Source: Streptomyces musisoli (GTDB lineage Bacteria > Actinomycetota > Actinomycetes > Streptomycetales > Streptomycetaceae). Taken from it: a stretch of 64,000 nucleotides of DNA. The position numbers were made by a program, and so were the translations under genes. The notes below the pieces were generated by a model. The model worked only from the letters and a program-made list of their open reading frames with translations, ran no database searches and was not told the DNA's origin. Every line of letters starts with the position of its first letter. The stretch's first letter is position 1. This document shows, one piece after another, positions 1-64,000 of the stretch. The stretch is taken from contig NZ_JAERRH010000003.1 of NCBI RefSeq assembly GCF_016741855.1, positions 496,001 to 560,000 on the forward strand, in the 5' to 3' direction.

Positions 1-317
1 GACAGGCCGTAGAGGATCGGCACGGCGTTGCGCAGGGCCCGGTGGCCGAGCCAGATCGTGCCGATCATCAGGGCGATCCCGATGCCGAGGTTCATCAGGT
101 GCCGCACCAGGAAGAAGTACGGGTCGCCCTGGTTCAGTTCGGTGCGGTTGCGGGTCGCCGAGTAGACCAGCAGCGAGCCCATCAGGGACAGCGCGGTGGC
201 CGCCAGCAGTATCGGCCAGTCCAGCCGGCGGGTGAGCGAGTCGCGGGCGAAGATCTTCGTCCAGCCGGCCCGCTCGGGGCCGTACCCGGAGACGGAGAAG
301 CTGTTCGCGCCGGTCAT
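1..317 (-). CDS. rodA: RodA, SEDS-family peptidoglycan glycosyltransferase (partial, 3' end outside window)
   Basis: Only the first ~105 codons are present; the gene runs off the left edge. The start ATG overlaps the mrdA stop codon (ATGA), so the two are translationally coupled. The visible protein begins MTGANSFSVSGYGPERAGW, then a basic stretch and a first membrane segment (WPILLAATALSLMGSLLVYSA), followed by a second one. SEDS proteins of this family polymerise glycan strands together with a cognate class B PBP, here the product of mrdA just upstream. The identification rests on the N-terminal SEDS pattern and on the mreBCD-mrdA-rodA gene order. Confidence 0.9.
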   Translation of the reverse strand, partial: MTGANSFSVSGYGPERAGWTKIFARDSLTRRLDWPILLAATALSLMGSLLVYSATRNRTELNQGDPYFFLVRHLMNLGIGIALMIGTIWLGHRALRNAVPILYGL

Positions 318-2572
318 GAGGGCATCCTCCGGCTTCCCCGCCCGCGGTGCCCCCGGCGCCTGCGGGTGTCGCGGTTGCCCGGGGTGGGCGAGGCGGTGGT
401 CCCCGCGGGCTGCTGGTCGTCACCGTTGGTGGGGTTGTTCTTCTGGGCGGCCTCGGTGTCCTTCGCCGGGTCGCCGGAGATCTTCGGGGCGGCGATGGTG
501 CCGTCCGCGCGGACCTTGGGCAGGGCCTTCTGCGGCTCGGGCAGCAGCGCCTTCCTGTTGTCGATGGAGCCGTCGCCTGCGACGCCGTAGAGGGCGCTGT
601 AGATGTTGCGCACGGCCTCACCGGAGGCACCGGAACCCGTACCGGCCTGGGCGATCGTCATGATCACCGTGTAGTCCTTGGAGTAGGTGGCCAGCCAGGA
701 CGTGGTCTGCTTGCCGTAGACCTCGGCCGTGCCGGTCTTGGCGTGCAGGGGGATCTTGTCCTGCGGCCAGCCGCCGAACTTCCAGGCCGCCGTACCGCGG
801 GTGATGACGCCCGCGAAGGCGTCGTCCATGCCCTTGAGGGTGGACTGGCTGACCGGCAGCCTGCCGCGCCTTTTCGGCTTGATCTCCCGCACGGTCTTGC
901 CGTCGGCGCTGATGACCGCCTTGCCGATGGTCGGCTGGTACATCGTGCCGCCGTTGGCGACGGCGCCGTAGATCACGGCCTCCTGGATCGGGGTGACGAG
1001 GGTGTCGCCCTGGCCGATGGAGTAGTTGATCGAGTCGCCCTCGCGCATCTTGTTGCCTTCGAGGCAGTTCTCGTAGGCGATCTTCTCGACGTAGGAGCCG
1101 TCCTTCTTGCCGGTCCTGCACCAGGCGTCCTTGTTGGCCTTCCAGTAGTCCAGCTTCCACTGGCGGTCCGGAACGCGGCCGGTGACCTCGTTGGGCAGGT
1201 CGATGCCGGTCTCCTTGCCGAGGCCGAACTGGTGGGCGGTCTTGTAGAAGTAGTCCTTCGGCTGGCCCTTCTTGGGGTTGATGCCGCCGTCCCGCTTCCA
1301 CTCCTTGTCGGCGAGGCCGTAGAAGACGGTGTCGCAGGACACCTCCAGGGCGCGGCCCAGCGAGATGGGGCCGAAGTTCTCGCCCTCGAAGTTCTTGAAG
1401 ACCTGGCTGCCCACCGAGTAGGAGCTGGTGCACGGGTAGCGGCCGTCGAAGGGGTAGCCGGCCTCGACCGCGGCGGCCGTGGAGACCACCTTGAACGTCG
1501 AGCCGGGCGCGGCCTGACCCTGTATGGCCCTGTTGAGCAGGGGGTAGTCGGAGTCCTTGCCGGTGAGGGCCTTGTAGTCCTTGGCGGAGATGCCGCCGAC
1601 CCAGACGTTCGGGTCGTACGTCGGCGCCGAGGCCATCGCGACGATCCGGCCGGTCTTGGCCTCCATCACCACGACGGCACCGGAGTCGGCCTTGTAGTTC
1701 GTCCCGGTGATCTTGTCGAACTGCTGGCGGGCGACCTTCATCGCCCTGGTCAGCTCGTACTCCGCGACCCGCTGGACGCGGGAGTCGATGCTGGTGACCA
1801 GGTTCGAACCGGCCTCGGCCGCGTCCGACTTGGCCTTGCCGATGACCCGGCCGAGGTTGTCGACCTCGTAGCGGGTGACGCCGGCCTTGCCGCGCAGCAC
1901 CTTGTCGTACGTCCGCTCGATGCCGGAGCGGCCGACCATGTCGGAGCGCAGATACGGCGACTCGGTGTCCTTGGCCTTCTGGATCTCGTCGTCGGTGACG
2001 GGCGAGAGGTAGCCGAGGACCTGCGCGGTGTTGGACTTGCCGGGGCCCGGGTAGCGGCGGACCGCCTTGGGCTCGGCGGTGATGCCGGGGAAGTCCTCGG
2101 AGCGCTCGCGGATCTGGAGGGCCTGCTTTGCCGTGGCCTCGTCGGTGATGGGGATCGGCTGGTACGGCGAGCCGTTCCAGCAGGGCTGGGGTGTCTCGGC
2201 GTCGCACAGCCGGACCTTCTGCATGACGTCCTTGGGGCTCATGCCGAGGACGCCCGCCAGCTTGGTGAGGACGGCCTTGCCGTCGTCCTTCTGCTTCAGC
2301 AGGTCGGTGCGGGAGGCGGAGACCACCAGGCGGGTCTCGTTGTCCGCGAGGGGCACGCCCCGGGCGTCCAGGATGTCGCCGCGCACGGCGGGGTCGACCA
2401 CCTGCTGGACGTGGTTGCCGGACGCCTCCCGCTGGTACTCGGCGCCCTCACGGATCTGGAGGTACCACAGCCGGCCGCCGAGCGTGCCGAGCAGGGAGAG
2501 CACGAGGATCTGGATGACGACGAGCCGGATCTGGACCCGTGGGGTCCGACCGGTCTCGGGAATGTTGGTCAC
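314..2572 (-). CDS. mrdA: Penicillin-binding protein 2 (class B transpeptidase, elongasome)
   Basis: This 752-residue class B PBP crosslinks peptidoglycan outside the membrane as partner of RodA. One N-terminal membrane anchor (about residues 14-36) is followed by a PBP dimerisation domain (about 55-240) and the transpeptidase domain. The catalytic motifs are visible: STFK at 358-361 with nucleophile S358, SCD at 412-414 in the SxN position, and KTGT at 612-615. The C-terminus is a Pro/Thr/Asn-rich basic tail rather than a PASTA domain. It lies downstream of mreBCD and overlaps rodA by 4 bp. A gap of 146 bp separates it from mreD. Confidence 0.95.
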   Translation of the reverse strand: MTNIPETGRTPRVQIRLVVIQILVLSLLGTLGGRLWYLQIREGAEYQREASGNHVQQVVDPAVRGDILDARGVPLADNETRLVVSASRTDLLKQKDDGKAVLTKLAGVLGMSPKDVMQKVRLCDAETPQPCWNGSPYQPIPITDEATAKQALQIRERSEDFPGITAEPKAVRRYPGPGKSNTAQVLGYLSPVTDDEIQKAKDTESPYLRSDMVGRSGIERTYDKVLRGKAGVTRYEVDNLGRVIGKAKSDAAEAGSNLVTSIDSRVQRVAEYELTRAMKVARQQFDKITGTNYKADSGAVVVMEAKTGRIVAMASAPTYDPNVWVGGISAKDYKALTGKDSDYPLLNRAIQGQAAPGSTFKVVSTAAAVEAGYPFDGRYPCTSSYSVGSQVFKNFEGENFGPISLGRALEVSCDTVFYGLADKEWKRDGGINPKKGQPKDYFYKTAHQFGLGKETGIDLPNEVTGRVPDRQWKLDYWKANKDAWCRTGKKDGSYVEKIAYENCLEGNKMREGDSINYSIGQGDTLVTPIQEAVIYGAVANGGTMYQPTIGKAVISADGKTVREIKPKRRGRLPVSQSTLKGMDDAFAGVITRGTAAWKFGGWPQDKIPLHAKTGTAEVYGKQTTSWLATYSKDYTVIMTIAQAGTGSGASGEAVRNIYSALYGVAGDGSIDNRKALLPEPQKALPKVRADGTIAAPKISGDPAKDTEAAQKNNPTNGDDQQPAGTTASPTPGNRDTRRRRGHRGRGSRRMPS

Positions 2573-2718
2573 TGCGGCTGTCTCCCCCTCTCAGTGCGCG
2601 GACGACTGTGCGCGCCGCATGTCCGTACGAACCGGCCGCACGCGTACGAATGATGAACGACCAGCCTGTGCGCCCGCGTTCCGCGCCGGCCGACCCGTTC
2701 GGGTGAACTCCTCGCCGC

Positions 2719-3396
2719 TCACAGCCGCTTGACCCCCTTGATGCGGCCGACCCGGGCGGAGCGGGTGCGGGCCTTGGCCTTCAGGGCGCCGAGGCCGCCG
2801 CGCTGGCTGCCGATGCGCAGGCCGGTGCCGGAGGAGAGCCAGCCGGAGGAGATGTCGCCGGCCTTGGCCGCGGGACCGGTCTCGGTGAGCGGGTCGTTGT
2901 CGGCGCGGCGGGCCAGCCACATGATCCCGGGCACCACGAACGGGGCGAGCAGCAGGTCGTACAGGGCTGCCGAGATCAGCAGGCTGGTCAGGCCGACGTG
3001 CCGGGCGGCGGTGTCGCCGACCAGGGCGCCCACCCCGGCGTAGAGCAGGGTGGAGCCGATGGCGGCGGCGACCACGACGGCCATGGGGCCGGTCGCCGAC
3101 TTCAGCCGGCCGTTCTCGGGCCGGATGAGCCCGGCGAAGTAGCCGGTGACGCACAGGACGAGGGCGTAGCGGCCGGCCGCGTGGTCGGCGGGCGGGGCCA
3201 GGTCGGCGAGCAGGCCGGCGCCGAAGCCGACGAGGGCGCCGCCGACGTGGCCGTACACCATCGCCAGGCCGAGGACGGTGAGCAGCAGCAGGTCGGGCAC
3301 GGCGCCCGGCAGGTGCAGCCGGGCGAGCACGCTCACCTGGATCACCAGGGCCACGACGACCAGCGCGCTGGAGAGCAGGATCCGGTTGACACGCAT
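2719..3396 (-). CDS. mreD: Rod shape-determining membrane protein MreD
   Basis: The 225-residue polytopic membrane protein starts MRVNRILLSSALVVVALVIQ and has five to six hydrophobic segments up to about residue 165, then a basic cytoplasmic tail of ~60 residues ending RIKGVKRL. MreD bridges MreC and the RodA/PBP2 synthase in the elongation complex. In Streptomyces the Mre proteins are known to act mainly in spore-wall synthesis rather than hyphal tip growth. It follows mreC by only 12 bp, so the two are co-transcribed. Family assignment comes from the MreD-like membrane pattern (ADLAPPADHAAGRYALV) and from position. Confidence 0.93.
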   Translation of the reverse strand: MRVNRILLSSALVVVALVIQVSVLARLHLPGAVPDLLLLTVLGLAMVYGHVGGALVGFGAGLLADLAPPADHAAGRYALVLCVTGYFAGLIRPENGRLKSATGPMAVVVAAAIGSTLLYAGVGALVGDTAARHVGLTSLLISAALYDLLLAPFVVPGIMWLARRADNDPLTETGPAAKAGDISSGWLSSGTGLRIGSQRGGLGALKAKARTRSARVGRIKGVKRL

Positions 3397-3408
3397 GGGA
3401 TACAGCTC

Positions 3409-4347
3409 CTACTGCTGCTGGTCGGTGTCGGGGGCGTCGGTCGAGGGGGTGACCGTGACGGTCACCGTCGGCGTCGGGACCGGCTTCGGCTTGGCCGGGA
3501 GCACGGTGTCCCGCGGGTCCTTCCCGGGGGCCTGGACGACCACGCCGACGATGTCGAGCTTGGTGAAGCCGACGTACGGGGTGACGTAGAGGGTGCGGGT
3601 GAGGCCGCCGCCGGAGGGGTCCACGCGGGAGACAACGCCGACCGGGACGCCGGGCACGAACGGCCGGTCGGCCTGCGAACCGAAGGTGACGAGCCGGTCG
3701 CCCTTCTTCACCTCCGCCTTGCCGTTGAGCAGTTCCACGCGCAGCGGGCGGTCGCCCTGGCCGGAGGCGAAGCCGAGTTCGTCGCCCGCCTCCATGCGGG
3801 TGCCGACGGTGAAGTCGGGGTCGTTGGCGAGCAGCACGGTGGAGGTGCCGGGGCCGACGGTGGTGACGCGGCCGACCAGGCCGTCGCCGTTGAGGACGGT
3901 CATGTCCCGCTTGATGCCGTCATCGGCGCCGACGTCGATGGTGATGGTCCAGGAGAAGCCCTGCGCCGAGCCTATGGCGATGACCTGGGCGCCCTTGATG
4001 CCGTACTGCCCCTCGCCGGCGACCTTCAGCATCTTGTCGAGCTGCTTGAGGCGGCTGCGGTTGCGGTCGTCGCTGCCGAGCTTCGCCTTGAGGGCCGCGT
4101 TCTCCTTCTCCAGCGCGGCGAGCCGGTCGTGCCGGCTGCCCGAGTCGCGGATCGCGGAGACCGCGTTGCCGACCGGGTCGACCGCGGAGCTGAGCCCGTC
4201 CTCGACGGGGCCGAACACCGTTGCGGCGGCGTGCCGGGCGCCGTCGACCGGGGAGTTCCGGCCTCCGCGGATGTCCACCGTGATCAGCGCGAACGCGATG
4301 GCGACCAACAGGACCAGGAGCAGCCGGCTCTCTTTCGTGTCCCTCAC
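3409..4347 (-). CDS. mreC: Rod shape-determining protein MreC
   Basis: The 312-residue bitopic protein has a single N-terminal transmembrane helix (LLLVLLVAIAFALITVDI), a coiled coil at about residues 65-105 (RLAALEKENAALKAKL) and the paired beta-barrel domains typical of MreC (IDVGADDGIKRDMTVLNGDGLVG and following). The C-terminal ~40 residues are Pro/Thr/Val-rich and probably disordered. MreC links cytoplasmic MreB to extracytoplasmic PBPs. It is separated from mreB by 165 bp containing a hairpin, so it may be transcribed only partly by read-through from mreB. Confidence 0.94.
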   Translation of the reverse strand: MRDTKESRLLLVLLVAIAFALITVDIRGGRNSPVDGARHAAATVFGPVEDGLSSAVDPVGNAVSAIRDSGSRHDRLAALEKENAALKAKLGSDDRNRSRLKQLDKMLKVAGEGQYGIKGAQVIAIGSAQGFSWTITIDVGADDGIKRDMTVLNGDGLVGRVTTVGPGTSTVLLANDPDFTVGTRMEAGDELGFASGQGDRPLRVELLNGKAEVKKGDRLVTFGSQADRPFVPGVPVGVVSRVDPSGGGLTRTLYVTPYVGFTKLDIVGVVVQAPGKDPRDTVLPAKPKPVPTPTVTVTVTPSTDAPDTDQQQ

Positions 4348-4462
4348 GTGCGGCGGCCGTGCCCTTCCTCAAGTAGGAATTCGGGGGCCCCTGGAAAACG
4401 CGAGTGGTGCCGCGCGAACCGAAAAGGCCCATTTGGGGGAGCTTATGCCTCAATATCAACGA

Positions 4463-4498
4463 TCCGCCGCACGAGAGGAGAACGTCTCGTACGGCGGA
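4463..4498 (-). terminator. Hairpin between mreB and mreC (possible attenuating terminator)
   Basis: An inverted repeat (TCCGCCG-ACGAG, loop, CTCGT-CGGCGGA) lies 15 bp past the mreB stop. It has a 12-13 bp stem with one bulge and no U tract on the minus strand, so termination is likely partial. Its place suggests that mreB is transcribed at a higher level than mreCD-mrdA-rodA. Confidence 0.5.
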
Positions 4499-4512
4499 AT
4501 CGAAGAGTTACG

Positions 4513-5544
<1,032 letters not shown>

Positions 5545-5844
5545 CCGGATTCATCTGGCCTCCCTGAGTATTTGAGGGCATATCAGGTCGGCGAGGCGGG
5601 TGCTGTGACGCGAAGGCTTCCATCGTAAACGCGCCTGCACGAACACTGCGCGAGGGTCTCCGCCATTGTCACCAGATGGCGTGCCGCCCCGCTTGTGGAG
5701 ACGGTCCATCGGGGGCACGCGTTCCCCCGATCGGCAAGACATATGCCAGAGGACGACCGAAAATGCACGGCCGCCCCTGGTCAGGCGCCACGGGACCGGC
5801 TGACGGCCACTCAGAGGATTCAGCCGGCCCTCAGCGTGCCGGGC
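5545..5844 (-). other. Non-coding region between ndk and mreB (mreB promoter region)
   Basis: No gene is supported in these 300 bp. On the minus strand a -10-like TACGAT lies at 5622-5627, about 75 bp before the mreB start, but no convincing -35 hexamer is seen at 16-18 bp. I see no clear terminator between ndk (which ends at 5845) and the mreB promoter region. Confidence 0.4.
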
Positions 5845-6258
5845 TCACGCACGGCCGGGGAAGAAGATCTTCACCTCGCGCTCGGCGGACTCCTCGGAGT
5901 CCGAGGCGTGGATCAGGTTCTCGCGGACGATCACGCCGTAGTCGCCGCGGATCGAACCCGGCGCGGCGGCGATCGGGTCGGTCGGGCCCGCCAGCTGGCG
6001 CACGCCCTCGATCACCCGCTCGCCCTCCACGATCAGCGCGACGACCGGACCCGAGGACATGAACTCGACCAGCGGCTCGTAGAACGGCTTGCCGACGTGC
6101 TCGCCGTAGTGCTGCTCCAGCGTGGCCCGCTCCAGGGTGCGCAGCTCCAGCGCGGTGATCTGCCAGCCCGCCTTGCGCTCGATACGGCTGATGATCTCGC
6201 CGGTCAGGCCGCGACGGACGGCGTCGGGCTTGAGCAGGACGAGGGTGCGCTGGCTCAC
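5845..6258 (-). CDS. ndk: Nucleoside diphosphate kinase
   Basis: This 137-residue enzyme transfers the gamma-phosphate of ATP to NDPs through a phosphohistidine. The N-terminus MSQRTLVLLKPDAVRRGLTG carries the KPD motif of the family. The hallmark active-site segment, normally written NxxHGSDS, is replaced by NLIHASDSEESAEREVKIFF, which retains the catalytic His (residue ~115) and SDS. Ala instead of Gly in HASDS is common in actinobacteria. Length is normal. It follows the DUF4233 gene by 65 bp and may share its transcript. Confidence 0.97.
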   Translation of the reverse strand: MSQRTLVLLKPDAVRRGLTGEIISRIERKAGWQITALELRTLERATLEQHYGEHVGKPFYEPLVEFMSSGPVVALIVEGERVIEGVRQLAGPTDPIAAAPGSIRGDYGVIVRENLIHASDSEESAEREVKIFFPGRA

Positions 6259-6323
6259 GAGGGGCTCCTTACACGACTTGCGGGTGCGGTGGGACGAGGT
6301 TACAGGGCGTGTCGGGGCGCCTG

Positions 6324-6686
6324 TTACGCAGCGTCAGCCGGCGACGAGGAGGAGGGGGACTGGGCGGCGAATCTCGCCTTCGCCTCGTCCACCTTCCTCC
6401 CGAAGTGCACCGACGCCCACCACAGCGCCGCGAACACCGCGCCCATGAAGTACATCGTCGGGACGAACACGCCGGAGACGATCAGCGCGATCTGCAGGGC
6501 CCAGCCGAGGGCCACCCCGCCGGGGCGGGTCACCATGCCGCACAGCAGGACGCACAGCAGCATGGCGACACCGCTGACCAGCCACACCGTCGCCGTCGAC
6601 AGGTCCGGGTCCTTCATGGCGACGAGCCCGGCGAAGCCGATGACGAAGAACTCGCCGATCAGGGTCGATGCACAGAGCGTACGCAC
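6324..6686 (-). CDS. DUF4233 domain-containing membrane protein
   Basis: The ~120-residue protein has four hydrophobic segments (TLIGEFFVIGFAGLVAM, WLVSGVAMLLCVLLCGMV, ALGWALQIALIVSGVFV, MYFMGAVFAALWWASV) and a short charged tail ending SSSSPADAA. The GTG start at 6686 begins MRTLCASTLIGEF and lies 8 bp after the folC stop. This small membrane protein is conserved next to folC in actinobacteria. Its function is unknown. The upstream continuation of the frame inside folC is coincidental. Confidence 0.85.
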   Translation of the reverse strand: MRTLCASTLIGEFFVIGFAGLVAMKDPDLSTATVWLVSGVAMLLCVLLCGMVTRPGGVALGWALQIALIVSGVFVPTMYFMGAVFAALWWASVHFGRKVDEAKARFAAQSPSSSSPADAA

Positions 6687-6694
6687 GACAAACC

Positions 6695-8206
6695 TCAGCC
6701 CTTCCCCAGCAGCAGCCGGGCCTCGCCGACCGTGATGACGGAACCGGTGACCAGGACGCCACCGCCGGCGAACTCGCCCTCCTCCTCGGCCAGCGTGATC
6801 GCGGCCTCCAGGGCGTCCGGCAGCCGCGGCTCGACCTGCACCCGCTCGTCGCCGAACACCTCGACGGCGATGGCGGCCAGTTCGTCCGCGTCCATGGCGC
6901 GGTGGCTGGAGTTCTGGGTGACGACGACCTCGGCGAAGATCGGCTCGAAGGCCTCCAGCAGTCCGCGCACGTTCTTGTCGCCGCTCGCGCCGACGACCCC
7001 GATCAGCCGGGTGAAGTCGAACGCCTCGCGCACCGCCTCCGCGGTGGCCACGGCGCCCGCCGGGTTGTGGGCGGCGTCCAGCACGATCGTCGGGGAGCGC
7101 CGTACGACCTCCAGGCGGCCCGGCGAGGAGACGGCCGCGAACGCCTTGCGCACGGTGTCGATGTCCAGCGGTTCCGCGCGCTGCGCGCCGACGCCGAAGA
7201 ACGCCTCCACCGCGGCGAGCGCGACGGCCGCGTTGTGCGCCTGGTGGGCGCCGTGCAGCGGGAGGTACACCTCCTGGTACTCGCCGCCGAGGCCGCGCAG
7301 CGTGAGCAGCTGCCCGCCGACGGCGACCTGCCGGGCGACGACGCCGAACTCCAGCCCCTCGCGGGCGACCGTGGCGTCCACCTCGACGGCCTTCTTCAGC
7401 AGCACCTGCGCCGCGTCCACCGGCTGCTGGGCCAGGATGACGGTGGCGTCCTGCTTGATGATGCCGCTCTTCTCGCCGGCGATCTCCGCCGTCGTCCCGC
7501 CGAGCCGGTCGGTGTGGTCGAGATCGATGGGGGTCACGACGGCGACGTCGCCGTCGATCACGTTGGTGGCGTCCCAGGAGCCGCCCATGCCGACCTCGAC
7601 GACGGCGACGTCGACGGGCGCGTCCGCGAAGGCGGCGTACGCCATGCCGGTGAGGACCTCGAAGAAGGACAGGCGGTACTCCTGCGCGGAGTCGACCATC
7701 TCGACGTACGGCTTGATGTCGTGGTACGTCTCGACGAACCGCTCGGCGGAGATGGGCGCGCCGTCCAGGCTGATCCGCTCGGTGATCGACTGCACGTGCG
7801 GGCTGGTGTAGCGGCCGGTGCGCAGCTCGAAGGCGCCGAGCAGGGCCTCGATCATGCGGGCGGTGGAGGTCTTGCCGTTCGTGCCCGTGATGTGGATCGA
7901 GGGGTACGAGCGCTGGGGCTCGCCCAGGACGTCCATCAGCGCGGCGATACGGGCGACCGAGGGCTCCAGCTTGGTCTCGCCCCAGCGGGTGGCCAGCTCG
8001 GCCTCGACCTCGCGCAGGGCCTTGTCGACCTCCGGGTCCTCCGGACGCGCGGGTACGTCGGCCTGCGGCGGGCCGCCCTGGGTGCGCAGGGTGCGGCTGC
8101 CGGCCTCGATCACCGCGAGGTCGGGGTCGCGGTCGGTCTCGGCCTCGATGATCTCGTCGAAGCTGTCGAGGGGGTCGGGCTGGTCGGTGCCGTTCGGGTC
8201 GCTCAC
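6695..8206 (-). CDS. folC: Bifunctional folylpolyglutamate synthase / dihydrofolate synthase
   Basis: The 503-residue Mur-ligase-type enzyme adds L-glutamate to dihydropteroate and extends folylpolyglutamates. After an acidic N-terminal extension of about 70 residues, the ATP-binding loop ITGTNGKTSTARM appears near residue 110, followed by the central-domain motif VAVVEVGMGGSWDATNVI and the C-terminal domain motif IVLDAAHNPAGA near residue 375. It sits downstream of valS, as is common in actinobacteria, but a strong hairpin separates them, so folC probably has its own promoter. Confidence 0.95.
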   Translation of the reverse strand: MSDPNGTDQPDPLDSFDEIIEAETDRDPDLAVIEAGSRTLRTQGGPPQADVPARPEDPEVDKALREVEAELATRWGETKLEPSVARIAALMDVLGEPQRSYPSIHITGTNGKTSTARMIEALLGAFELRTGRYTSPHVQSITERISLDGAPISAERFVETYHDIKPYVEMVDSAQEYRLSFFEVLTGMAYAAFADAPVDVAVVEVGMGGSWDATNVIDGDVAVVTPIDLDHTDRLGGTTAEIAGEKSGIIKQDATVILAQQPVDAAQVLLKKAVEVDATVAREGLEFGVVARQVAVGGQLLTLRGLGGEYQEVYLPLHGAHQAHNAAVALAAVEAFFGVGAQRAEPLDIDTVRKAFAAVSSPGRLEVVRRSPTIVLDAAHNPAGAVATAEAVREAFDFTRLIGVVGASGDKNVRGLLEAFEPIFAEVVVTQNSSHRAMDADELAAIAVEVFGDERVQVEPRLPDALEAAITLAEEEGEFAGGGVLVTGSVITVGEARLLLGKG

Positions 8207-8318
8207 GGGCCCAGTCTACGGAGCGGAGGTGACAACGGGCCGGTTTGGGGGTGCCTGCTCGCGATCGCCGGGTTGGGAGCACCGCGATCGCCCGGTTCCT
8301 CTCTTCGGGGTGGGTACG

Positions 8319-8358
8319 CCGAGGCCCCCGGGGCCTGGGGGGGCTCCGGGGGCCTCGG
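8319..8358 (-). terminator. Terminator downstream of valS
   Basis: A perfect 13 bp inverted repeat (CCGAGGCCCCCGG ... CCGGGGGCCTCGG) with a 14 nt loop lies 15 bp beyond the valS stop. It has no long U tract, as is usual for Streptomyces terminators. Confidence 0.75.
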
Positions 8359-8373
8359 CGGGCGGGCGCGTGG

Positions 8374-11025
8374 CTACGCCTGCGGCAGCTTCTCGAGCTG
8401 GGCGGTGATGCGGGCGATGTCCTCGTCCGCCTTGGCCAGGCGGGTGCGGATCTTGTCCACCACGTTCTCCGGGGCCTTCGCCAGGAACGCCTCGTTGCCG
8501 AGCTTGGCCGTGGCCTGGGCCTTCTCCTTCTCGGCCGCCGCCAGGTCCTTCGCCAGACGCTTGCGCTCGGCGGCGACGTCGATCGTGCCGGAGAGGTCGA
8601 GGGCGACCTCGGCACCGGCGACCGGCAGGGTGGCCGTGGCCGTGAAGGACTCGCCCTCCGGCTGGAGGCGCAGCAGCTGGCGGATGGCGGCCTCGTGCGG
8701 GGCGAGGGCGGTGCCGTCCAGGGTCAGGCGGGCCGGGACCCGCTGGCCGGGCTGGAGACCCTGGTCGGCGCGGAAGCGGCGGACCTCGGTGATGACGGAC
8801 TGCAGCGACTCGATCTCCCGCTCGGCGGCCGCGTCACGGAAGCCGCCCGGTGCGTCAGCTCCAGGAACGGACACAGCCTTCGGCCACTCGGCGATCACGA
8901 CCGACTCGCCGCCGGTCAGCGTGGTCCACAGGGTCTCCGTGACGAACGGGACGACCGGGTGGAGCAGCTTGAGGGTGACGTCGAGGACCTCGCCCAGGAC
9001 CCGCTTGGAGACCTCGGCCGGCTCGCCGCCCGCCTGGAACGTCGTCTTGGACAGCTCGACGTACCAGTCGAAGACCTCGTCCCACGCGAAGTGGAAGAGG
9101 GCGTCGGAGAGCTTGGCGAACTGGAAGTCGTCGTAGTGGGCGTCGACTTCGGCGATGACGGAGTTCAGGCGGGAGAGGATCCAGCGGTCCGTGGCCGACA
9201 TGGCCGACGGGTCGGGCAGCGGCCCGTCCACCGTCGCGCCGTTCATCAGCGCGAAGCGGGTCGCGTTCCAGATCTTGTTGGCGAAGTTGCGGGAGCCCTG
9301 GACCCAGTCCTCGCCGATCGGCACGTCGACGCCCGGGTTGGCGCCGCGGGCCAGGGTGAAGCGCAGGGCGTCGGAGCCGTACTTGTCCATCCAGTCCAGC
9401 GGGTTGACCGCGTTGCCGAAGGACTTCGACATCTTCTTGCCGAACTGGTCGCGGACCATGCCGTGCAGGGCGATGGTGTGGAACGGCGGGGTGCCGTCCA
9501 TCGCGTACAGGCCGAACATCATCATCCGGGCGACCCAGAAGAAGAGGATGTCGTAGCCGGTGACCAGGACGGAGTTCGGGTAGAACTTCGCGAGCGACTC
9601 GGTCCGTTCGGGCCAGCCGAGCGTGGAGAACGGCCACAGGCCGGAGGAGAACCAGGTGTCCAGGACGTCGGTGTCCTGGTGCCAGCCCTCGCCGGCGGGC
9701 GGCTGCTCGTCCGGGCCGACACAGACGACCTCGCCGTTCGGGCCGTACCAGACGGGGATGCGGTGGCCCCACCACAGCTGGCGCGAGATGCACCAGTCGT
9801 GCAGGTTGTCGACCCAGTCGAAGTACCGCTTCTCCATCTCCTGCGGATGGATCTTGACCTTGCCGTCGCGGACCGCGTCGCCGGCGGCCTTCGCCAGCGG
9901 GCCGACCTTGACCCACCACTGCATGGACAGGCGCGGCTCGATGGTGGTCTTGCAGCGCGAGCAGTGGCCGACGGAGTGGACGTACGGCCGCTTCTCGGCG
10001 ACGATCCGGCCCTCGGCGCGCAGCGCGGCGACGATGGCGGAACGGGCCTCCAGGCGGTCCATGCCCTGGAAGGGGCCGTGGACGGTGATGACGGCGTGCT
10101 CGTCCATCACGGTGATGGACGGCAGGTCGTGGCGCTGGCCGATCTCGAAGTCGTTCGGGTCGTGGGCCGGGGTGACCTTGACGGCGCCGGTGCCGAACTC
10201 GGGGTCGACGTGCTCGTCGGCCACGACCGGGATGGAGCGGTCGGTCAGCGGGAGCCGGATGAGCTTGCCGACGAGGTGCTTGTAGCGCTCGTCCTCGGGG
10301 TGGACGGCGACGGCGGTGTCGCCGAGCATCGTCTCGGCGCGGGTGGTGGCGACGACGATGGTCTCGTCCCCCTCGCCGTACTTCATGGAGACCAGTTCGC
10401 CGTCGTCGTCCTGGTACTCGACCTCGATGTCCGAGATCGCCGTCAGACAGCGCGGGCACCAGTTGATGATGCGCTCGGCGCGGTAGATCAGCTCGTCGTC
10501 GTAGAGCTTCTTGAAGATGGTCTGGACGGCCTGGGACAGGCCCTCGTCCATGGTGAAGCGCTCACGGGACCAGGCGACGCCGTCACCGAGGCGGCGCATC
10601 TGGCCGCTGATCTGGCCGCCGGACTCGCCCTTCCACTGCCAGACGCGCTCGACGAACGCCTCGCGGCCCAGGTCGTGGCGGGACTTGCCCTCCTTGCCCA
10701 GCTCGCGCTCGACGACGTTCTGCGTGGCGATGCCGGCGTGGTCCATGCCGGGCTGCCACAGCGTCTCGAAGCCCTGCATGCGCTTGCGGCGGGTCAGGGC
10801 GTCGATGAGGGTGTGCTCGAAGGCGTGCCCGAGGTGCAGGCTGCCGGTGACGTTCGGGGGCGGGATGACGATCGTGTACGGCGGCTTGTCGCTCTTCGCG
10901 TCCGCCTCGAAGTAACCCCGCTCCACCCAGCGCTCGTACAGCGGCCCCTCTACATCGGCCGGCGCGTACTGGGTCGGCAGTTCGGAGTCGGGCGCGGGTG
11001 GCTGCTGCTGAGCGTTCTCGGTCAC
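8374..11025 (-). CDS. valS: Valyl-tRNA synthetase
   Basis: This ~883-residue class I synthetase charges tRNA-Val. The HIGH motif appears as HLGH at residues 64-67 within [13 protein letters not shown]. The KMSKS motif is at about 531-535 ([14 protein letters not shown]), and between them lies the CP1 editing domain. A C-terminal coiled-coil arm ([19 protein letters not shown]) is typical of ValRS. The GTG start at 11025 gives [21 protein letters not shown]. The same frame stays open upstream to 12198, but that part is antisense to the next gene and is not coding. Confidence 0.97.
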
Positions 11026-11163
11026 GGGGGTCAGTTTAGAGGTGTCACGGGGTGGTCCCGAAACGCGTTTGTTCTGTAACGGTGCGGCCCCCGGTGCCGT
11101 GCGTATCCCGGGCCTGGGCCAGGATGTCAGGAACACATAAGGCATCTGGAGGGGAACCCAGGA

Positions 11164-12129
11164 ATGAGTCACAACCAGCCGGGCCCGTACGGCCAGCAGC
11201 CCCAGCAGCCGGGTCCTTACGGCCAGCCGGGGCAGCCGGGTCCGTACGGCCAGCCGGGCCCCTACGGCCAGCAGCCGCAGGCGCCGCAGCCCGGCTATGG
11301 CTACCCTCAGCAGGCTCCCGCCGCCCCGCCGCAGCCGGGCTACGGCTATCCGCAGCAGGGCGCGCCGCAGCAGGGCCCGTACGGCCAGCAGCCGAGCCCG
11401 TACGGCCAGCAGGGGTTCGCCGTTCCGCAGCCGCCGCAGCCGGCCGGGGGGAAGAAGAAGACCGGCCTGATCATCGGCGCGGTCGCCGTGGTCGCCGCGC
11501 TGGCGGTGGGCGCCTACTTCGTGCTCGGCGGCAGCGGCACCGACGTAGCGGACGACGGCCCGCACAAGCTCACGACTCCGGAGACGGTGCTCACGGAGTA
11601 CCAGAAGTCCAGCGACTCGGATTCGTCGGACGACATCAGCGACTCCGACCGTTCGGACTTCGAGAAGTGGGGGGTGAAGAACCCTACAGAGGTTGGCGCC
11701 AAGTACGAGAGCGGTAAGGGCCTCACCATGAAGGGCCTCGGCTTCAGTGGCGTGTACGGGACGATCGACGACCCTGAGGCGGTGGTCGACGCCATGTTCG
11801 CCAAGGCCAAGACGGAGTCCGAGAAGGACCAGGGCGATTCCGACACCAAGGGCAAGCTGGTCGGCAGCCCCGAGATCGTCCACCCCGCGGACTTCAACGG
11901 CATCATGAAGTGCCAGGTGGCCCAGATCGACAGCAGCGCCTCGGCGTCTTCGGAGGCAGGGGTACCCAAGACCCTGAAGCTGCCGATCTGCATCTGGGGC
12001 GACCACAGCACCGTCGCCATCGTCTCTTCGTACAGCGTCGCCTCGATCGCCTCGGGCGAAGGTGGCTCGGTGGACGATGCCGCAGAGATCGCGGCCAAGC
12101 TGCGCAATGAGGTACGAAAGAAGATCTAG
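11164..12129 (+). CDS. Pro/Gln/Gly-rich membrane-anchored protein with extracytoplasmic domain
   Basis: The 321-residue protein has three parts. Residues 1-95 are a low-complexity cytoplasmic region built from GPYGQQP-like repeats. A transmembrane helix follows the stop-transfer-like KKK ([24 protein letters not shown], about 97-120). An acidic extracytoplasmic domain (about 125-321) contains two cysteines (MKCQVAQ and PICIWG) that could form a disulfide. The ATG at 11164 has AGGGGAACCCAGG upstream as ribosome binding site. This architecture is frequent in Streptomyces and its function is unknown. It diverges from valS. Confidence 0.85.
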
Positions 12130-12163
12130 CCGGCTTACGAGATCTCCGTCGCTTTCCCTGCGA

Positions 12164-12196
12164 GGGGGTGCCCGACAGCGCATGGCGGGCACCCCC
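12164..12196. terminator. Bidirectional terminator between convergent genes
   Basis: The inverted repeat GGGGGTGCCCG ... CGGGCACCCCC (11 bp stem, 11 nt loop) lies between the ends of the Pro/Gln-rich protein gene and the small secreted protein gene. It can serve both. Confidence 0.75.
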
Positions 12197-12217
12197 ATTG
12201 CATGTCAGCAGTGCCCG

Positions 12218-12502
12218 TCAGGCACGGCTGCAGGCAGGATCTGAGACTGCGTTTTTGATGTTGAGCTGCGCCAGGCCCAGCGTGCAAGCAGGGTTCGGCC
12301 AGGAACCGAAGGGCGTCTTGATTGCCCCGTGGCTACAGGCCTCCTTCACCTTAGGGCCGGCGAAGTAACCATGGCTGGCCACGTAGTTGGTGCAGGCGCC
12401 CTGTGTGGCGCTCGCCGGTGATGCGACCAGGATCGGCAGTGCACCTGCCGCCACCACCACACCGGCTGCGGCCGCCATGCGCTTCGCCCTCTGGAAAGTC
12501 AT
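12218..12502 (-). CDS. Small secreted cysteine-containing protein
   Basis: The 94-residue protein starts at the ATG at 12502, preceded by GGGAGGAAGCCGA, a strong ribosome binding site. The N-terminus is a Sec signal peptide: basic MTFQRAKRM, then a hydrophobic Ala/Val core, then a cleavage site around SPASA-TQ near residue 32. The mature part is about 62 residues with four cysteines (GACTNY, KEACSHG, NPACTLG, DPACSRA), probably two disulfides. I do not recognise the family. The signal peptide and even cysteine number suggest a small extracellular protein. Confidence 0.8.
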
Positions 12503-12635
12503 TCGGCTTCCTCCCGTTTCACACAGCCGGGCGTTCGAACGCATGCCCGACTCGGTCGAATCGATTTGATCATGGAACCGGGGAGGACTCCAGGTATCGC
12601 CGGAACGATGACGCGATCCGACTGCCTCTGGGCCG

Positions 12636-12684
12636 ACACGCCGACGGGCAGGCACCCCACACTGGGTGTCTGCCCGTCGGTGTG
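12636..12684 (-). terminator. Terminator downstream of clpX
   Basis: A long inverted repeat (about 21 bp with two mismatches, around CCGACGGGCAG ... CTGCCCGTCGG) lies 10 bp past the clpX stop on the minus strand. Confidence 0.75.
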
Positions 12685-12693
12685 CCGGGATGT

Positions 12694-13980
12694 TCAGGCC
12701 GTCTTCTGCTCCCCCGAGCCCCGGCCCCGTGCGTCCCGCGGGATGAGGGTGGGGTTGACGTTGGAGAGGACCACGTCGGCGGTGATGACGACGCGGGCGA
12801 CGTCCTTGCGGGACGGGACCTCGTACATCACGCCCTGGAGGACCTCCTCCATGATGGCGCGCAGGCCGCGCGCGCCGGTCTGGCGGAGGATGGCCTGGTC
12901 GGCGATGGCCTCCAGCGCCTCGCGCTCGAAGTCCAGCTCCACGCCGTCGAGTTCGAACAGACGCTGGTACTGCTTGACCAGCGCGTTGCGGGGCTCCACC
13001 AGGATCTTGAGCAGGGCTTCGCGGTCCAGGTTGTGGACCGAGGTGATGACCGGCAGACGGCCGATGAACTCGGGGATCATGCCGAACTTGACCAGGTCCT
13101 CCGGCATGACGTCCTCGAAGACGTCCTTGGACTCCAGCTCGCGCTTGGACAGGATCGTCGCGCCGAAGCCGATGCCCTTGGCGCCGGCCCGGGCCTCGAT
13201 GATCTTTTCCAGGCCCGCGAAGGCGCCGCCCACGATGAACAGGACGTTCGTCGTGTCGATCTGGATGAACTCCTGGTGGGGGTGCTTGCGGCCGCCCTGG
13301 GGCGGGACCGAGGCCGTGGTGCCCTCCAGGATCTTCAGCAGGGCCTGCTGCACGCCCTCGCCGGAGACGTCACGCGTGATCGACGGGTTCTCGCTCTTGC
13401 GGGCGACCTTGTCGATCTCGTCGATGTAGATGATCCCGGTCTCGGCCTTCTTGACGTCGTAGTCCGCCGCCTGGATCAGCTTCAGCAGGATGTTCTCGAC
13501 GTCCTCGCCGACGTATCCCGCCTCGGTCAGCGCCGTCGCGTCGGCGATCGCGAACGGGACGTTCAGCATGCGCGCCAGGGTCTGCGCGAGGAGCGTCTTG
13601 CCCGAGCCCGTGGGGCCGAGCAGCAGGATGTTGGACTTCGCCAGCTCGATCGCGTCGTCCCGGCCGCTCGCGCCGCCGTTCTCACCCGCCTGGACCCGCT
13701 TGTAGTGGTTGTACACCGCGACGGAGAGGGCCTTCTTGGCGGCCTCCTGGCCGACCACGTAGCCCTCGAGGAACTCGTAGATCTCGCGGGGCTTGGGCAG
13801 CTCCTCCCAGCGCACCTCGCTGGTCTCCGCGAGTTCCTCCTCGATGATCTCGTTGCAGAGATCGATGCACTCGTCGCAGATGTACACACCGGGCCCTGCG
13901 ATGAGCTTCTTGACCTGCTTCTGGCTCTTGCCACAGAACGAGCACTTGAGCAGATCGCCGCCGTCACCGATGCGTGCCAC
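12694..13980 (-). CDS. clpX: ATP-dependent Clp protease ATP-binding subunit ClpX
   Basis: The 428-residue AAA+ unfoldase feeds substrates to ClpP. The N-terminal zinc-binding domain has paired cysteines (CSFCGKS near 15-18 and ICDECIDLC near 34-42). Walker A is GPTGSGKT (near 125), Walker [10 protein letters not shown] (near 185), and the C-terminal small AAA subdomain is complete ([11 protein letters not shown]). It lies downstream of clpP1-clpP2 but is separated by a perfect 14 bp hairpin, so it probably has its own promoter in the 170 bp gap. Confidence 0.97.
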
Positions 13981-14081
13981 GGTGTGCTTCCCCTTCGCCT
14001 GGGAGACGCCTGGACGTTACGAGTCCAGCGACTCCTGGTGCTGCCTTATGTCCGACGGTACCTTGCCGGGCCGGGTGTTCG

Positions 14082-14132
14082 GGCCCCCCTTGGCAGGGTT
14101 CACTTTGACGTGCACCGTGCCAAGGGGGGCCG
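14082..14132 (-). terminator. Terminator between clpP2 and clpX
   Basis: A perfect 14 bp inverted repeat (GGCCCCCCTTGGCA ... TGCCAAGGGGGGCC) with a ~23 nt loop ends the clpP1-clpP2 transcript about 18 bp after the clpP2 stop. Confidence 0.75.
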
Positions 14133-14150
14133 GAAGTGCTTGGTTCCGCG

Positions 14151-14816
14151 TCAGCGGACCGAGCTGTTGTTCAGCTTGCGGGTGGAGATGATCTGGTCGA
14201 CGAGGCCGTACTCCAGCGCCTCCTCGGCCGTGAGGATCTTGTCGCGCTCGATGTCCTCGCGGATCTTCTCGATCGGCTGGTTCGAGTGCTTGGCCAGCAT
14301 GTCCTCCAGCTGCTCACGCATCCGGGTGAACTCCTTGGCGATGATCTCCAGGTCGGAGAGCTGACCGCGGCCGGTGGAGCCCGCCGGCTGGTGGATCAGG
14401 ACGCGCGAGTTCGGCAGCGCCATGCGCTTGCCCGGCGTACCGGCGGCCAGCAGGATGGCCGCGGCGGAGGCCGCCTGGCCCATGCAGACCGTCTGGATGT
14501 CGGGCTTCACGAACTGCATCGTGTCGTAGATCGCCGTCAAGGCGGTCATGTCGCCACCGGGGCTGTTGATGTAGATCGAGATGTCGCGGTCCGGGTCCAT
14601 CGACTCCAGGCACAGCAGCTGCGCCATGACGTCGTTGGCGGAGGCGTCGTCGATCTGGACGCCCAGGAAGATCACGCGCTCCTCGAAGAGCTTCGCGTAC
14701 GGGTCGTACTCGCGGATGCCCTGGGAGGTGCGCTCGACGAAGCGCGGGATGACGTAGCGGCTGTCGGGGCGGGGCCCTTCGTACATGCCGCTGGCAGCGC
14801 CGGGGAAGTTGCTCAT
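14151..14816 (-). CDS. clpP2: ATP-dependent Clp protease proteolytic subunit ClpP2
   Basis: This 221-residue serine protease subunit has the catalytic triad visible: Ser in [10 protein letters not shown], His in VLIHQPAG and Asp in EDIERDKIL. The N-terminus [21 protein letters not shown] carries the longer propeptide typical of actinobacterial ClpP2. It forms mixed tetradecamers with ClpP1 and ClpX or ClpC. It follows clpP1 by 69 bp in the same operon. Confidence 0.95.
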
Positions 14817-14885
14817 GGGGTGTTCACCGTCCTGGTGGCGTTCTGGAAGCTTGGGTCTCGGCGGTGCGTGGCGCGGCCTGGCCGG

Positions 14886-15545
14886 TCAGGCACCGGTGCC
14901 GCCGCCTCCCGGAACACCCGAGGCGTGCGTGATGATCTCGTCAATGAGACCGTACTCCTTGGCCTCTTCCGGGGTGAACCAGCGGTCGCGGTCGCCGTCG
15001 CGGATGATCGCCTCGACGGTCTGGCCGGAGTGCTGCGCGGTCAGCTCGGACATGCGCTTCTTGGTGCGCAGCAGGTACTCGGCCTGGATCTTGATGTCCG
15101 AGACCGTACCGCCGAGGCCCGCGGAGCCCTGGTGCATCATGATGTCGGCGTGCGGCAGGGCGAACCGCTTGCCGGCCGTGCCGCCGGTGAGCAGGAACTG
15201 GCCCATGGAGGCGGCCATGCCCATGGCGATGGTGACCACGTCGTTCGGGATGTACTGCATGGTGTCGTAGATCGCCATGCCGGCCGTGACCGAGCCACCG
15301 GGGCTGTTGATGTAGAGGTAGATGTCCTTGTCCGGATCGGCGGCAAGGAGCAGCAGCTGTGCGGTGATCTTGTTGGCGATGTCGTCGTCAACCTGCTGGC
15401 CGAGGAAGATGATCCGCTCGCCGAGCAGCCGGTTGTAGACCTGGTCGCCGAGGCCACCACCGATGGAAGGCTCGCCGGCGGCTGAAGGCATCAGATTCGT
15501 CACGTATCCACCTGCTCGTCTTACGACGGCGCCGGGCCGTCTCAC
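14886..15545 (-). CDS. clpP1: ATP-dependent Clp protease proteolytic subunit ClpP1
   Basis: The 219-residue ClpP has Ser in [10 protein letters not shown], His in IMMHQGSAG and Asp in RDGDRDRWF. The start is uncertain. GTG at 15545 gives [20 protein letters not shown], but GTG at 15503 ([14 protein letters not shown]) also has an AGGTGG-like site, and the conserved fold begins only around [14 protein letters not shown]. Upstream lies a ClgR-like operator; the clpP1P2 operon is a known ClgR target in Streptomyces. Confidence 0.95.
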
Positions 15546-15648
15546 GTCGTCCTGCCGGAGGCTGGCGGGGGGTGTCAGGAGACTCCCCTGCCCCCGTATT
15601 CATGGACCCTAACGCTCAGGCTCCGTCGGGGAATCCCGGAGATGGGAG

Positions 15649-15666
15649 TGTTCGCCGGGGGCGTAG
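15649..15666. promoter_or_regulatory. Candidate ClgR operator upstream of clpP1
   Basis: TGTTCGCCGGGGGCGTAG contains the CGC-N5-GCG core and flanks of the actinobacterial ClgR consensus as I recall it (WNNWCGCYNANRGCGWWS), with one mismatch (G for A in the spacer). It is 104 bp before the clpP1 start at 15545. ClgR activates clp genes during proteotoxic stress. Confidence 0.6.
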
Positions 15667-15847
15667 CGCTCCGCGGGGGACCGGATGCGGTTCGTGGGGG
15701 CCGGCGCACACCGTCGCCGGGCCGCGGCCGCGTGTCCGCGGCCCGCGCCCGGGCGGCGGATCCGCACGCCGTCACGGCCCCGCACCCCCTGCGAGGCCGG
15801 GCCGCCCGCCCCCGTACGACGCGGGCCGGGGGTAGGCCCCGGGACCT

Positions 15848-16000
15848 GGTGCGACGACAGGCCCGGGGAAGCCCCGGTGCCCGGTGCGACGACAGGCCCG
15901 GGGAAGCCCCGGTGCCCGGTGCGACGACGGGCCCGGGGAAATTCCAGGACCCCGGTACGACGAACGGGCCCCGGGGAAAGCCCCAGGGCCCGTCGTACGC
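15848..16000. repeat. 35-bp tandem repeat array between tig and clpP1
   Basis: Two near-perfect 35 bp units start at 15848 and 15883 (GGTGCGACGACAGGCCCGGGG and following). Two degenerate units continue to about 16000. Each unit contains a small palindrome around CCCGGGG-A-GCCCCGG, so the array is a chain of GC hairpins. The unit next to tig is the strongest hairpin and looks like the tig terminator, which suggests that the array grew by duplication of a terminator. The remaining 15546-15847 carries the clpP1 upstream region and no gene. Confidence 0.7.
15955..15999 (-). terminator. Terminator downstream of tig
   Basis: The inverted repeat GTACGACG-ACGGGCCC-GGGG, AAAG loop, CCCC-GGGCCCGTCGTAC has a ~20 bp stem with one mismatch and one bulge. 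It begins about 27 bp after the tig stop. Confidence 0.75.
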
Positions 16001-16025
16001 GCTTCAGAGGCGCCGTGGGCTCGGC

Positions 16026-17393
16026 TCAGCCCTCGGTGGTCTCCTCGGAGGTCTCCGACGCCTCGGCGGCCTCGGTCTCCTCCTCGTCGTCCAGGTTGAC
16101 GACCTCGCCGTTGGTGTCCTTCACCGTGGCGGCCTCGACCACGACGGCCAGGGCCTTGCCGCGGGCGACCTCGCCGACCAGGAGCGGAACCTGGCCGCCC
16201 TCGACGACGGCCTGGGCGAACTGGTCGGGGGACATGCCGGAGGAGGCCGCACGCCGCATGAGGTGCTCGGTGAGCTCCTCCTGGTTGACGTTCAGCTGCT
16301 CCTTCTTGACCAGCTCGTCCAGGACGAACTGGGTCTTGATGCCCTTGACCGCGGCCTCGCGGGTCTCGGTCTCGAACTCCTCGGCGCTCTTGCCCTGGAT
16401 CTCCAGGTACTTGTCGAGGGTGAGGCCCATCTGGCCGAGCTGGTGGTGCTCCAGGTTGTGCTTGCGGGTGTTCACCTCGTCCTCGAGGAGCTTCTCGGGG
16501 ACGGGGACCTCCACCAGGTCCAGCAGCTTCTCCAGCACGCGCTCCTGGGCCTGCGTGGCCTGGTCGAACTGCTTCATGTTGGTGAGGCGCTTGCGGCTGT
16601 CCGCCTTCAGCTCCTCCAGCGTGTCGAACTCCGAGGCGAGCTGCGCGAAGTCATCGTCCAGCTCGGGCAGTTCGCGGGCGGCGACCTGGGTGACCTTGAC
16701 GGTGACCTCGGCCTCCTTGCCCGCGGCGGAGCCGCCCTTCAGCTCGGAGGTGAAGGTCGCCTCCTCGCCGGCGGACTTGCCCTTGACGGCGTCGTCGATA
16801 CCGTCCAGCAGCTCGCCGGAGCCGATGGTGTAGGAGACGCCGTTGGCGATGCCGTCCTCCAGGACCTCGCCGTCGACCTTGGCCTCCAGGTCGATGGTGA
16901 CGACGTCACCGTCCTCGGCGGCGCGCTCGACCGGGGAGGTGGAGGCGAAGCGCTCACGGAGCTGCTCGACCGACTTCTCGATGTCCTCGTCGGTGACCTC
17001 GATGGCGTCGACCTCGACCTCGATGCCGGAGTAGTCCGGGATCTCGAGGGCCGGGCGGACGTCGACCTCGGCGGTGAAGTTCAGCGTCTCGCCGTCCTTC
17101 AGCTCGGTGATGTCGACCTCGGGCTGGCCCAGGACGGAGAGCTCGGCCTCGTTGACCGCCTCGGTGTAGAACTTGGGCAGCGCGTCGTTGACGGCCTCCT
17201 CCAGCACCGCACCACGGCCGAACCGCTGGTCGATCACGCGGGCCGGGATCTTGCCCTTACGGAAGCCCTTCACCGTGACCTGCTGGTTGATCTTCTTGTA
17301 CGCCGCGTCGAGGCTGTCCTTGAGCTCCTCGAAGGGCACCTCGACAGTGAGCCGAACCCGGGTCGGGTTCAGGGTCTCCACGGCGCTCTTCAC
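16026..17393 (-). CDS. tig: Trigger factor, ribosome-associated peptidyl-prolyl isomerase/chaperone
   Basis: The ~455-residue chaperone binds nascent chains at the ribosome exit. The N-terminal ribosome-binding domain has the signature [17 protein letters not shown] (near residues 44-60), followed by a PPIase FKBP domain (about 155-245) and the helical C-terminal arms. The C-terminus is an acidic tail ([17 protein letters not shown]). The GTG at 17393 ([15 protein letters not shown]) has AGGAGACCGAACC upstream and is the correct start. The open frame upstream to 17516 is not coding. It lies directly upstream of clpP1P2 and clpX, a conserved proteostasis neighbourhood. Confidence 0.96.
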
Positions 17394-17572
17394 GGTTCGG
17401 TCTCCTTGTGGCTGACTTCTTGGGTTCTGCCGGAGCCAGACTGGTCCGGCGGATTTCGCCGCCCGGAGGAGTTCGTAGGCCGAGTGGGCCGGGACACACG
17501 GGCGCGCAGCTTGCATAGTAACCGCAGCCGGTCAGCGCCCCAAAAGGCGATCATCACGACGTCATGTGCCGG

Positions 17573-17649
17573 TGGTCGGGGTGGCGGGATTTGAACCCAC
17601 GGCCTTCCGCTCCCAAAGCGGACGCGCTACCAAGCTGCGCCACACCCCG
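17573..17649 (-). tRNA. tRNA-Pro (anticodon TGG)
   Basis: Read on the minus strand: acceptor CGGGGTG paired with CACCCCG, D-arm GCGCAGCTTGGTAGCGC, anticodon loop TTTGGGA with anticodon TGG, T-arm GTGGGTTCAAATCCCGC. The CCA end is encoded. It decodes CCA/CCN proline codons. Confidence 0.96.
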
Positions 17650-17740
17650 TCTGGTGCGACACGTAGGGTACATGCCCGGGCGGTTTCCGTCGGTCGCATT
17701 CTCCGGGGTGGCACGGGCGGATCGCCGCGTGCGCAACTCG

Positions 17741-17771
17741 TTGGCCTCGGCGGCGGGCGACCCGCTACGAT
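17741..17771 (+). promoter_or_regulatory. Candidate promoter of tRNA-Gly
   Basis: TTGGCC and TACGAT are separated by 19 bp and lie about 40 bp before the mature tRNA-Gly 5' end. The -10 fits the Streptomyces TANNNT consensus. The spacing is slightly long. Confidence 0.45.
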
Positions 17772-17810
17772 GCCTTCAGTGCCGCGGTCACCGACCTGCG
17801 GCGCAGCGTT

Positions 17811-17881
17811 GCGGGCGTAGCTCAATGGTAGAGCCCTAGTCTTCCAAACTAGCTACGCGGGTTCGATTCCCGTCGCCCGCT
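17811..17881 (+). tRNA. tRNA-Gly (anticodon TCC)
   Basis: Acceptor GCGGGCG pairs with CGCCCGC. The D-arm is GCTCAATGGTAGAGC, the anticodon loop CTTCCAA with anticodon TCC, and the T-arm CGGGTTCGATTCCCG. CCA is not encoded. It is divergent from tRNA-Pro and followed by a strong hairpin. Confidence 0.96.
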
Positions 17882-17888
17882 CTGGATG

Positions 17889-17934
17889 CCGAAGGCCCAG
17901 GTGAGAGGTTGTTCTCCTCCGCCTGGGCCTTCGG
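17889..17934. terminator. Terminator of tRNA-Gly / SHOCT gene
   Basis: A perfect 13 bp inverted repeat (CCGAAGGCCCAGG ... CCTGGGCCTTCGG) lies between the tRNA-Gly 3' end and the stop of the convergent SHOCT-domain gene. Confidence 0.8.
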
Positions 17935-17940
17935 TCGTGC

Positions 17941-18255
17941 TCAGGCCAGCAGAACGCGCTTCTGCTGTTCGAACTCCTCGTCCGTCAGGACGCCCTGCGC
18001 CTTCAGATCACCCAGTTGCTTGAGCTGATCGATCTTGCGGGTCATGTCGTCGGCGGTGTCGGCCGGCGGTGCGGCGGGAGCGGGCGGCTGCGGTGCGTAC
18101 TGCTGCGGCTCGGGCGGCGGTGCGTACTGCTGCTGCTGCTCGTAGTCCTGCTGCGCCCAGCGGCCGGCCTGCCGGCGTGAGACGCGGTTGGAGACGGCGG
18201 TGGCGGTTCCGGCGACGACGGCTGTGCGTGCGACACCTCTCAGCAGTCCGGGCAT
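17941..18255 (-). CDS. SHOCT domain-containing protein
   Basis: The 104-residue protein starts MPGLLRGVARTAVVAGTATA, a short hydrophobic stretch that may associate with the membrane, followed by a basic region and a Q/P/A-rich linker (about 40-70). The C-terminal SHOCT motif (IDQLKQLGDLKAQGVLTDEE then FEQQKRVLL) is clear. SHOCT is a short domain of unknown role often found at C-termini of membrane-associated proteins. It lies 41 bp after the DUF6325-like gene, probably in the same transcript. Confidence 0.85.
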   Translation of the reverse strand: MPGLLRGVARTAVVAGTATAVSNRVSRRQAGRWAQQDYEQQQQYAPPPEPQQYAPQPPAPAAPPADTADDMTRKIDQLKQLGDLKAQGVLTDEEFEQQKRVLLA

Positions 18256-18296
18256 GTTCGGTCATCTCCCACGGGTGGGCCGGTTCGGTTCCAGGT

Positions 18297-18755
18297 TCAG
18301 GCGGCCGCGGAGCCGCCGGGCGGCACCGTCTCGTCCGTGGCCTCCAGTGCCGCCAGCAGGTCCTGCACCGGGACCCGGCCGCTTGCGACGAGCTGGGCTC
18401 CGCTGCGCCGGAGCGCTCTGGCCAGGGGGGCGGCCCACAGGTTCTCGTACACCAGCACGGCGGCCGCGTTCCCGGGCTCCAGCGCGTTGGCCGCCTCCTC
18501 CAGGTCGCCCTGGTCCAGCACGCCGGACGAGGCTCCTTCGAAGACCGACAGATCGACCTCGTCGCCCAGGTCCCGAAGCTCCAGACCGGAGACCGAGCCG
18601 TCGGTCTCCTTGCGGACGAAGGCGAGGTCGATGATCCGGATGACGGCGCGGTCGGCGAGGTCGACCAGCAGCGGGAAAGCCTCGCCCGTCATACGGTTGC
18701 CGGGGAATTCGATGACCAGGTAGTCGACGGGCCCCATTTCTTCGACGGTCTCCAT
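18297..18755 (-). CDS. DUF6325 family protein
   Basis: The 152-residue soluble acidic protein starts METVEEMGPVDYLVIEFPGN at the ATG at 18755, which has GTGAGGAGAAGGCC upstream. The N-terminal half resembles DUF1269/DUF6325 proteins (VIEFPGN, LVDLADRAVIRIIDLAFVRK). These are often paired with SHOCT proteins in actinobacteria, as here. No catalytic motif is visible. The function is unknown. The frame remains open upstream to 18965 but there is no better start. Confidence 0.75.
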   Translation of the reverse strand: METVEEMGPVDYLVIEFPGNRMTGEAFPLLVDLADRAVIRIIDLAFVRKETDGSVSGLELRDLGDEVDLSVFEGASSGVLDQGDLEEAANALEPGNAAAVLVYENLWAAPLARALRRSGAQLVASGRVPVQDLLAALEATDETVPPGGSAAA

Positions 18756-19005
18756 GGCCTTCTCCTCACGGGACGGATGGGGGCCGGCACCGTTCTCCCC
18801 CCGCCCGGCCGCCTCCTCGGCAGCGCTCCACGAGGCGGGCGGTCGGCGGCGCCGGTCGCCTCTCAAGTGCAGCACGCGGGGTGGGGGCCCGCACGTTCGC
18901 GCGACGGGCCGGCCCTCGTCCCGCACCGCGCGACCGGCGCCGTGTCCGCTCCCTGCGCCCCGCACCGCGCGTGCACCGCGGCGGGCCGCCGACGGGGCAC
19001 CGGGG

Positions 19006-21147
19006 TCACAGGGACCTGACGTCGACGCTGTAGACGGCGCGCATGCCGTAGGGGACGTAGAGGGCGTCGCCGGACAGGACGGGGGCCGCCGCGTTGTCGG
19101 GGGCGCCGGCGCTGTCGCTGTCGTCGCGGCCGGGGAGCGTGCCGGTGACCCGGCCGGTGCGCAGGTCCAGGGCGGCCAGCCGGCCGGTGGGCGAGGCGAG
19201 GTAGAGCCGGGTGGCCGAGGCGGTGGGCGGGCCGGGCTGCTCGACGGTGGAGTTGCTCTGCCACAGCTCCCGCCCGGTCCGCGGGTCGATCGCGTGGACG
19301 CTGCCGCTGGTGAGGGTGAGGTAGAGGGTGCCGCGCACGAGGTGGACGCCCGACGCGGTGCGCGGGGCGGACAGCCGTACGGTCGTCAGGACGTGCGAGG
19401 AGGCGTCGACCAGGGTCAGCCCGGTCAGCCTGCTCATGAGCGGGTCGGCGCCGAACACGAGGTGGCCGCGGGTCTGCCCGAACAGGTACAGCTGGCCCAC
19501 GGCCGTGATCCGCCAGCGGGCCTTGCCGGTGGCCGGGTCGAGCTGGGCGGCGGTGGTGTGCGGGTGTTCACCGTTGCCGTCGGAGGTGTGGCAGACCAGG
19601 TACACCTGGCCGGCGGCGCCGCTCAGCTGGCAGTCGGGGTCGGCGCCGGTGGGCAGCTTGTGGTGCCAGCGGACGCCGCCGTCCGTGGCGTCGAGCAGGG
19701 CGTAGGAGTCGGAGGCGTTCCCGTAGGTGGTGACGACCCCGGCCGGGACGGTGACGGCGCCGTTGATGTCCGGGCCCATGCCGTCGACGTCGTCGGCCAC
19801 GACCGTCCGCCAGATCGGCCTGCCGGTGTCGGGGTCGAGGGCCTGCACGGTGTACCGGGTGCGGCTCTCGGGCTCGTCGCCGCCCTTGATGTCGCGGTCG
19901 TCGGCGCCGTAGACGTACACGGTGCCCGGCCGGGTGCCGATGATCGTGCCGCCACCGGAGGAGCTGATCTCGGCGGGGGTGGGGTCCATGGGCCGGGTCC
20001 AGACGTTGCGGCCGTCGGCGAGGGCGAACCGGGCGGCCATGATGCCGTCGCCGGCGCACAGCAGGGACCTGTCCGCGAGGACGCAGCGGCTGAAGGGGCC
20101 GCTCGGGCCCATCGTGTTCGGGTTGCCGGCCAGGGGGTTCGTGGCCTGCCGGTGCCAGGTGTGCCAGCCGGCCGGCAGGGCGTGCGGGGTGTCGGAGCCG
20201 TCGTGGGCGAGCACGGCGGTGGCGGCCACCGCGGCCAGTACGGCGGTGGCGGCGACGGCCGCCGGCCACCGGTGGCGCCGGCGCGGGCGGGCCGGCTCGG
20301 TCCCGGGCGGCGTGGGCTCGGGGCGGGGGTCGGGCAGCCGGCCGTCGCGGAGCAGGTGCAGGAGCTCGTCGGGGCCGGGGCGGGACTTGGGGTGCTTCTC
20401 CAGGCAGAAGCGGACGAAGGGCAGCAGGTCGTCGGGGACGCCCTCGAGGTCGGGGGTGCCCTCGACCACGCGGGTCGCCGTCTCCCAGGGGCTCGGGCTG
20501 TCGAAGGGGCCGCGCCGGGTGGCGGCGTACACGAGGACCGCGCCGAGGGAGAAGAGGTCGGTGGCCGGGCCGACCTCGTGCGGGGCGGCGAACTGCTCGG
20601 GGGACATGAAGGGCGGCGTGCCCATCACACGGCCGGTCTGGGTGAGGGCGTCCATGCCGGCGGCCTCGGCCGCGCGGGAGATGCCGAAGTCGATGACCCG
20701 GGGGCCGTCCTCGGCGAGCATGACGTTGGCCGGCTTCAGGTCCCGGTGCACCACTCCGGCGCGGTGGATGTCCCGCAGCGCCTCGGTGAGCCCGGCCGCG
20801 AGCTCGCGGAGCCGGTCCGGCGGCAGCGGGCCGTGCCGGCGGACATGGGTGCCGAGGTCCTCGCCGGGGATGTAGAGGGTGGCCATCCAGGGGCGCGGAG
20901 CGTCGGCGTCCGCGTCCACCACGGGGGCCGTGAAGGCGCCGCTGACCTGGCGGGCGGCGGCCACCTCGCGGCGGAAACGGGCGCGGAACTCGTCGTCGTC
21001 GGCGTACTGGCCGTGGACGACCTTGACGGCGAGCCGCCGGCCGGAGGCGGACCGGGCGAGGTAGACCACGCCCATGCCGCCGCTGCCGAGGCGGTCGTCG
21101 ATCCGGTAGCCGCCGACCTCCGCCGGGTCCGAGTCGCGCAGCGCCAT
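19006..21147 (-). CDS. Receptor-like serine/threonine protein kinase with PQQ-type beta-propeller sensor
   Basis: In this 713-residue protein, residues ~14-275 are a Hanks-type kinase: glycine loop LGSGGMGVVY (20-29), catalytic Lys42 in AVKVV, HRDLKPAN (134-141) with Asp136, and DFG at 153-155. A Pro/Arg-rich segment and one transmembrane helix (AAVAATAVLAAVAATAVLA) follow at about 295-320. The C-terminal ~390 residues contain repeated PQQ-type blades (ALDPDTGRPIW, LDPATGKARW, IDPRTGRELW, LDLRTGRVTG) that should form an extracytoplasmic propeller. This suggests ligand sensing outside the cell and phosphorylation inside. The ligand is unknown. Confidence 0.93.
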   Translation of the reverse strand: MALRDSDPAEVGGYRIDDRLGSGGMGVVYLARSASGRRLAVKVVHGQYADDDEFRARFRREVAAARQVSGAFTAPVVDADADAPRPWMATLYIPGEDLGTHVRRHGPLPPDRLRELAAGLTEALRDIHRAGVVHRDLKPANVMLAEDGPRVIDFGISRAAEAAGMDALTQTGRVMGTPPFMSPEQFAAPHEVGPATDLFSLGAVLVYAATRRGPFDSPSPWETATRVVEGTPDLEGVPDDLLPFVRFCLEKHPKSRPGPDELLHLLRDGRLPDPRPEPTPPGTEPARPRRRHRWPAAVAATAVLAAVAATAVLAHDGSDTPHALPAGWHTWHRQATNPLAGNPNTMGPSGPFSRCVLADRSLLCAGDGIMAARFALADGRNVWTRPMDPTPAEISSSGGGTIIGTRPGTVYVYGADDRDIKGGDEPESRTRYTVQALDPDTGRPIWRTVVADDVDGMGPDINGAVTVPAGVVTTYGNASDSYALLDATDGGVRWHHKLPTGADPDCQLSGAAGQVYLVCHTSDGNGEHPHTTAAQLDPATGKARWRITAVGQLYLFGQTRGHLVFGADPLMSRLTGLTLVDASSHVLTTVRLSAPRTASGVHLVRGTLYLTLTSGSVHAIDPRTGRELWQSNSTVEQPGPPTASATRLYLASPTGRLAALDLRTGRVTGTLPGRDDSDSAGAPDNAAAPVLSGDALYVPYGMRAVYSVDVRSL

Positions 21148-21210
21148 TCCCGTACGTCCCCCCGTTGTTTCAGTTGTTCAGCCCTACCGCCCGGCCGGCT
21201 CCCCCGCCGG

Positions 21211-21405
21211 TCAGAACTGGATCGAGTTGATGGACTCCGCTATCGAGTTCAGGAAGCGGTTGATCGATGGTGCCATGCCGGTCGAGGCCAGGAAGAAACC
21301 GAAGAGGATCGCGACGATGGCGGGGCCCGCCTTGATGTTCCCCCCTCGGATCAGCACTACCAGGATGATCGCCAACAGCAGCACCACAGACAGTGAAATG
21401 GCCAC
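21211..21405 (-). CDS. Small two-helix membrane protein
   Basis: The 64-residue protein has two hydrophobic segments (ISLSVVLLLAIILVVLI and GPAIVAILFGFFLAST) separated by RGGNIKAG. The C-terminus (PSINRFLNSIAESINSIQF) is amphipathic. It lies 63 bp upstream of the kinase gene on the same strand, so the two may be co-expressed. The family is unnamed but recurs in Streptomyces. No function can be assigned from sequence. Confidence 0.75.
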   Translation of the reverse strand: MAISLSVVLLLAIILVVLIRGGNIKAGPAIVAILFGFFLASTGMAPSINRFLNSIAESINSIQF

Positions 21406-21844
21406 AACTGATCACACCCTCGGTCGGTCCGCTCTCCCGGCCCGGAGGTACGGCCCGCACCCCCCGCCAGAACCATCGTGCCACCAACCCGGCCACCCTA
21501 TGCGGCCCGTGACACAACGTCGGATGACGACCCGGTGCGGGCGATCTTCCGCACAGCATTTCGAATGCACTCCCCCACCCGACTCGCCTGCCGATCACGC
21601 GATTTCGTTTCCCCATCCACACATCTCGCGTGCAGGTAATTCGAATTGCTGACACAGCGGCGACATATGCCCCTATTAGTCAGGATGAATCGGGACATCA
21701 AGGGTGAACTGAGGACCCGGGTGTGTGCACCATCACCCGAAGAGAGGGCGCGAGTTCGGTTAATCAGCGGGTACCCGGACGCGATATCCAGGAATGACCG
21801 CGGGAGTTTTACGAAATCCCGTCGACGACGCTAGGGTGCCTCAG
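21406..21844. other. Non-coding region between small membrane protein and acyltransferase
   Basis: The 439 bp region is less GC-rich than its surroundings (around 21600-21700) and contains no supported gene. It must carry the divergent promoters. The one for the acyltransferase is listed separately. Confidence 0.5.
21808..21837 (+). promoter_or_regulatory. Candidate leaderless promoter of the acyltransferase gene
   Basis: A -10 hexamer TAGGGT at 21832-21837 lies 7 nt before the ATG at 21845, which would put the transcription start on or next to the start codon. The -35 region (TTTACG/TTACGA at 21808-21814) is weak but spaced at 17-18 bp. Confidence 0.4.
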
Positions 21845-23023
21845 ATGTTTGACGCCGCCTCGTCCCCCGGCCAGAACCGCAGACCCCTCCCCCCGGCACA
21901 GTCGCCGGCGGACGGGGTGCCCGGCCCGCGCACCCCGCTGAGTGCGCAGCAACGGCGGCCGGCGCAGGACAGACCCGGCAGAGAGCGCGACGCGTTCTTC
22001 GACAACGCCAAGTACCTGGCGATCGTGCTCGTCGCGATGGGGCACTCGTGGGAACCGCTGAAGGACGACAGCCGCATCCTGGAAGCCGCGTACTCCGTCG
22101 TGTACAGCTTCCACATGCCGGCGTTCATCATCATCTCCGGCTTCTTCTCGCGCAGTTTCGACATGCGCCCGGACCGGCTGAAGCGGCTGATCACCGGCGT
22201 CGCCGTGCCGTACATCCTGTTCGAGACGGCGTACCCGCTCTTCAAGAACCTCGTCACCGGCTCCCACGACGACATCAGCCTCCTCGACCCCTGGTACCTG
22301 ACCTGGTTCCTCGTCGCCCTGTTCGTCTGGCGGCTGACCACGCCCGTCTGGAAGCTGGTGCGCCGGCCGCTGCCACTGGCCCTCGGCATCGCCATGCTGG
22401 CGACCGTCAGCCCGAACATCGGTGACGACCTCGACCTTCAGCGCGTCCTCCAGTTCCTGCCGTACTTCGTGCTCGGCCTGTGCATGAAGCCCGAGCACTT
22501 CCACCTGGTGCGCCGCCGCTGGGTGCGGATCGCCTCGGTGCCGGTGTTCGCGGCGGCGCTGGTGGTCGGCTGGTGGGCGGTGCCGCGCATGAACACCGGG
22601 TGGTTCTACCACCGCGACTCGGCGCAGGAACTGGGCGCCCCGTGGTGGTGCGGCCCGGTGATGACGCTCGCGCTGATGGGCTGCTCGCTGGTGCTGACGG
22701 CGGGCTTCTTCGCCTGGGTGCCGCGCCGGAGGATGTGGTTCACGGCGCTCGGCGCGGGCACCCTCTACGGCTACCTGCTGCACGGCTTCCTGGTGAAGCT
22801 CGCCGACTACCGCGGCTGGTACGAGCACTCCTGGCTGCACCACCCGCTCGGCGAGATCCTGGTGACCGCGCTCGCCGCGGCCGCCGTCACGGTGCTGTGC
22901 ACGCGGCCGGTGCAGCGCGTCTTCCGCTTCGCGATGGACCCGAAGCTCGAGTGGGCGTTCCGGCAGGACGCCGCCGAGCTGGCCCGCGAACGGCAGAAGC
23001 CGCGGGAGAAGGTCAGCGCCTAG
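21845..23023 (+). CDS. Membrane acyltransferase family protein (acyltransferase-3 type)
   Basis: The ~392-residue polytopic protein opens with a disordered Pro/Arg-rich region, then the family signature (RDAFFDNAKYLAIVLVAMGH and SFHMPAFIIISGFF). About ten hydrophobic segments follow. Proteins of this group O-acylate cell-surface glycans or lipids; the conserved His in VAMGHSW is the likely catalytic residue. I chose the ATG at 21845 because a TANNNT hexamer sits 7 nt upstream. An in-frame ATG at 21794 would add 17 residues but has an AGGA directly against it. Its 3' end overlaps the convergent HD gene by 11 bp. Confidence 0.85.
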   Translation: MFDAASSPGQNRRPLPPAQSPADGVPGPRTPLSAQQRRPAQDRPGRERDAFFDNAKYLAIVLVAMGHSWEPLKDDSRILEAAYSVVYSFHMPAFIIISGFFSRSFDMRPDRLKRLITGVAVPYILFETAYPLFKNLVTGSHDDISLLDPWYLTWFLVALFVWRLTTPVWKLVRRPLPLALGIAMLATVSPNIGDDLDLQRVLQFLPYFVLGLCMKPEHFHLVRRRWVRIASVPVFAAALVVGWWAVPRMNTGWFYHRDSAQELGAPWWCGPVMTLALMGCSLVLTAGFFAWVPRRRMWFTALGAGTLYGYLLHGFLVKLADYRGWYEHSWLHHPLGEILVTALAAAAVTVLCTRPVQRVFRFAMDPKLEWAFRQDAAELARERQKPREKVSA

Positions 23024-23510
23024 CCGGTTCGGGCCCTCCTTCTTCCGGTTCCTCCTCCGGACCTTCCTCCTCCAGACCGAGAAGTGCGCACATCCGGGCG
23101 TACTTCTCGGTCAGCCGTCTGCGGGTCGGCTCGTCGAGGACCGCGAGGCGCCGCGGATCGGCGTTGTGCCCCAGGTCGGCCTCCTTCACCAGCAGCGCGC
23201 CGGGGGTGGCCAGGATCCGGCCGGCGTACGCCTCCGGCGGCTCCCCCGGCCGCTTGGTGAGGGCGCGCACGATCGCCTTGGTGCGCTCGGTGAGGGCGGC
23301 CGCGGTCAGCCACTCCTCGCTCAGGGCGGCGTCCTCCACGGAGTCGTGCAGCCAGGCCGCGGCGATCTGTTCCGGGTCGCCGCCGCGGACGCGTACGCCC
23401 TCGGCGACGGCCGCGAGGTGCTCGGCGTACGGCCGTCCCGCCTTGTCGGTCTGCCCCTCGTGGGCGGTGCGCGCGAGGCTCTCGACCTCGGGCAGGGTGA
23501 GGTGGGTCAT
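23013..23510 (-). CDS. HD domain-containing protein (small phosphohydrolase-like)
   Basis: The 165-residue protein starts MTHLTLPEVESLARTAHEGQ at the ATG at 23510. It has the features of small HD-type (p)ppGpp-hydrolase-like proteins: GRPYAEHLAAVAEG, then WLHDSVEDAALSEEWL with the HD pair, then VKEADLGHNADP with a second Asp. The C-terminus is a Glu/Pro-rich tail. It is likely a metal-dependent phosphohydrolase; the substrate is unknown. The synthetase half of RelA/SpoT is absent. Confidence 0.82.
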   Translation of the reverse strand: MTHLTLPEVESLARTAHEGQTDKAGRPYAEHLAAVAEGVRVRGGDPEQIAAAWLHDSVEDAALSEEWLTAAALTERTKAIVRALTKRPGEPPEAYAGRILATPGALLVKEADLGHNADPRRLAVLDEPTRRRLTEKYARMCALLGLEEEGPEEEPEEGGPEPARR

Positions 23511-23572
23511 GCCCCTCAGTGTCTCCCGCGCCCGGCGGTGGGCGGTCGGCGGCGTTGGCCGGCCGTGGGTGG

Positions 23573-24745
23573 TCAGCGGGCGTTGGCCGATGCCTCGCGG
23601 CAGATCAGCAGCAGCGCCCGGTCGTCGTTGACGTCCCTGGCGACCGCTTCGATGAGGTGCCAGGCGGCGCCGTGGAAGCCCCCGGCCACATAGCGGTCGG
23701 CCTCGCCGGTGAGGCGGTCGATGCCCTCCACGATGTCCCGGTCGGAGGTCTCCACCAGGCCGTCCGTGAACAGCATCAGCACGTCTCCGGGCCGCAGCGA
23801 GCCCTTCACGGAGTCGAACTGGGCGCCGTCGTAGACACCGAGCAGCGGGCCCTCGGCCGCCTTCTCCTCCCAGCGCCCGCTGCCCGCGCTCAGCTGGAGC
23901 CCCGGGGGATGGCCGGCGGAGTACAGCTCGTAGTCCCCGGAGTCCAGGTCCAGGACCAGATGGATGGAGGTGGCGAAGCCCTCGTCCCAGTCCTGGCGGA
24001 GCAGATAGCCGTTGGCGGCCGGGAGGAAGGAGTGCGGGGGCAGGGAGCCGACGAGGCCGCCGAAGGCGCCGGACAGCAGCAGGGCGCGCGAGCCCGCGTC
24101 CATGCCCTTGCCGGACACGTCGGTCAGCACGACCTCCAGCGTCCGGCCGCCGTTCGTGCGGGACGCGACGACGAAGTCGCCCGAGAAGGACTGGCCGCCC
24201 GCGGGGCGCAGCGCCATCTCGTGGTGCCAGCCCTTCGGCAGCTTCGGCAGCTTGCTCTGCACCCGGATCCGCTCGCGCAGGTCGAACAGCATGGTGCCGC
24301 CGCGCCGCCAGGGCACGCCGACCCGGCTGCGGAACTGCGCGGTCAGCAGCCCGAAGAAGCCGCACGCCGCCACCACCAGGACGATGCCCGGGGTGACCCG
24401 GGAGGGTCCCTCGGTGTACGGGCCGAGCCGCACCGACTCCACGATCAGCGCGGTGGCCGCCGCCGCGTACAGGCCGAGCAGGCTCGCCGGGCGCAGCAGC
24501 AGGCCGCCGGCGACGATCGGCAGCACCAGGGTGGCCGGGGAGCACCACACCGAGTCGAAGAGGGTCATCGCCGCGAGGACCGGGACGGTGAGCAGCAGTC
24601 CGGCGAAGGCGATCCAGTCCGAGCCGTCGCCGCGGAAGTAGTCGACGGCGCTTCTGCGCAGGCCGACCCGGGCCCGGTGCCACTGCATCTTCCACCGGGC
24701 CGTGAACGTCTCGGCCTTCGCGCGCCGCTGTCGTCCTGCTGCCAT
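23573..24745 (-). CDS. PP2C-family (RsbU/SpoIIE-type) serine phosphatase, membrane-bound
   Basis: In this 390-residue protein, residues ~35-140 hold several hydrophobic segments (WIAFAGLLLTVPVLAAMTLF, LLGLYAAAATALIVESV, VTPGIVLVVAACGFFGLLTA). Residues ~165-385 are an RsbU-type phosphatase with metal-binding motifs SGDFVVASR (GD), VLTDVSGKGMDAG, SAGHPPGLQL and GDVLMLFTDGLVETSDR. Such enzymes dephosphorylate anti-anti-sigma factors in stress signalling. No partner-switching kinase or anti-anti-sigma gene lies adjacent. Confidence 0.92.
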   Translation of the reverse strand: MAAGRQRRAKAETFTARWKMQWHRARVGLRRSAVDYFRGDGSDWIAFAGLLLTVPVLAAMTLFDSVWCSPATLVLPIVAGGLLLRPASLLGLYAAAATALIVESVRLGPYTEGPSRVTPGIVLVVAACGFFGLLTAQFRSRVGVPWRRGGTMLFDLRERIRVQSKLPKLPKGWHHEMALRPAGGQSFSGDFVVASRTNGGRTLEVVLTDVSGKGMDAGSRALLLSGAFGGLVGSLPPHSFLPAANGYLLRQDWDEGFATSIHLVLDLDSGDYELYSAGHPPGLQLSAGSGRWEEKAAEGPLLGVYDGAQFDSVKGSLRPGDVLMLFTDGLVETSDRDIVEGIDRLTGEADRYVAGGFHGAAWHLIEAVARDVNDDRALLLICREASANAR

Positions 24746-24908
24746 CAGTTCGGGACCCTATCCAGCCGACCGGCCGCTTGGCACGGGAGGTCCCACTTGT
24801 CCCCCGTGCGGGGTTGTGCTGTGGCCGTTCGCGCGCCCCGCTGCCACCGGGTTCCGGAAGCGGGGAAATTCACTGGCTCGTCCCTCAATGCCCTGATAGG
24901 CATGGCCC

Positions 24909-26150
24909 ATGGGGACTGTTCACGGAACCGAGCTGAGGGTACTGCGCGAGGACGAGTGGGACCGGTGGTACGACACTTTGTACCGGGGCTTCGGAGCGGG
25001 GCCCGCCCCGGCCGAGGAGCGCGAACTGGCCAGGGCGGTCACCGAGTTCGACCGCTCCCTCGCCGTGTGGGACGGAGCTGCGCTGGTCGGCACTGCGGGG
25101 GCGTTCAGCTTCCGTATGACGGTGCCGGGCGGGGCCGCGGTCCGGGCGGCCGGGGTGACGATGGTGAGCGTGGCGGCCACCCACCGGCGGCGCGGGGTGC
25201 TGACCTCGATGATGCGCCGGCAGCTGGACGACGTGCGGGCGCTGGGCGAGCCGGTGGCGGTGCTGACCGCGTCGGAGCCGGCGATCTACGGCCGGTTCGG
25301 ATACGGCGCCGCGACCTTCCGGCTGAGCGCCGAGATCGACACGAACCGGGTGACCCTGGCCCTGCCCGCCGGCACCGAGGAGGTGCGGTTGCGGTACGTG
25401 GCGCCGGCCGACGTCCTCGACGCCTGTGAGGCGGTGTACGCGGCCCTGGTCCCGCGGCGGCCGGGCATGCTGGCCCGGCAGCCCCACTGGGAGCGGGACG
25501 CCCTGGTCGACCCGGAGAGCGAGCGTGACGGGGCGTCGCCGCTTCAGTGCGTGGTGGCCGAGCGGGACGGCGAGATCACCGGATACGTCCGCTTCCGCAC
25601 CAAGGGGCAGTGGAGCCCGAGCGGCGCGGACGGCACGGTGCAGGTCAAGGACATGGCCGGGCTGGACCCGGTGACCGAGGCGGCCCTGTGGCGCTTCCTG
25701 TTCGGCATCGACCTGATGACGACCGTGTCGGTGGGGTCCCGTCCGGTGGACGACGCCTGGCGGCACCTGGTCTCCGACACCCGCCGCTGCCGGCCGCGGC
25801 TGCGCGACGACGCCTACGTCCGGCTCGTGGACGTCGGCGCGGCGCTGTCGGCGCGGACCTATCAGGCGCCGGTGGACGTCGTGTTCGAGGTCGAGGACGA
25901 CTTCTGCCCGTGGAACTCGGGGCGCTGGCGGCTGACGGGCGACCCGAAGGGCGCGTCCTGCGAGCGCACGACGGACGCGGCCGATCTGGCCCTGTCCGTG
26001 CGGGAGCTGGGCTCGGCGTACCTGGGCGGGATGACGCTGCTGTCACTGGCGTCGGCCGGGCGGGTGCGGGAACTGCGGCCGGGGGCGCTGACGGAGGCGT
26101 CGGTGGCGTTCGGCTCACCGGTGGCCCCGTGGCTGCCGCACGGCTTCTAG
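24909..26150 (+). CDS. GNAT N-acetyltransferase, Eis-like
   Basis: The 413-residue length and architecture match the Eis family: an N-terminal GNAT domain with acetyl-CoA loop (VSVAATHRRRGVLTSMMRRQ near 90-110), a second GNAT-like domain, and a C-terminal sterol-carrier-like domain that ends with a carboxyl-terminal residue after HGF. Eis proteins acetylate amines such as aminoglycosides or lysine side chains; the substrate here cannot be inferred. The TAG stop lies inside the CTAG at the left end of a MITE-like element. Confidence 0.9.
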   Translation: MGTVHGTELRVLREDEWDRWYDTLYRGFGAGPAPAEERELARAVTEFDRSLAVWDGAALVGTAGAFSFRMTVPGGAAVRAAGVTMVSVAATHRRRGVLTSMMRRQLDDVRALGEPVAVLTASEPAIYGRFGYGAATFRLSAEIDTNRVTLALPAGTEEVRLRYVAPADVLDACEAVYAALVPRRPGMLARQPHWERDALVDPESERDGASPLQCVVAERDGEITGYVRFRTKGQWSPSGADGTVQVKDMAGLDPVTEAALWRFLFGIDLMTTVSVGSRPVDDAWRHLVSDTRRCRPRLRDDAYVRLVDVGAALSARTYQAPVDVVFEVEDDFCPWNSGRWRLTGDPKGASCERTTDAADLALSVRELGSAYLGGMTLLSLASAGRVRELRPGALTEASVAFGSPVAPWLPHGF

Positions 26151-26300
26151 TGACCTGAGTCAGAGATTCCTCGTCGGATCGGCGGCCACCAGCCGGATGC
26201 TGTGCGGCTGCCCAGCCCGGCCCGGCCTGCCGGAGTCCGGCCGCCGGCACGCCAGGCAGCTCGCGAGAACCACCCGGAAATCTCCGACTCAGGTAACTAG
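26147..26300. mobile_element. MITE-like element (154 bp including flanking CTAGs), IS630-type target
   Basis: Terminal inverted repeats of ~22-24 bp (CTAGTGACCTGAGTCAGAGA and CTAGTTACCTGAGTCGGAGA, reading inward from each end) match except at two positions plus a one-base gap. The element is bounded on both sides by CTAG, consistent with TA duplication at a CTAG target as known for IS630/Tc1-type transposition. It has no coding capacity. The left CTAG supplies the stop codon of the Eis-like gene. Confidence 0.6.
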
Positions 26301-26371
26301 GGTCTTCCGTCCGGGTCAGGCCGTGAGCCCGGCGGGATCCGGACGAGAGGCTCTGGCCGGCGCCCGGTGGG

Positions 26372-27181
26372 TCAGCGGTTCTGGCAGCCGGGGCACCAGA
26401 AGAGGTTGCGGGCGGCGAGGCCGGCGGTGCGGATCTCGTCGCCGCAGACGTGGCAGGGCAGGTTCGCCCGGCGGTAGACGTACACCTCGCCGCCGTGGTC
26501 GTCCACGCGGGGCGGGCGGCCCATCGCCTCCGGGGTGTGCTCGGGGCGGACGGTGTCGATGCGGTTGTTCCGCACGCCCTCCCGCATCAGCCCGGCCAGA
26601 TCGGCCCAGAGGGCGTCCCACTCGGCCGGGGTGATGTCCCGGCCCGCGCGGTACGGGTCGATGCCGTGCCGGAAGAGGACCTCGGCGCGGTAGACGTTGC
26701 CGACGCCGGCGACCACCTTCTGGTCCATGAGGAGCGCGGCGATCGTCGTACGGCTGCGGGAGACCCGCCGGTACGCCGCGGCCGGGTCGGCGTCCGTGCG
26801 GAGCGGGTCGGGGCCGAGCCGGTCGTGCACGGCCCGCTTCTCGCCGTCCGTGATGAGGGCGCAGGTGGTGGGGCCGCGCAGGTCGACGTAGGACGTGGCG
26901 TCGGCGAGCCGGAGCCGGACGGTGTCCGTCGGCGGGGGCGCGGGGGCGTCACCGAAGCCGACCTTGCCGAAGAGGCCGAGGTGGATGTGGACCCAGTCGG
27001 CGTCCCTGAAGCCCAGGAAGAGGTGCTTGCCGTGGGCTTCGGTGGTGGTCAGCTCCGTGCCGTCCAGGAGGGCGGCGGCGTCGGAGAACTTGCCCTGGGG
27101 GCTGGTGACGCGGGGAGCCGTGCCGCAGAAGCGGGCGGCGTAGTCCTGCGCCAGCCGGTGGATCGTGTGCCCCTCTGGCAC
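26372..27181 (-). CDS. nei: Fpg/Nei family DNA glycosylase (endonuclease VIII-like)
   Basis: The 269-residue base-excision repair enzyme has the Nei-type N-terminus MPEGHTIHRLAQ, with catalytic Pro2 and Glu3. The central H2TH region (DQKVVAGVGNVYRAEVLFRHG, in two halves around residue 165-185) and the C-terminal zinc finger (CHVCGDEIRTAGLAARNLFW followed by CPGC) are complete. It should excise oxidised pyrimidines by beta-elimination. Streptomyces have several paralogues, so the exact subgroup (nei1/nei2) is uncertain. Confidence 0.92.
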   Translation of the reverse strand: MPEGHTIHRLAQDYAARFCGTAPRVTSPQGKFSDAAALLDGTELTTTEAHGKHLFLGFRDADWVHIHLGLFGKVGFGDAPAPPPTDTVRLRLADATSYVDLRGPTTCALITDGEKRAVHDRLGPDPLRTDADPAAAYRRVSRSRTTIAALLMDQKVVAGVGNVYRAEVLFRHGIDPYRAGRDITPAEWDALWADLAGLMREGVRNNRIDTVRPEHTPEAMGRPPRVDDHGGEVYVYRRANLPCHVCGDEIRTAGLAARNLFWCPGCQNR

Positions 27182-27202
27182 GGTTCCCTGTTCCTTTCGG
27201 CT

Positions 27203-27233
27203 CCTCGGGGCCCGGTGCGCCGGGCCCCGGAGG
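27203..27233 (-). terminator. Terminator downstream of rpiB
   Basis: An inverted repeat (CCTC-GGGGCCCGG, TGCG loop, CCGGGCCCC-GAGG) lies directly behind the rpiB stop and before nei. Confidence 0.7.
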
Positions 27234-27234
27234 C

Positions 27235-27723
27235 TCAGTCCTGCCGGGGGTGGTGGGCCGGGATCGGCGGGAGGTCGCCCGTGGTCTCGTACGCCGCGAG
27301 CATGTCGATGCGGCGGATGTGACGCTCGTCACCGGAGAACGGGGTGTTGAGGAAGACCTCGACGAACTTGGTGGCTTCCTCGGTGCTGTGCATGCGCGCA
27401 CCCACGGCCACCACGTTGGCGTCGTTGTGCTGCCGGCCGAGCGCCGCCGTCTCCTCGCTCCAGGCCAGCGCGGCGCGCACGCCCTTCACCTTGTTCGCGG
27501 CGATCTGCTCCCCGTTGCCGGAGCCGCCGATCACGATGCCGAGGGCGTCCTGGTCCGCGGCCGCCTTCTGCGCGGCACGCAGGCAGAACGGCGGGTAGTC
27601 GTCCTGGGCGTCGTAGATGTGCGGCCCGCAGTCGACGGGCTCGTGGCCGGCGGCCTTCAGCCACTCGACGAGGTGGTTCTTCAGTTCGTAGCCCGCATGG
27701 TCCGAGCCGAGATACACGCGCAT
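27235..27723 (-). CDS. rpiB: Ribose-5-phosphate isomerase B
   Basis: This 162-residue RpiB/LacA-family sugar-phosphate isomerase of the pentose phosphate pathway begins MRVYLGSDHAGYELK at the ATG at 27723. The anion-binding loop reads GGSGNGEQIAANK: Ser replaces the catalytic Cys of E. coli RpiB and Glu follows the loop, the arrangement known from M. tuberculosis RpiB, where Glu acts as base. RNDANV-type residues (GRQHNDANVVAVGARM) complete the site. No good ribosome binding site is visible upstream. Confidence 0.93.
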   Translation of the reverse strand: MRVYLGSDHAGYELKNHLVEWLKAAGHEPVDCGPHIYDAQDDYPPFCLRAAQKAAADQDALGIVIGGSGNGEQIAANKVKGVRAALAWSEETAALGRQHNDANVVAVGARMHSTEEATKFVEVFLNTPFSGDERHIRRIDMLAAYETTGDLPPIPAHHPRQD

Positions 27724-27802
27724 GCCACGAGTGTGACACGGCCGTTCCGGGGCAGCAGCCCCGGGTGCCGCACCGGTGATGACCTTGGAATATGTGAGCC
27801 AG

Positions 27803-27853
27803 ACCATAGAACCTCAAGGGAACCTCAAGTAACGATACGGATTCAGAGGTTCC
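27803..27853. promoter_or_regulatory. Direct and inverted GAACCTC repeats between rpiB and the permease
   Basis: GAACCTCAAG occurs twice with 11 bp spacing (27809 and 27820), and GAGGTTCC follows at 27846 in inverted orientation. On the minus strand the repeats read GTTC-CCTTGAG then GTTC-TATGGTC, weakly resembling 11-bp PHO-box units. They may be an operator for rpiB or for the divergent permease. Confidence 0.35.
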
Positions 27854-27980
27854 CGAATTCGTTCGCCTCCGATTCACTGGACCGCCTCGTACACCGCTCG
27901 TGCGAGGCCCCGTACTCCGCCCCACAACGGCACCCCCGCTCGTACGGGAATCGCTCCACCGGCGCAAAGGAAATCCGTCC

Positions 27981-29399
27981 ATGACCCCTGGTTCCGGACT
28001 TCAAGCAGGCCTGAAGAACCGCCATCTCACGATGATCGCCATCGGAGGTGTGATCGGTGCCGGACTCTTCGTCGGCTCCAGCACCGGCATCGCCACGGCG
28101 GGCCCCGGCATCCTGCTGTCGTACGCCCTCGTCGGCACCCTCGTCGTCCTCGTGATGCGGATGCTCGGCGAGATGTCCGCCGCCAACCCCACCTCCGGCT
28201 CCTTCTCCGCGCACGCCGACCGTGCCCTCGGCCCCTGGGCCGGCTTCTCGATCGGCTGGCTGTACTGGTTCTTCTGGGTCGTCGTGCTCGCCGTCGAGGC
28301 CACCGCCGGCGCGAAGATCCTCGAAGGCTGGGTCCCGGCCGTCCCGCAGTGGGGCTGGGCACTGATCGTGATGGTCGTCCTGACCGCGACCAACCTCGTC
28401 TCCGTCGGCTCCTACGGCGAGTTCGAGTTCTGGTTCGCCGGCATCAAGGTCGTGGCGATCGGCGCGTTCGTCGTCATCGGCCTGCTCGCCGTGTTCGGCG
28501 TGCTGCCGGGCGTGGACGCCGAGAAGGCGTCCTTCGGCAACCTCACCTCGCACGGCGGATTCCTGCCGCACGGTCCCGGCGCCATCCTCACCGGTGTGCT
28601 GCTGGTCGTCTTCTCCTTCATGGGCAGCGAGATCGCCACCCTGGCGGCCGGCGAGTCGGAGGACCCGCAGCGCGCGGTCACCAAGTCCACCAACAGCATC
28701 ATCTGGCGGATCGGCGTCTTCTACCTGGGCTCGATCCTGGTCGTGGTCTCGCTGCTGCCGTGGAACGACGCGTCCATCGCGAAGGACGGCTCCTACGTCG
28801 CCGCGCTGAACTCCCTCGGTATCGCGCACGCCGGCGAGGTCATGAACGTCATCGTGCTGACCTCGGTGCTGTCCTGCCTCAACTCGGGCCTCTACACGGC
28901 CTCCCGGATGGCCTTCTCGCTCGGCCAGCGCGGTGACGCGCCGAAGTCGTTCGCCCGCACCACCTCCCGCGGTGTGCCGCAGACCGCGATCCTGGCCTCG
29001 GTCGTCTTCGGCTTCGTGGCTGTTTTCTTCAACTACCAGTACCCGGACACCGTCTTCCTCTTCCTGCTCAACTCCAGCGGCGCGGTCGCCCTGTTCGTGT
29101 GGCTGGTCATCTGCTTCTCGCAGCTGCGGATGCGGAAGATCATCCAGCGTGAGGCGCCGGAGAAGCTCGTCGTGAAGATGTGGCTGTACCCGTACCTGAC
29201 CTGGGCGACGGCCGCGATGATCGTCTTCGTCCTGGTGTACATGCTGTTCGACACCGAGCACGACGGCCGGGAGACGGTGCTGCTGTCCCTGCTGGTCGCG
29301 GCGGTCGTGCTGGTGATCGCGGCGATCAAGCAGAAGATCACCGCGAACCGCCCGGCCCCCGCCGCCGAGGCACCGGCCGACAAGGTGTCCGTCGGCTGA
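27981..29399 (+). CDS. APC-family amino acid permease (GabP/AnsP type)
   Basis: The 472-residue, 12-segment amino acid-proton symporter starts at the ATG at 27981 after AAAGGAAATCCGTCC. The N-terminal signature GLKNRHLTMIAIGGVIGAG and FVGSSTGIATAGP is typical of the AAT/GABA-permease group, with the MRMLGEMSA motif near residue 60. Substrate is probably an amino acid or GABA. A paralogue of similar sequence lies at 37133-38515. Confidence 0.92.
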   Translation: MTPGSGLQAGLKNRHLTMIAIGGVIGAGLFVGSSTGIATAGPGILLSYALVGTLVVLVMRMLGEMSAANPTSGSFSAHADRALGPWAGFSIGWLYWFFWVVVLAVEATAGAKILEGWVPAVPQWGWALIVMVVLTATNLVSVGSYGEFEFWFAGIKVVAIGAFVVIGLLAVFGVLPGVDAEKASFGNLTSHGGFLPHGPGAILTGVLLVVFSFMGSEIATLAAGESEDPQRAVTKSTNSIIWRIGVFYLGSILVVVSLLPWNDASIAKDGSYVAALNSLGIAHAGEVMNVIVLTSVLSCLNSGLYTASRMAFSLGQRGDAPKSFARTTSRGVPQTAILASVVFGFVAVFFNYQYPDTVFLFLLNSSGAVALFVWLVICFSQLRMRKIIQREAPEKLVVKMWLYPYLTWATAAMIVFVLVYMLFDTEHDGRETVLLSLLVAAVVLVIAAIKQKITANRPAPAAEAPADKVSVG

Positions 29400-29416
29400 T
29401 CCGGTCCCGGCCGGCC

Positions 29417-29458
29417 ATGGCCGCACAACCTGACCGAAGTGTCGGATTGTGCGGCCAT
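29417..29458 (+). terminator. Terminator downstream of APC permease
   Basis: A perfect 12 bp inverted repeat (ATGGCCGCACAA ... TTGTGCGGCCAT) with an 18 nt loop starts 18 bp after the permease stop. Confidence 0.75.
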
Positions 29459-29560
29459 GCTGCGTTTGCTGACGCATCCGGACCCGCCCCTCCTCCGCCC
29501 CGGCGACCCCGGCTAGACGACGAACTCGCCGGAGTCCGGCTCGGCTTCGTCCGGCGGCCC

Positions 29561-29626
29561 GCCGTGATCGTGCCCGCCCGCTCGGCGGACGCCGCCGTGA
29601 TCGTGCCCGCCCGCTCGGCGGACGCC
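29561..29626. repeat. Perfect 33-bp tandem repeat (two copies)
   Basis: Two identical 33 bp units (GCCGTGATCGTGCCCGCCCG and following) lie at 29561-29593 and 29594-29626 in the intergenic region between the permease and bioY. I do not support any gene across it. A minus-strand reading frame here encodes only a repeat peptide. Confidence 0.8.
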
Positions 29627-29667
29627 TTCGGGGCCGGCGACCGGGGCGCGCCGAACGACCCGGAGAC

Positions 29668-29723
29668 GCGGAAGAGGCTCGCCGGGGTCATGGAGAGCCA
29701 TGACCCCGGCGAGCCTCTTCCGC
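29668..29723 (-). terminator. Exceptionally long perfect hairpin downstream of bioY
   Basis: A 26 bp perfect inverted repeat with a 4 nt AGAG loop (stem starting GCGGAAGAGGCTCGCC) ends 21 bp beyond the bioY stop. It should be a very strong terminator on either strand. The rest of 29400-29743 holds the permease terminator and a 33 bp tandem repeat. Confidence 0.8.
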
Positions 29724-29743
29724 AGGAACTACGGCGTGGGCGG

Positions 29744-30334
29744 CTAGAGGCCCTCGCGCCGGCCGGCGAACTTCCAGGCGGTGGGCAGCGCGCCCATCGC
29801 CAGCGCGGCCTTGAGGGCGTCACCGATCAGGAACGGGGTGAGGCCGGCCGCGATCGCCTCGGACGCGGACAGGTGGGCCGCCAGGGCCAGGTAGGGAACG
29901 CCGACCGCGTAGACGACGGCCTCACCGAGCAGCATCGTGCCGGCCATGCGCAGCGGGGAGCGGTCGGCGCCGCGGCGGGCCAGGGCGCCGACGAGGGCGG
30001 AGGCGAGCAGCATGCCGAGGACGTAGCCGAAGGAGACCATGCCCGCGCCGGAGTCGCCGTTCGCGAACCAGGGCATCCCGGCCACGCCGGCGACCGCGTA
30101 CAGGGCGAGGGAGAGGAAGCCGCGGCGGGCGCCGAGGGTGGTGCCGACGAGCAGCGCGGCGAAGGTCTGGCCGGTCACCGGCACCGGGGATCCAGGAACC
30201 GGCACCGACAGCTGGGCCGCGACGCCGGTGAGCACGGCACCGCCGGCCACGAGGGCCGCGTCGCGGACGCGGGTGGCCGGGAGGAGGTCGGCGAGGACTG
30301 CGCCGGGGCGGGCGAGTGCGGTGGCGGTGCTCAT
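29744..30334 (-). CDS. bioY: Biotin transporter BioY (ECF transporter substrate-binding membrane protein)
   Basis: The ~196-residue protein has six hydrophobic segments and the BioY core pattern (QLSVPVPGSPVPVTGQTFAA, GARRGFLSLALYAVAGVAGM). I prefer the ATG at 30334, which has CGGAGTCACC upstream. A GTG at 30370 would add 12 residues. A -10-like TAGCGT lies just before that GTG. No bioM/bioN energising subunits are adjacent, so it either works alone or shares a general ECF module encoded elsewhere. Confidence 0.92.
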   Translation of the reverse strand: MSTATALARPGAVLADLLPATRVRDAALVAGGAVLTGVAAQLSVPVPGSPVPVTGQTFAALLVGTTLGARRGFLSLALYAVAGVAGMPWFANGDSGAGMVSFGYVLGMLLASALVGALARRGADRSPLRMAGTMLLGEAVVYAVGVPYLALAAHLSASEAIAAGLTPFLIGDALKAALAMGALPTAWKFAGRREGL

Positions 30335-30768
30335 GGTGACTCCGCGGGTGACGGGGACATGCTGGGACACGGCGACGCTATCCCAGGCGAGTCGGGCCGA
30401 TCACCGTCAGTGCTCGACAAAGGGCGGAACGAGAGCTTGGTGGGCTCCGGACAAAGAGTGCCCTCTACACCGGTCGGGGCGTGACACTGATCACTGAGGC
30501 CGAGATGTTTCGCTCACGCGACGGGGCATTGACGAGACTGTGCGGTTTCACCAAACGAACCCCGGTCGTCTGGCCGGATTCACCTTTCCTGTCCTACCCT
30601 TCCGGCCATGGCCGCCCAGTCCCGGAACCTCACCTCGCGTCGCTATGTCGACCTGCGACGCCAGGGCACGGCCACCTGTCGCCGTCCGGGGTAGGGCGGG
30701 CCTCGGCGCGCCTCGCCCGCTTCCGAGCTTGTGAGACGTGTCGGCCCCGTTCCCGAGGACGGTCCTCC
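30335..30768. other. Divergent regulatory region between bioY and the ROK regulator gene
   Basis: These 434 bp contain no supported gene. On the minus strand a TAGCGT -10-like hexamer about 45 bp before the bioY ATG is a plausible bioY promoter element. The ROK gene promoter is not obvious. Confidence 0.4.
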
Positions 30769-31965
30769 ATGCCCCGTACCGCGGTCCCCGCCCTTGCCTC
30801 CCCCGTCCCGCGTGCCGCCGACAGCGACCGGCGGCGCACCAGTGCCAGCGTCGTGCTGCGCTCCGTGCTGGAGCACGGGCCGGTGGCCCGCAGCACCGTC
30901 GCCCGGCTGACCGGTCTGTCGCCCGCGTCGGTGACCGAGCACTGCGCCCGGCTCGCCGAGCGGGGCCTGATCCGGGAGTCCGCCGCGCCCCGCCGCTCGA
31001 ACGGGGTGGGCCGGCCGCACGTCCCGGTCGATCTGGACGACAGCCGTTTCCTGGTCGCCGGGGTGCACGTGGCCGTTCCGTACACCACGGTGGCGCTGCT
31101 GGATCTGCGTGGCCGGGTGGTGGCCCGGCGGGAGCTGCCGCACGAACGGACCGAGCCCGGCCGGGTGCTGGCACGGGCCGCCGAGGGGCTCGCGGGCCTG
31201 CTCGCCGGGGTGCCGGGCCGGCGGCCGCTGGGCGTCGGGGTGGCGGTGGGCGGCTGGGTGGACCGGGAGGCGGGCACCGTGGTCGAGCACGAGCTGCTGG
31301 GCTGGCGGGAGGTGCCGGTGCGGGAGCTGCTCGGCGCCCGCACCGGTCTGCCGGTCCGGGTGGACGGGCACGCGCGGGCGCTGGTGCACGGGGAGCGGCT
31401 GTTCGGGCGGGCCCGGGGCAGCCGCAGTCTGCTGCACCTGTTCGTGGGCAACGTGGTGGACGCCGCCTTCGCCACCCATGACGAGGTGCACTACGGGCCC
31501 CGGTCGGCGGCCGGTGCCATCGCCCACCTGCCGGTGCCGGGCGGCACCGAGCCGTGCGCCTGCGGCGCTACCGGCTGCCTCCAGGCGGAGCTGAGCGAGC
31601 GGACGTTGTGCCGCCGGGCGCGGGCGGCCGGGGTGACCGGTTCGGCCAACCCGATGCATGTGGTGGCAGCGGCGGCGGGCGGGGACGCGGTGGCCCGGCG
31701 GCTGCTGGTGGACCGCGCGCGGGCGACCGGGCGGGCCGCGGGGCTGCTGCTGGACGTGCTCAATCCGGAGACGGTCGTGGTGACCGAGGTCGGTGTGATC
31801 CACTTCGAGGACTGCCTGACCGCGCTGCGGGACGCGGCCGGAAACCGTGCGGCGGCCGTCCTGCCGACGAGTTTCCCGGATTCCGTGCTGGCGGTGGCGG
31901 GCGGATCGGTCGTACTCGACGCGTTGTTCCGGGATCCGCTGGGCCTGTCACCTGAGGCTATTTAA
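30769..31965 (+). CDS. ROK family transcriptional regulator
   Basis: The ~398-residue regulator has an N-terminal winged helix (SVVLRSVLEHGPVARSTVAR then LTGLSPASVTEHCARLAERG, about 24-75) and a C-terminal ROK sugar-kinase-like domain. The zinc-binding motif is CACGATGCLQAE near residue 265. The sugar-kinase nucleotide loop is degenerate, as expected for repressors of this family. The ATG at 30769 has GAGGACGGTCCTCC upstream. It is followed 54 bp later by the promoter of the organosulfur operon, so it could regulate either that operon or itself; ROK ligands are usually sugars. Confidence 0.87.
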   Translation: MPRTAVPALASPVPRAADSDRRRTSASVVLRSVLEHGPVARSTVARLTGLSPASVTEHCARLAERGLIRESAAPRRSNGVGRPHVPVDLDDSRFLVAGVHVAVPYTTVALLDLRGRVVARRELPHERTEPGRVLARAAEGLAGLLAGVPGRRPLGVGVAVGGWVDREAGTVVEHELLGWREVPVRELLGARTGLPVRVDGHARALVHGERLFGRARGSRSLLHLFVGNVVDAAFATHDEVHYGPRSAAGAIAHLPVPGGTEPCACGATGCLQAELSERTLCRRARAAGVTGSANPMHVVAAAAGGDAVARRLLVDRARATGRAAGLLLDVLNPETVVVTEVGVIHFEDCLTALRDAAGNRAAAVLPTSFPDSVLAVAGGSVVLDALFRDPLGLSPEAI

Positions 31966-31982
31966 TTCAGAAACTCGGAATG

Positions 31983-32012
31983 TTGACAGGCGACGAGTCC
32001 GGCCGGGAACAT
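31983..32012 (+). promoter_or_regulatory. Promoter of the organosulfur operon, leaderless into a Cys-rich uORF
   Basis: A perfect TTGACA (31983-31988) is followed after 18 bp by GAACAT (32007-32012), which keeps the A2 and T6 of the TANNNT consensus. The predicted transcription start, 7-8 nt later, coincides with the ATG at 32020. No ribosome binding site precedes that ATG, consistent with leaderless translation. Confidence 0.6.
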
Positions 32013-32019
32013 CCTGGTC

Positions 32020-32058
32020 ATGACCCCGCACACAAGCTGTCGCACCCTCTGTTGCTGA
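32020..32058 (+). CDS. Cysteine-rich leader peptide MTPHTSCRTLCC (candidate cysteine attenuator)
   Basis: This 12-codon reading frame runs ATG ACC CCG CAC ACA AGC TGT CGC ACC CTC TGT TGC TGA. Three of its last six codons are Cys, the final two adjacent to the stop. It starts at the predicted transcription start of the organosulfur operon and ends 113 bp before the substrate-binding protein gene. Leaderless polycysteine ORFs that attenuate sulfur operons in response to charged Cys-tRNA are described in mycobacteria. By analogy, Cys limitation would stall the ribosome here and raise operon expression. That it is translated is inferred, not shown. Confidence 0.6.
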   Translation: MTPHTSCRTLCC

Positions 32059-32171
32059 CATGTTGCCGCGCATGAAGCGCGTGTTTCCCGCTGCGTGAGT
32101 CTTTCTTCTTCCGGTCCTTCTTCCCGGAATTCCTGCTGCGTTTCCCGCATTTTCCTCCTGGGAGTCCTCCC

Positions 32172-33212
32172 ATGCACCGTCGTACTTTTCTCATGTCCGC
32201 GCTGGGCGCGTCCGCCGCCGCCTGGGGCGTCGGCGGCTGCGCGAACGGCAGTGCCGCCGCCGACGCCGGCGCCGCCACCGAGCCGCTCGCCGCCACGGTT
32301 CCGGCCGGCACCAGCCTGAAGATCGCCTCGTACCAGGGCGTGCAGCAGCTCCTGTCCAGGCTGGCGAAGCTGCCCGAGCTGCCGTTCACGGTGTCCGACT
32401 GGGTGAACATCGGGGCGGGACCGGACGTCATCAACGCCTTCCGCGCCAAGTCCCTCGACCTCTCCGCCAACGCGGGCATCCCGCCGATCCAGGCCCACTA
32501 CCAGGGCTTCGACGCGAAGATCGTGGCGATCGACCTCACCCGCAAGCCCAACTACCTCTTCGCCACCAAGCCCGGCAGCGACATCCGCACGACCCGGGAC
32601 TTCAAGGGGAGGAAGCTGGCCTTCTCGCAGGGCCAGGCCCAGGGCGTCGTGCTGCTGCGGGCGCTGAAGCAGGCGGGCCTGGCCTACGACGAGGTGACGC
32701 TGGTCCCGCTGACCAGCAACCAGTTCCTCACCGCCCTTCAGTCCGGACAGGTGGACATCGCGCCGCTCGCCAACAGCCAGGCACCGGCGTATCTGAAGCA
32801 GTACGAGGCCAAGGGCGCCCGGGTCATCGAGACCGACGTCGTCGACCTGCTCAACCTGCTGTGGGCGCCGCAGTCCGTGCTGAACGACCCGGCGAAGGCC
32901 GCCGCGATCGCCGCGTACATCCCCCGGTGGGCCAAGGGCCAGGTGTGGCAGTACGAGCACCCGGACGTGTGGAACAGGGAGTTCTACGTCAAGACGCAGA
33001 ACCTGACCCTCGCCCAGGCGGAGGCCGTCACCAAGCTCGCCAACAAGCCGCTCTTCCCGCCCCGCTGGGACGAGGCGATCAAGTGGGAGCAGGAGACCGC
33101 CGACCTGCTCGCCGAGGGCGGCTTCGTGAAGAAGTTCGACGTCTCCTCGCTCTTCGACCACCGCTTCGAGCCGCTCGCCGCCAAGGCCGTACCCGAGGAG
33201 TACCGGAGGTGA
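32172..33212 (+). CDS. ABC transporter substrate-binding lipoprotein (aliphatic sulfonate/organosulfur, SsuA-like)
   Basis: The 346-residue protein has a twin-arginine-like signal (MHRRTFLMSALG) that ends in a lipobox (GVGGC-AN), so it is probably a membrane-anchored lipoprotein. The mature domain is SsuA/NMT1-like (VNIGAGPDVINAFRAKSLDL, KLAFSQGQAQGVVLLRALKQ). GGGAG lies 8 bp before the ATG. The surrounding permease, ATPase, monooxygenase and dioxygenase indicate organosulfur uptake. The exact ligand (alkanesulfonate, sulfate ester, taurine) cannot be read from sequence. Confidence 0.88.
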   Translation: MHRRTFLMSALGASAAAWGVGGCANGSAAADAGAATEPLAATVPAGTSLKIASYQGVQQLLSRLAKLPELPFTVSDWVNIGAGPDVINAFRAKSLDLSANAGIPPIQAHYQGFDAKIVAIDLTRKPNYLFATKPGSDIRTTRDFKGRKLAFSQGQAQGVVLLRALKQAGLAYDEVTLVPLTSNQFLTALQSGQVDIAPLANSQAPAYLKQYEAKGARVIETDVVDLLNLLWAPQSVLNDPAKAAAIAAYIPRWAKGQVWQYEHPDVWNREFYVKTQNLTLAQAEAVTKLANKPLFPPRWDEAIKWEQETADLLAEGGFVKKFDVSSLFDHRFEPLAAKAVPEEYRR

Positions 33213-34063
33213 CCACCGTGACCACGACCACCACGACGACCACGGCACCGGCGACAGCGGCCGGGCAGCTCCCCCGGGTCCGCAGGCGCCGCCGCCTGTC
33301 CCCCGGCCGGCGGCTGCCCGCCGCCCGGCTGGCCGGCCCGCTGGCCGTGCTCACCCTGTGGGCCGCCGCCTCCGCCGCCGGGTCCCTCGACCCGGCCGCC
33401 ATCCCCGCGCCCTGGACGGTGCTGAGGACCGCCGGCCACCTGTGGACCGACGGCACACTGCCCACCGATGTGCTGACCTCCCTGGAGCGGGCCGGCTACG
33501 GCTTCGCGATCGGCCTGACCGCCGGGGTGCTGCTCGCGCTCGCCTCCGGCCTCAGCCGGACCGGGGAAGCGCTGATCGACGGGACCGTGCAGCTCAACCG
33601 GGCGATCCCCACCCTCGGCCTGATACCGCTGTTCATCCTCTGGCTGGGCATCGGGGAGACCTTCAAGATCGCGATCATCGCGATCGTCGTCTACATCCCC
33701 CTCTATCTGAACACGCACGCCGCGCTGTCCGGCATCGACAGCCGCTTCGTCGAACTCGCCGAAGTGCAGGGGCTGTCCAGGTTCACCTTCATCCGCCAGG
33801 TCGTGATCCCCGGCGCGCTGCCCGGATTCTTCGTGGGACTCCGGCTCGGCGTCACCGGGTCATGGCTGGGCCTGGTGGTGCTGGAGCAGATCAACGCCAC
33901 CAGCGGACTCGGCTACCTGATGTTCCAGGCGCAGAACTACGGCCAGAGCGACGTCATCCTGGTCGGCCTGCTGATCTACGGCGTCTTCGGCCTGGTCTCC
34001 GACAGCGTGGTCCGTCTGATCGAACGGAGGGTGCTGGCATGGCGCCGCACACTGAGCAACTGA
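33209..34063 (+). CDS. ABC transporter permease (SsuC-like)
   Basis: The ~284-residue BPD_transp_1 permease has a Thr-rich and Arg-rich N-terminus, then six transmembrane segments with the EAA loop (FVELAEVQGLSRFTFIRQVV IPGALPG around residue 190). Two GTG starts are possible: 33209, overlapping the upstream stop as GTGA with GAGGAG 8 bp before it, or 33218 with GGAGG 8 bp before it. It overlaps the ATPase gene by 25 bp. Confidence 0.92.
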   Translation: MTTVTTTTTTTTAPATAAGQLPRVRRRRRLSPGRRLPAARLAGPLAVLTLWAAASAAGSLDPAAIPAPWTVLRTAGHLWTDGTLPTDVLTSLERAGYGFAIGLTAGVLLALASGLSRTGEALIDGTVQLNRAIPTLGLIPLFILWLGIGETFKIAIIAIVVYIPLYLNTHAALSGIDSRFVELAEVQGLSRFTFIRQVVIPGALPGFFVGLRLGVTGSWLGLVVLEQINATSGLGYLMFQAQNYGQSDVILVGLLIYGVFGLVSDSVVRLIERRVLAWRRTLSN

Positions 34064-34773
34064 CCCGGCCCGCCGTCCAGCTGCGCGGCCTGACCCGCTC
34101 CTTCGAGGGCCGTACGGTTCTCGACGGCATCGATCTGGACCTGCCCGCAGGGCAGTTCACGGCCCTGCTCGGGCACAGCGGCTCCGGCAAGTCCACCCTG
34201 CTGCGCGCGGTCGCCGGCCTGGACCACGGGGTGGCCGGGAGCGGGCAGCTCACCGCGCCCGAGCGGGTCTCGGTGGTGTTCCAGGACTCCCGGCTGCTGC
34301 CCTGGCGCCGGGTGCTGGAGAACGTCCTGCTCGGCCTGGACGGCAAGGACGCCGGGGCCCGCGGCCGGGCCGCGCTGGCGGAGGTGGGGCTGAAGGGCCG
34401 GGAGCGGGCCTGGCCGGGCGAGCTGTCCGGCGGCGAGGCCCAGCGGGCGGCGCTGGCCCGCTCCCTGGTCCGCGAGCCCGAACTGCTGCTGGCAGACGAG
34501 CCGTTCGGCGCGCTGGACGCGCTGACCCGGATCAGGATGCACCACCTGCTGCGCGATCTGTGGCAGCGCCACCGGCCGTCCGTGCTGCTGGTCACCCACG
34601 ACGTGGACGAGGCGATCGTGCTCGCCGACCGGGTCCTCGTCCTGGACCGGGGCCGGATCGGCCTGGACCTGACCATCGACCATCCCCATCCGCGTTCCTA
34701 CCGGGAGCCGGTGCTGGGCGAGTACCGGGAGCGGCTGCTGGCCGCGCTCGGCGTCACGGAGGACCACCGGTGA
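34039..34773 (+). CDS. ABC transporter ATP-binding protein (SsuB-like)
   Basis: This 244-residue ATPase has Walker A GHSGSGKST (near 44-52), Q-loop FQDSRLLPW, signature LSGGEAQRAALARSLV, Walker B LLLADEPFGALDAL and H-loop LVTHDVDEA. It energises the permease encoded upstream. It belongs to the sulfonate/nitrate/taurine group of importers. The start ATG is 25 bp inside the permease gene, and the stop overlaps the monooxygenase start as GTGA. Confidence 0.94.
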   Translation: MAPHTEQLTRPAVQLRGLTRSFEGRTVLDGIDLDLPAGQFTALLGHSGSGKSTLLRAVAGLDHGVAGSGQLTAPERVSVVFQDSRLLPWRRVLENVLLGLDGKDAGARGRAALAEVGLKGRERAWPGELSGGEAQRAALARSLVREPELLLADEPFGALDALTRIRMHHLLRDLWQRHRPSVLLVTHDVDEAIVLADRVLVLDRGRIGLDLTIDHPHPRSYREPVLGEYRERLLAALGVTEDHR

Positions 34774-36107
34774 CCACGAGAAGGCTCCACCTCAACGCGT
34801 TCCTGATGAACACCGGCCACCACGAGGCGTCCTGGCGGCTCCCGGAGAGCGATCCGTACGCGCACACCGACCTCGCCCACTACGCCGGCCTCGCGCGGAC
34901 CGCCGAGCGCGGCACCTTCGACTCGCTCTTCCTCGCCGACGGCCCCCAGCTGTGGAACAACCTCGCCCAGCGGCCGGCCGGCGCCCTGGAACCGCTCACC
35001 CTGCTGACCGCGCTGGCGACGGCCACCGAGCACATCGGGCTGATCGCCACCGCCTCGACCTCCTACAACTCCCCCTACAACCTTGCCCGCAAGTTCGCCT
35101 CGCTGGACATCATCAGCGGCGGCCGGGCCGGCTGGAACATCGTCACCACCGCAGGCGCCGAGGCCGCCCGCAACTTCGGCCTGGAGGCCGAGCCCGCGCA
35201 CGCCGAGCGGTACGCCCGCGCCGCCGAGTTCCTGGACGTGTCCCTCAAGCTGTGGGACAGCTGGGAGGACGACGCGATCGTCGCCGACAAGGCGGCCGGC
35301 GTCTGGGGCGACGACGGCAAGATCCACCCGCCCCGGCACCGGGGCACGTACTTCAGCGTGGCGGGCGCCCTCAACGTTCCCCGCTCCCCGCAGGGCTACC
35401 CGCTGCTGGTGCAGGCCGGCTCCTCCGAGGACGGCAAGGCGTTCGCCGCCCGGTACGCGGAGGCGGTGTTCACCGCCCAGCAGACCCTCGGCGACGCGCA
35501 GGCCTTCTACGCCGACCTCAAGTCCCGTACCGCGCGGGCCGGGCGCGACCCCGGGCACATCAAGGTGCTGCCCGGCATCGTCCCCGTGCTCGGGTCCACC
35601 GAGGCCGAGGCACGGGCGGCCGAGCAGCTGCTGGAGGACCACATCGTGTACGACCACGGAGTAGGCCGGCTGGAGAGCCTGCTGCAGCTGGAGCCCGGCA
35701 CCCTGGAGCTGGACGCCCCGCTGCCCGCCGACCTGCCGCCCGAGTCGGCCGTCGAAGGCGCCAAGAGCCGCTACACCCTGGTCGTGGAGCTGGCCCGGCG
35801 CGAGCGGCTCACCGTGCGGCAGCTGATCGGCCGGCTCGGCGGCGGACGCGGGCACCTCACCTTCGCCGGGACGCCCGGGCAGGTCGCCGACAAGATCGAG
35901 ACCTGGTTCACCGAGGGCGCCGCCGACGGCTTCAACATCATGCCCGCCGTGCTGCCCTCCGGCCTCGACGCCTTCGTCGAGCACGTCGTACCGCTGCTGC
36001 GCGCCCGCGGCCTGCTGCGCACCGAGTACGGCCCCCGCCGGACCCTGCGGGAGCGCTACGGCCTGCCCCGCCCGGCCAACCAGTACCTGACCCCCGCCCT
36101 CGTCTGA
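34770..36107 (+). CDS. Flavin-dependent monooxygenase, NtaA/SnaA/DszA (SoxA) family
   Basis: The ~445-residue luciferase-like TIM-barrel enzyme uses FMNH2 from a separate reductase. Typical motifs are LNAFLMNTGHHEASWR at the N-terminus, SLFLADGPQLW (near 53), and the NtaA-type substrate/FMN loop SGGRAGWNIVTTAGAEAARN (near 115). In this operon it probably desulfonates or oxidises an imported organosulfur compound. No flavin reductase is adjacent. The GTG start overlaps the ATPase stop. Confidence 0.9.
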   Translation: MTTRRLHLNAFLMNTGHHEASWRLPESDPYAHTDLAHYAGLARTAERGTFDSLFLADGPQLWNNLAQRPAGALEPLTLLTALATATEHIGLIATASTSYNSPYNLARKFASLDIISGGRAGWNIVTTAGAEAARNFGLEAEPAHAERYARAAEFLDVSLKLWDSWEDDAIVADKAAGVWGDDGKIHPPRHRGTYFSVAGALNVPRSPQGYPLLVQAGSSEDGKAFAARYAEAVFTAQQTLGDAQAFYADLKSRTARAGRDPGHIKVLPGIVPVLGSTEAEARAAEQLLEDHIVYDHGVGRLESLLQLEPGTLELDAPLPADLPPESAVEGAKSRYTLVVELARRERLTVRQLIGRLGGGRGHLTFAGTPGQVADKIETWFTEGAADGFNIMPAVLPSGLDAFVEHVVPLLRARGLLRTEYGPRRTLRERYGLPRPANQYLTPALV

Positions 36108-36121
36108 AAGGACCACCGCCC

Positions 36122-37012
36122 ATGTCCATCGAGATCACCAAGGTCACCGCACGCATCGGTGCGCGGGTGTCCGGCGTCGACGTCTCCGCGCCGCTCGCCC
36201 CGGAGGAGGTCGCCGCGATCCGCGAGGCCCTGAACGTGCACAAGGCGCTCGTCTTCGACGCCGGCCCCCTGGACGACACCGGCCAGCAGGCCTTCGCCCG
36301 CCACTTCGGCGACCTGACCACCGCGCACCCGACGGTCGGCGCGGTCGACGGCGCCCCCAACGTGCTGCCGGTCGACAGCGAGCGGGGCCGCGCCAACCAC
36401 TGGCACACCGACGTCACCTTCGTCCTCAACCCGCCGCAGGCCAGCACCCTGCGCTCGCTGACCGTCCCGCCGTACGGCGGCGAGACCCTGATCGCGAACG
36501 CGGCGGCCGCCTACCGCGACCTGCCGGAGCCGTTGCGGCGCCTCGCCGACACCCTGTGGGCGGAGCACACCAACGACTACGACTACGCGGTGCCGGACGA
36601 GGAGATCGACGAGGAGAAGGCCGCCCAGCGCGCGCAGTTCACCTCCATCAAGTACCGCACCGCCCACCCGGTGGTCCGCGTCCACCCGCTGACCGGCGAG
36701 CGGGGACTGTTCGTCGGCGGGTTCGCGCAGCGGATCGTCGGCCTGTCGGTCGGCGAGTCCCGCAAGGTCCTCGACCTGCTCCAGGCGTACGTCACCCGTC
36801 CGGAGAACGTGCTGCGCCACCGCTGGTCGGAGCGCCAGCTGGTGCTGTTCGACAACCGCATCACCCAGCACTACGCCATCGACAACTACGACGGCCTCCC
36901 GCGCCGCCTGCACCGGGTGACCGTCGCCGGTGACGTCCCGGTCGGCGTCGAGGGCAAGGAGAGCTACTCGGTCGAGGGCGACGCCTCGCACTACACCCCC
37001 GTGGCCGCGTAG
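36122..37012 (+). CDS. TauD/TfdA-family Fe(II)/2-oxoglutarate-dependent dioxygenase
   Basis: This 296-residue enzyme has Fe ligands H95 and D97 in NHWHTDVTF and a distal His near 250 in ITQHYAIDNY. The 2-oxoglutarate-binding Arg is in PRRLHRVTV. TauD-family enzymes hydroxylate taurine, alkylsulfates or aromatic ethers; the sulfur-uptake neighbours favour a sulfonate or sulfate ester. It is 14 bp behind the monooxygenase gene with AAAGGACCACCGCCC before the ATG, and it ends the operon. Confidence 0.92.
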   Translation: MSIEITKVTARIGARVSGVDVSAPLAPEEVAAIREALNVHKALVFDAGPLDDTGQQAFARHFGDLTTAHPTVGAVDGAPNVLPVDSERGRANHWHTDVTFVLNPPQASTLRSLTVPPYGGETLIANAAAAYRDLPEPLRRLADTLWAEHTNDYDYAVPDEEIDEEKAAQRAQFTSIKYRTAHPVVRVHPLTGERGLFVGGFAQRIVGLSVGESRKVLDLLQAYVTRPENVLRHRWSERQLVLFDNRITQHYAIDNYDGLPRRLHRVTVAGDVPVGVEGKESYSVEGDASHYTPVAA

Positions 37013-37018
37013 CCGGAG

Positions 37019-37051
37019 GTTCACCCTCCGTTCACAGAGTGTCCGGATAGT
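37019..37051 (+). promoter_or_regulatory. PHO-box-like direct repeat before the second APC permease
   Basis: GTTCACCCTCC at 37019-37029 is followed immediately by GTTCACAGAGT at 37030-37040, then a weaker unit GTCCGGATAGT. The 11 bp periodicity and GTTCAC core match the Streptomyces PhoP-binding direct repeat units. It lies ~93 bp before the permease start. Confidence 0.5.
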
Positions 37052-37132
37052 GGGCGGCTCCTTCGCCTCAGCGGACGGGCCGCCCAGACTGGCGGAGTTT
37101 TTGCCCGCCTATTGCACGGGAGAGCCGCGCCC

Positions 37133-38515
37133 ATGCCCAGCAGCACGACCACGGAGACGCCGCCGCAGCAGACGGACGCCTCCCTCTCCCACGGCCTCAA
37201 ACAGCGCCATCTGTCGATGATCGCCCTCGGTGGGGTGATCGGCGCCGGGCTGTTCGTCGGCTCCGGTGCGGGCATCGCCGCGGCCGGCCCGTCCATCGTG
37301 ATCGCCTACACCGTCTCCGGCCTCCTGGTGATGCTGGTGATGCGGATGCTCGGCGAGATGTCGGCCGCCTACCCGTCCTCCGGCTCCTTCTCGGCGCACG
37401 CCGAGCGGGCGATCGGCCCGTGGGCCGGCTTCGCGGCCGGCTGGTCCTTCTGGATCCTGCTGTGCACCGCCGTCGGCCTGGAGGGCATCGGCGCCGCGCA
37501 CATCGTCTCCGGCTGGCTGCCCGGCACCTCCGAGTGGCTGTGGGTCGCGCTGTTCATGGTGGTCTTCTGCGGGACGAACCTGGCCGCCGTGAAGAACTTC
37601 GGCGAGTTCGAGTTCTGGTTCGCCGCGCTGAAGGTCGGCGCGATCAGCCTCTTCCTGGTCCTCGGCGTACTGGCCATCGCCGGTGTGCTGCCCGGCACCG
37701 ACGCCCCCGGCACCTCGAACCTGACGGACTTCCTGCCGCACGGCAGCAACGGCCTGATCATCGGCCTGCTCGCGTCGGTCTTCGCGTACGGCGGCCTGGA
37801 GACGGTCACCATCGCCGCGGCCGAGTCCGAGGACCCGGTCAGGGGCGTAGCGTCCGCCGTCCGCACGGCGATGTGGCGCATCGCGCTGTTCTACATCGGC
37901 TCCATGGCGGTCGTCGTCACCCTGGTCCCGTGGGACTCCGAGGACGTCGTGGCGAAGGGCCCGTACGTCGCCGCCCTCGACCACCTGGGGATCTCCGGCG
38001 CGGGCCAGCTGATGAACGTGGTCGTCCTGGTCGCGCTGCTGTCCGCCATGAACGCCAACATCTACGGCTCCTCGCGCATCGCCTACTCCCTGGTGCAGCG
38101 CGGGCAGGGCCCCAAGGTGCTGGGCAGGCTGTCCGGCGGGGTCCCGCGGATCGCGGTGCTCGTCTCCTGCGTGCTCGGCTTCGTCTGCGTGCTGCTCAGC
38201 TACTGGCGGCCGGACGACGTCTTCAAGTGGCTGCTGAACATGATCGGCGCGGTCATCCTGGTCGTCTGGATCTTCATCGCGGTCTCCCAGCTGCTGCTGC
38301 GCCGCCGCATCGAGCGCGAGACCCCCGACCGGCTGGTCGTGCGCATGTGGGCGTTCCCGTGGCTGACCTGGGTCGCGCTGGCCGGAATGGCCGCGATCTT
38401 CGTACTGATGGCCCGCGAGCCGGACACCCGGCTGCAGCTGTACTCGACGGGCGGCATGACGCTGGTCCTGGCCGCGGTCGGCTACGCCTGGCAGCGGGCG
38501 CGCGCCAGGCGCTGA
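37133..38515 (+). CDS. APC-family amino acid permease (second paralogue)
   Basis: The 460-residue, 12-segment protein is clearly related to the permease at 27981-29399 (LKQRHLSMIALGGVIGAGLF, MRMLGEMSAAYPSSGSFSAH). I chose the ATG at 37133, with GGGAGAG upstream; a TTG at 37112 would be in frame but is less likely. A PHO-box-like repeat precedes it, suggesting control by phosphate status or by PhoP cross-talk with nitrogen metabolism. Confidence 0.9.
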   Translation: MPSSTTTETPPQQTDASLSHGLKQRHLSMIALGGVIGAGLFVGSGAGIAAAGPSIVIAYTVSGLLVMLVMRMLGEMSAAYPSSGSFSAHAERAIGPWAGFAAGWSFWILLCTAVGLEGIGAAHIVSGWLPGTSEWLWVALFMVVFCGTNLAAVKNFGEFEFWFAALKVGAISLFLVLGVLAIAGVLPGTDAPGTSNLTDFLPHGSNGLIIGLLASVFAYGGLETVTIAAAESEDPVRGVASAVRTAMWRIALFYIGSMAVVVTLVPWDSEDVVAKGPYVAALDHLGISGAGQLMNVVVLVALLSAMNANIYGSSRIAYSLVQRGQGPKVLGRLSGGVPRIAVLVSCVLGFVCVLLSYWRPDDVFKWLLNMIGAVILVVWIFIAVSQLLLRRRIERETPDRLVVRMWAFPWLTWVALAGMAAIFVLMAREPDTRLQLYSTGGMTLVLAAVGYAWQRARARR

Positions 38516-38571
38516 CCGCGCCCCGGTTCCGGCGAGGCCCCCACGTGCGACGGTGGATTCCAGGGGTCGTT

Positions 38572-39592
38572 GCAACACGAGTGATCAACTGGTTGTGGCC
38601 AGGAGCTTGGCGAGGCGCTCGGCTGGGGTTTCCCAGCCGAGCGTTTTGCGTGGGCGGCCGTTCAGCTCGGCGGCCACGACATCCAGGCTGGCGCGGGTGT
38701 GGACGGACAGGTCGGTGCTCTTGGGGAAGTACTGCCGCAGCAGGCCGTTGGTGTTCTCGTTGGAGCCGCGTTGCCAGGGGCTGGCTGGGTCGCAGAAGTA
38801 GACCGGGACGTCGGTGGCGACGGTGAAGGAGCCGTGGGCGGCCATCTCAGCGCCCTGGTCCCAGGTCAAGGACTGCACCAGGTGAGCGGGCAGTGTCTGG
38901 ACGGTTTCCACGAGCGCGTCGCGAACGTGTTCGGCGGTGCGGTCTTCGGGCAGGTGAAGCAGCATCACGTAGCGGGTGGCGCGTTCGACGAGGGTGCCCA
39001 GATCGTCTCGTGGGCCACGCGCATCTCCGGCCGGTCGGGAAACTGTGCCCGCAGAGCCTGGCAGATCTGTTCGGGGCTCCACCGTATGGACAGGCGGTGC
39101 TGGATGAAGCCGCGCAGTTGCGGGTTCTGGCCGATCTTCCCGGGCTTGGGGCGGGGCCGGCGGGCCTGTGCGCGGGCGTGGGCGGCGTGCGGCCGGTACT
39201 GGCCGTTGCCCGGGTGCCGGTTGCGCCGGATTTCGCGGCTGATGGTGGACGGGCTGCGGCCCAGCTCGGCCGCTATCTGCCGGATGGTGGCCTTCTCCCG
39301 CAGCCGGTCGGCGATGTGGATGCGGTCGGCCTCGCGTAGGTAGCGGGACGGACCCTCGGGCAACGCCACAGCGAGCACCGGCGGTCTCGCCTTGTCCTTG
39401 CCCCAGGCGCCCCGGCCGTTGCGCCATCGCTTGCCCGTCCGGGAGTTGATCCCGACGCGTCTGCATGCTTCGACGCTGGTCAGGCCCTGGTCCATGAGCC
39501 GGAAGTATTCCTCCCGCTCACGGACCAGGAGCTTGCGGCCTAGAACCCAAGGACACGTGGGGGCCTTTCTGTTGTCCTGGATCAGTTGTTGC
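38572..39592 (-). mobile_element. IS30-family insertion sequence remnant
   Basis: A ~1.02 kb element carries a decayed IS30-type transposase. Imperfect terminal inverted repeats can be proposed: GCAACACGAGTGATC at the left and, reading inward from the right, GCAACAACTGATC (two-base gap). The right end abuts the -10 region of sodF. Boundaries are uncertain because the repeats are degenerate and no clear target duplication is seen. The deletion within the transposase shows that the element is inactive. Confidence 0.65.
38585..39495 (-). pseudogene. IS30-family transposase with internal deletion and frameshift
   Basis: The N-terminal part (helix-turn-helix: ADRLREKATIRQIAAELGRS; RWSPEQICQALRAQFPDRPE) runs normally to AHETI and then jumps, in another frame, to GTLVERATRYVMLLHLPED at about 39000. 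The intervening segment, which in IS30 transposases carries the first catalytic Asp, is missing (roughly 75 codons by comparison with family members as I know them). The downstream Asp (LTWDQGAEM) and Glu (NENTNGLLRQYFPK) remain. Coding similarity also extends upstream of the ATG at 39495 to about 39545 (LGRKLLVREREEYFRL). Confidence 0.85.
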
Positions 39593-39598
39593 TAGCGT
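39570..39598 (+). promoter_or_regulatory. sodF promoter
   Basis: The -10 TAGCGT at 39593-39598 is good. A -35 could be TGTTGT at 39570-39575 (17 bp spacing) or TTGTCC at 39572 (15 bp). The -35 candidates lie inside the IS30 remnant, the -10 just outside it. Confidence 0.5.
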
Positions 39599-39602
39599 GT
39601 AG

Positions 39603-39619
39603 TTGCAAGAGACTTGCAA
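39603..39619 (+). promoter_or_regulatory. Nur box (nickel-responsive operator) at sodF
   Basis: TTGCAA-GAGAC-TTGCAA matches the Nur operator half sites spaced by 5 bp. It covers the predicted transcription start of sodF, so Ni-bound Nur would block transcription. This agrees with the known reciprocal control of Fe-SOD and Ni-SOD in Streptomyces. Confidence 0.8.
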
Positions 39620-39642
39620 TAAGGTTCCGGAGGGGATCACCC

Positions 39643-40290
39643 ATGCCCGTCTACACGTTGCCCGACCTGCCCTACGACTACTCGGCCCTGGCCCCCGTGA
39701 TCAGCCCCGAGATCATCGAGCTGCACCACGACAAGCACCACGCGGCCTATGTGAAGGGCGCCAACGACACCCTGGAGCAGCTCGCCGAGGCGCGGGACAA
39801 GGAGTCGTGGGGCTCGGTCAACGGCCTGGAGAAGAACCTGGCCTTCCACCTCTCCGGGCACATCCTGCACTCGATCTACTGGCAGAACATGACCGGCCCG
39901 AAGGAGGGCGGCGGCGAGCCGCTGGCCGCCGACGGGGTGGGCGGACTGGCCGAGGCGATCAAGGAGTCCTTCGGTTCCTTCGCCGGCTTCAAGGCGCAGC
40001 TCTCCAAGGCCTCGGCGACCACCCAGGGTTCGGGCTGGGGCGTGCTCGCCTACGAGCCGCTCAGCGGGCGCCTGATCGTGGAGCAGGTCTACGACCACCA
40101 GGGCAACGTCGGCCAGGGCTCCACCCCGATCCTGGTCTTCGACGCCTGGGAGCATGCCTTCTACCTCCAGTACCGCAACCAGAAGGTGGACTTCATCGAG
40201 GCGATGTGGAAGGTCGTCGACTGGCAGGACGTGGCGAGGCGGTACGAGGCCGCCAGGTCCCGCGCCGACGTGCTGCTGCTCACCCCCTGA
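39643..40290 (+). CDS. sodF: Superoxide dismutase, Fe(Zn)-type SodF
   Basis: The 215-residue Fe/Mn SOD family enzyme begins [20 protein letters not shown]. Metal ligands are visible: His in [14 protein letters not shown], His in [13 protein letters not shown], and Asp and His in [22 protein letters not shown] lies 10 bp before the ATG. A Nur box at the promoter predicts repression when nickel is sufficient and the Ni-SOD takes over. A terminator hairpin follows at 40348. Confidence 0.96.
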
Positions 40291-40347
40291 GAACGTCCTG
40301 CCTCGTGATCGTCTTCTCACCTTTCACGGCGGCAGGCGGATGAAAGG

Positions 40348-40380
40348 AGACCCCCGCGAGGACGTGACTCGCGGGGGTCT
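40348..40380 (+). terminator. Terminator downstream of sodF
   Basis: A perfect 13 bp inverted repeat (AGACCCCCGCGAG, 7 nt loop, CTCGCGGGGGTCT) lies 58 bp past the stop. Confidence 0.8.
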
Positions 40381-40470
40381 TCCCCACCCCCGCGTCAGCC
40401 GATCGGCTGACCCGGAGTTCCACCGGGCACCCGTGTCCGGGACATGCCCCCGCCCGCCAGGGTTTTGGGC

Positions 40471-42678
40471 ATGAACACACTCACTGTGCGTGCGGCGCGC
40501 TGGAGCGCACGGCACCCCTGGCTGGCCCTGACCGGCTGGCTGCTGTTCGTGGCGCTGTGCCTGGGCGCCGGCAGCGCCGCGGGGACCCACAGCGCGAGGA
40601 CGGCCGACTACCGGGTCGGCGAGGCCGGGCGGGCGGAGGCACTGGCGGCCGACGGACACCTCGAACGCCTGCCCGCCGAACAGATACTGATCTCGGCCCG
40701 CTCCCATGCGGGCGAGGGCAGGCCCCTCGGTGCCCCGGACCACCGGGCCGCCGCCTCGGCCGCGCGGGAGCTCACCGCCCGGATGCGGCAGCTGCCCGAA
40801 GTCGCGGGCGTGGCCGCCCCGGTCCGCTCCTCCGACGGCCGCGTCCTCATGGTCGAGGTCTTGGTCGAGGGCGAGGAACGGGACGCCAAGGACAAGGTCG
40901 GCGCCCTGCTCGCGCAGACCGCCGCCGTCCAGAAGGACCACCCGGAACTGCTCGTGCAGGAGACCGGCGGCCCCTCCGTCAGCAAGGGGGTCGACGAGCA
41001 GCGCGGCGCCGACCTGGCCCTCTCCGAGAAGATCACGCTGCCGGTCACCCTGCTCACCCTGCTGGCGGTGTTCGGCTCGGTCACGATGGCCGCCGTGCCG
41101 CTGCTGCTGGCGCTGTCGTCCATCGCGGCGGCGGTCGGCCTGGCGATGCTCGCCTCGCACCTCACTCCCGACGCGGGCGTGGGCACGAACGTCATCCTCA
41201 TGATCGGGCTCGCGGTCGGCGTCGACTACACCCTCTTCCACCTCAAGCGGGAACGCGAGGAGCGCGCCCGCTCCGGCGGACGGCTCGGCTCCGAGCAGCT
41301 CGTCGAACTGGCGGCGGCGACCTCCGGACGGGCCGTGCTGGTCTCGGGGCTCGCGGTCGTCGCCTCCACCGCCACCCTGTACCTGGCCTCGGACGTGATC
41401 TTCTCCTCGCTCGCCACCGGCACGGTCGTGGTCGTCCTGGTCGCGGTGGCCAGCTCCCTGACCGCGCTGCCCGCCCTGCTGACCGTCCTGGGCAGGCGGG
41501 CCGAGCGGCGGGCAGCGCGGCGGGCGGAGCGCGGGAAGCCCGCCCGGCGGATCCGCGGCGAAGGCGGCGGCCGGTTCTGGCCGGTGCTGCTGCGGCCCGC
41601 CGCCCGGCACCCGCTGGCCACCCTGTGCGTCTCGCTCCTCGCCCTGCTCGCCCTGGCCCTTCCGCTGACCGGCCTGAAGATCACGGAGATGAGCCGGGAC
41701 ACCCACTCCCGCGCCATCCCCGCCATGCGGGTCTACGACCGGCTCAACGACGCCTTCCCCGAGCGACGGGTCACCCACCAGGTCGTCGTACGGGCCGGCG
41801 CGGACCGCTCCGAAGAGGTCGCCGGGGAACTGCGCGAACTGGCCCGACTGGCCGCCGGGGACCCGCTGTTCACCGGCTTCTCCCGGATCCGCACCTCCGC
41901 CGACCACCGGACGAGCACCCTGGAACTGAGGGTCCCGTACCTCGGCGACTCCCCCCAGGCGTACGACTCCCTGGACCACCTGCGGGACGACTACCTGCCC
42001 GCCACCGTCGGCCGGATCGCCGGCGCCGAGTACGGCGTGACCGGCGATGTCGCCCGCTACCAGGACTATCCGGCCCACCAGAACGGCAGACTCCCCCTCG
42101 TCCTCGGCACGTTGCTCCTCGTGACGTTCCTGATGACCCTGTACGCGTTCCGGTCCGTCGTCCTCGGTTTGATCGGTGTCGTGCTGAACCTGCTGTCGGC
42201 GGCGGCCGCGCTCGGTCTGCTGGTCCTCGTCTTCCAGCACGGCTGGGCCGAGGGGCTGCTGGACTTCCGTTCCACGGGGTCGGTCGGTTCGCGCGTGCCG
42301 CTGTTCCTGTTCGTGATCCTGTTCGGGCTGTCGATGGACTACCAGGTGTTCGTGGTGAGCCGGATCCGGGAGGCGGTGCTGGACGGCACGCCCACCCGGC
42401 AGGCGGTGCTGGACGGGGTCCGGCGGTCGGCGAGCGTGGTGACCAGCGCGGCGGTCGTGATGACGACCGTGTTCGTGAGCTTCGTCTTCCTGCACATCAT
42501 CGAGATGAAGCAGATCGGTTTCGTGCTCGCGGCGGCCGTGCTGATCGACGCGTTCGTGGTGCGCGTACTCGTTCTGCCGGCGGCGATGCTGCTGCTCGGC
42601 GAGGGCAGTTGGTGGCCGTCGCGGGTGGGGCGGGCCCCCGTATCGGCCCCCGCGCGGCAACCGGCCGACGTACGTTGA
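40471..42678 (+). CDS. MMPL family (RND-type) transporter
   Basis: The 735-residue protein has two halves, each with a large extracytoplasmic loop and a block of transmembrane helices, as in MmpL/RND exporters. Family motifs are GVDYTLFHLKREREERARS in the first half and FGLSMDYQVFVVSRIREAVL in the second, where an Asp relays protons. Actinobacterial MMPLs export lipids or siderophores; the cargo is unknown. The stop codon is 5 bp before the sensor kinase gene, which suggests the two-component system may control it. Confidence 0.92.
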   Translation: MNTLTVRAARWSARHPWLALTGWLLFVALCLGAGSAAGTHSARTADYRVGEAGRAEALAADGHLERLPAEQILISARSHAGEGRPLGAPDHRAAASAARELTARMRQLPEVAGVAAPVRSSDGRVLMVEVLVEGEERDAKDKVGALLAQTAAVQKDHPELLVQETGGPSVSKGVDEQRGADLALSEKITLPVTLLTLLAVFGSVTMAAVPLLLALSSIAAAVGLAMLASHLTPDAGVGTNVILMIGLAVGVDYTLFHLKREREERARSGGRLGSEQLVELAAATSGRAVLVSGLAVVASTATLYLASDVIFSSLATGTVVVVLVAVASSLTALPALLTVLGRRAERRAARRAERGKPARRIRGEGGGRFWPVLLRPAARHPLATLCVSLLALLALALPLTGLKITEMSRDTHSRAIPAMRVYDRLNDAFPERRVTHQVVVRAGADRSEEVAGELRELARLAAGDPLFTGFSRIRTSADHRTSTLELRVPYLGDSPQAYDSLDHLRDDYLPATVGRIAGAEYGVTGDVARYQDYPAHQNGRLPLVLGTLLLVTFLMTLYAFRSVVLGLIGVVLNLLSAAAALGLLVLVFQHGWAEGLLDFRSTGSVGSRVPLFLFVILFGLSMDYQVFVVSRIREAVLDGTPTRQAVLDGVRRSASVVTSAAVVMTTVFVSFVFLHIIEMKQIGFVLAAAVLIDAFVVRVLVLPAAMLLLGEGSWWPSRVGRAPVSAPARQPADVR

Positions 42679-42683
42679 TCCCC

Positions 42684-43868
42684 ATGACCTCGCCTGCCGG
42701 GCCGGCCGCCGACGCCTTCTGGGCGTCGACGCTGCGCCGATGGAACACCGTGTGCTGGATGCTGTTCGCCGCGATGGCCGTCGGCATCACCGCGCTGAGC
42801 GAGGGCGGCGCCCGGTACGCGGCCCTCGCCCTGCTCGGCAGCGTGGCGCTGGCCTTCGCGGTCCTGCACCGCTTCCCGGCCAACCCCGTCGTGCGGCCGC
42901 ACGGCTACCTCGCGGTGCTGGTCCTGGCGCTCGGCGGGCTGGCCTACCTGCGCACCAGCTACGCGGCCCTGTTCATGGTGACGCTGCCGCACTACTGGAT
43001 GTTCGGGCGGACACCGAGGATCTCGCTCGGGTTCCTCGGCCTGGCCACCGCCGGCACCCTGCTGGGGAGCTGGGTGCGGCAGGGGTGGTCCGGGGAGTTC
43101 TTCGGCGAGACGGTCGTGGGCACGCTGATCGTGGTGGCGGTGGGGGTGCTGATCGGGCTGTGGGCGCGCGCGGTCGTCGAGCAGAGCACCGAACGCGCCC
43201 GGCTCATCGACGAGTTGCGGCGCACGCAGGCGGAGCTGTCGCAGGCGCACCAGCGGCAGGGCGCGGCCGACGAGAGGGAACGGATGGCCCGGGAGATCCA
43301 CGACACGCTGGCGCAGGGCTTCGCGTCCATCGTCGTCCTGGCCGAGGCGGCCCAGGCCGGTCTGGCGGCGGATCCCGCACGCAGTGCCCGCCGGCTGCGC
43401 TCGATCGAGTCGACGGCCCGCGAGAACCTCGCCGAGGCCCGTGAGCTGGTCGCGTCGGGCGGGCAGGGGCCGCGGCCGGAGTCCGGCTCCGTGGCGGGGA
43501 CCCTGCGCCGCGTCCTGGACCGGTTCGCCGACGACACCGGGCTGACCGTGCACGCCGAGCTGGCCGACCTCGACTGCGACCAGCAGACCCGGATCGCGTT
43601 GCTGCGCTGCACCCAGGAGTCCCTGGCCAACGTGCGCAGACACGCCCGCGCCTCGACGGTCGGGGTGGTGCTGGCCCGGCGGCCGTACGGGGTGGAGCTG
43701 GAGGTGACCGACGACGGCGCCGGATTCGTGGTGGAGGCCTCGACGGGCTTCGGGCTCGACGGCATGCGCAAGCGGCTCGCCGAACTGGGCGGGCGGCTGA
43801 CGGTGACCAGTTCGGTCGGCGACGGGACGAGGATCCTCGCGGTGGTCCCGGTGGAGGGGGCGGTATGA
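42684..43868 (+). CDS. Sensor histidine kinase (NarL-type, HisKA_3)
   Basis: In this 394-residue protein, residues ~20-165 contain about five transmembrane segments without a large external loop, so the stimulus is probably sensed in the membrane. A coiled coil is followed by the HisKA_3 dimerisation motif REIHDTLAQGFASIVVLAE with His206, and an ATPase domain with N box (TQESLANVRRHARA) and G box (VTDDGAGF; GFGLDGMRKRL). No ribosome binding site is visible; TACGTT lies 7 nt before the ATG, so a leaderless internal promoter is possible. The stop overlaps the regulator start (ATGA). Confidence 0.92.
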   Translation: MTSPAGPAADAFWASTLRRWNTVCWMLFAAMAVGITALSEGGARYAALALLGSVALAFAVLHRFPANPVVRPHGYLAVLVLALGGLAYLRTSYAALFMVTLPHYWMFGRTPRISLGFLGLATAGTLLGSWVRQGWSGEFFGETVVGTLIVVAVGVLIGLWARAVVEQSTERARLIDELRRTQAELSQAHQRQGAADERERMAREIHDTLAQGFASIVVLAEAAQAGLAADPARSARRLRSIESTARENLAEARELVASGGQGPRPESGSVAGTLRRVLDRFADDTGLTVHAELADLDCDQQTRIALLRCTQESLANVRRHARASTVGVVLARRPYGVELEVTDDGAGFVVEASTGFGLDGMRKRLAELGGRLTVTSSVGDGTRILAVVPVEGAV

Positions 43869-44518
43869 GCGGCGGCGGTACGAGCGGCGAGAGGCTTCGC
43901 GTCGTCGTGGTGGACGACCACACCGTGATGCGGGCGGGGGTGATCGCCCTGCTCGACGGGGAGAGCGACATGGAGATCATCGGCGAGGCGGGCGACGGCC
44001 GCGCCGCCCTCGGACTGGTCGCCCGGCACCACCCGGACGTGGCACTGGTCGATCTGCGCATGCCCGTGCTGGACGGGGTGGCGACGACCGCCGAGATCGC
44101 CGCCCGGCACCCGCGCACCCGGGTGCTGATCCTCACCACCTACGACACGGACGCCGACATCGAGCGGGGCGTCGAGGCCGGTGCCATCGGCTATCTGCTC
44201 AAGGACACCACCCGGGAACAGCTGGCGGACGCGATCCGCTCGGCCGCGCGCGGGGAGACCGTGCTCGCTCCCCGCGTGGCGGAGAAACTGGTCGCCCGGA
44301 TGCGGCGTCCGGTCCAGGATCCGCTGACGGCACGCGAGACCGACGTCCTGAGCGCGGTCGCGGACGGTCTCACCAACGCCGAGATCGGCCGCCGCCTCGT
44401 CATCACGGAAGCCACCGTCAAGACGCATCTGCTGCGCCTGTTCGCCAAGCTCGACGTCAACGACCGGACCCGGGCGGTGGTGGTGGCCATGGAGCGGGGA
44501 CTGCTGCCGCGGCCCTGA
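43865..44518 (+). CDS. LuxR/NarL-family two-component response regulator
   Basis: The 217-residue regulator has a receiver domain with acidic pocket VVVDDH (near 13-18), phosphoacceptor Asp63 in LVDLRMPVLDG and Lys in YLLKDTTRE. It is followed by a LuxR-type DNA-binding domain (LTARETDVLSAVADGLTNAE then IGRRLVITEATVKTHLLRLF). It is translationally coupled to the kinase gene. The likely target is the adjacent MMPL exporter gene. Confidence 0.95.
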   Translation: MSGGGTSGERLRVVVVDDHTVMRAGVIALLDGESDMEIIGEAGDGRAALGLVARHHPDVALVDLRMPVLDGVATTAEIAARHPRTRVLILTTYDTDADIERGVEAGAIGYLLKDTTREQLADAIRSAARGETVLAPRVAEKLVARMRRPVQDPLTARETDVLSAVADGLTNAEIGRRLVITEATVKTHLLRLFAKLDVNDRTRAVVVAMERGLLPRP

Positions 44519-44577
44519 CCGGCCCGCGCGCGGTGCGGCCGGGCCGCGGCCGTGGACCGGCCGGTCCGGGCACGCGG

Positions 44578-44604
44578 ACGGGCCCGGCGCCGGGCCGGGC
44601 CCGT
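44578..44604. terminator. Bidirectional terminator between convergent genes
   Basis: The 11 bp inverted repeat ACGGGCCCGGC ... GCCGGGCCCGT lies between the response regulator and the convergent thioredoxin-fold gene. Confidence 0.7.
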
Positions 44605-44614
44605 ACCGGGCGGT

Positions 44615-45277
44615 CTACAGGTTGCTGAAGTCGGGGCCCTTGGTGCGGGTCCGCTTGATCTCGTAGAAGCCGGGCACCGAGGCGACGGCGACCGTGCCGT
44701 CCCACAGGCGGGCCGCGTCCTCGCCCTTCGGGGCGGGGGTGACGACCGGGCCGAAGAAGGCGATCTGCTCACCGTCGGGACCGGGCAGGGAGATGACCGG
44801 CGTGCCGACGTCCTGGCCGACCCGCTCGATGCCCTCCTTGTGGGAGGCGCGCAGCTCGGCGTCGAACTCGAAGTCGTCCTGGTCGGCGTAGTCGATCAGT
44901 TCGGCGGGCAGGCCGACGTCGGCGAGCGCGCCGGCGATGGCCTCCCGGGTCACGCCCTCGCCGTTGTTGTGGATGCGGGTGCCGAGCGCGGTGTAGAGGG
45001 GGCCGACGACGCCCTCGCCGTGCTTCTGCCAGGCCGCGGTGACCACGCGGACCGACGGCCACGCCTTGGTGGTGAGCAGCTCGCGGTAGTCGGCGGGCAG
45101 CTCGTCCAGCCGGTTCTCGTTCAGGACCGCGAGGCTCATGACGTGCCAGCGGACCTCGATGTCGCGGAGCTTCTCCACCTCCAGCACCCAGCGGGAGGTC
45201 ATCCACGCCCAGGGGCACAGCGGATCGAACCAGAAGTCGACGGGGGTCTTGCCGGACGGGACGGCGGTGTCGGACAT
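44615..45277 (-). CDS. Mycothiol-dependent nitroreductase-like protein (DsbA/Rv2466c family)
   Basis: The 220-residue thioredoxin-fold protein begins MSDTAVPSGKTPVDFWFDPL, with GAGGAGCGCC before the ATG at 45277. The active site reads CPWAW: the first Cys is kept but the second Cys of the M. tuberculosis Rv2466c CPWC motif is Ala, so only a monothiol mechanism is possible. The conserved helical insertion and cis-Pro segment (VGTPVISLPG) are present. A role in mycothiol-dependent redox protection is likely. Confidence 0.85.
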   Translation of the reverse strand: MSDTAVPSGKTPVDFWFDPLCPWAWMTSRWVLEVEKLRDIEVRWHVMSLAVLNENRLDELPADYRELLTTKAWPSVRVVTAAWQKHGEGVVGPLYTALGTRIHNNGEGVTREAIAGALADVGLPAELIDYADQDDFEFDAELRASHKEGIERVGQDVGTPVISLPGPDGEQIAFFGPVVTPAPKGEDAARLWDGTVAVASVPGFYEIKRTRTKGPDFSNL

Positions 45278-45416
45278 GGCGCTCCTCAGCGAGACGTGCT
45301 TTTGCAGCGTCAACGAGGTGACCGCCACCGGCATTCCCCGCTGTGCGCCGTCAGGGGCACATGGCAGGATCGGTCCTGTTCAGCCCCATTCACGCGACCA
45401 CGAGGGAGTGCAGTCC

Positions 45417-47999
45417 GTGCCCGGTGAGAATCTGTCCCGCGACGAGGCCCGCGAGCGGGCCGCACTGCTGTCCGTCGACGGCTACGACGTGTTCCTGGAC
45501 CTCCGGTCCGCCGTCGGCGACGGCAACGGCGAGCCCCGCACGTTCCGCTCGGTGACCACCGTCCGCTTCCGCTGCACCGAGCCGGGGTCGTCGAGCTTCG
45601 CCGATCTGATCGCGCCGGGCGTGACCTCCGTCTCACTCAACGGCCGGGACCTGGACCCGGGCGAGGTCTTCGACGGTTCGCGGATCGCGCTGGAGGACCT
45701 GGCCGCGGAGAACGAGCTGGTCGTGGACGCGCAGTGTGCCTACTCGCGCACCGGCGAGGGCATGCACCGCTTCGTCGACCCGGAGGACGGCGAGGTCTAC
45801 CTCTACACGCAGTACGAACCGGCCGACGCCCGCCGGGTGTTCGCGAACTTCGAGCAGCCGGACCTGAAGGCGCCCTACCGCTTCGAGGTGCGGGCCCCCG
45901 AGGGCTGGACGGTGTGGAGCAACGGCGCGGGTGAACTCGCCGACGGTGTGTGGCGGTTCGCGGAGACCAAGCCGATCTCGACGTACATCACATGCGTGGT
46001 GGCGGGCCCGTACCACTACGTGACGGACTCCTACACCCGCTCCTTCGAGGACGGGACGAAGCTGGAGATCCCGCTGGGCGCGATGTGCCGCAAGGGCCTC
46101 GCCCCGCACTTCGACGCCGAGGACGTCTTCCTGGTCACCAAGCAGGGCCTGGACTTCTTCCACGACCACTTCGACTACCCGTACCCGTTCGGGAAGTACG
46201 ACCAGGCGTTCGTGCCGGAGTACAACCTGGGCGCGATGGAGAACCCGGGCCTGGTGACCTTCCGCGAGGAGTACATCTTCCGCGGCAAGGTGACGCAGGC
46301 GTCGTACGAGGCACGGGCCAACGTCATCCTGCACGAGATGGCGCACATGTGGTTCGGCGACCTGGTCACCATGGTGTGGTGGGACGACCTGTGGCTGAAG
46401 GAGTCCTTCGCGGACTTCATGGGCACGTTCGCGAACGTGGGCGCGACCCGCTTCAAGGACGCCTGGATCACCTTCGCCAACCGCCGCAAGGCCTGGGCCT
46501 ACCGCGCGGACCAGCTGCCCTCCACGCATCCGATCACGGCGGACATCCGTGACCTCCAGGACGCCAAGCTGAACTTCGACGGCATCACCTACGCCAAGGG
46601 CGCCTCGGTGCTCAAGCAGCTGGTGGCGTACGTCGGCCAGGACGCGTTCCTGGAGGGCGCCCGGCGCTACTTCAAGCGCAACGCCTACGGCAACACGCGC
46701 CTGGGCGACCTGCTGTCGGTGCTGGCCGAGACCAGCGGCCGGGACATGACGGGGTGGGCGCGGTCCTGGCTCCAGACGGCGGGGGTGAACTCGCTGACCC
46801 CGCAGGTGCTGCTGGACACCACGGGCGGCCGGATCGCCGAGCTGGCGGTGGTCCAGGAGGCTCCGGAGTCGCACCCGGAGCTGCGCCCGCACCGGATCGC
46901 GGTGGGCCTGTACCGGCGTACGCCCGAGGGCACGCTGGAGCGGTACGCGCGCGTGGAGACGGACGTGCACGAGCCGCGTACGGTCGTGGCGGAGCTGGCG
47001 GGCGCCGAGGCACCGGAGCTGGTGCTGGTCAACGACGACGACCTCACCTTCTGCAAGATCCGTTTCGACGAGACCTCGCTGGTGACGCTGCGGGCGCACC
47101 TGGGCGTGCTGACCGACCCGCTGGCCCGCGCGCTGTGCTGGTCGGCGCTGTGGAACATGACCCGGGACGGGCTGCTGCCGGCGCGGGACTTCATCGATCT
47201 GGTGCTGCGGTTCGCCGGCCGCGAGTCGGACATCGGTGTGCTCCAGATGCTGCACGCCTGGGCGAACTCGGCGCTGGCGCACTACGCGGCGCCCGCCTGG
47301 CGGGAGACCGGCGGGGAGCTGCTGGCCGAGGGCGCGCTGCGGGAGCTGCGGGCGGCCGGGCCGGGCAGTGAGCACCAGCTGGCCTGGGCGCGGTTCTTCG
47401 CGTCCGTGGCCACCGCGGAGCCGGACCTGAAGCTGCTGCGGGAGCTGCTGGACGGCACGAGTGAGGTCGACGGCCTGGAGGTGGACCAGGAGCTGCGCTG
47501 GGCGTTCCTGGAGCCGCTGGCGGCGCACGGTGCGGCCGACGAGTCGGCGCTGGCGGCGGAGCTGGCCCGGGACGACACCGCGTCCGGCAAGCGGCACCAG
47601 GTGCGCTGCCTGGCGGCGCGCCCGTCGGCGGCGGTCAAGGCGCAGGCGTGGGCGCAGGTGGTGGAGTCGGACACGCTGTCCAACGCGCTGGTGGAGGCGA
47701 CGATCGCGGGCTTCGACCAGCCGTCGCAGCGGGAGCTGACCGCACCGTACGCGCAGCTGTACTTCGCCGCGATCGAGCGGGTGTGGCGGGAGCGGTCGAT
47801 CCAGATCGGCATGGACGTGGTGCGAGGTCTGTTCCCGGCGTTCCAGGACCGCCGGGAGACCCTGGAGGCGACGGACGCGTGGCTGGCGGCGCACGAGGAC
47901 GCGGCGCCGGCGCTGCGCCGGCTGGTGCTGGAGGCACGGGACGACCTGGCGCGGGCGCTGCGCGCACAGGCGTGCGACGCGGCGGCCTCCGACCGATGA
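45417..47999 (+). CDS. pepN: Aminopeptidase N (M1 metallopeptidase)
   Basis: The 860-residue M1 enzyme removes N-terminal amino acids from peptides. The exopeptidase motif GAMEN lies near residue 272 and the zinc site HEMAH at 306-310, with the distal Glu in WLKESFAD. The ERAP1-like helical C-terminal domain is complete. The GTG at 45417 (VPGENLSRDEARERAALLSV) has GGGAG at the right distance; the frame stays open upstream to 45138 without support. A second M1 paralogue lies at the right edge of the window. Confidence 0.95.
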   Translation: MPGENLSRDEARERAALLSVDGYDVFLDLRSAVGDGNGEPRTFRSVTTVRFRCTEPGSSSFADLIAPGVTSVSLNGRDLDPGEVFDGSRIALEDLAAENELVVDAQCAYSRTGEGMHRFVDPEDGEVYLYTQYEPADARRVFANFEQPDLKAPYRFEVRAPEGWTVWSNGAGELADGVWRFAETKPISTYITCVVAGPYHYVTDSYTRSFEDGTKLEIPLGAMCRKGLAPHFDAEDVFLVTKQGLDFFHDHFDYPYPFGKYDQAFVPEYNLGAMENPGLVTFREEYIFRGKVTQASYEARANVILHEMAHMWFGDLVTMVWWDDLWLKESFADFMGTFANVGATRFKDAWITFANRRKAWAYRADQLPSTHPITADIRDLQDAKLNFDGITYAKGASVLKQLVAYVGQDAFLEGARRYFKRNAYGNTRLGDLLSVLAETSGRDMTGWARSWLQTAGVNSLTPQVLLDTTGGRIAELAVVQEAPESHPELRPHRIAVGLYRRTPEGTLERYARVETDVHEPRTVVAELAGAEAPELVLVNDDDLTFCKIRFDETSLVTLRAHLGVLTDPLARALCWSALWNMTRDGLLPARDFIDLVLRFAGRESDIGVLQMLHAWANSALAHYAAPAWRETGGELLAEGALRELRAAGPGSEHQLAWARFFASVATAEPDLKLLRELLDGTSEVDGLEVDQELRWAFLEPLAAHGAADESALAAELARDDTASGKRHQVRCLAARPSAAVKAQAWAQVVESDTLSNALVEATIAGFDQPSQRELTAPYAQLYFAAIERVWRERSIQIGMDVVRGLFPAFQDRRETLEATDAWLAAHEDAAPALRRLVLEARDDLARALRAQACDAAASDR

Positions 48000-48058
48000 G
48001 CTTTGGCCTGAGCTTGTCCGGTCGGTGACCGTTACGAAATTCGGGCAAACATAGCCGT

Positions 48059-48094
48059 AACCCCTGGTCCACACCTGATCGGACCAGGGGTTTT
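48059..48094 (+). terminator. Rho-independent terminator of pepN
   Basis: The inverted repeat AACCCCTGGTCC ... GGACCAGGGGTT is followed by TT. This is a rare canonical hairpin-plus-T-run for this genome. Confidence 0.85.
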
Positions 48095-48206
48095 CGTTGC
48101 CTACTCGGCATCCGAACACCTGACCTTTAGTCCCGCCTTGTCCGCATTCCTCGACGGCCGTGTAACAGCGGTTAAAGACGGGACCGGGGACGGGAATTCC
48201 GAGGCC

Positions 48207-49256
48207 ATGACCCACAACACCCCGCTCTCCCCCCGCCCCCTCCGCCACCTCTCCGACGTCCACCGCCGCGTCCTGACGGCGACTCAGCTGCGCGCCCACG
48301 GCGTGCACGCGGCCGAAGTCACCGAGCAGTGCCGCCCCGGCGGCCCCTGGCGGGAGCTGCTCCCGAACGTGGTCCTGCTGCACCCCGGCCCGCCCACCGG
48401 CGAGGAGCGGCTGCACGGCGCCCTGCTGTACGCGGCCCGTGCGGCGGAGCCGGGGGTGCCGGCCCAGCCGACGGCCGAGAGCCCGCACCGGCCGGTGTAC
48501 GCGGAGGCGGTGATCACCGGGCTGGCGGCGCTGACCCTGCACGGCTTCTCGTCCACCCCGCCGCTGCCCTCGCTGGACCACGTGGACGTGCTGGTGCCGC
48601 GGCTGCGCCGGCTGCGCTCCACGGGGTACGTCCGCATCCTGCGCACCACCGCACTGCCCGCCGCGCACACGGTGACGGGTCTGCCGGTGGCACCGGTGCC
48701 GCGTGCGCTGGCGGACGCCGTGACGGAGCTGACGGACGCGGAGGCGGTGCGCCGGCTGCTGACCGAGTCCGTGCGCGCCGGCCACTGCGAACCGGCCGCC
48801 GTCGTCCGGGAGCTGACCCGGGCGAGGCTGCTGAGCCGCCCGCACGTGGTGGACGCGGTGGACGCGCTGCTCGCCGAGGGCCGCTCGATCGCCGAGGACC
48901 GCCTGTACCGGATGGTCCGCGAGTACGGCCTGCCCGACCCGGTCTGGAACGTCGACCTGCGCCTGCCCGGCGGCCCGCACCTGGGCGGCCTGGACGCCTA
49001 CTGGCCGGAGCAGGCGGTCGCCGTGGAGCTGGACACGCGCGCACCCCGGCAGGGCGACCGGCAGGACGACGACGCGCTGTGGTCGGAGTACGCCCGCAAG
49101 CGCGAGCACCTGGAACGGCTCGGCATCACGGTCGTGTACATCACGCCGAGGAAACTCCGGGAGTCCCTGGAGCAGCAGGCGGCGGTGGTGCGGACGGCAC
49201 TGATGGCGTCCGGCGACCGCGACCCGGCCGCCTACGTCGTGGTGCTGCCCCGGTAG
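48207..49256 (+). CDS. AbiEi-like winged-helix protein with C-terminal PD-(D/E)XK-like (DUF559-type) domain
   Basis: In this 349-residue protein, the N-terminal ~100 residues (VLTATQLRAHGVHAAEVTEQ; then VITGLAALTLHGFS) resemble the winged-helix and transcription-regulator-like part of AbiEi antitoxins. The C-terminal part (GGLDAYWPEQAVAVELDTRA; then REHLERLGITVVYITPRKL) resembles the very-short-patch-repair-like DUF559 fold. Such solo fusions are common and uncharacterised in actinobacteria. No AbiEii nucleotidyltransferase toxin is adjacent. I chose the ATG at 48207, which has only a weak GAGGCC site. Confidence 0.7.
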   Translation: MTHNTPLSPRPLRHLSDVHRRVLTATQLRAHGVHAAEVTEQCRPGGPWRELLPNVVLLHPGPPTGEERLHGALLYAARAAEPGVPAQPTAESPHRPVYAEAVITGLAALTLHGFSSTPPLPSLDHVDVLVPRLRRLRSTGYVRILRTTALPAAHTVTGLPVAPVPRALADAVTELTDAEAVRRLLTESVRAGHCEPAAVVRELTRARLLSRPHVVDAVDALLAEGRSIAEDRLYRMVREYGLPDPVWNVDLRLPGGPHLGGLDAYWPEQAVAVELDTRAPRQGDRQDDDALWSEYARKREHLERLGITVVYITPRKLRESLEQQAAVVRTALMASGDRDPAAYVVVLPR

Positions 49257-49297
49257 TGACCGGCCGCAGGCACGGCGGGAAGGCCGTCGGGAAGGGA

Positions 49298-49337
49298 GAG
49301 GAGGGGCCACCGGGCCGGACGCCGGTGGCCCCTCCTC
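49298..49337 (+). terminator. Terminator downstream of the AbiEi-like gene
   Basis: A perfect 16 bp inverted repeat (GAGGAGGGGCCACCGG ... CCGGTGGCCCCTCCTC) with an 8 nt loop starts 42 bp past the stop. Confidence 0.8.
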
Positions 49338-49443
49338 CTGCGCTGCGGCGCCGGGCCACTTCTGCTGCGCCGACCGGGTGAGGGCTCACCGCAACGGACG
49401 AGCGGGGCGGGCGGGGCCGCGCGGGCCGCGGTAGAGGAGAGAC

Positions 49444-50250
49444 ATGAGACAGTCCCGAATAGCGGCCGGCGCGTGTTCCCTCCTGCTCGCGGCCGCCTGC
49501 GCGTTCGCCGCCCCCGCGACGGCACAGGCGCCCCGGACCGTGGCCGGCGGCTACGTGGCCCTCGGCGACTCCTACTCCTCCGGTGTCGGCGCCGGCGACT
49601 ACCTGGCCTCCGGCAAGGAGTGCAAGCGCAGCAGCCGGGCGTTCCCCGTGCTGTGGGCCGAGGCCCACGCGCCGGCGTCCTTCAGCTTCGCCGCGTGCAA
49701 CGGCGCCGGCGCGAAGGACGTCCTGACCGAGCAGCTCGGCCACCTCAGCACCCGCACCGGCCTGGTCACCCTCACCGTCGGCGGCCACGACTCGGGCTTC
49801 GTCGGCGTCCTGGCGACCTGTGCGCTCGGCGGCGCCGAGCGGTGCCTGTCCGCCGTCTCCCGCTCCCGCGCCATGATGGACGGGTCCCTCTCCGCCGACC
49901 TCGACCGTCTCTACACGGCCATCCGGAGCAGGGCGCCCGCGGCCCGTGTCGTGGTGCTCGGCTACCCGCACCTCTACCACCTCAGCGGCAGCTGCGCCCT
50001 GGGCCTCCCGGACGGGGAGCGGGCCACCCTCAACGACGCCGTGGACCACCTCAACGCGGTGATCGCCCAACGCGCCGCCGTCCACGGGTTCACCTTCGCC
50101 GACGTGACCGCCGCCTTCGCCGGCCACGAGATCTGCTCGTCCCACCCGTGGCTGCACAGCGTCGACGTGTTCTCGATCACCGAGTCGTACCACCCGACGG
50201 CGCCGGGCCAGTCGCTCGGCTACCTGCCGGCCCTCACCCAGGCGTCCTGA
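49444..50250 (+). CDS. Secreted SGNH/GDSL lipase-esterase
   Basis: The 268-residue protein has a Sec signal peptide (MRQSRIAAGACSLLLAAACAF, cleavage near ATAQA-PR). Block I is VALGDSYSSG with nucleophile Ser43; block V SYHPTAPG has His250. Block III reads GGHD (His115) where the family normally has GGND, replacing the oxyanion-hole Asn. Several Cys pairs suggest disulfides, as in Streptomyces extracellular lipases. Substrate is unknown; an ester or acylglycerol is likely. Confidence 0.88.
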   Translation: MRQSRIAAGACSLLLAAACAFAAPATAQAPRTVAGGYVALGDSYSSGVGAGDYLASGKECKRSSRAFPVLWAEAHAPASFSFAACNGAGAKDVLTEQLGHLSTRTGLVTLTVGGHDSGFVGVLATCALGGAERCLSAVSRSRAMMDGSLSADLDRLYTAIRSRAPAARVVVLGYPHLYHLSGSCALGLPDGERATLNDAVDHLNAVIAQRAAVHGFTFADVTAAFAGHEICSSHPWLHSVDVFSITESYHPTAPGQSLGYLPALTQAS

Positions 50251-50341
50251 ACCGCGCCCCGGCCCGCCACCCGCTCGCACGGGCGCCCGGCCCCCGTCGC
50301 GCCGGCGCTCGCCCCGACGCCGCCCCCGGCGCCCGGGCGCG

Positions 50342-51553
50342 CTACAGCGGCTGCGCCGGCAGGCGCGAGGTCCTCGTGTGGACGCCGTCCAGCAGCGCGG
50401 CGTACGCCGCGATCATGCGGGTGCGGCTGAAGCGTTCGCGGTCGGCCGCCAGCGCCGGGGCGAGGCCGGCGCGGCCGGCGACCGCGGCCGTCCAGGCCAG
50501 GGCGATGGCCTCCGGGTCCCAGGGGGTCACGAAACCGTGGCCCCGTACGATCTTTGCGCTGTCGCCGACGTCCGTCGTCACGGGGACGGCGCCGCACATC
50601 ATGCCCTCGATCAGGCACAGCGGCGCCGCCTCGCCGGAGGCGGAGGTCAGGGCGACGACGTCGGCGGCGGCGTAGACGGTCTCCATGTCGCGGCGTACGC
50701 CGAGGAGGCGGACCCGCTTGGCGAGGTGCCGGTGCGTGCCGAAGGCGGACGCGATGTCGGCGGCCAGGGCGGGGTTCGCGTCGTCCATGCCCGCGCCGCA
50801 CATCAGGACCCGGCCCTCGGGCTCGCGGGCGAGCCAGGCGCGGGCGGCCCGCAGCAGGAGCGGGACGTTCTTCATCGTGGCGTAGCGGGCCGCGAAGACG
50901 ACCACGGGTGCCGTGGCCGGGACGCCCAGGGAGGCGCGGAAGGCGAGCCGGGCCGCGGCGTCCGGGCGGAAGCGCAGCAGGTCCACCCCGTTGGGTATGA
51001 CGTGCAGCAGTTCGCGGGGGATGCCCGCGGCCTCGTACGCGGCCCGGGTGGACTCGGCGCAGCACACGCAGGCCACCACCGTGCCGTCGGCTATGGCGGC
51101 CTTCAGCTCGTCCAGGGCGGGGCCCTGGTTCTCCGGGTCGGAGCGGTGCAGGCAGACCACGACCGGGCGGCGGGGCAGGCCGGCCTGGTTGAGGAGCGCC
51201 AGCGGCTGCTCCTTCAGCGAGAGGATCACATCGGCCGCGGCCATCGACCGTGCGGTTTCGGCCAGCTCGGGCCCGCTGAAAACGTTCGCCGCGACCGTGC
51301 CGTCGACCAGGCCGGCGGTGCGGCCCAGCGAGGTGACGCCGACGCCGCCGGAGGTCAGCGCCCGGTAGCAGGCGTCGTCCTCCATGCGCTGCCGGGTGGC
51401 CTCGCGGTGGACCTCGCCGTGGATGCTGAGCACCTGGTGGGACTGGCCTCCCTCGGCCAGTCCCAGTACGACGTCGGAGTGCAGGATCCGGGCTCCCCCG
51501 GAGAAGAAGCCCTCGTAGACCGAGAGCACACGCAGTTCGTGCCTTGCGCGCAC
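50342..51553 (-). CDS. GT4-family glycosyltransferase
   Basis: The 403-residue GT-B enzyme has the C-terminal Rossmann domain motifs IPNGVDLLRFRP (near 185), VVFAARYATMKNVPLLLRAA (near 215) and the nucleotide-sugar E-x7-E region (SGEAAPLCLIEGMMCGAVPV near 310). The N-terminal half (EGFFSGGARILHSDVVLGLA) has the glycine-rich acceptor loop. It probably transfers a sugar from a nucleotide donor to a cell-surface or natural-product acceptor; no cluster nearby indicates which. Start at GTG 51553. Confidence 0.87.
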   Translation of the reverse strand: MRARHELRVLSVYEGFFSGGARILHSDVVLGLAEGGQSHQVLSIHGEVHREATRQRMEDDACYRALTSGGVGVTSLGRTAGLVDGTVAANVFSGPELAETARSMAAADVILSLKEQPLALLNQAGLPRRPVVVCLHRSDPENQGPALDELKAAIADGTVVACVCCAESTRAAYEAAGIPRELLHVIPNGVDLLRFRPDAAARLAFRASLGVPATAPVVVFAARYATMKNVPLLLRAARAWLAREPEGRVLMCGAGMDDANPALAADIASAFGTHRHLAKRVRLLGVRRDMETVYAAADVVALTSASGEAAPLCLIEGMMCGAVPVTTDVGDSAKIVRGHGFVTPWDPEAIALAWTAAVAGRAGLAPALAADRERFSRTRMIAAYAALLDGVHTRTSRLPAQPL

Positions 51554-51680
51554 ACGACCACCCGCCTTGCATAAACGATCGAAAAGATCGAGCCATCCCC
51601 GTTCACAGCGGGTTAGCCGATATGAGGCGGTATGGACGTTACGTACGCGTTAACGGAGAACTACGCGAATGAAACGTTGG

Positions 51681-52820
51681 CTAGCAGAATTCCTTTTCGA
51701 TCACGGGCGCCGGCTCCCCCGTCCAGTCCGCGTTGAAATTGAGGGCGAGGGAATGGCGCCCGTCCGCCGTCGTCACGGCCGACGATGTAGAGCCGTGGAT
51801 GCCGCCGTCGTGGCCCCAGACGTGAACACCGCAGGTCAGCTTGGTGTCCATGAGTCCGAGTCCGTAGCGGACCCGGGGGGCGCCGTCGATCTTCACCGTC
51901 GTCTTCATTTCCTTCAGCTGGTGCGGCGGCAGCAGTTTTCCGCGCAGCAGGGCGCTGTAGAAGCGGTCCAGGTCCGCGGAATTCGAGATCATTTCGCCGG
52001 CCGAGGAGGCGATCGAGGGGTTGAGGGCCGTGACGTCGTACGTCGGTCCCGTCGTCGTCTCGGCGAGTTTGGAGTAGGCACGGCTGCTCGGCCGAGGCAC
52101 GGTGACCCGGGTGCCGGGCACGGACGTGGCCGTCAGGTGCAGGGGGTCGATGACGCGGCGCCTGACCTCCGTGGCGTAGGAGTGTCCCGTCACCTTCTCG
52201 ATCACCATGCCGGCCACGACGTAGTTGGTGTTGGAGTAGCTCCAGGACGTGCCCGGTGCGAACTCCGGTTCGTGCCGCATCGCGATCGCCACCAGGTCCT
52301 CCGGGGCGAGGGTGTCGTAGCGGTGCCGGAAGAAGCCGTCCTTGAGGAAGTAGGCGCGGCCGAAGTCGCCGTCGGAGGTGTAGTCGTAGATGCCGCTGGT
52401 GTGGTTGAGGAGCCGGCGGACGGTGATGCGCCGGCCGTCGTGGCCGTGGCCGCTCACCACGCCGGGCAGCCACCGGTCGACCTTGTCGTCCAGGGAGAGC
52501 CGGCCCTCCGCCTCCAGCTGGAGCAGGACGGTGGCCACGAAGGTCTTGGTGATGCTGCCGACGCGGTAGCGGTCGGCGGCCGAGCGGGGCCCGCCCGTGC
52601 GCAGGTCGCCGACGCCCGCCGTCGTGGACCAGGTGCCGTGGGCGTCCTTCACGGTGGCGGTCACGCCCGGTACGCCGGCCGCGACCGCCGCCTCGATCGC
52701 CTCGCGGGTGGCCGCGTGGCCGCCGCCGGAAGGACCTTCGGCGGCGGCCGCGGCCGGGGCCGCCAGCGCCGCCGCGAGAAGCAGGGCGGTGCTGCCCACC
52801 AGAGTCGTGCGTGTGCGCAT
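51681..52820 (-). CDS. Secreted serine hydrolase, DD-carboxypeptidase / class C beta-lactamase family
   Basis: The 379-residue protein has a Sec signal peptide (MRTRTTLVGSTALLLAAALA, cleavage near AAAAA-EG). Motifs of the R61 DD-peptidase/class C family are present: S89-I-T-K92 in VGSITKTF, YSN in WSYSNTNYV and HDGG in WGHDGGIHG (the HxG motif). GGGGGAAGAC precedes the ATG at 52820. It is probably a peptidoglycan DD-carboxypeptidase or an esterase; actual beta-lactamase activity cannot be inferred. Confidence 0.9.
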   Translation of the reverse strand: MRTRTTLVGSTALLLAAALAAPAAAAAEGPSGGGHAATREAIEAAVAAGVPGVTATVKDAHGTWSTTAGVGDLRTGGPRSAADRYRVGSITKTFVATVLLQLEAEGRLSLDDKVDRWLPGVVSGHGHDGRRITVRRLLNHTSGIYDYTSDGDFGRAYFLKDGFFRHRYDTLAPEDLVAIAMRHEPEFAPGTSWSYSNTNYVVAGMVIEKVTGHSYATEVRRRVIDPLHLTATSVPGTRVTVPRPSSRAYSKLAETTTGPTYDVTALNPSIASSAGEMISNSADLDRFYSALLRGKLLPPHQLKEMKTTVKIDGAPRVRYGLGLMDTKLTCGVHVWGHDGGIHGSTSSAVTTADGRHSLALNFNADWTGEPAPVIEKEFC

Positions 52821-52992
52821 GTCTTCCCCCAACCTGTGGTGTGTGGCGTGGTCGGGGGTGAGGACCCTGCGGTGTTGCGCGAAGGTTGCCTGGGTGTGGG
52901 CCGGTTGAGTGACTTTCGGCCCTTCTTCGGCGCCCGGCCCGGTGCTCCGGGTTCCGGATGCGGTCACGGAGCGGATCACGGGCGTCCGGGAG

Positions 52993-53475
52993 TCACTCCC
53001 CGTTCGCCGGCCGGGGCGGGGGCAGGTCCTCCAGGCGTCCGTGCGGGGGGCGTTCACGCCACAGCCGCAGGGCCACGTCGACCAGGCGCACCCGGGTGAG
53101 CCCGGGTACGGCGTCCAGCTCCTGCCAGGCGGCGAAGTCGGTGGAGCCGCCGACCTCGTAGCGGAGTTCGCCGCCGACCACCTCGCCCTCGTAGATGACG
53201 CGCAGCCCGTGGTGGTCGGTACGGCGCGCCGGGCGCCCGTCGGGGAAGACGCGCCGGGAGGCGTCGACGCCGAGGAGGCCGGTCACCGCGATGCGGTAGC
53301 CGGTCTCCTCGGTGACCTCCCGGCGGACGGTGTCGTACGGGTCCTCGCCGTGCTCCATGCCGCCGCCGGGCAGCACCCACTCGGGCGTGCCGTCCGGTCC
53401 GGGGGAGCGGGCCAGCAGGATCCGTCCCTCGCGCACGCACACGGCGTAGGCCGCCACCCTCAACTTACGTCGCAT
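52993..53475 (-). CDS. NUDIX hydrolase
   Basis: The 160-residue protein has a complete NUDIX box: G at GGGMEHGED, then DTVRREVTEETGY (pattern Gx5Ex7REUxEExGU) near residues 38-60. It hydrolyses a nucleoside diphosphate linked to another moiety; the substrate is unknown. Its start overlaps the end of the PNPOx-like gene by 16 bp, so it is third in a minus-strand operon with VOC and PNPOx-like genes. Confidence 0.93.
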   Translation of the reverse strand: MRRKLRVAAYAVCVREGRILLARSPGPDGTPEWVLPGGGMEHGEDPYDTVRREVTEETGYRIAVTGLLGVDASRRVFPDGRPARRTDHHGLRVIYEGEVVGGELRYEVGGSTDFAAWQELDAVPGLTRVRLVDVALRLWRERPPHGRLEDLPPPRPANGE

Positions 53476-54473
53476 TCCCCGACGTTAGCGGGTGGGTTGG
53501 CCGGTGAGTACTCCGGCGGGGACCAGCGCAGCGGCAGGGCGGCCGGGGTCCACCGGGCCTCGGTGAGGGTGAAGCGGACGGTGCGGGTGCCGTCGGGGGC
53601 GAACTCGGTGCGGGCCTCACCGGTGAGCTGGAGGGTGGTGCCCGTGTCCCAGTCGAGGAAGAGCAGGCCGGCCCGCCGGTCGGCGCGCAGGTTGCCGAGG
53701 CTCAGGAACATGGCGTTGCCCGAGTAGTCGGGCCAGGCCAGTTCGCACGGTGAGGTGACGCGGACGAATCCGGGGTCGCCGCCACGGTGGCTGACGTCGG
53801 CTCCGCCGGAGTGCACGGTGGCGAGGAAGAAGGTGTCCGCCGAGCGGATCGACTCCCGCGCGGCCCCGTCGAGTCCGGTCAGCCGACGGGGCGTGCCCGG
53901 TGTGCGGTCGGGGAGTGCCTCGTAGGCGTTCCTGCGCTGGATGTGTTTGGGGCAGTTGGAGAAGACCTGGTCCGCGGTGACGGCGAACCCGGTCGCCGTG
54001 GGGCGGAGGTGGCCGTTGAGGCGCATGCGGCGGCGGGTGCGCGGGTCGAGGGCGAGGGTGCCGACAGGGGTGCCGGGGGTGCTCAGGGCCCGGCCGAGCG
54101 GGTCCGGGCCGCCGTCCGGCCGCGCGTCGGACGTGGCCGGCCGGGCCCCCGCGGCGGTGGCCGCCCGCCGGGCACCGCCCCGCGGCTCTTCGGGCCGGTC
54201 CGGCCGCCGCCGGCCGGTGAGGTGGGCGGTGTTCACCGACATCTGCCGGGGGCCCGTCGCCCGCACGAAGCCCGGGGCGCCCGTGACGGCCGATGCCCAC
54301 ACCCGGCCCGTCCCCGGGTCCGCCGCGCCGATGACCAGGAGCGGCTGGAGTTCCAGGAAGGCCGCCGCGACCGGCTTGATGTCCTGGCCCAGGGAGCGCC
54401 CCACGTGGTCGGCGCGCTCACGGACGCCGACCAGGTCCTGCACGGCTCGCGAGCCCGCGTGGTACGTGCCCAT
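53460..54473 (-). CDS. Pyridoxamine 5'-phosphate oxidase-like FMN-binding protein
   Basis: This 337-residue protein has two parts. The N-terminal ~100 residues resemble a split-barrel flavin-binding fold (LVIGAADPGTGRVWASAVTG APGFVRA). The C-terminal ~190 residues contain a second PNPOx-like domain (ADTFFLATVHSGGADVSHRG then FVRVTSPCELAWPDYSGNAM). Proteins like this usually carry FMN or haem and act as oxidoreductases. The ATG at 54473 is 2 bp after the VOC stop. Residues ~100-135 form an Arg/Ala/Pro-rich linker. Confidence 0.8.
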   Translation of the reverse strand: MGTYHAGSRAVQDLVGVRERADHVGRSLGQDIKPVAAAFLELQPLLVIGAADPGTGRVWASAVTGAPGFVRATGPRQMSVNTAHLTGRRRPDRPEEPRGGARRAATAAGARPATSDARPDGGPDPLGRALSTPGTPVGTLALDPRTRRRMRLNGHLRPTATGFAVTADQVFSNCPKHIQRRNAYEALPDRTPGTPRRLTGLDGAARESIRSADTFFLATVHSGGADVSHRGGDPGFVRVTSPCELAWPDYSGNAMFLSLGNLRADRRAGLLFLDWDTGTTLQLTGEARTEFAPDGTRTVRFTLTEARWTPAALPLRWSPPEYSPANPPANVGECDVS

Positions 54474-54475
54474 GA

Positions 54476-54922
54476 CTAGAAGAAACCGCAGGTCGGGGCG
54501 GAGGCGTAGGGAGCCGGGGCGTCCTCGGCGCCGTGCGGCACGGAGATCTCCAGACGAGTGCCGTCCGGGTCGTGGAAGAAGATCCCGCCCGAGGCCGAGC
54601 CCTCGCGGTGGGCGACCACGCCGTCGTGGGCGAACTCCACCCCGGCCGCCCGCAGCGCCGTCTCGTACGCGCGGACCCGGTCCACCGAGTCGACGGTGTA
54701 GGCGAGGTGGTGCAGCCCGGCCCGCCCGCCGTCGTACGCCCCCTGCGCCTGCTGCCAGAGGGTGAGGACGGGCCGGTCGCCGCCGTCGCCGAGGAAGGCG
54801 TAGCGCCGGCCGTCCTCCTTGCCCTCGGCGAGCAGGGTGAAGCCGAGGAGGTCCCGGTAGAAGGCGAGCGAACGGTCGAGGTCGGTGACGTTCAGGCCGG
54901 TGTGGCTGGTGCGCAAGGTCAT
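54476..54922 (-). CDS. VOC superfamily (glyoxalase/dioxygenase) protein
   Basis: The 148-residue protein has two beta-alpha-beta-beta-beta modules. The metal-binding-type residues are visible: His in RTSHTGLNVTDLDRSLAFYR (residue ~8), His in LHHLAYTVDSVD (near 75) and Glu in DPDGTRLEISVP (near 128). It may be a glyoxalase, dioxygenase or antibiotic-resistance protein. GGGGAGAACC precedes the ATG at 54922. It is first in the operon with PNPOx-like and NUDIX genes, divergent from the CGNR regulator. Confidence 0.9.
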   Translation of the reverse strand: MTLRTSHTGLNVTDLDRSLAFYRDLLGFTLLAEGKEDGRRYAFLGDGGDRPVLTLWQQAQGAYDGGRAGLHHLAYTVDSVDRVRAYETALRAAGVEFAHDGVVAHREGSASGGIFFHDPDGTRLEISVPHGAEDAPAPYASAPTCGFF

Positions 54923-54960
54923 GGTTCTCCCCTTCGGCGTGCCTGCCCTCGCAGGCATGT

Positions 54961-55031
54961 CTAACCTTCGTCAATCACATTAGGGGGTTAGTTTCGCCGG
55001 CGTCAACCGGTCACGTACCCTTTACCGGTTA
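54961..55031. promoter_or_regulatory. Inverted repeats in the CGNR/VOC divergent promoter region
   Basis: CTAACC (54961) and GGTTAG (54986) form a pair 25 bp apart. A second pair, AACCGGT (near 55004) and ACCGGTT (near 55023), lies 20 bp downstream, the last running into another GGTTAG. These are plausible operators for the CGNR protein. Confidence 0.45.
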
Positions 55032-55049
55032 GCCGAGGAGGAGTGCCCG

Positions 55050-55610
55050 ATGCCCACCGCCCGCGATCCCCGCCCGCTCACCGGCGAGCCCCTCGCGCTC
55101 GACCTGCTCAACACCCGCTGGAACAGGGAGGGCGTCACCCAGGACCTGCTCGCGGACACGGAGGGTCTCGCGGTCTGGCTCGACAGCAACGGGCTGGCCG
55201 GAAATCACCGGGCCGACGCGGAGGTGCTGCGCCATCTGTGCACGGCGCGCGAGGCGCTCAGGACCGCCGTCGACGAGTCACCCCGGCGGGCGGCGCCGCT
55301 CGTGGACGCCGTGCTGGAGCACGGGCGCATCCGGGCCCGGCTGACCGCGAGCGGTCCGGCCGAGGAGCCCGAGTTCGCCGATCCGGCGTGGGCCCCGGCC
55401 TGGCTCGCCGCCCGGAACTACCTGGACCTGCTCACCCGGGCCCCGGAGCGGATCCGCACCTGCGCCGGCGGCGCCTGCATCCTGCACTTCTTCGACACCT
55501 CCCGGAACGGCACCCGCCGCTGGTGCTCGATGGCCGCGTGCGGCAACCGGGCCAAGGCGTCCCGCCATTACGCGCGTTCGAAGGAGATCGAAGGAGAACT
55601 GGGCAAATAA
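55050..55610 (+). CDS. CGNR zinc-finger (ABATE domain) regulatory protein
   Basis: The 186-residue protein has an N-terminal ABATE domain with GEPLALDLLNTRW (near 13-25) and a C-terminal zinc finger with four Cys: CAGGAC then CSMAACGNRAKASRHYAR. CGNR proteins are stress-associated transcription factors. GAGGAGGAG lies 8 bp before the ATG. Its divergent arrangement from the VOC/PNPOx/NUDIX genes suggests that it controls them. Confidence 0.88.
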   Translation: MPTARDPRPLTGEPLALDLLNTRWNREGVTQDLLADTEGLAVWLDSNGLAGNHRADAEVLRHLCTAREALRTAVDESPRRAAPLVDAVLEHGRIRARLTASGPAEEPEFADPAWAPAWLAARNYLDLLTRAPERIRTCAGGACILHFFDTSRNGTRRWCSMAACGNRAKASRHYARSKEIEGELGK

Positions 55611-55756
55611 CGGGCTATCCACGCCCGAACCGCTCAAATCCCATCGCGGGTTTTCCCCATACGTTCATCTCGTTTCGGTCAACGGTCCCCAAATTCCGGC
55701 GCCTTCGGTAAGGCTGAGCGCTCTCGTCCGCTCGTTCCTTTACCTGAGGGATGCCG

Positions 55757-58700
55757 ATGACCCACACCCCCGAGCGTGATCCCATATCCGGCCCGAGACG
55801 CCTGGCCCGCATAGCCGTGGCCGTGGGCGTGGTGGCCGCCCTCTCCGCGGCGGGGCCGGTACCCCTGGCCCTCGCCGCGGACACGCCGCCCGCCCCGGCC
55901 GCCGACCCCGGCGTCAAGTCCGCGCACGACAAACTCGGTTCGGACGACGCCGACGCGCTCGCCGAGGCCAAGGCCGACGGCGCCAAGAACATCACGATGA
56001 TGATCGCGACCGCCCCGGGGCAGACCGAGCAGGTCGCACGGGAGCTGGACGCGGTCAAGGGCGGCTCCGTGGGCCGCAGTTACGACAAGGTCGGCTACGT
56101 CCGCGCCACTGTGCCCACCGGCAAGGCCGACGCCGCCATCGAGGCGGCGGCGGGGCTCTCCTCGGTGCACGCCATCGACCTCAGGCAGGAGATCCAGCTC
56201 GACGACCCGACGCCCGCCGCGGACACCGCGGGCCGGTCCGGGAAGGCGGCGGGCACCTACCCGGCGCCGGGCAGGAACACCCCGGCGGAGAACCCGTACA
56301 ACCCCTCCTTCGAGACCGGTGCCGTCGACTTCGTCGAGAAGCACCCGAAGGCGGACGGCCGCGGCGTCACCATCGGCATCCTCGACTCCGGCGTCGACCT
56401 CGGGCACCCGGCGCTGCAGAAGACCACCACCGGCGAACGGAAGATCGTCGACTGGGTCACCGCGACCGACCCGATCATCGACAGCGACGGCACCTGGCGC
56501 CGGATGACCAACCCGGTCAGCGGGCCGTCGTTCAGCTACGGCGGCGTGAGCTGGAAGGCACCCGCGGGCGACTACCAGGTCAGCCTGTTCCGCGAGTCCG
56601 CCACGGCCGGCGGCGACGCCAAGGGCGACGCCAACCGCGACGGCGACACCACCGACGCCTGGGGCATCCTCTACGACCCGGCCGCCGGCACCGTCCGCGT
56701 CGACCTGGACAACGACTTCGACTTCACCGACGACACGCCGATGAAGCCGTACAAGGACGGCTACCAGATCGGGTACTTCGGCACCGACGACCCGAAGACC
56801 GACGTCGTCGAGCGGCAGCCGTTCGTCGTCCAGATCCGCAAGGACGTGCCCACCGACCCGTACGGCGGCGACTGGGTCGGCAAGAAGGCCGACTTCGTCA
56901 ACATCGGTGTCATCGAGTCCGAGCACGGCACCCACGTCGCCGGCATCACCTCCGCCCACGGTCTGTTCGGCGGGAAGATGAACGGCGCCGCCCCCGGCGC
57001 GAAGATCGTCTCCTCGCGAGCCTGCACCTGGACCGGCGGCTGCACCAACGTCGCGCTCACCGAGGGCATGATCGACCTCGTCACCAACCGCGGTGTCGAC
57101 ATCGTCAACATGTCGATCGGCGGCCTGCCGGCGCTGAACGACGGCAACAACGCGCGCGCCGAGCTGTACACCCGGCTCATCGACACCTACGGCGTCCAGC
57201 TGGTGATCTCCGCGGGCAACTCCGGCCCCGGCGCCAACACCATCGGCGACCCCGGCCTCGCGGACAAGGTGATCTCGGTCGGCGCCGCCATCTCCAAGGA
57301 GACCTGGGCCGCCAACTACGGCTCGGCCGTGGAGACCGAGTACGCCATGATGCCGTTCTCCTCGCGCGGCCCGCGTGAGGACGGCGGCTTCACCCCGACC
57401 CTGAGCGCGCCCGGCGCCGCCATCAACACCACCCAGACCTGGCTGCCGGGCTCCCCGGTCGCCGAGGCGGGCTACTCGCTGCCGGCCGGCTACTCGATGC
57501 TCCAGGGCACCTCGATGGCCTCCCCGCAGGCCGCCGGCGCCTCCGCGCTGCTGCTGAGCGCCGCGAAGCAGAAGGGCGTCGACCTCACGCCGGCCAAGCT
57601 GCGCACGGCGCTGACCTCGACCGCCGACCACATCAAGGGTGAGCAGGCGTACGAGGAGGGCGCGGGCCTCATCAACATCCCGGACGCGTGGTCGTCGATC
57701 AGGGACGACGCCTCCGCCCACGACTACACCGTCAAGGCGCCGGTCGACACCGCGATCGACTACGCCCTGAAGACCCCGGGCTTCGGCACCGGCCTCTACG
57801 ACCGTGAGGGCGGCCTGAAGGCGGGCCAGAAGAAGACGTACGACGTCACCATCACCCGCACCTCCGGCCCGGACAAGGCCGTCCGGCACGAGCTGCACTT
57901 CGAGAACAACGCCGGGCACACCTTCCGGATCGTCGGCGACGACGTCGTCCGGCTGCCGCTGAACCAGCCGGTGACCGTCAAGGTGCAGGCCGCCCCGAGG
58001 TCGGCGGGCATCAAGAGCGCGATCCTGGAGGTCGACGACCCGAGGACCGAGGGCATCGACAAGCAGGTCCTCTCCACCGTCGTGGTCTCGGCCCCGGTGC
58101 AGTACACCTACTCCGCCTCCGGTTCGGTGCAGCGCAACAGCACGCGGTCGTACTTCGTGACCGTGCCCGAGGGCGCGACGTCGCTGGAGGTCGCGATCGG
58201 CGGGCTGAAGGACAAGAGCCAGACCCGGTTCATCGCCATCCACCCGTACGGCGTCCCGTCCGACAACACCTCGACGCCGTACTGCTACAACAACTACCTG
58301 GACGGCAACGGCTGCAAGCCCGACGTGCGCTCGTACGCCGCCCCGCAGCCCGGCGTCTGGGAGGTCGAGGTCGAGGCGCGCCGCACCTCGCCGCTGCTGG
58401 ACAACCCGTACAAGCTGGACGTCACCGTCCTCGGCGCGGCCTTCGACCCGGAGACCGTGACCGTCCCCGAGGCCAAGGTCGGCACCCCGGTGACCGCCTC
58501 CTGGAAGGTGACCAACAAGTACGCCGCGCTGGACGGCAAGCTGGTCGGCGGCCCGCTCGGTTCCGCCAAGTCGGCCCGCCCGGCCATCAAGGAGGGCGAG
58601 ACGCAGACCACCACGGTGGCCGTCCCGGCCGGCGCGACCTCGCTCGACGTCGCCATCGGGGGCGTCTCCGACACGGCGGCCGACCTCGACCTGACGGTGT

Positions 58701-59062
58701 ACGACGCGTCCGGCAAGGAGGTCGGCAAGTCCGCCGACGGTGACTCGGAGGAGGCGGTCTCCGTGCCGTCCCCGGCCGCCGGCACCTACACCATCGCGGT
58801 CGCGGGCTACTCGGTGCCGTCCGGCTCGACCGACTACGACTACCGGGACGTGTTCTTCTCCACCGCGCTCGGTTCCGTCACGGTCGACGGCTCGGCCCCG
58901 GTCGACCTCGGCACGGGTGCGTCGGCGACGGTGACCGGTCAGGTCACGGCCGCCGCCGAGGCTCCGGCCGGCCGCGAGTTCTTCGGCCGGGTGCAGCTGG
59001 TGAACGCGCGCGGCACGGTCGCGGGCACCGGCAGCGTGAAGATCGGGAAGGTCACGCCGTAA
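55757..59062 (+). CDS. Large secreted S8 (subtilisin-type) serine protease
   Basis: The ~1101-residue protease has a signal peptide, then a propeptide (residues ~45-140) and the S8 catalytic domain: Asp210 in GILDSGVDLGHP, His390 in SEHGTHVAG and Ser586 in GTSMASPQAAG. About 180 residues separate Asp and His, much more than in subtilisin. The ~500-residue C-terminal part contains at least two prepeptidase-like beta domains (SLEVAIGGLKDKSQTRF and SLDVAIGGVSDTAADLDLTV). GAGGG is 6 bp before the ATG at 55757; the ATG at 55751 has no room for a ribosome binding site. Confidence 0.92.
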   Translation: MTHTPERDPISGPRRLARIAVAVGVVAALSAAGPVPLALAADTPPAPAADPGVKSAHDKLGSDDADALAEAKADGAKNITMMIATAPGQTEQVARELDAVKGGSVGRSYDKVGYVRATVPTGKADAAIEAAAGLSSVHAIDLRQEIQLDDPTPAADTAGRSGKAAGTYPAPGRNTPAENPYNPSFETGAVDFVEKHPKADGRGVTIGILDSGVDLGHPALQKTTTGERKIVDWVTATDPIIDSDGTWRRMTNPVSGPSFSYGGVSWKAPAGDYQVSLFRESATAGGDAKGDANRDGDTTDAWGILYDPAAGTVRVDLDNDFDFTDDTPMKPYKDGYQIGYFGTDDPKTDVVERQPFVVQIRKDVPTDPYGGDWVGKKADFVNIGVIESEHGTHVAGITSAHGLFGGKMNGAAPGAKIVSSRACTWTGGCTNVALTEGMIDLVTNRGVDIVNMSIGGLPALNDGNNARAELYTRLIDTYGVQLVISAGNSGPGANTIGDPGLADKVISVGAAISKETWAANYGSAVETEYAMMPFSSRGPREDGGFTPTLSAPGAAINTTQTWLPGSPVAEAGYSLPAGYSMLQGTSMASPQAAGASALLLSAAKQKGVDLTPAKLRTALTSTADHIKGEQAYEEGAGLINIPDAWSSIRDDASAHDYTVKAPVDTAIDYALKTPGFGTGLYDREGGLKAGQKKTYDVTITRTSGPDKAVRHELHFENNAGHTFRIVGDDVVRLPLNQPVTVKVQAAPRSAGIKSAILEVDDPRTEGIDKQVLSTVVVSAPVQYTYSASGSVQRNSTRSYFVTVPEGATSLEVAIGGLKDKSQTRFIAIHPYGVPSDNTSTPYCYNNYLDGNGCKPDVRSYAAPQPGVWEVEVEARRTSPLLDNPYKLDVTVLGAAFDPETVTVPEAKVGTPVTASWKVTNKYAALDGKLVGGPLGSAKSARPAIKEGETQTTTVAVPAGATSLDVAIGGVSDTAADLDLTVYDASGKEVGKSADGDSEEAVSVPSPAAGTYTIAVAGYSVPSGSTDYDYRDVFFSTALGSVTVDGSAPVDLGTGASATVTGQVTAAAEAPAGREFFGRVQLVNARGTVAGTGSVKIGKVTP

Positions 59063-59080
59063 CGGAGTGACACGAACGCG

Positions 59081-59113
59081 AGGGGCGGGCGTCCGGCCGG
59101 ACACCCGCCCCTC
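59081..59113 (+). terminator. Terminator downstream of the S8 protease gene
   Basis: Inverted repeat AGGGGCGGG-GTC ... GAC-CCCGCCCCT with a GC loop, 18 bp past the stop. The rest of 59063-59318 is GC-rich degenerate repeat sequence (CGGGCCCGG-type) with no gene. Confidence 0.75.
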
Positions 59114-59318
59114 TCCATGCCACCGCCCGGCCCGAGGCTCCGACGCCCCGCCCCCGGGCCCGGTCGCCAGGGCACCGCCCACTCCCCCGGCTCGGGGGGC
59201 TTCGTCCCTTCAGGGCCCGGGGCCTCGTCTCTCAGGGCTCGGGAGGGGGCGACTCCGGGCCCGGAAGAGGTGCGCCGCCTCCCGGCCCGGGAGGGTGTGA
59301 CTGCTCCTGGCTCGGGGC

Positions 59319-62604
<3,286 letters not shown>

Positions 62605-62620
62605 GTCACCCGAACGGCGC

Positions 62621-62652
62621 AGGGGCGGTCACGGTCAACGTGGCCGCCCCTT
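62621..62652 (+). terminator. Terminator downstream of asd
   Basis: Inverted repeat AGGGGCGG ... CCGCCCCT with an imperfect inner stem, 16 bp past the stop. Confidence 0.7.
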
Positions 62653-62769
62653 CCGCGTGACGGCGCAGGCCGAGGGCCGCCCACCACCGGCGTGCCGACG
62701 TCACCTACGTCCCCGTGGACCGGGGGTGCGCGGACCCGTACGGCCGGTCGCAGGGGCGGGAAAGCGGGA

Positions 62770-62797
62770 GGGGCGCCCGGTGTCGCACCGGACGCCC
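62770..62797 (-). terminator. Terminator downstream of the second aminopeptidase N gene
   Basis: Inverted repeat GGGGCG-CCGGTG, TCG loop, CACCGG-CGCCCC, 17 bp beyond the minus-strand stop at 62815. Confidence 0.75.
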
Positions 62798-62814
62798 CCC
62801 CCGCAGGCGTTCCG

Positions 62815-64000
62815 CTAGACGGCCGCGGCGTCCGCCGCCTGGGCCTTCAGGGCGCGCTCGATGCCCGAACGGGACTCCGAGACGAGCCGGCGCAGGGCCG
62901 CACCGGGCTCGGCGGCGGCCAGCCAGGTGTCCGTCTTGGCCAGGGTCTCCGCGGAGACCTGGACCGCCGGGTACAGGCCGGTGGCGATCTGCTGGGCCAT
63001 CTCGTGCGAACGGGAGTCCCAGACGCTCTTGAGGACCTCGAAGTACGTGTCCGCGTAGGGCGCGAGCAGCTCCCGCTGGTCGGACTGCACGAAGCCGCCG
63101 ATCACGGCCTCCTGCACGGCGTTGGGCAGCTTGTCGGACTCGATGACCGAGGCCCAGGCCTCCGCCTTCGCCTCCGCCGTCGGACGGGACGCGCGGGCGG
63201 TGGCCGCGTGCCGCTCACCGGCCGCCGTCCTGTCCCGCTCGTACTCGGCCGCGATCTCCGCCTCGTCGTACCGGCCGACGGCCGCGAGCCGCTCCACGAA
63301 CGCCCAGCGCAGCTCGGTGTCGACGGCCAGGCCCTCGACGGTCTGCGTGCCGTCGAGCAGCGCCTCCAGCAGGTCCAGCTGCTCCGGGGTGCGCGCGGTC
63401 GCCGCGAACGCCCGGGCCCAGGCCAGCTGGTGGTCGCCGCCCGCCTCGGCGGCGCGCAGGTGGGCCAGCGTGGCGTCGGTCCAGCGGGTCAGCAGCGACT
63501 CGCGGGTGGCCGGGTCGGCGTACAGGTCGATGGCCAGCTTGACCTGGCGGTGCAGGGACTGCACCACGCCGATGTCGGACTCCTTGCCGATGCCGGACAG
63601 CACCAGCGACAGGTAGTCGCGGGTGGCCAGCTCGGCGTCCCGCGTCATGTCCCAGGCCGACGCCCAGCACAGGGCGCGCGGCAGGGACTCCGCGAAGTCG
63701 CCGAGGTGCTCGGTGACGGTCCGCAGCGACTCCTCGTCGAGACGGACCTTGGCGTAGGACAGGTCGTCGTCGTTGAGCAGCACGACCGCCGGGCGGCGCC
63801 TGCCGCTCAGCTGCGGCACGGCCGTCAGTTCGCCGTCGACGTCCAGTTCGATGCGGTCGGTGCGCACCAGCTTGCCGCTCGCCTCGTCGTGGTCGTACAG
63901 ACCGATCGCGATGCGGTGCGGGCGCAGGGTCGGCTCGCCCTGGGCGCCGGCCGGCAGCGCCGGGGCCTCCTGGCGGACGGCGAAGGAGGTGAAGACCCCG
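62815..64000 (-). CDS. pepN: Aminopeptidase N, second paralogue (partial, 5' end outside window)
   Basis: Only the C-terminal ~394 codons are in the window; the frame is open to the right edge (VFTSFAVRQEAPALPAGAQG). The visible part is the ERAP1-like C-terminal domain (LCWASAWDMTRDAELATRDY; ALLDGTQTVEGLAVDTELRW; AVQEAVIGGFVQSDQRELLA) and matches the corresponding part of the M1 peptidase at 45417-47999 at many positions. The catalytic domain lies outside, so activity cannot be judged. Confidence 0.92.
   Translation of the reverse strand, partial: GVFTSFAVRQEAPALPAGAQGEPTLRPHRIAIGLYDHDEASGKLVRTDRIELDVDGELTAVPQLSGRRRPAVVLLNDDDLSYAKVRLDEESLRTVTEHLGDFAESLPRALCWASAWDMTRDAELATRDYLSLVLSGIGKESDIGVVQSLHRQVKLAIDLYADPATRESLLTRWTDATLAHLRAAEAGGDHQLAWARAFAATARTPEQLDLLEALLDGTQTVEGLAVDTELRWAFVERLAAVGRYDEAEIAAEYERDRTAAGERHAATARASRPTAEAKAEAWASVIESDKLPNAVQEAVIGGFVQSDQRELLAPYADTYFEVLKSVWDSRSHEMAQQIATGLYPAVQVSAETLAKTDTWLAAAEPGAALRRLVSESRSGIERALKAQAADAAAV

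Follow-up and report, generated by a model that had tools for sequence, protein, structure and literature searches.

The Streptomyces operon that opens at position 32172 of the window (the whole 64,000-nucleotide stretch of DNA analysed here) is likely to be controlled by a cysteine-responsive attenuator: a leaderless upstream frame (uORF) encoding MTPHTSCRTLCC lies at the 5′ end of ssuACB and of the monooxygenase and TauD-family genes that follow, and would sense cysteine supply on their behalf. We make this claim for the sensor and its role, because the frame, its Cys codons and its promoter are kept, in one form or another, in 80 loci and Cys7 and Cys11 are nearly always TGT. Conservation extends from the promoter, the frame and its Cys codons to the choice of codon, the operon and the hairpins of the leader.

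The promoter consists of TTGACA (31983-31988, forward strand), an 18-nt spacer, GAACAT (32007-32012, forward strand) and a further 7 nt before the uORF ATG, with both hexamers where the first-pass annotation had placed them. The frame occupies 32020-32058 of the forward strand (ATG ACC CCG CAC ACA AGC TGT CGC ACC CTC TGT TGC TGA, stop at 32056-32058). Its 12 codons include Cys at positions 7 (TGT, 32038-32040), 11 and 12 (TGT TGC, 32050-32055), the Cys-Cys pair directly precedes the stop, and no Shine-Dalgarno (SD) sequence lies 5′ of the ATG at 32020; the frame length, the Cys positions, the stop and the missing SD had been recorded earlier, and the Cys codons are also kept across loci. From the promoter geometry, the transcription start would be the A of this ATG, 32020, as had been proposed. 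Leaderless promoters of Streptomyces have been described as TAnnnT, with A2 and T6 strict and the start on average 6.3 nt away (PMC8079986); GAACAT with its 7-nt gap fits this pattern, which was defined in S. lividans. A generic promoter scan did not report the uORF promoter because GAACAT matches TATAAT at too few positions.

An AT-rich box, TTCAGAAACTCGGAATG (31966-31982, forward strand), abuts the -35 element on its 5′ side and is conserved among loci, the mean identity between loci reaching 86% over its last 8 bases. It has one copy in its own genome when up to three mismatches are allowed, and could be a regulator site or an UP element.

All five operon genes lie on the forward strand. 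They encode an SsuA/NMT1-like substrate-binding protein (32172-33212; PF09084, and TIGR01728 at E=2e-29, below the cut-off), an SsuC-like ABC permease (33209-34063; 80/80 loci), an SsuB-like ABC ATPase (34039-34773; 80/80 loci), a luciferase-like monooxygenase of the NtaA/DmoA family (34770-36107; TIGR03860 at 544 bits, over the cut-off; 77/80 loci) and a TauD/TfdA-family dioxygenase (36122-37012; PF02668; 75/80 loci). Together with a ROK gene upstream they are found in 75-80 of the 80 loci. These family matches agree with the earlier description of an organosulfur operon with sulfonate-type uptake and two oxygenases, and at the level of protein families we infer that the substrates are sulfonate-type. 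Around the operon, amino-acid permease genes on the same, forward strand (27900-29399 and 37112-38515) flank the ROK-ssu cluster, a BioY gene lies at 29744-30370 on the reverse strand, and overlapping reverse-strand frames 3′ of the operon (38585-39495) look by eye like a frameshifted IS30-like transposase.

The 80 orthologous Streptomyces loci were fetched by similarity of the downstream binding protein only, and the sample is thus not selected for the leader. All 80 have the promoter together with a leader frame rich in Cys. The expectation that orthologous leaders would keep both the short frame and the Cys codons within it is borne out: 78 loci have a short frame with the tail CR(T/A)xCC before the stop or one near it, of the type (S/H/T/Y)CR(T/A/I)xCC, and the other two carry a leader like mycobacterial Ms5788A; one of the variant tails (L017) ends in TSCRTECHAFCC. 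As some form of the frame is kept at every locus, the proposal that it is a built-in sensor of cysteine is very probably correct. TTGAC is invariant and lies 37 nt from the uORF ATG (36 nt in four loci), and the -10 hexamer is NANNNT, with A2 and T6, in 78/78 loci at 6-7 nt from the ATG, which agrees with the proposed transcription start. Between loci, pairwise identity averages 1.0 for the -35 hexamer, 0.91 for the -10 and 0.53 for the spacer between them; it is 0.91 for the SCRTLCC tail with its stop, against 0.40 for nucleotides 25-60 past the stop. Frame lengths are limited to 8, 11, 12 or 16 codons: the N-terminal half of the peptide is free to vary or is missing, and the CxxxCC spacing is kept. 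An ATG pinned to the promoter, combined with indels that are all whole codons, is strong evidence from conserved geometry that the frame is translated from its 5′ AUG.

When the window's own genome was searched for the general pattern, for the upstream box and with a covariance model, only the window locus was returned, and a looser tail pattern added matches there that were chance-like, as numerous as in a reversed control. Of 296 Streptomyces genomes, 58 contain the tail pattern, each a single time, and a class-wide scan for the architecture in 297 genomes found only scattered chance-like matches outside Streptomyces. One of two look-alike frames with the sequence MSLCTCC, at L099, was rejected since no sulfur gene follows it. 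Four loci (L049, L080, L058 and L057) carry a tandem duplication of TGTTGCTGACACG directly 3′ of the uORF stop; this segment comprises the uORF end and the post-stop arm, and its duplication leaves a second copy of the Cys-Cys-stop downstream.

Codon choice within the frame is nearly fixed. Counted over the window and 78 loci (79 in all), Cys7 is TGT in 78, Cys11 is TGT in 79 and Cys12 is TGC in 78, and the stop is TGA in all; in the long ORFs of these loci, rich in G+C at third codon positions, TGT appears 239 times and TGC 957 times, or about 20% TGT. The CGC codon after the Cys7 TGT and the C 3′ of the stop are conserved as nucleotides too. The end of the uORF can also form a hairpin, H1 (UGUCGCA-loop-UGC-U-GACA, 32038-32060, forward strand), with all 7 pairs in 69/79 loci and 6/7 in the other 10, although this conservation is confounded with that of the codons.

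Such nucleotide conservation, with its invariant TGT and CGC codons, the C past the stop and an H1 that can form in all loci, is what one would expect of a protein-binding site in DNA or RNA, an operator within which the frame is incidental. We regard this as improbable: the ATG stays 36-37 nt from TTGAC even though frame lengths differ by whole codons, one locus (L062) swaps its Cys codons synonymously, with Cys7 changed to TGC and Cys12 to TGT, two loci keep the promoter but follow it with a longer Cys leader of another kind, and TGT is invariant in unrelated Cys leaders as well. The conserved CxxxCC spacing would equally suit a Cys-rich metal- or thiol-binding miniprotein, with the peptide itself as the product. 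That the peptide shrinks to 8 residues, with an N-terminal half that varies or is absent, and that codon identity is conserved and not the residue alone, makes this idea hardly credible.

The two loci with the longer leader (L045:4654-4737 and L069:4459-4542) pair a window-type promoter with MSS(S/A)RVQVPLTKCRVVDLMRVARTRCC in place of the SCRTLCC peptide. This leader matches NF042933, the Ms5788A profile, at E 0.008 (15.8 bits) to 0.019, below the cut-off of 45. The two loci amount to a natural swap of leader peptides behind the same promoter and provide ready-made experiments.

Profile searches of the window's genome found eight sites that pass the NF042934 cut-off and one that passes the NF042933 cut-off, giving about nine known-type Cys leaders, mostly 5′ of sulfur genes; judged by eye, the genes that follow include those for a sulfurtransferase, a cysteine dioxygenase-like protein, a MoaD-like protein, an SfnG-like monooxygenase, a nitrite/sulfite reductase, a flavin reductase-like protein and others. 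Neither profile matched at the MTPHTSCRTLCC frame in these searches, and no VDL motif is seen there by eye; lacking the VDLxR....C motif, MTPHTSCRTLCC does not belong to the NF042933 or NF042934 peptide families. A second Cys leader lies within the window, MAAQSRNLTSRRYVDLRRQGTATCRRPG followed by a stop (30608-30694, forward strand), with TACCCT 7 nt 5′ of its ATG. It ends 74 nt 5′ of the likely start of the ROK-family gene (ATG 30769), and a leader of this type, with TGT as its Cys codon, precedes the ROK gene in 67/67 orthologous loci with full flanks.

The preference for TGT extends to the known-type leaders. The Cys nine residues past the Asp of VDL is encoded by TGT in 35/35 of those in Streptomyces, and in 62/62 when class-wide NF042933 matches are included (a set that contains L154-L170, L174-L199 and L200-L228), spanning at least 15 actinobacterial families as counted from labels. 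TGT use in genes is roughly 15-20%, against 62/62 at this key Cys. The remaining Cys codons of these peptides are mostly TGC, and third positions adjoining the invariant TGT vary, the commonest base reaching 45-87%. The leaders were found via amino-acid profiles, and the search therefore did not favour a codon choice. In the last Cys-Cys pair of the L045 leader, the invariant TGT encodes the first residue, which corresponds to Cys11 of the window frame.

We wondered whether one rule is shared by all of these leaders: the sensing codon of actinobacterial Cys leaders would always be a wobble-read UGU, and the SCRTLCC type would be a stripped-down, VDL-less form of at least 8 codons, interchangeable with the longer ones behind a single promoter. 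We put this forward tentatively, with slightly less than even confidence. Leu leaders are known to sense through rare codons. By our proposal UGU would be selected because slower decoding feels a Cys-tRNA shortage first, and a single tRNA-Cys(GCA), reading UGU by wobble, would decode it more slowly. An invariant UGU in at least 15 families points to a codon-level sensor, and one synonymous base change could separate tRNA shortage from nascent-peptide arrest.

Applied to the window, such an attenuator would work as follows. RNA polymerase would begin transcription with the A of the uORF start codon, as the promoter geometry suggests, and a ribosome would load on the 5′ AUG and read the 12 codons. 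With ample Cys-tRNA, UGU7, UGU11 and UGC12 would be passed, the ribosome would leave at UGA and operon expression would stay low. When Cys-tRNA is short, the ribosome would stall at the terminal UGU codons and the operon would presumably be switched on, both the stalling and the direction of the response being part of the model, and sulfonate-type compounds could then be imported and oxidised for sulfur.

The RNA between the uORF stop and the start codon is 113 nt long in the window and 85-405 nt among loci. The G+C-rich hairpin with CGCGC (32067-32071) and GCGCG (32077-32081) that had been noted past the stop is present and shows covariation; this hairpin, H2 (32065-32084, forward strand), lies 8-12 nt past the uORF stop, and one of its outer pairs is C-G, U-A, A-U or U-G depending on the locus. 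A further hairpin, H3 (32089-32140, forward strand; consensus arms GCGUGAAUUCC and GGAAUUCCGC), lies in pyrimidine-rich RNA and is degenerate in the window; when a longer stretch is folded, only its inner part is kept. A covariance model built from 23 loci recognised the window as well as almost every locus (82 matches, a few of them weak). Sixteen of the 19 H2/H3 pairs changed on both sides, against 7.9 ± 1.7 after shuffling, in an alignment that was fitted to the structure, and slid structures scored worse than the real one in this count. The whole leader folds modestly better than shuffles (z -1.3), the post-stop hairpin region having a mean z of -0.7. None of 4227 Rfam models matched at E≤1.

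H3 lies inside a pyrimidine-rich untranslated stretch (32059-32159, forward strand), which in the window contains 36 T, 35 C, 22 G and 8 A. Its family mean is 68% pyrimidine, compared with 50% (sd 6.6) in random windows, and its C/G ratio is 1.77. Immediately downstream, the SD GGGAG (32160-32164) falls in a predicted 5-bp hairpin, UGGGA-GUCC-UCCCA (32159-32172, forward strand), that reaches the A of the ssuA AUG and has little covariation.

The distance from frame to operon bears on a proposal made for mycobacteria, in which leaderless small ORFs are coupled to the downstream gene (PMC4633059): by analogy, the frame here would merely deliver ribosomes to ssuA, by coupling or reinitiation, and cysteine would not be sensed. 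With 85-405 nt from frame stop to start codon, hairpins in between and three conserved Cys codons left unexplained, we find this very unlikely.

For the cysteine-responsive attenuator itself, two output steps deserve weight. One is premature termination in the pyrimidine-rich leader, by Rho and perhaps with H2/H3, to which we give a little under an even chance. The other, nearly as plausible, is translational attenuation as in M. smegmatis with the same sensor, in which a masked ribosome binding site (RBS) of ssuA is opened by the stalled ribosome. We lean slightly towards termination, and towards Rho because the gap is long and pyrimidine-rich, as suggested for mycobacterial cys leaders (PMC1262725). 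An intrinsic terminator, taken as a stable stem with a U tract, was sought before ssuA and only weak sites were found; the H2/H3 tails are mixed pyrimidine. A simple Rho model has a difficulty of its own: that a ribosome stalls upstream is not enough to account for the protection of a loading site downstream.

Masking draws support from the hairpin that predicted folds make between the SD and the spacer UCCUCCC (family mean unpaired probability 0.14), from the closest studied relatives, which PMC9031893 and PMC13236596, citing Canestrari 2020, report to act at translation, and from the Ms5788A-like leader found at the orthologous locus in L045 and L069. Against this, neither the uORF tail nor the post-stop RNA pairs better with the RBS of its own locus than with RBSs of other loci, since native duplex energies were not better than swapped ones (an indirect comparison of low power). 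Predicted SD accessibility was likewise equal, at 0.13-0.15, with a ribosome parked at Cys7, Cys11, Cys12 or the stop (also indirect and of low power), and at the same four positions H3 was unchanged and no equilibrium fold switch appeared. The SD hairpin shows little covariation, and the 85-405 nt between frame and start codon also sits awkwardly with masking. The first-pass annotation had drawn a specific output, pairing CTCC (32155-32158) with GGGAG (32160-32164). Both motifs are present, but they are 1 nt apart, so the pairing as drawn would leave a 1-nt loop and no local hairpin is possible. Nor did SD/anti-SD pairing survive as the output in a wider sense: folding predictions pair the SD with the UCCC that follows it, and a long-range version was rejected, as native and swapped energies gave no sign that the RBS has coevolved to pair with the uORF or the post-stop RNA.

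Attenuators related to this one in some respects have been described elsewhere. S. lividans TK24 has leaderless leader peptides, as in the window, at leuL, trpL, ilvL, metL and others, with no Cys leader in the list of eight (PMC8079986). uORFC-8-2, which precedes cysS in Rhodobacterales, resembles the window frame in its tandem Cys codons and in the ribosome-mediated attenuation proposed for it, but it has an intrinsic terminator, is dominated by UGC and belongs to another phylum (PMC8632094). Terminator-less Cys leaders were predicted 5′ of Mycobacterium cys operons by Seliverstov 2005 (PMC1262725). The cys/cbs leaders of Mycobacterium, P. acnes and B. longum in that study have Cys near the stop and no conserved terminator, like the window, and a pyrimidine-rich stretch suggested as a Rho site; the window leader is also pyrimidine-rich. 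That study includes no Streptomyces cys leaders, however, whereas the window combines conserved hairpins with an organosulfur operon. The NF042934 cis_reg_atten leaders occur in the same genome, mostly at sulfur genes, and share with MTPHTSCRTLCC a TGT key Cys and the sequence TGT-CGC, but they have a VDLxR....C type motif that is missing in MTPHTSCRTLCC.

The SCRTLCC-type leader is undescribed in NCBIfam, Rfam and the literature searched; many subscription papers fall outside that literature, which makes the absence weak evidence of novelty. At 8-16 codons such frames are too short for profile libraries and easily overlooked in annotation.

The nearest comparison is with the polycysteine short ORFs of mycobacteria. 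In M. smegmatis, the action of such Cys leaders is reported by PMC9031893, citing Canestrari 2020, and RBS masking is reported by PMC13236596 and PMC9031893. As described in PMC9031893, PMC13236596 and PMC9094748, Ms5788A and its relatives are likewise leaderless, with terminal Cys codons, at sulfur genes. Relative to the Ms5788A type (NF042933), frames of the window's type lack VDL..R, are 8-16 codons long as opposed to about 27, and have a spaced C-CC where Ms5788A has a run of Cys. The window frame would extend cysteine-sensing leaderless frames from mycobacteria to organosulfur use in Streptomyces and, judged by its anatomy, MTPHTSCRTLCC would work most like the mycobacterial polycysteine attenuators.
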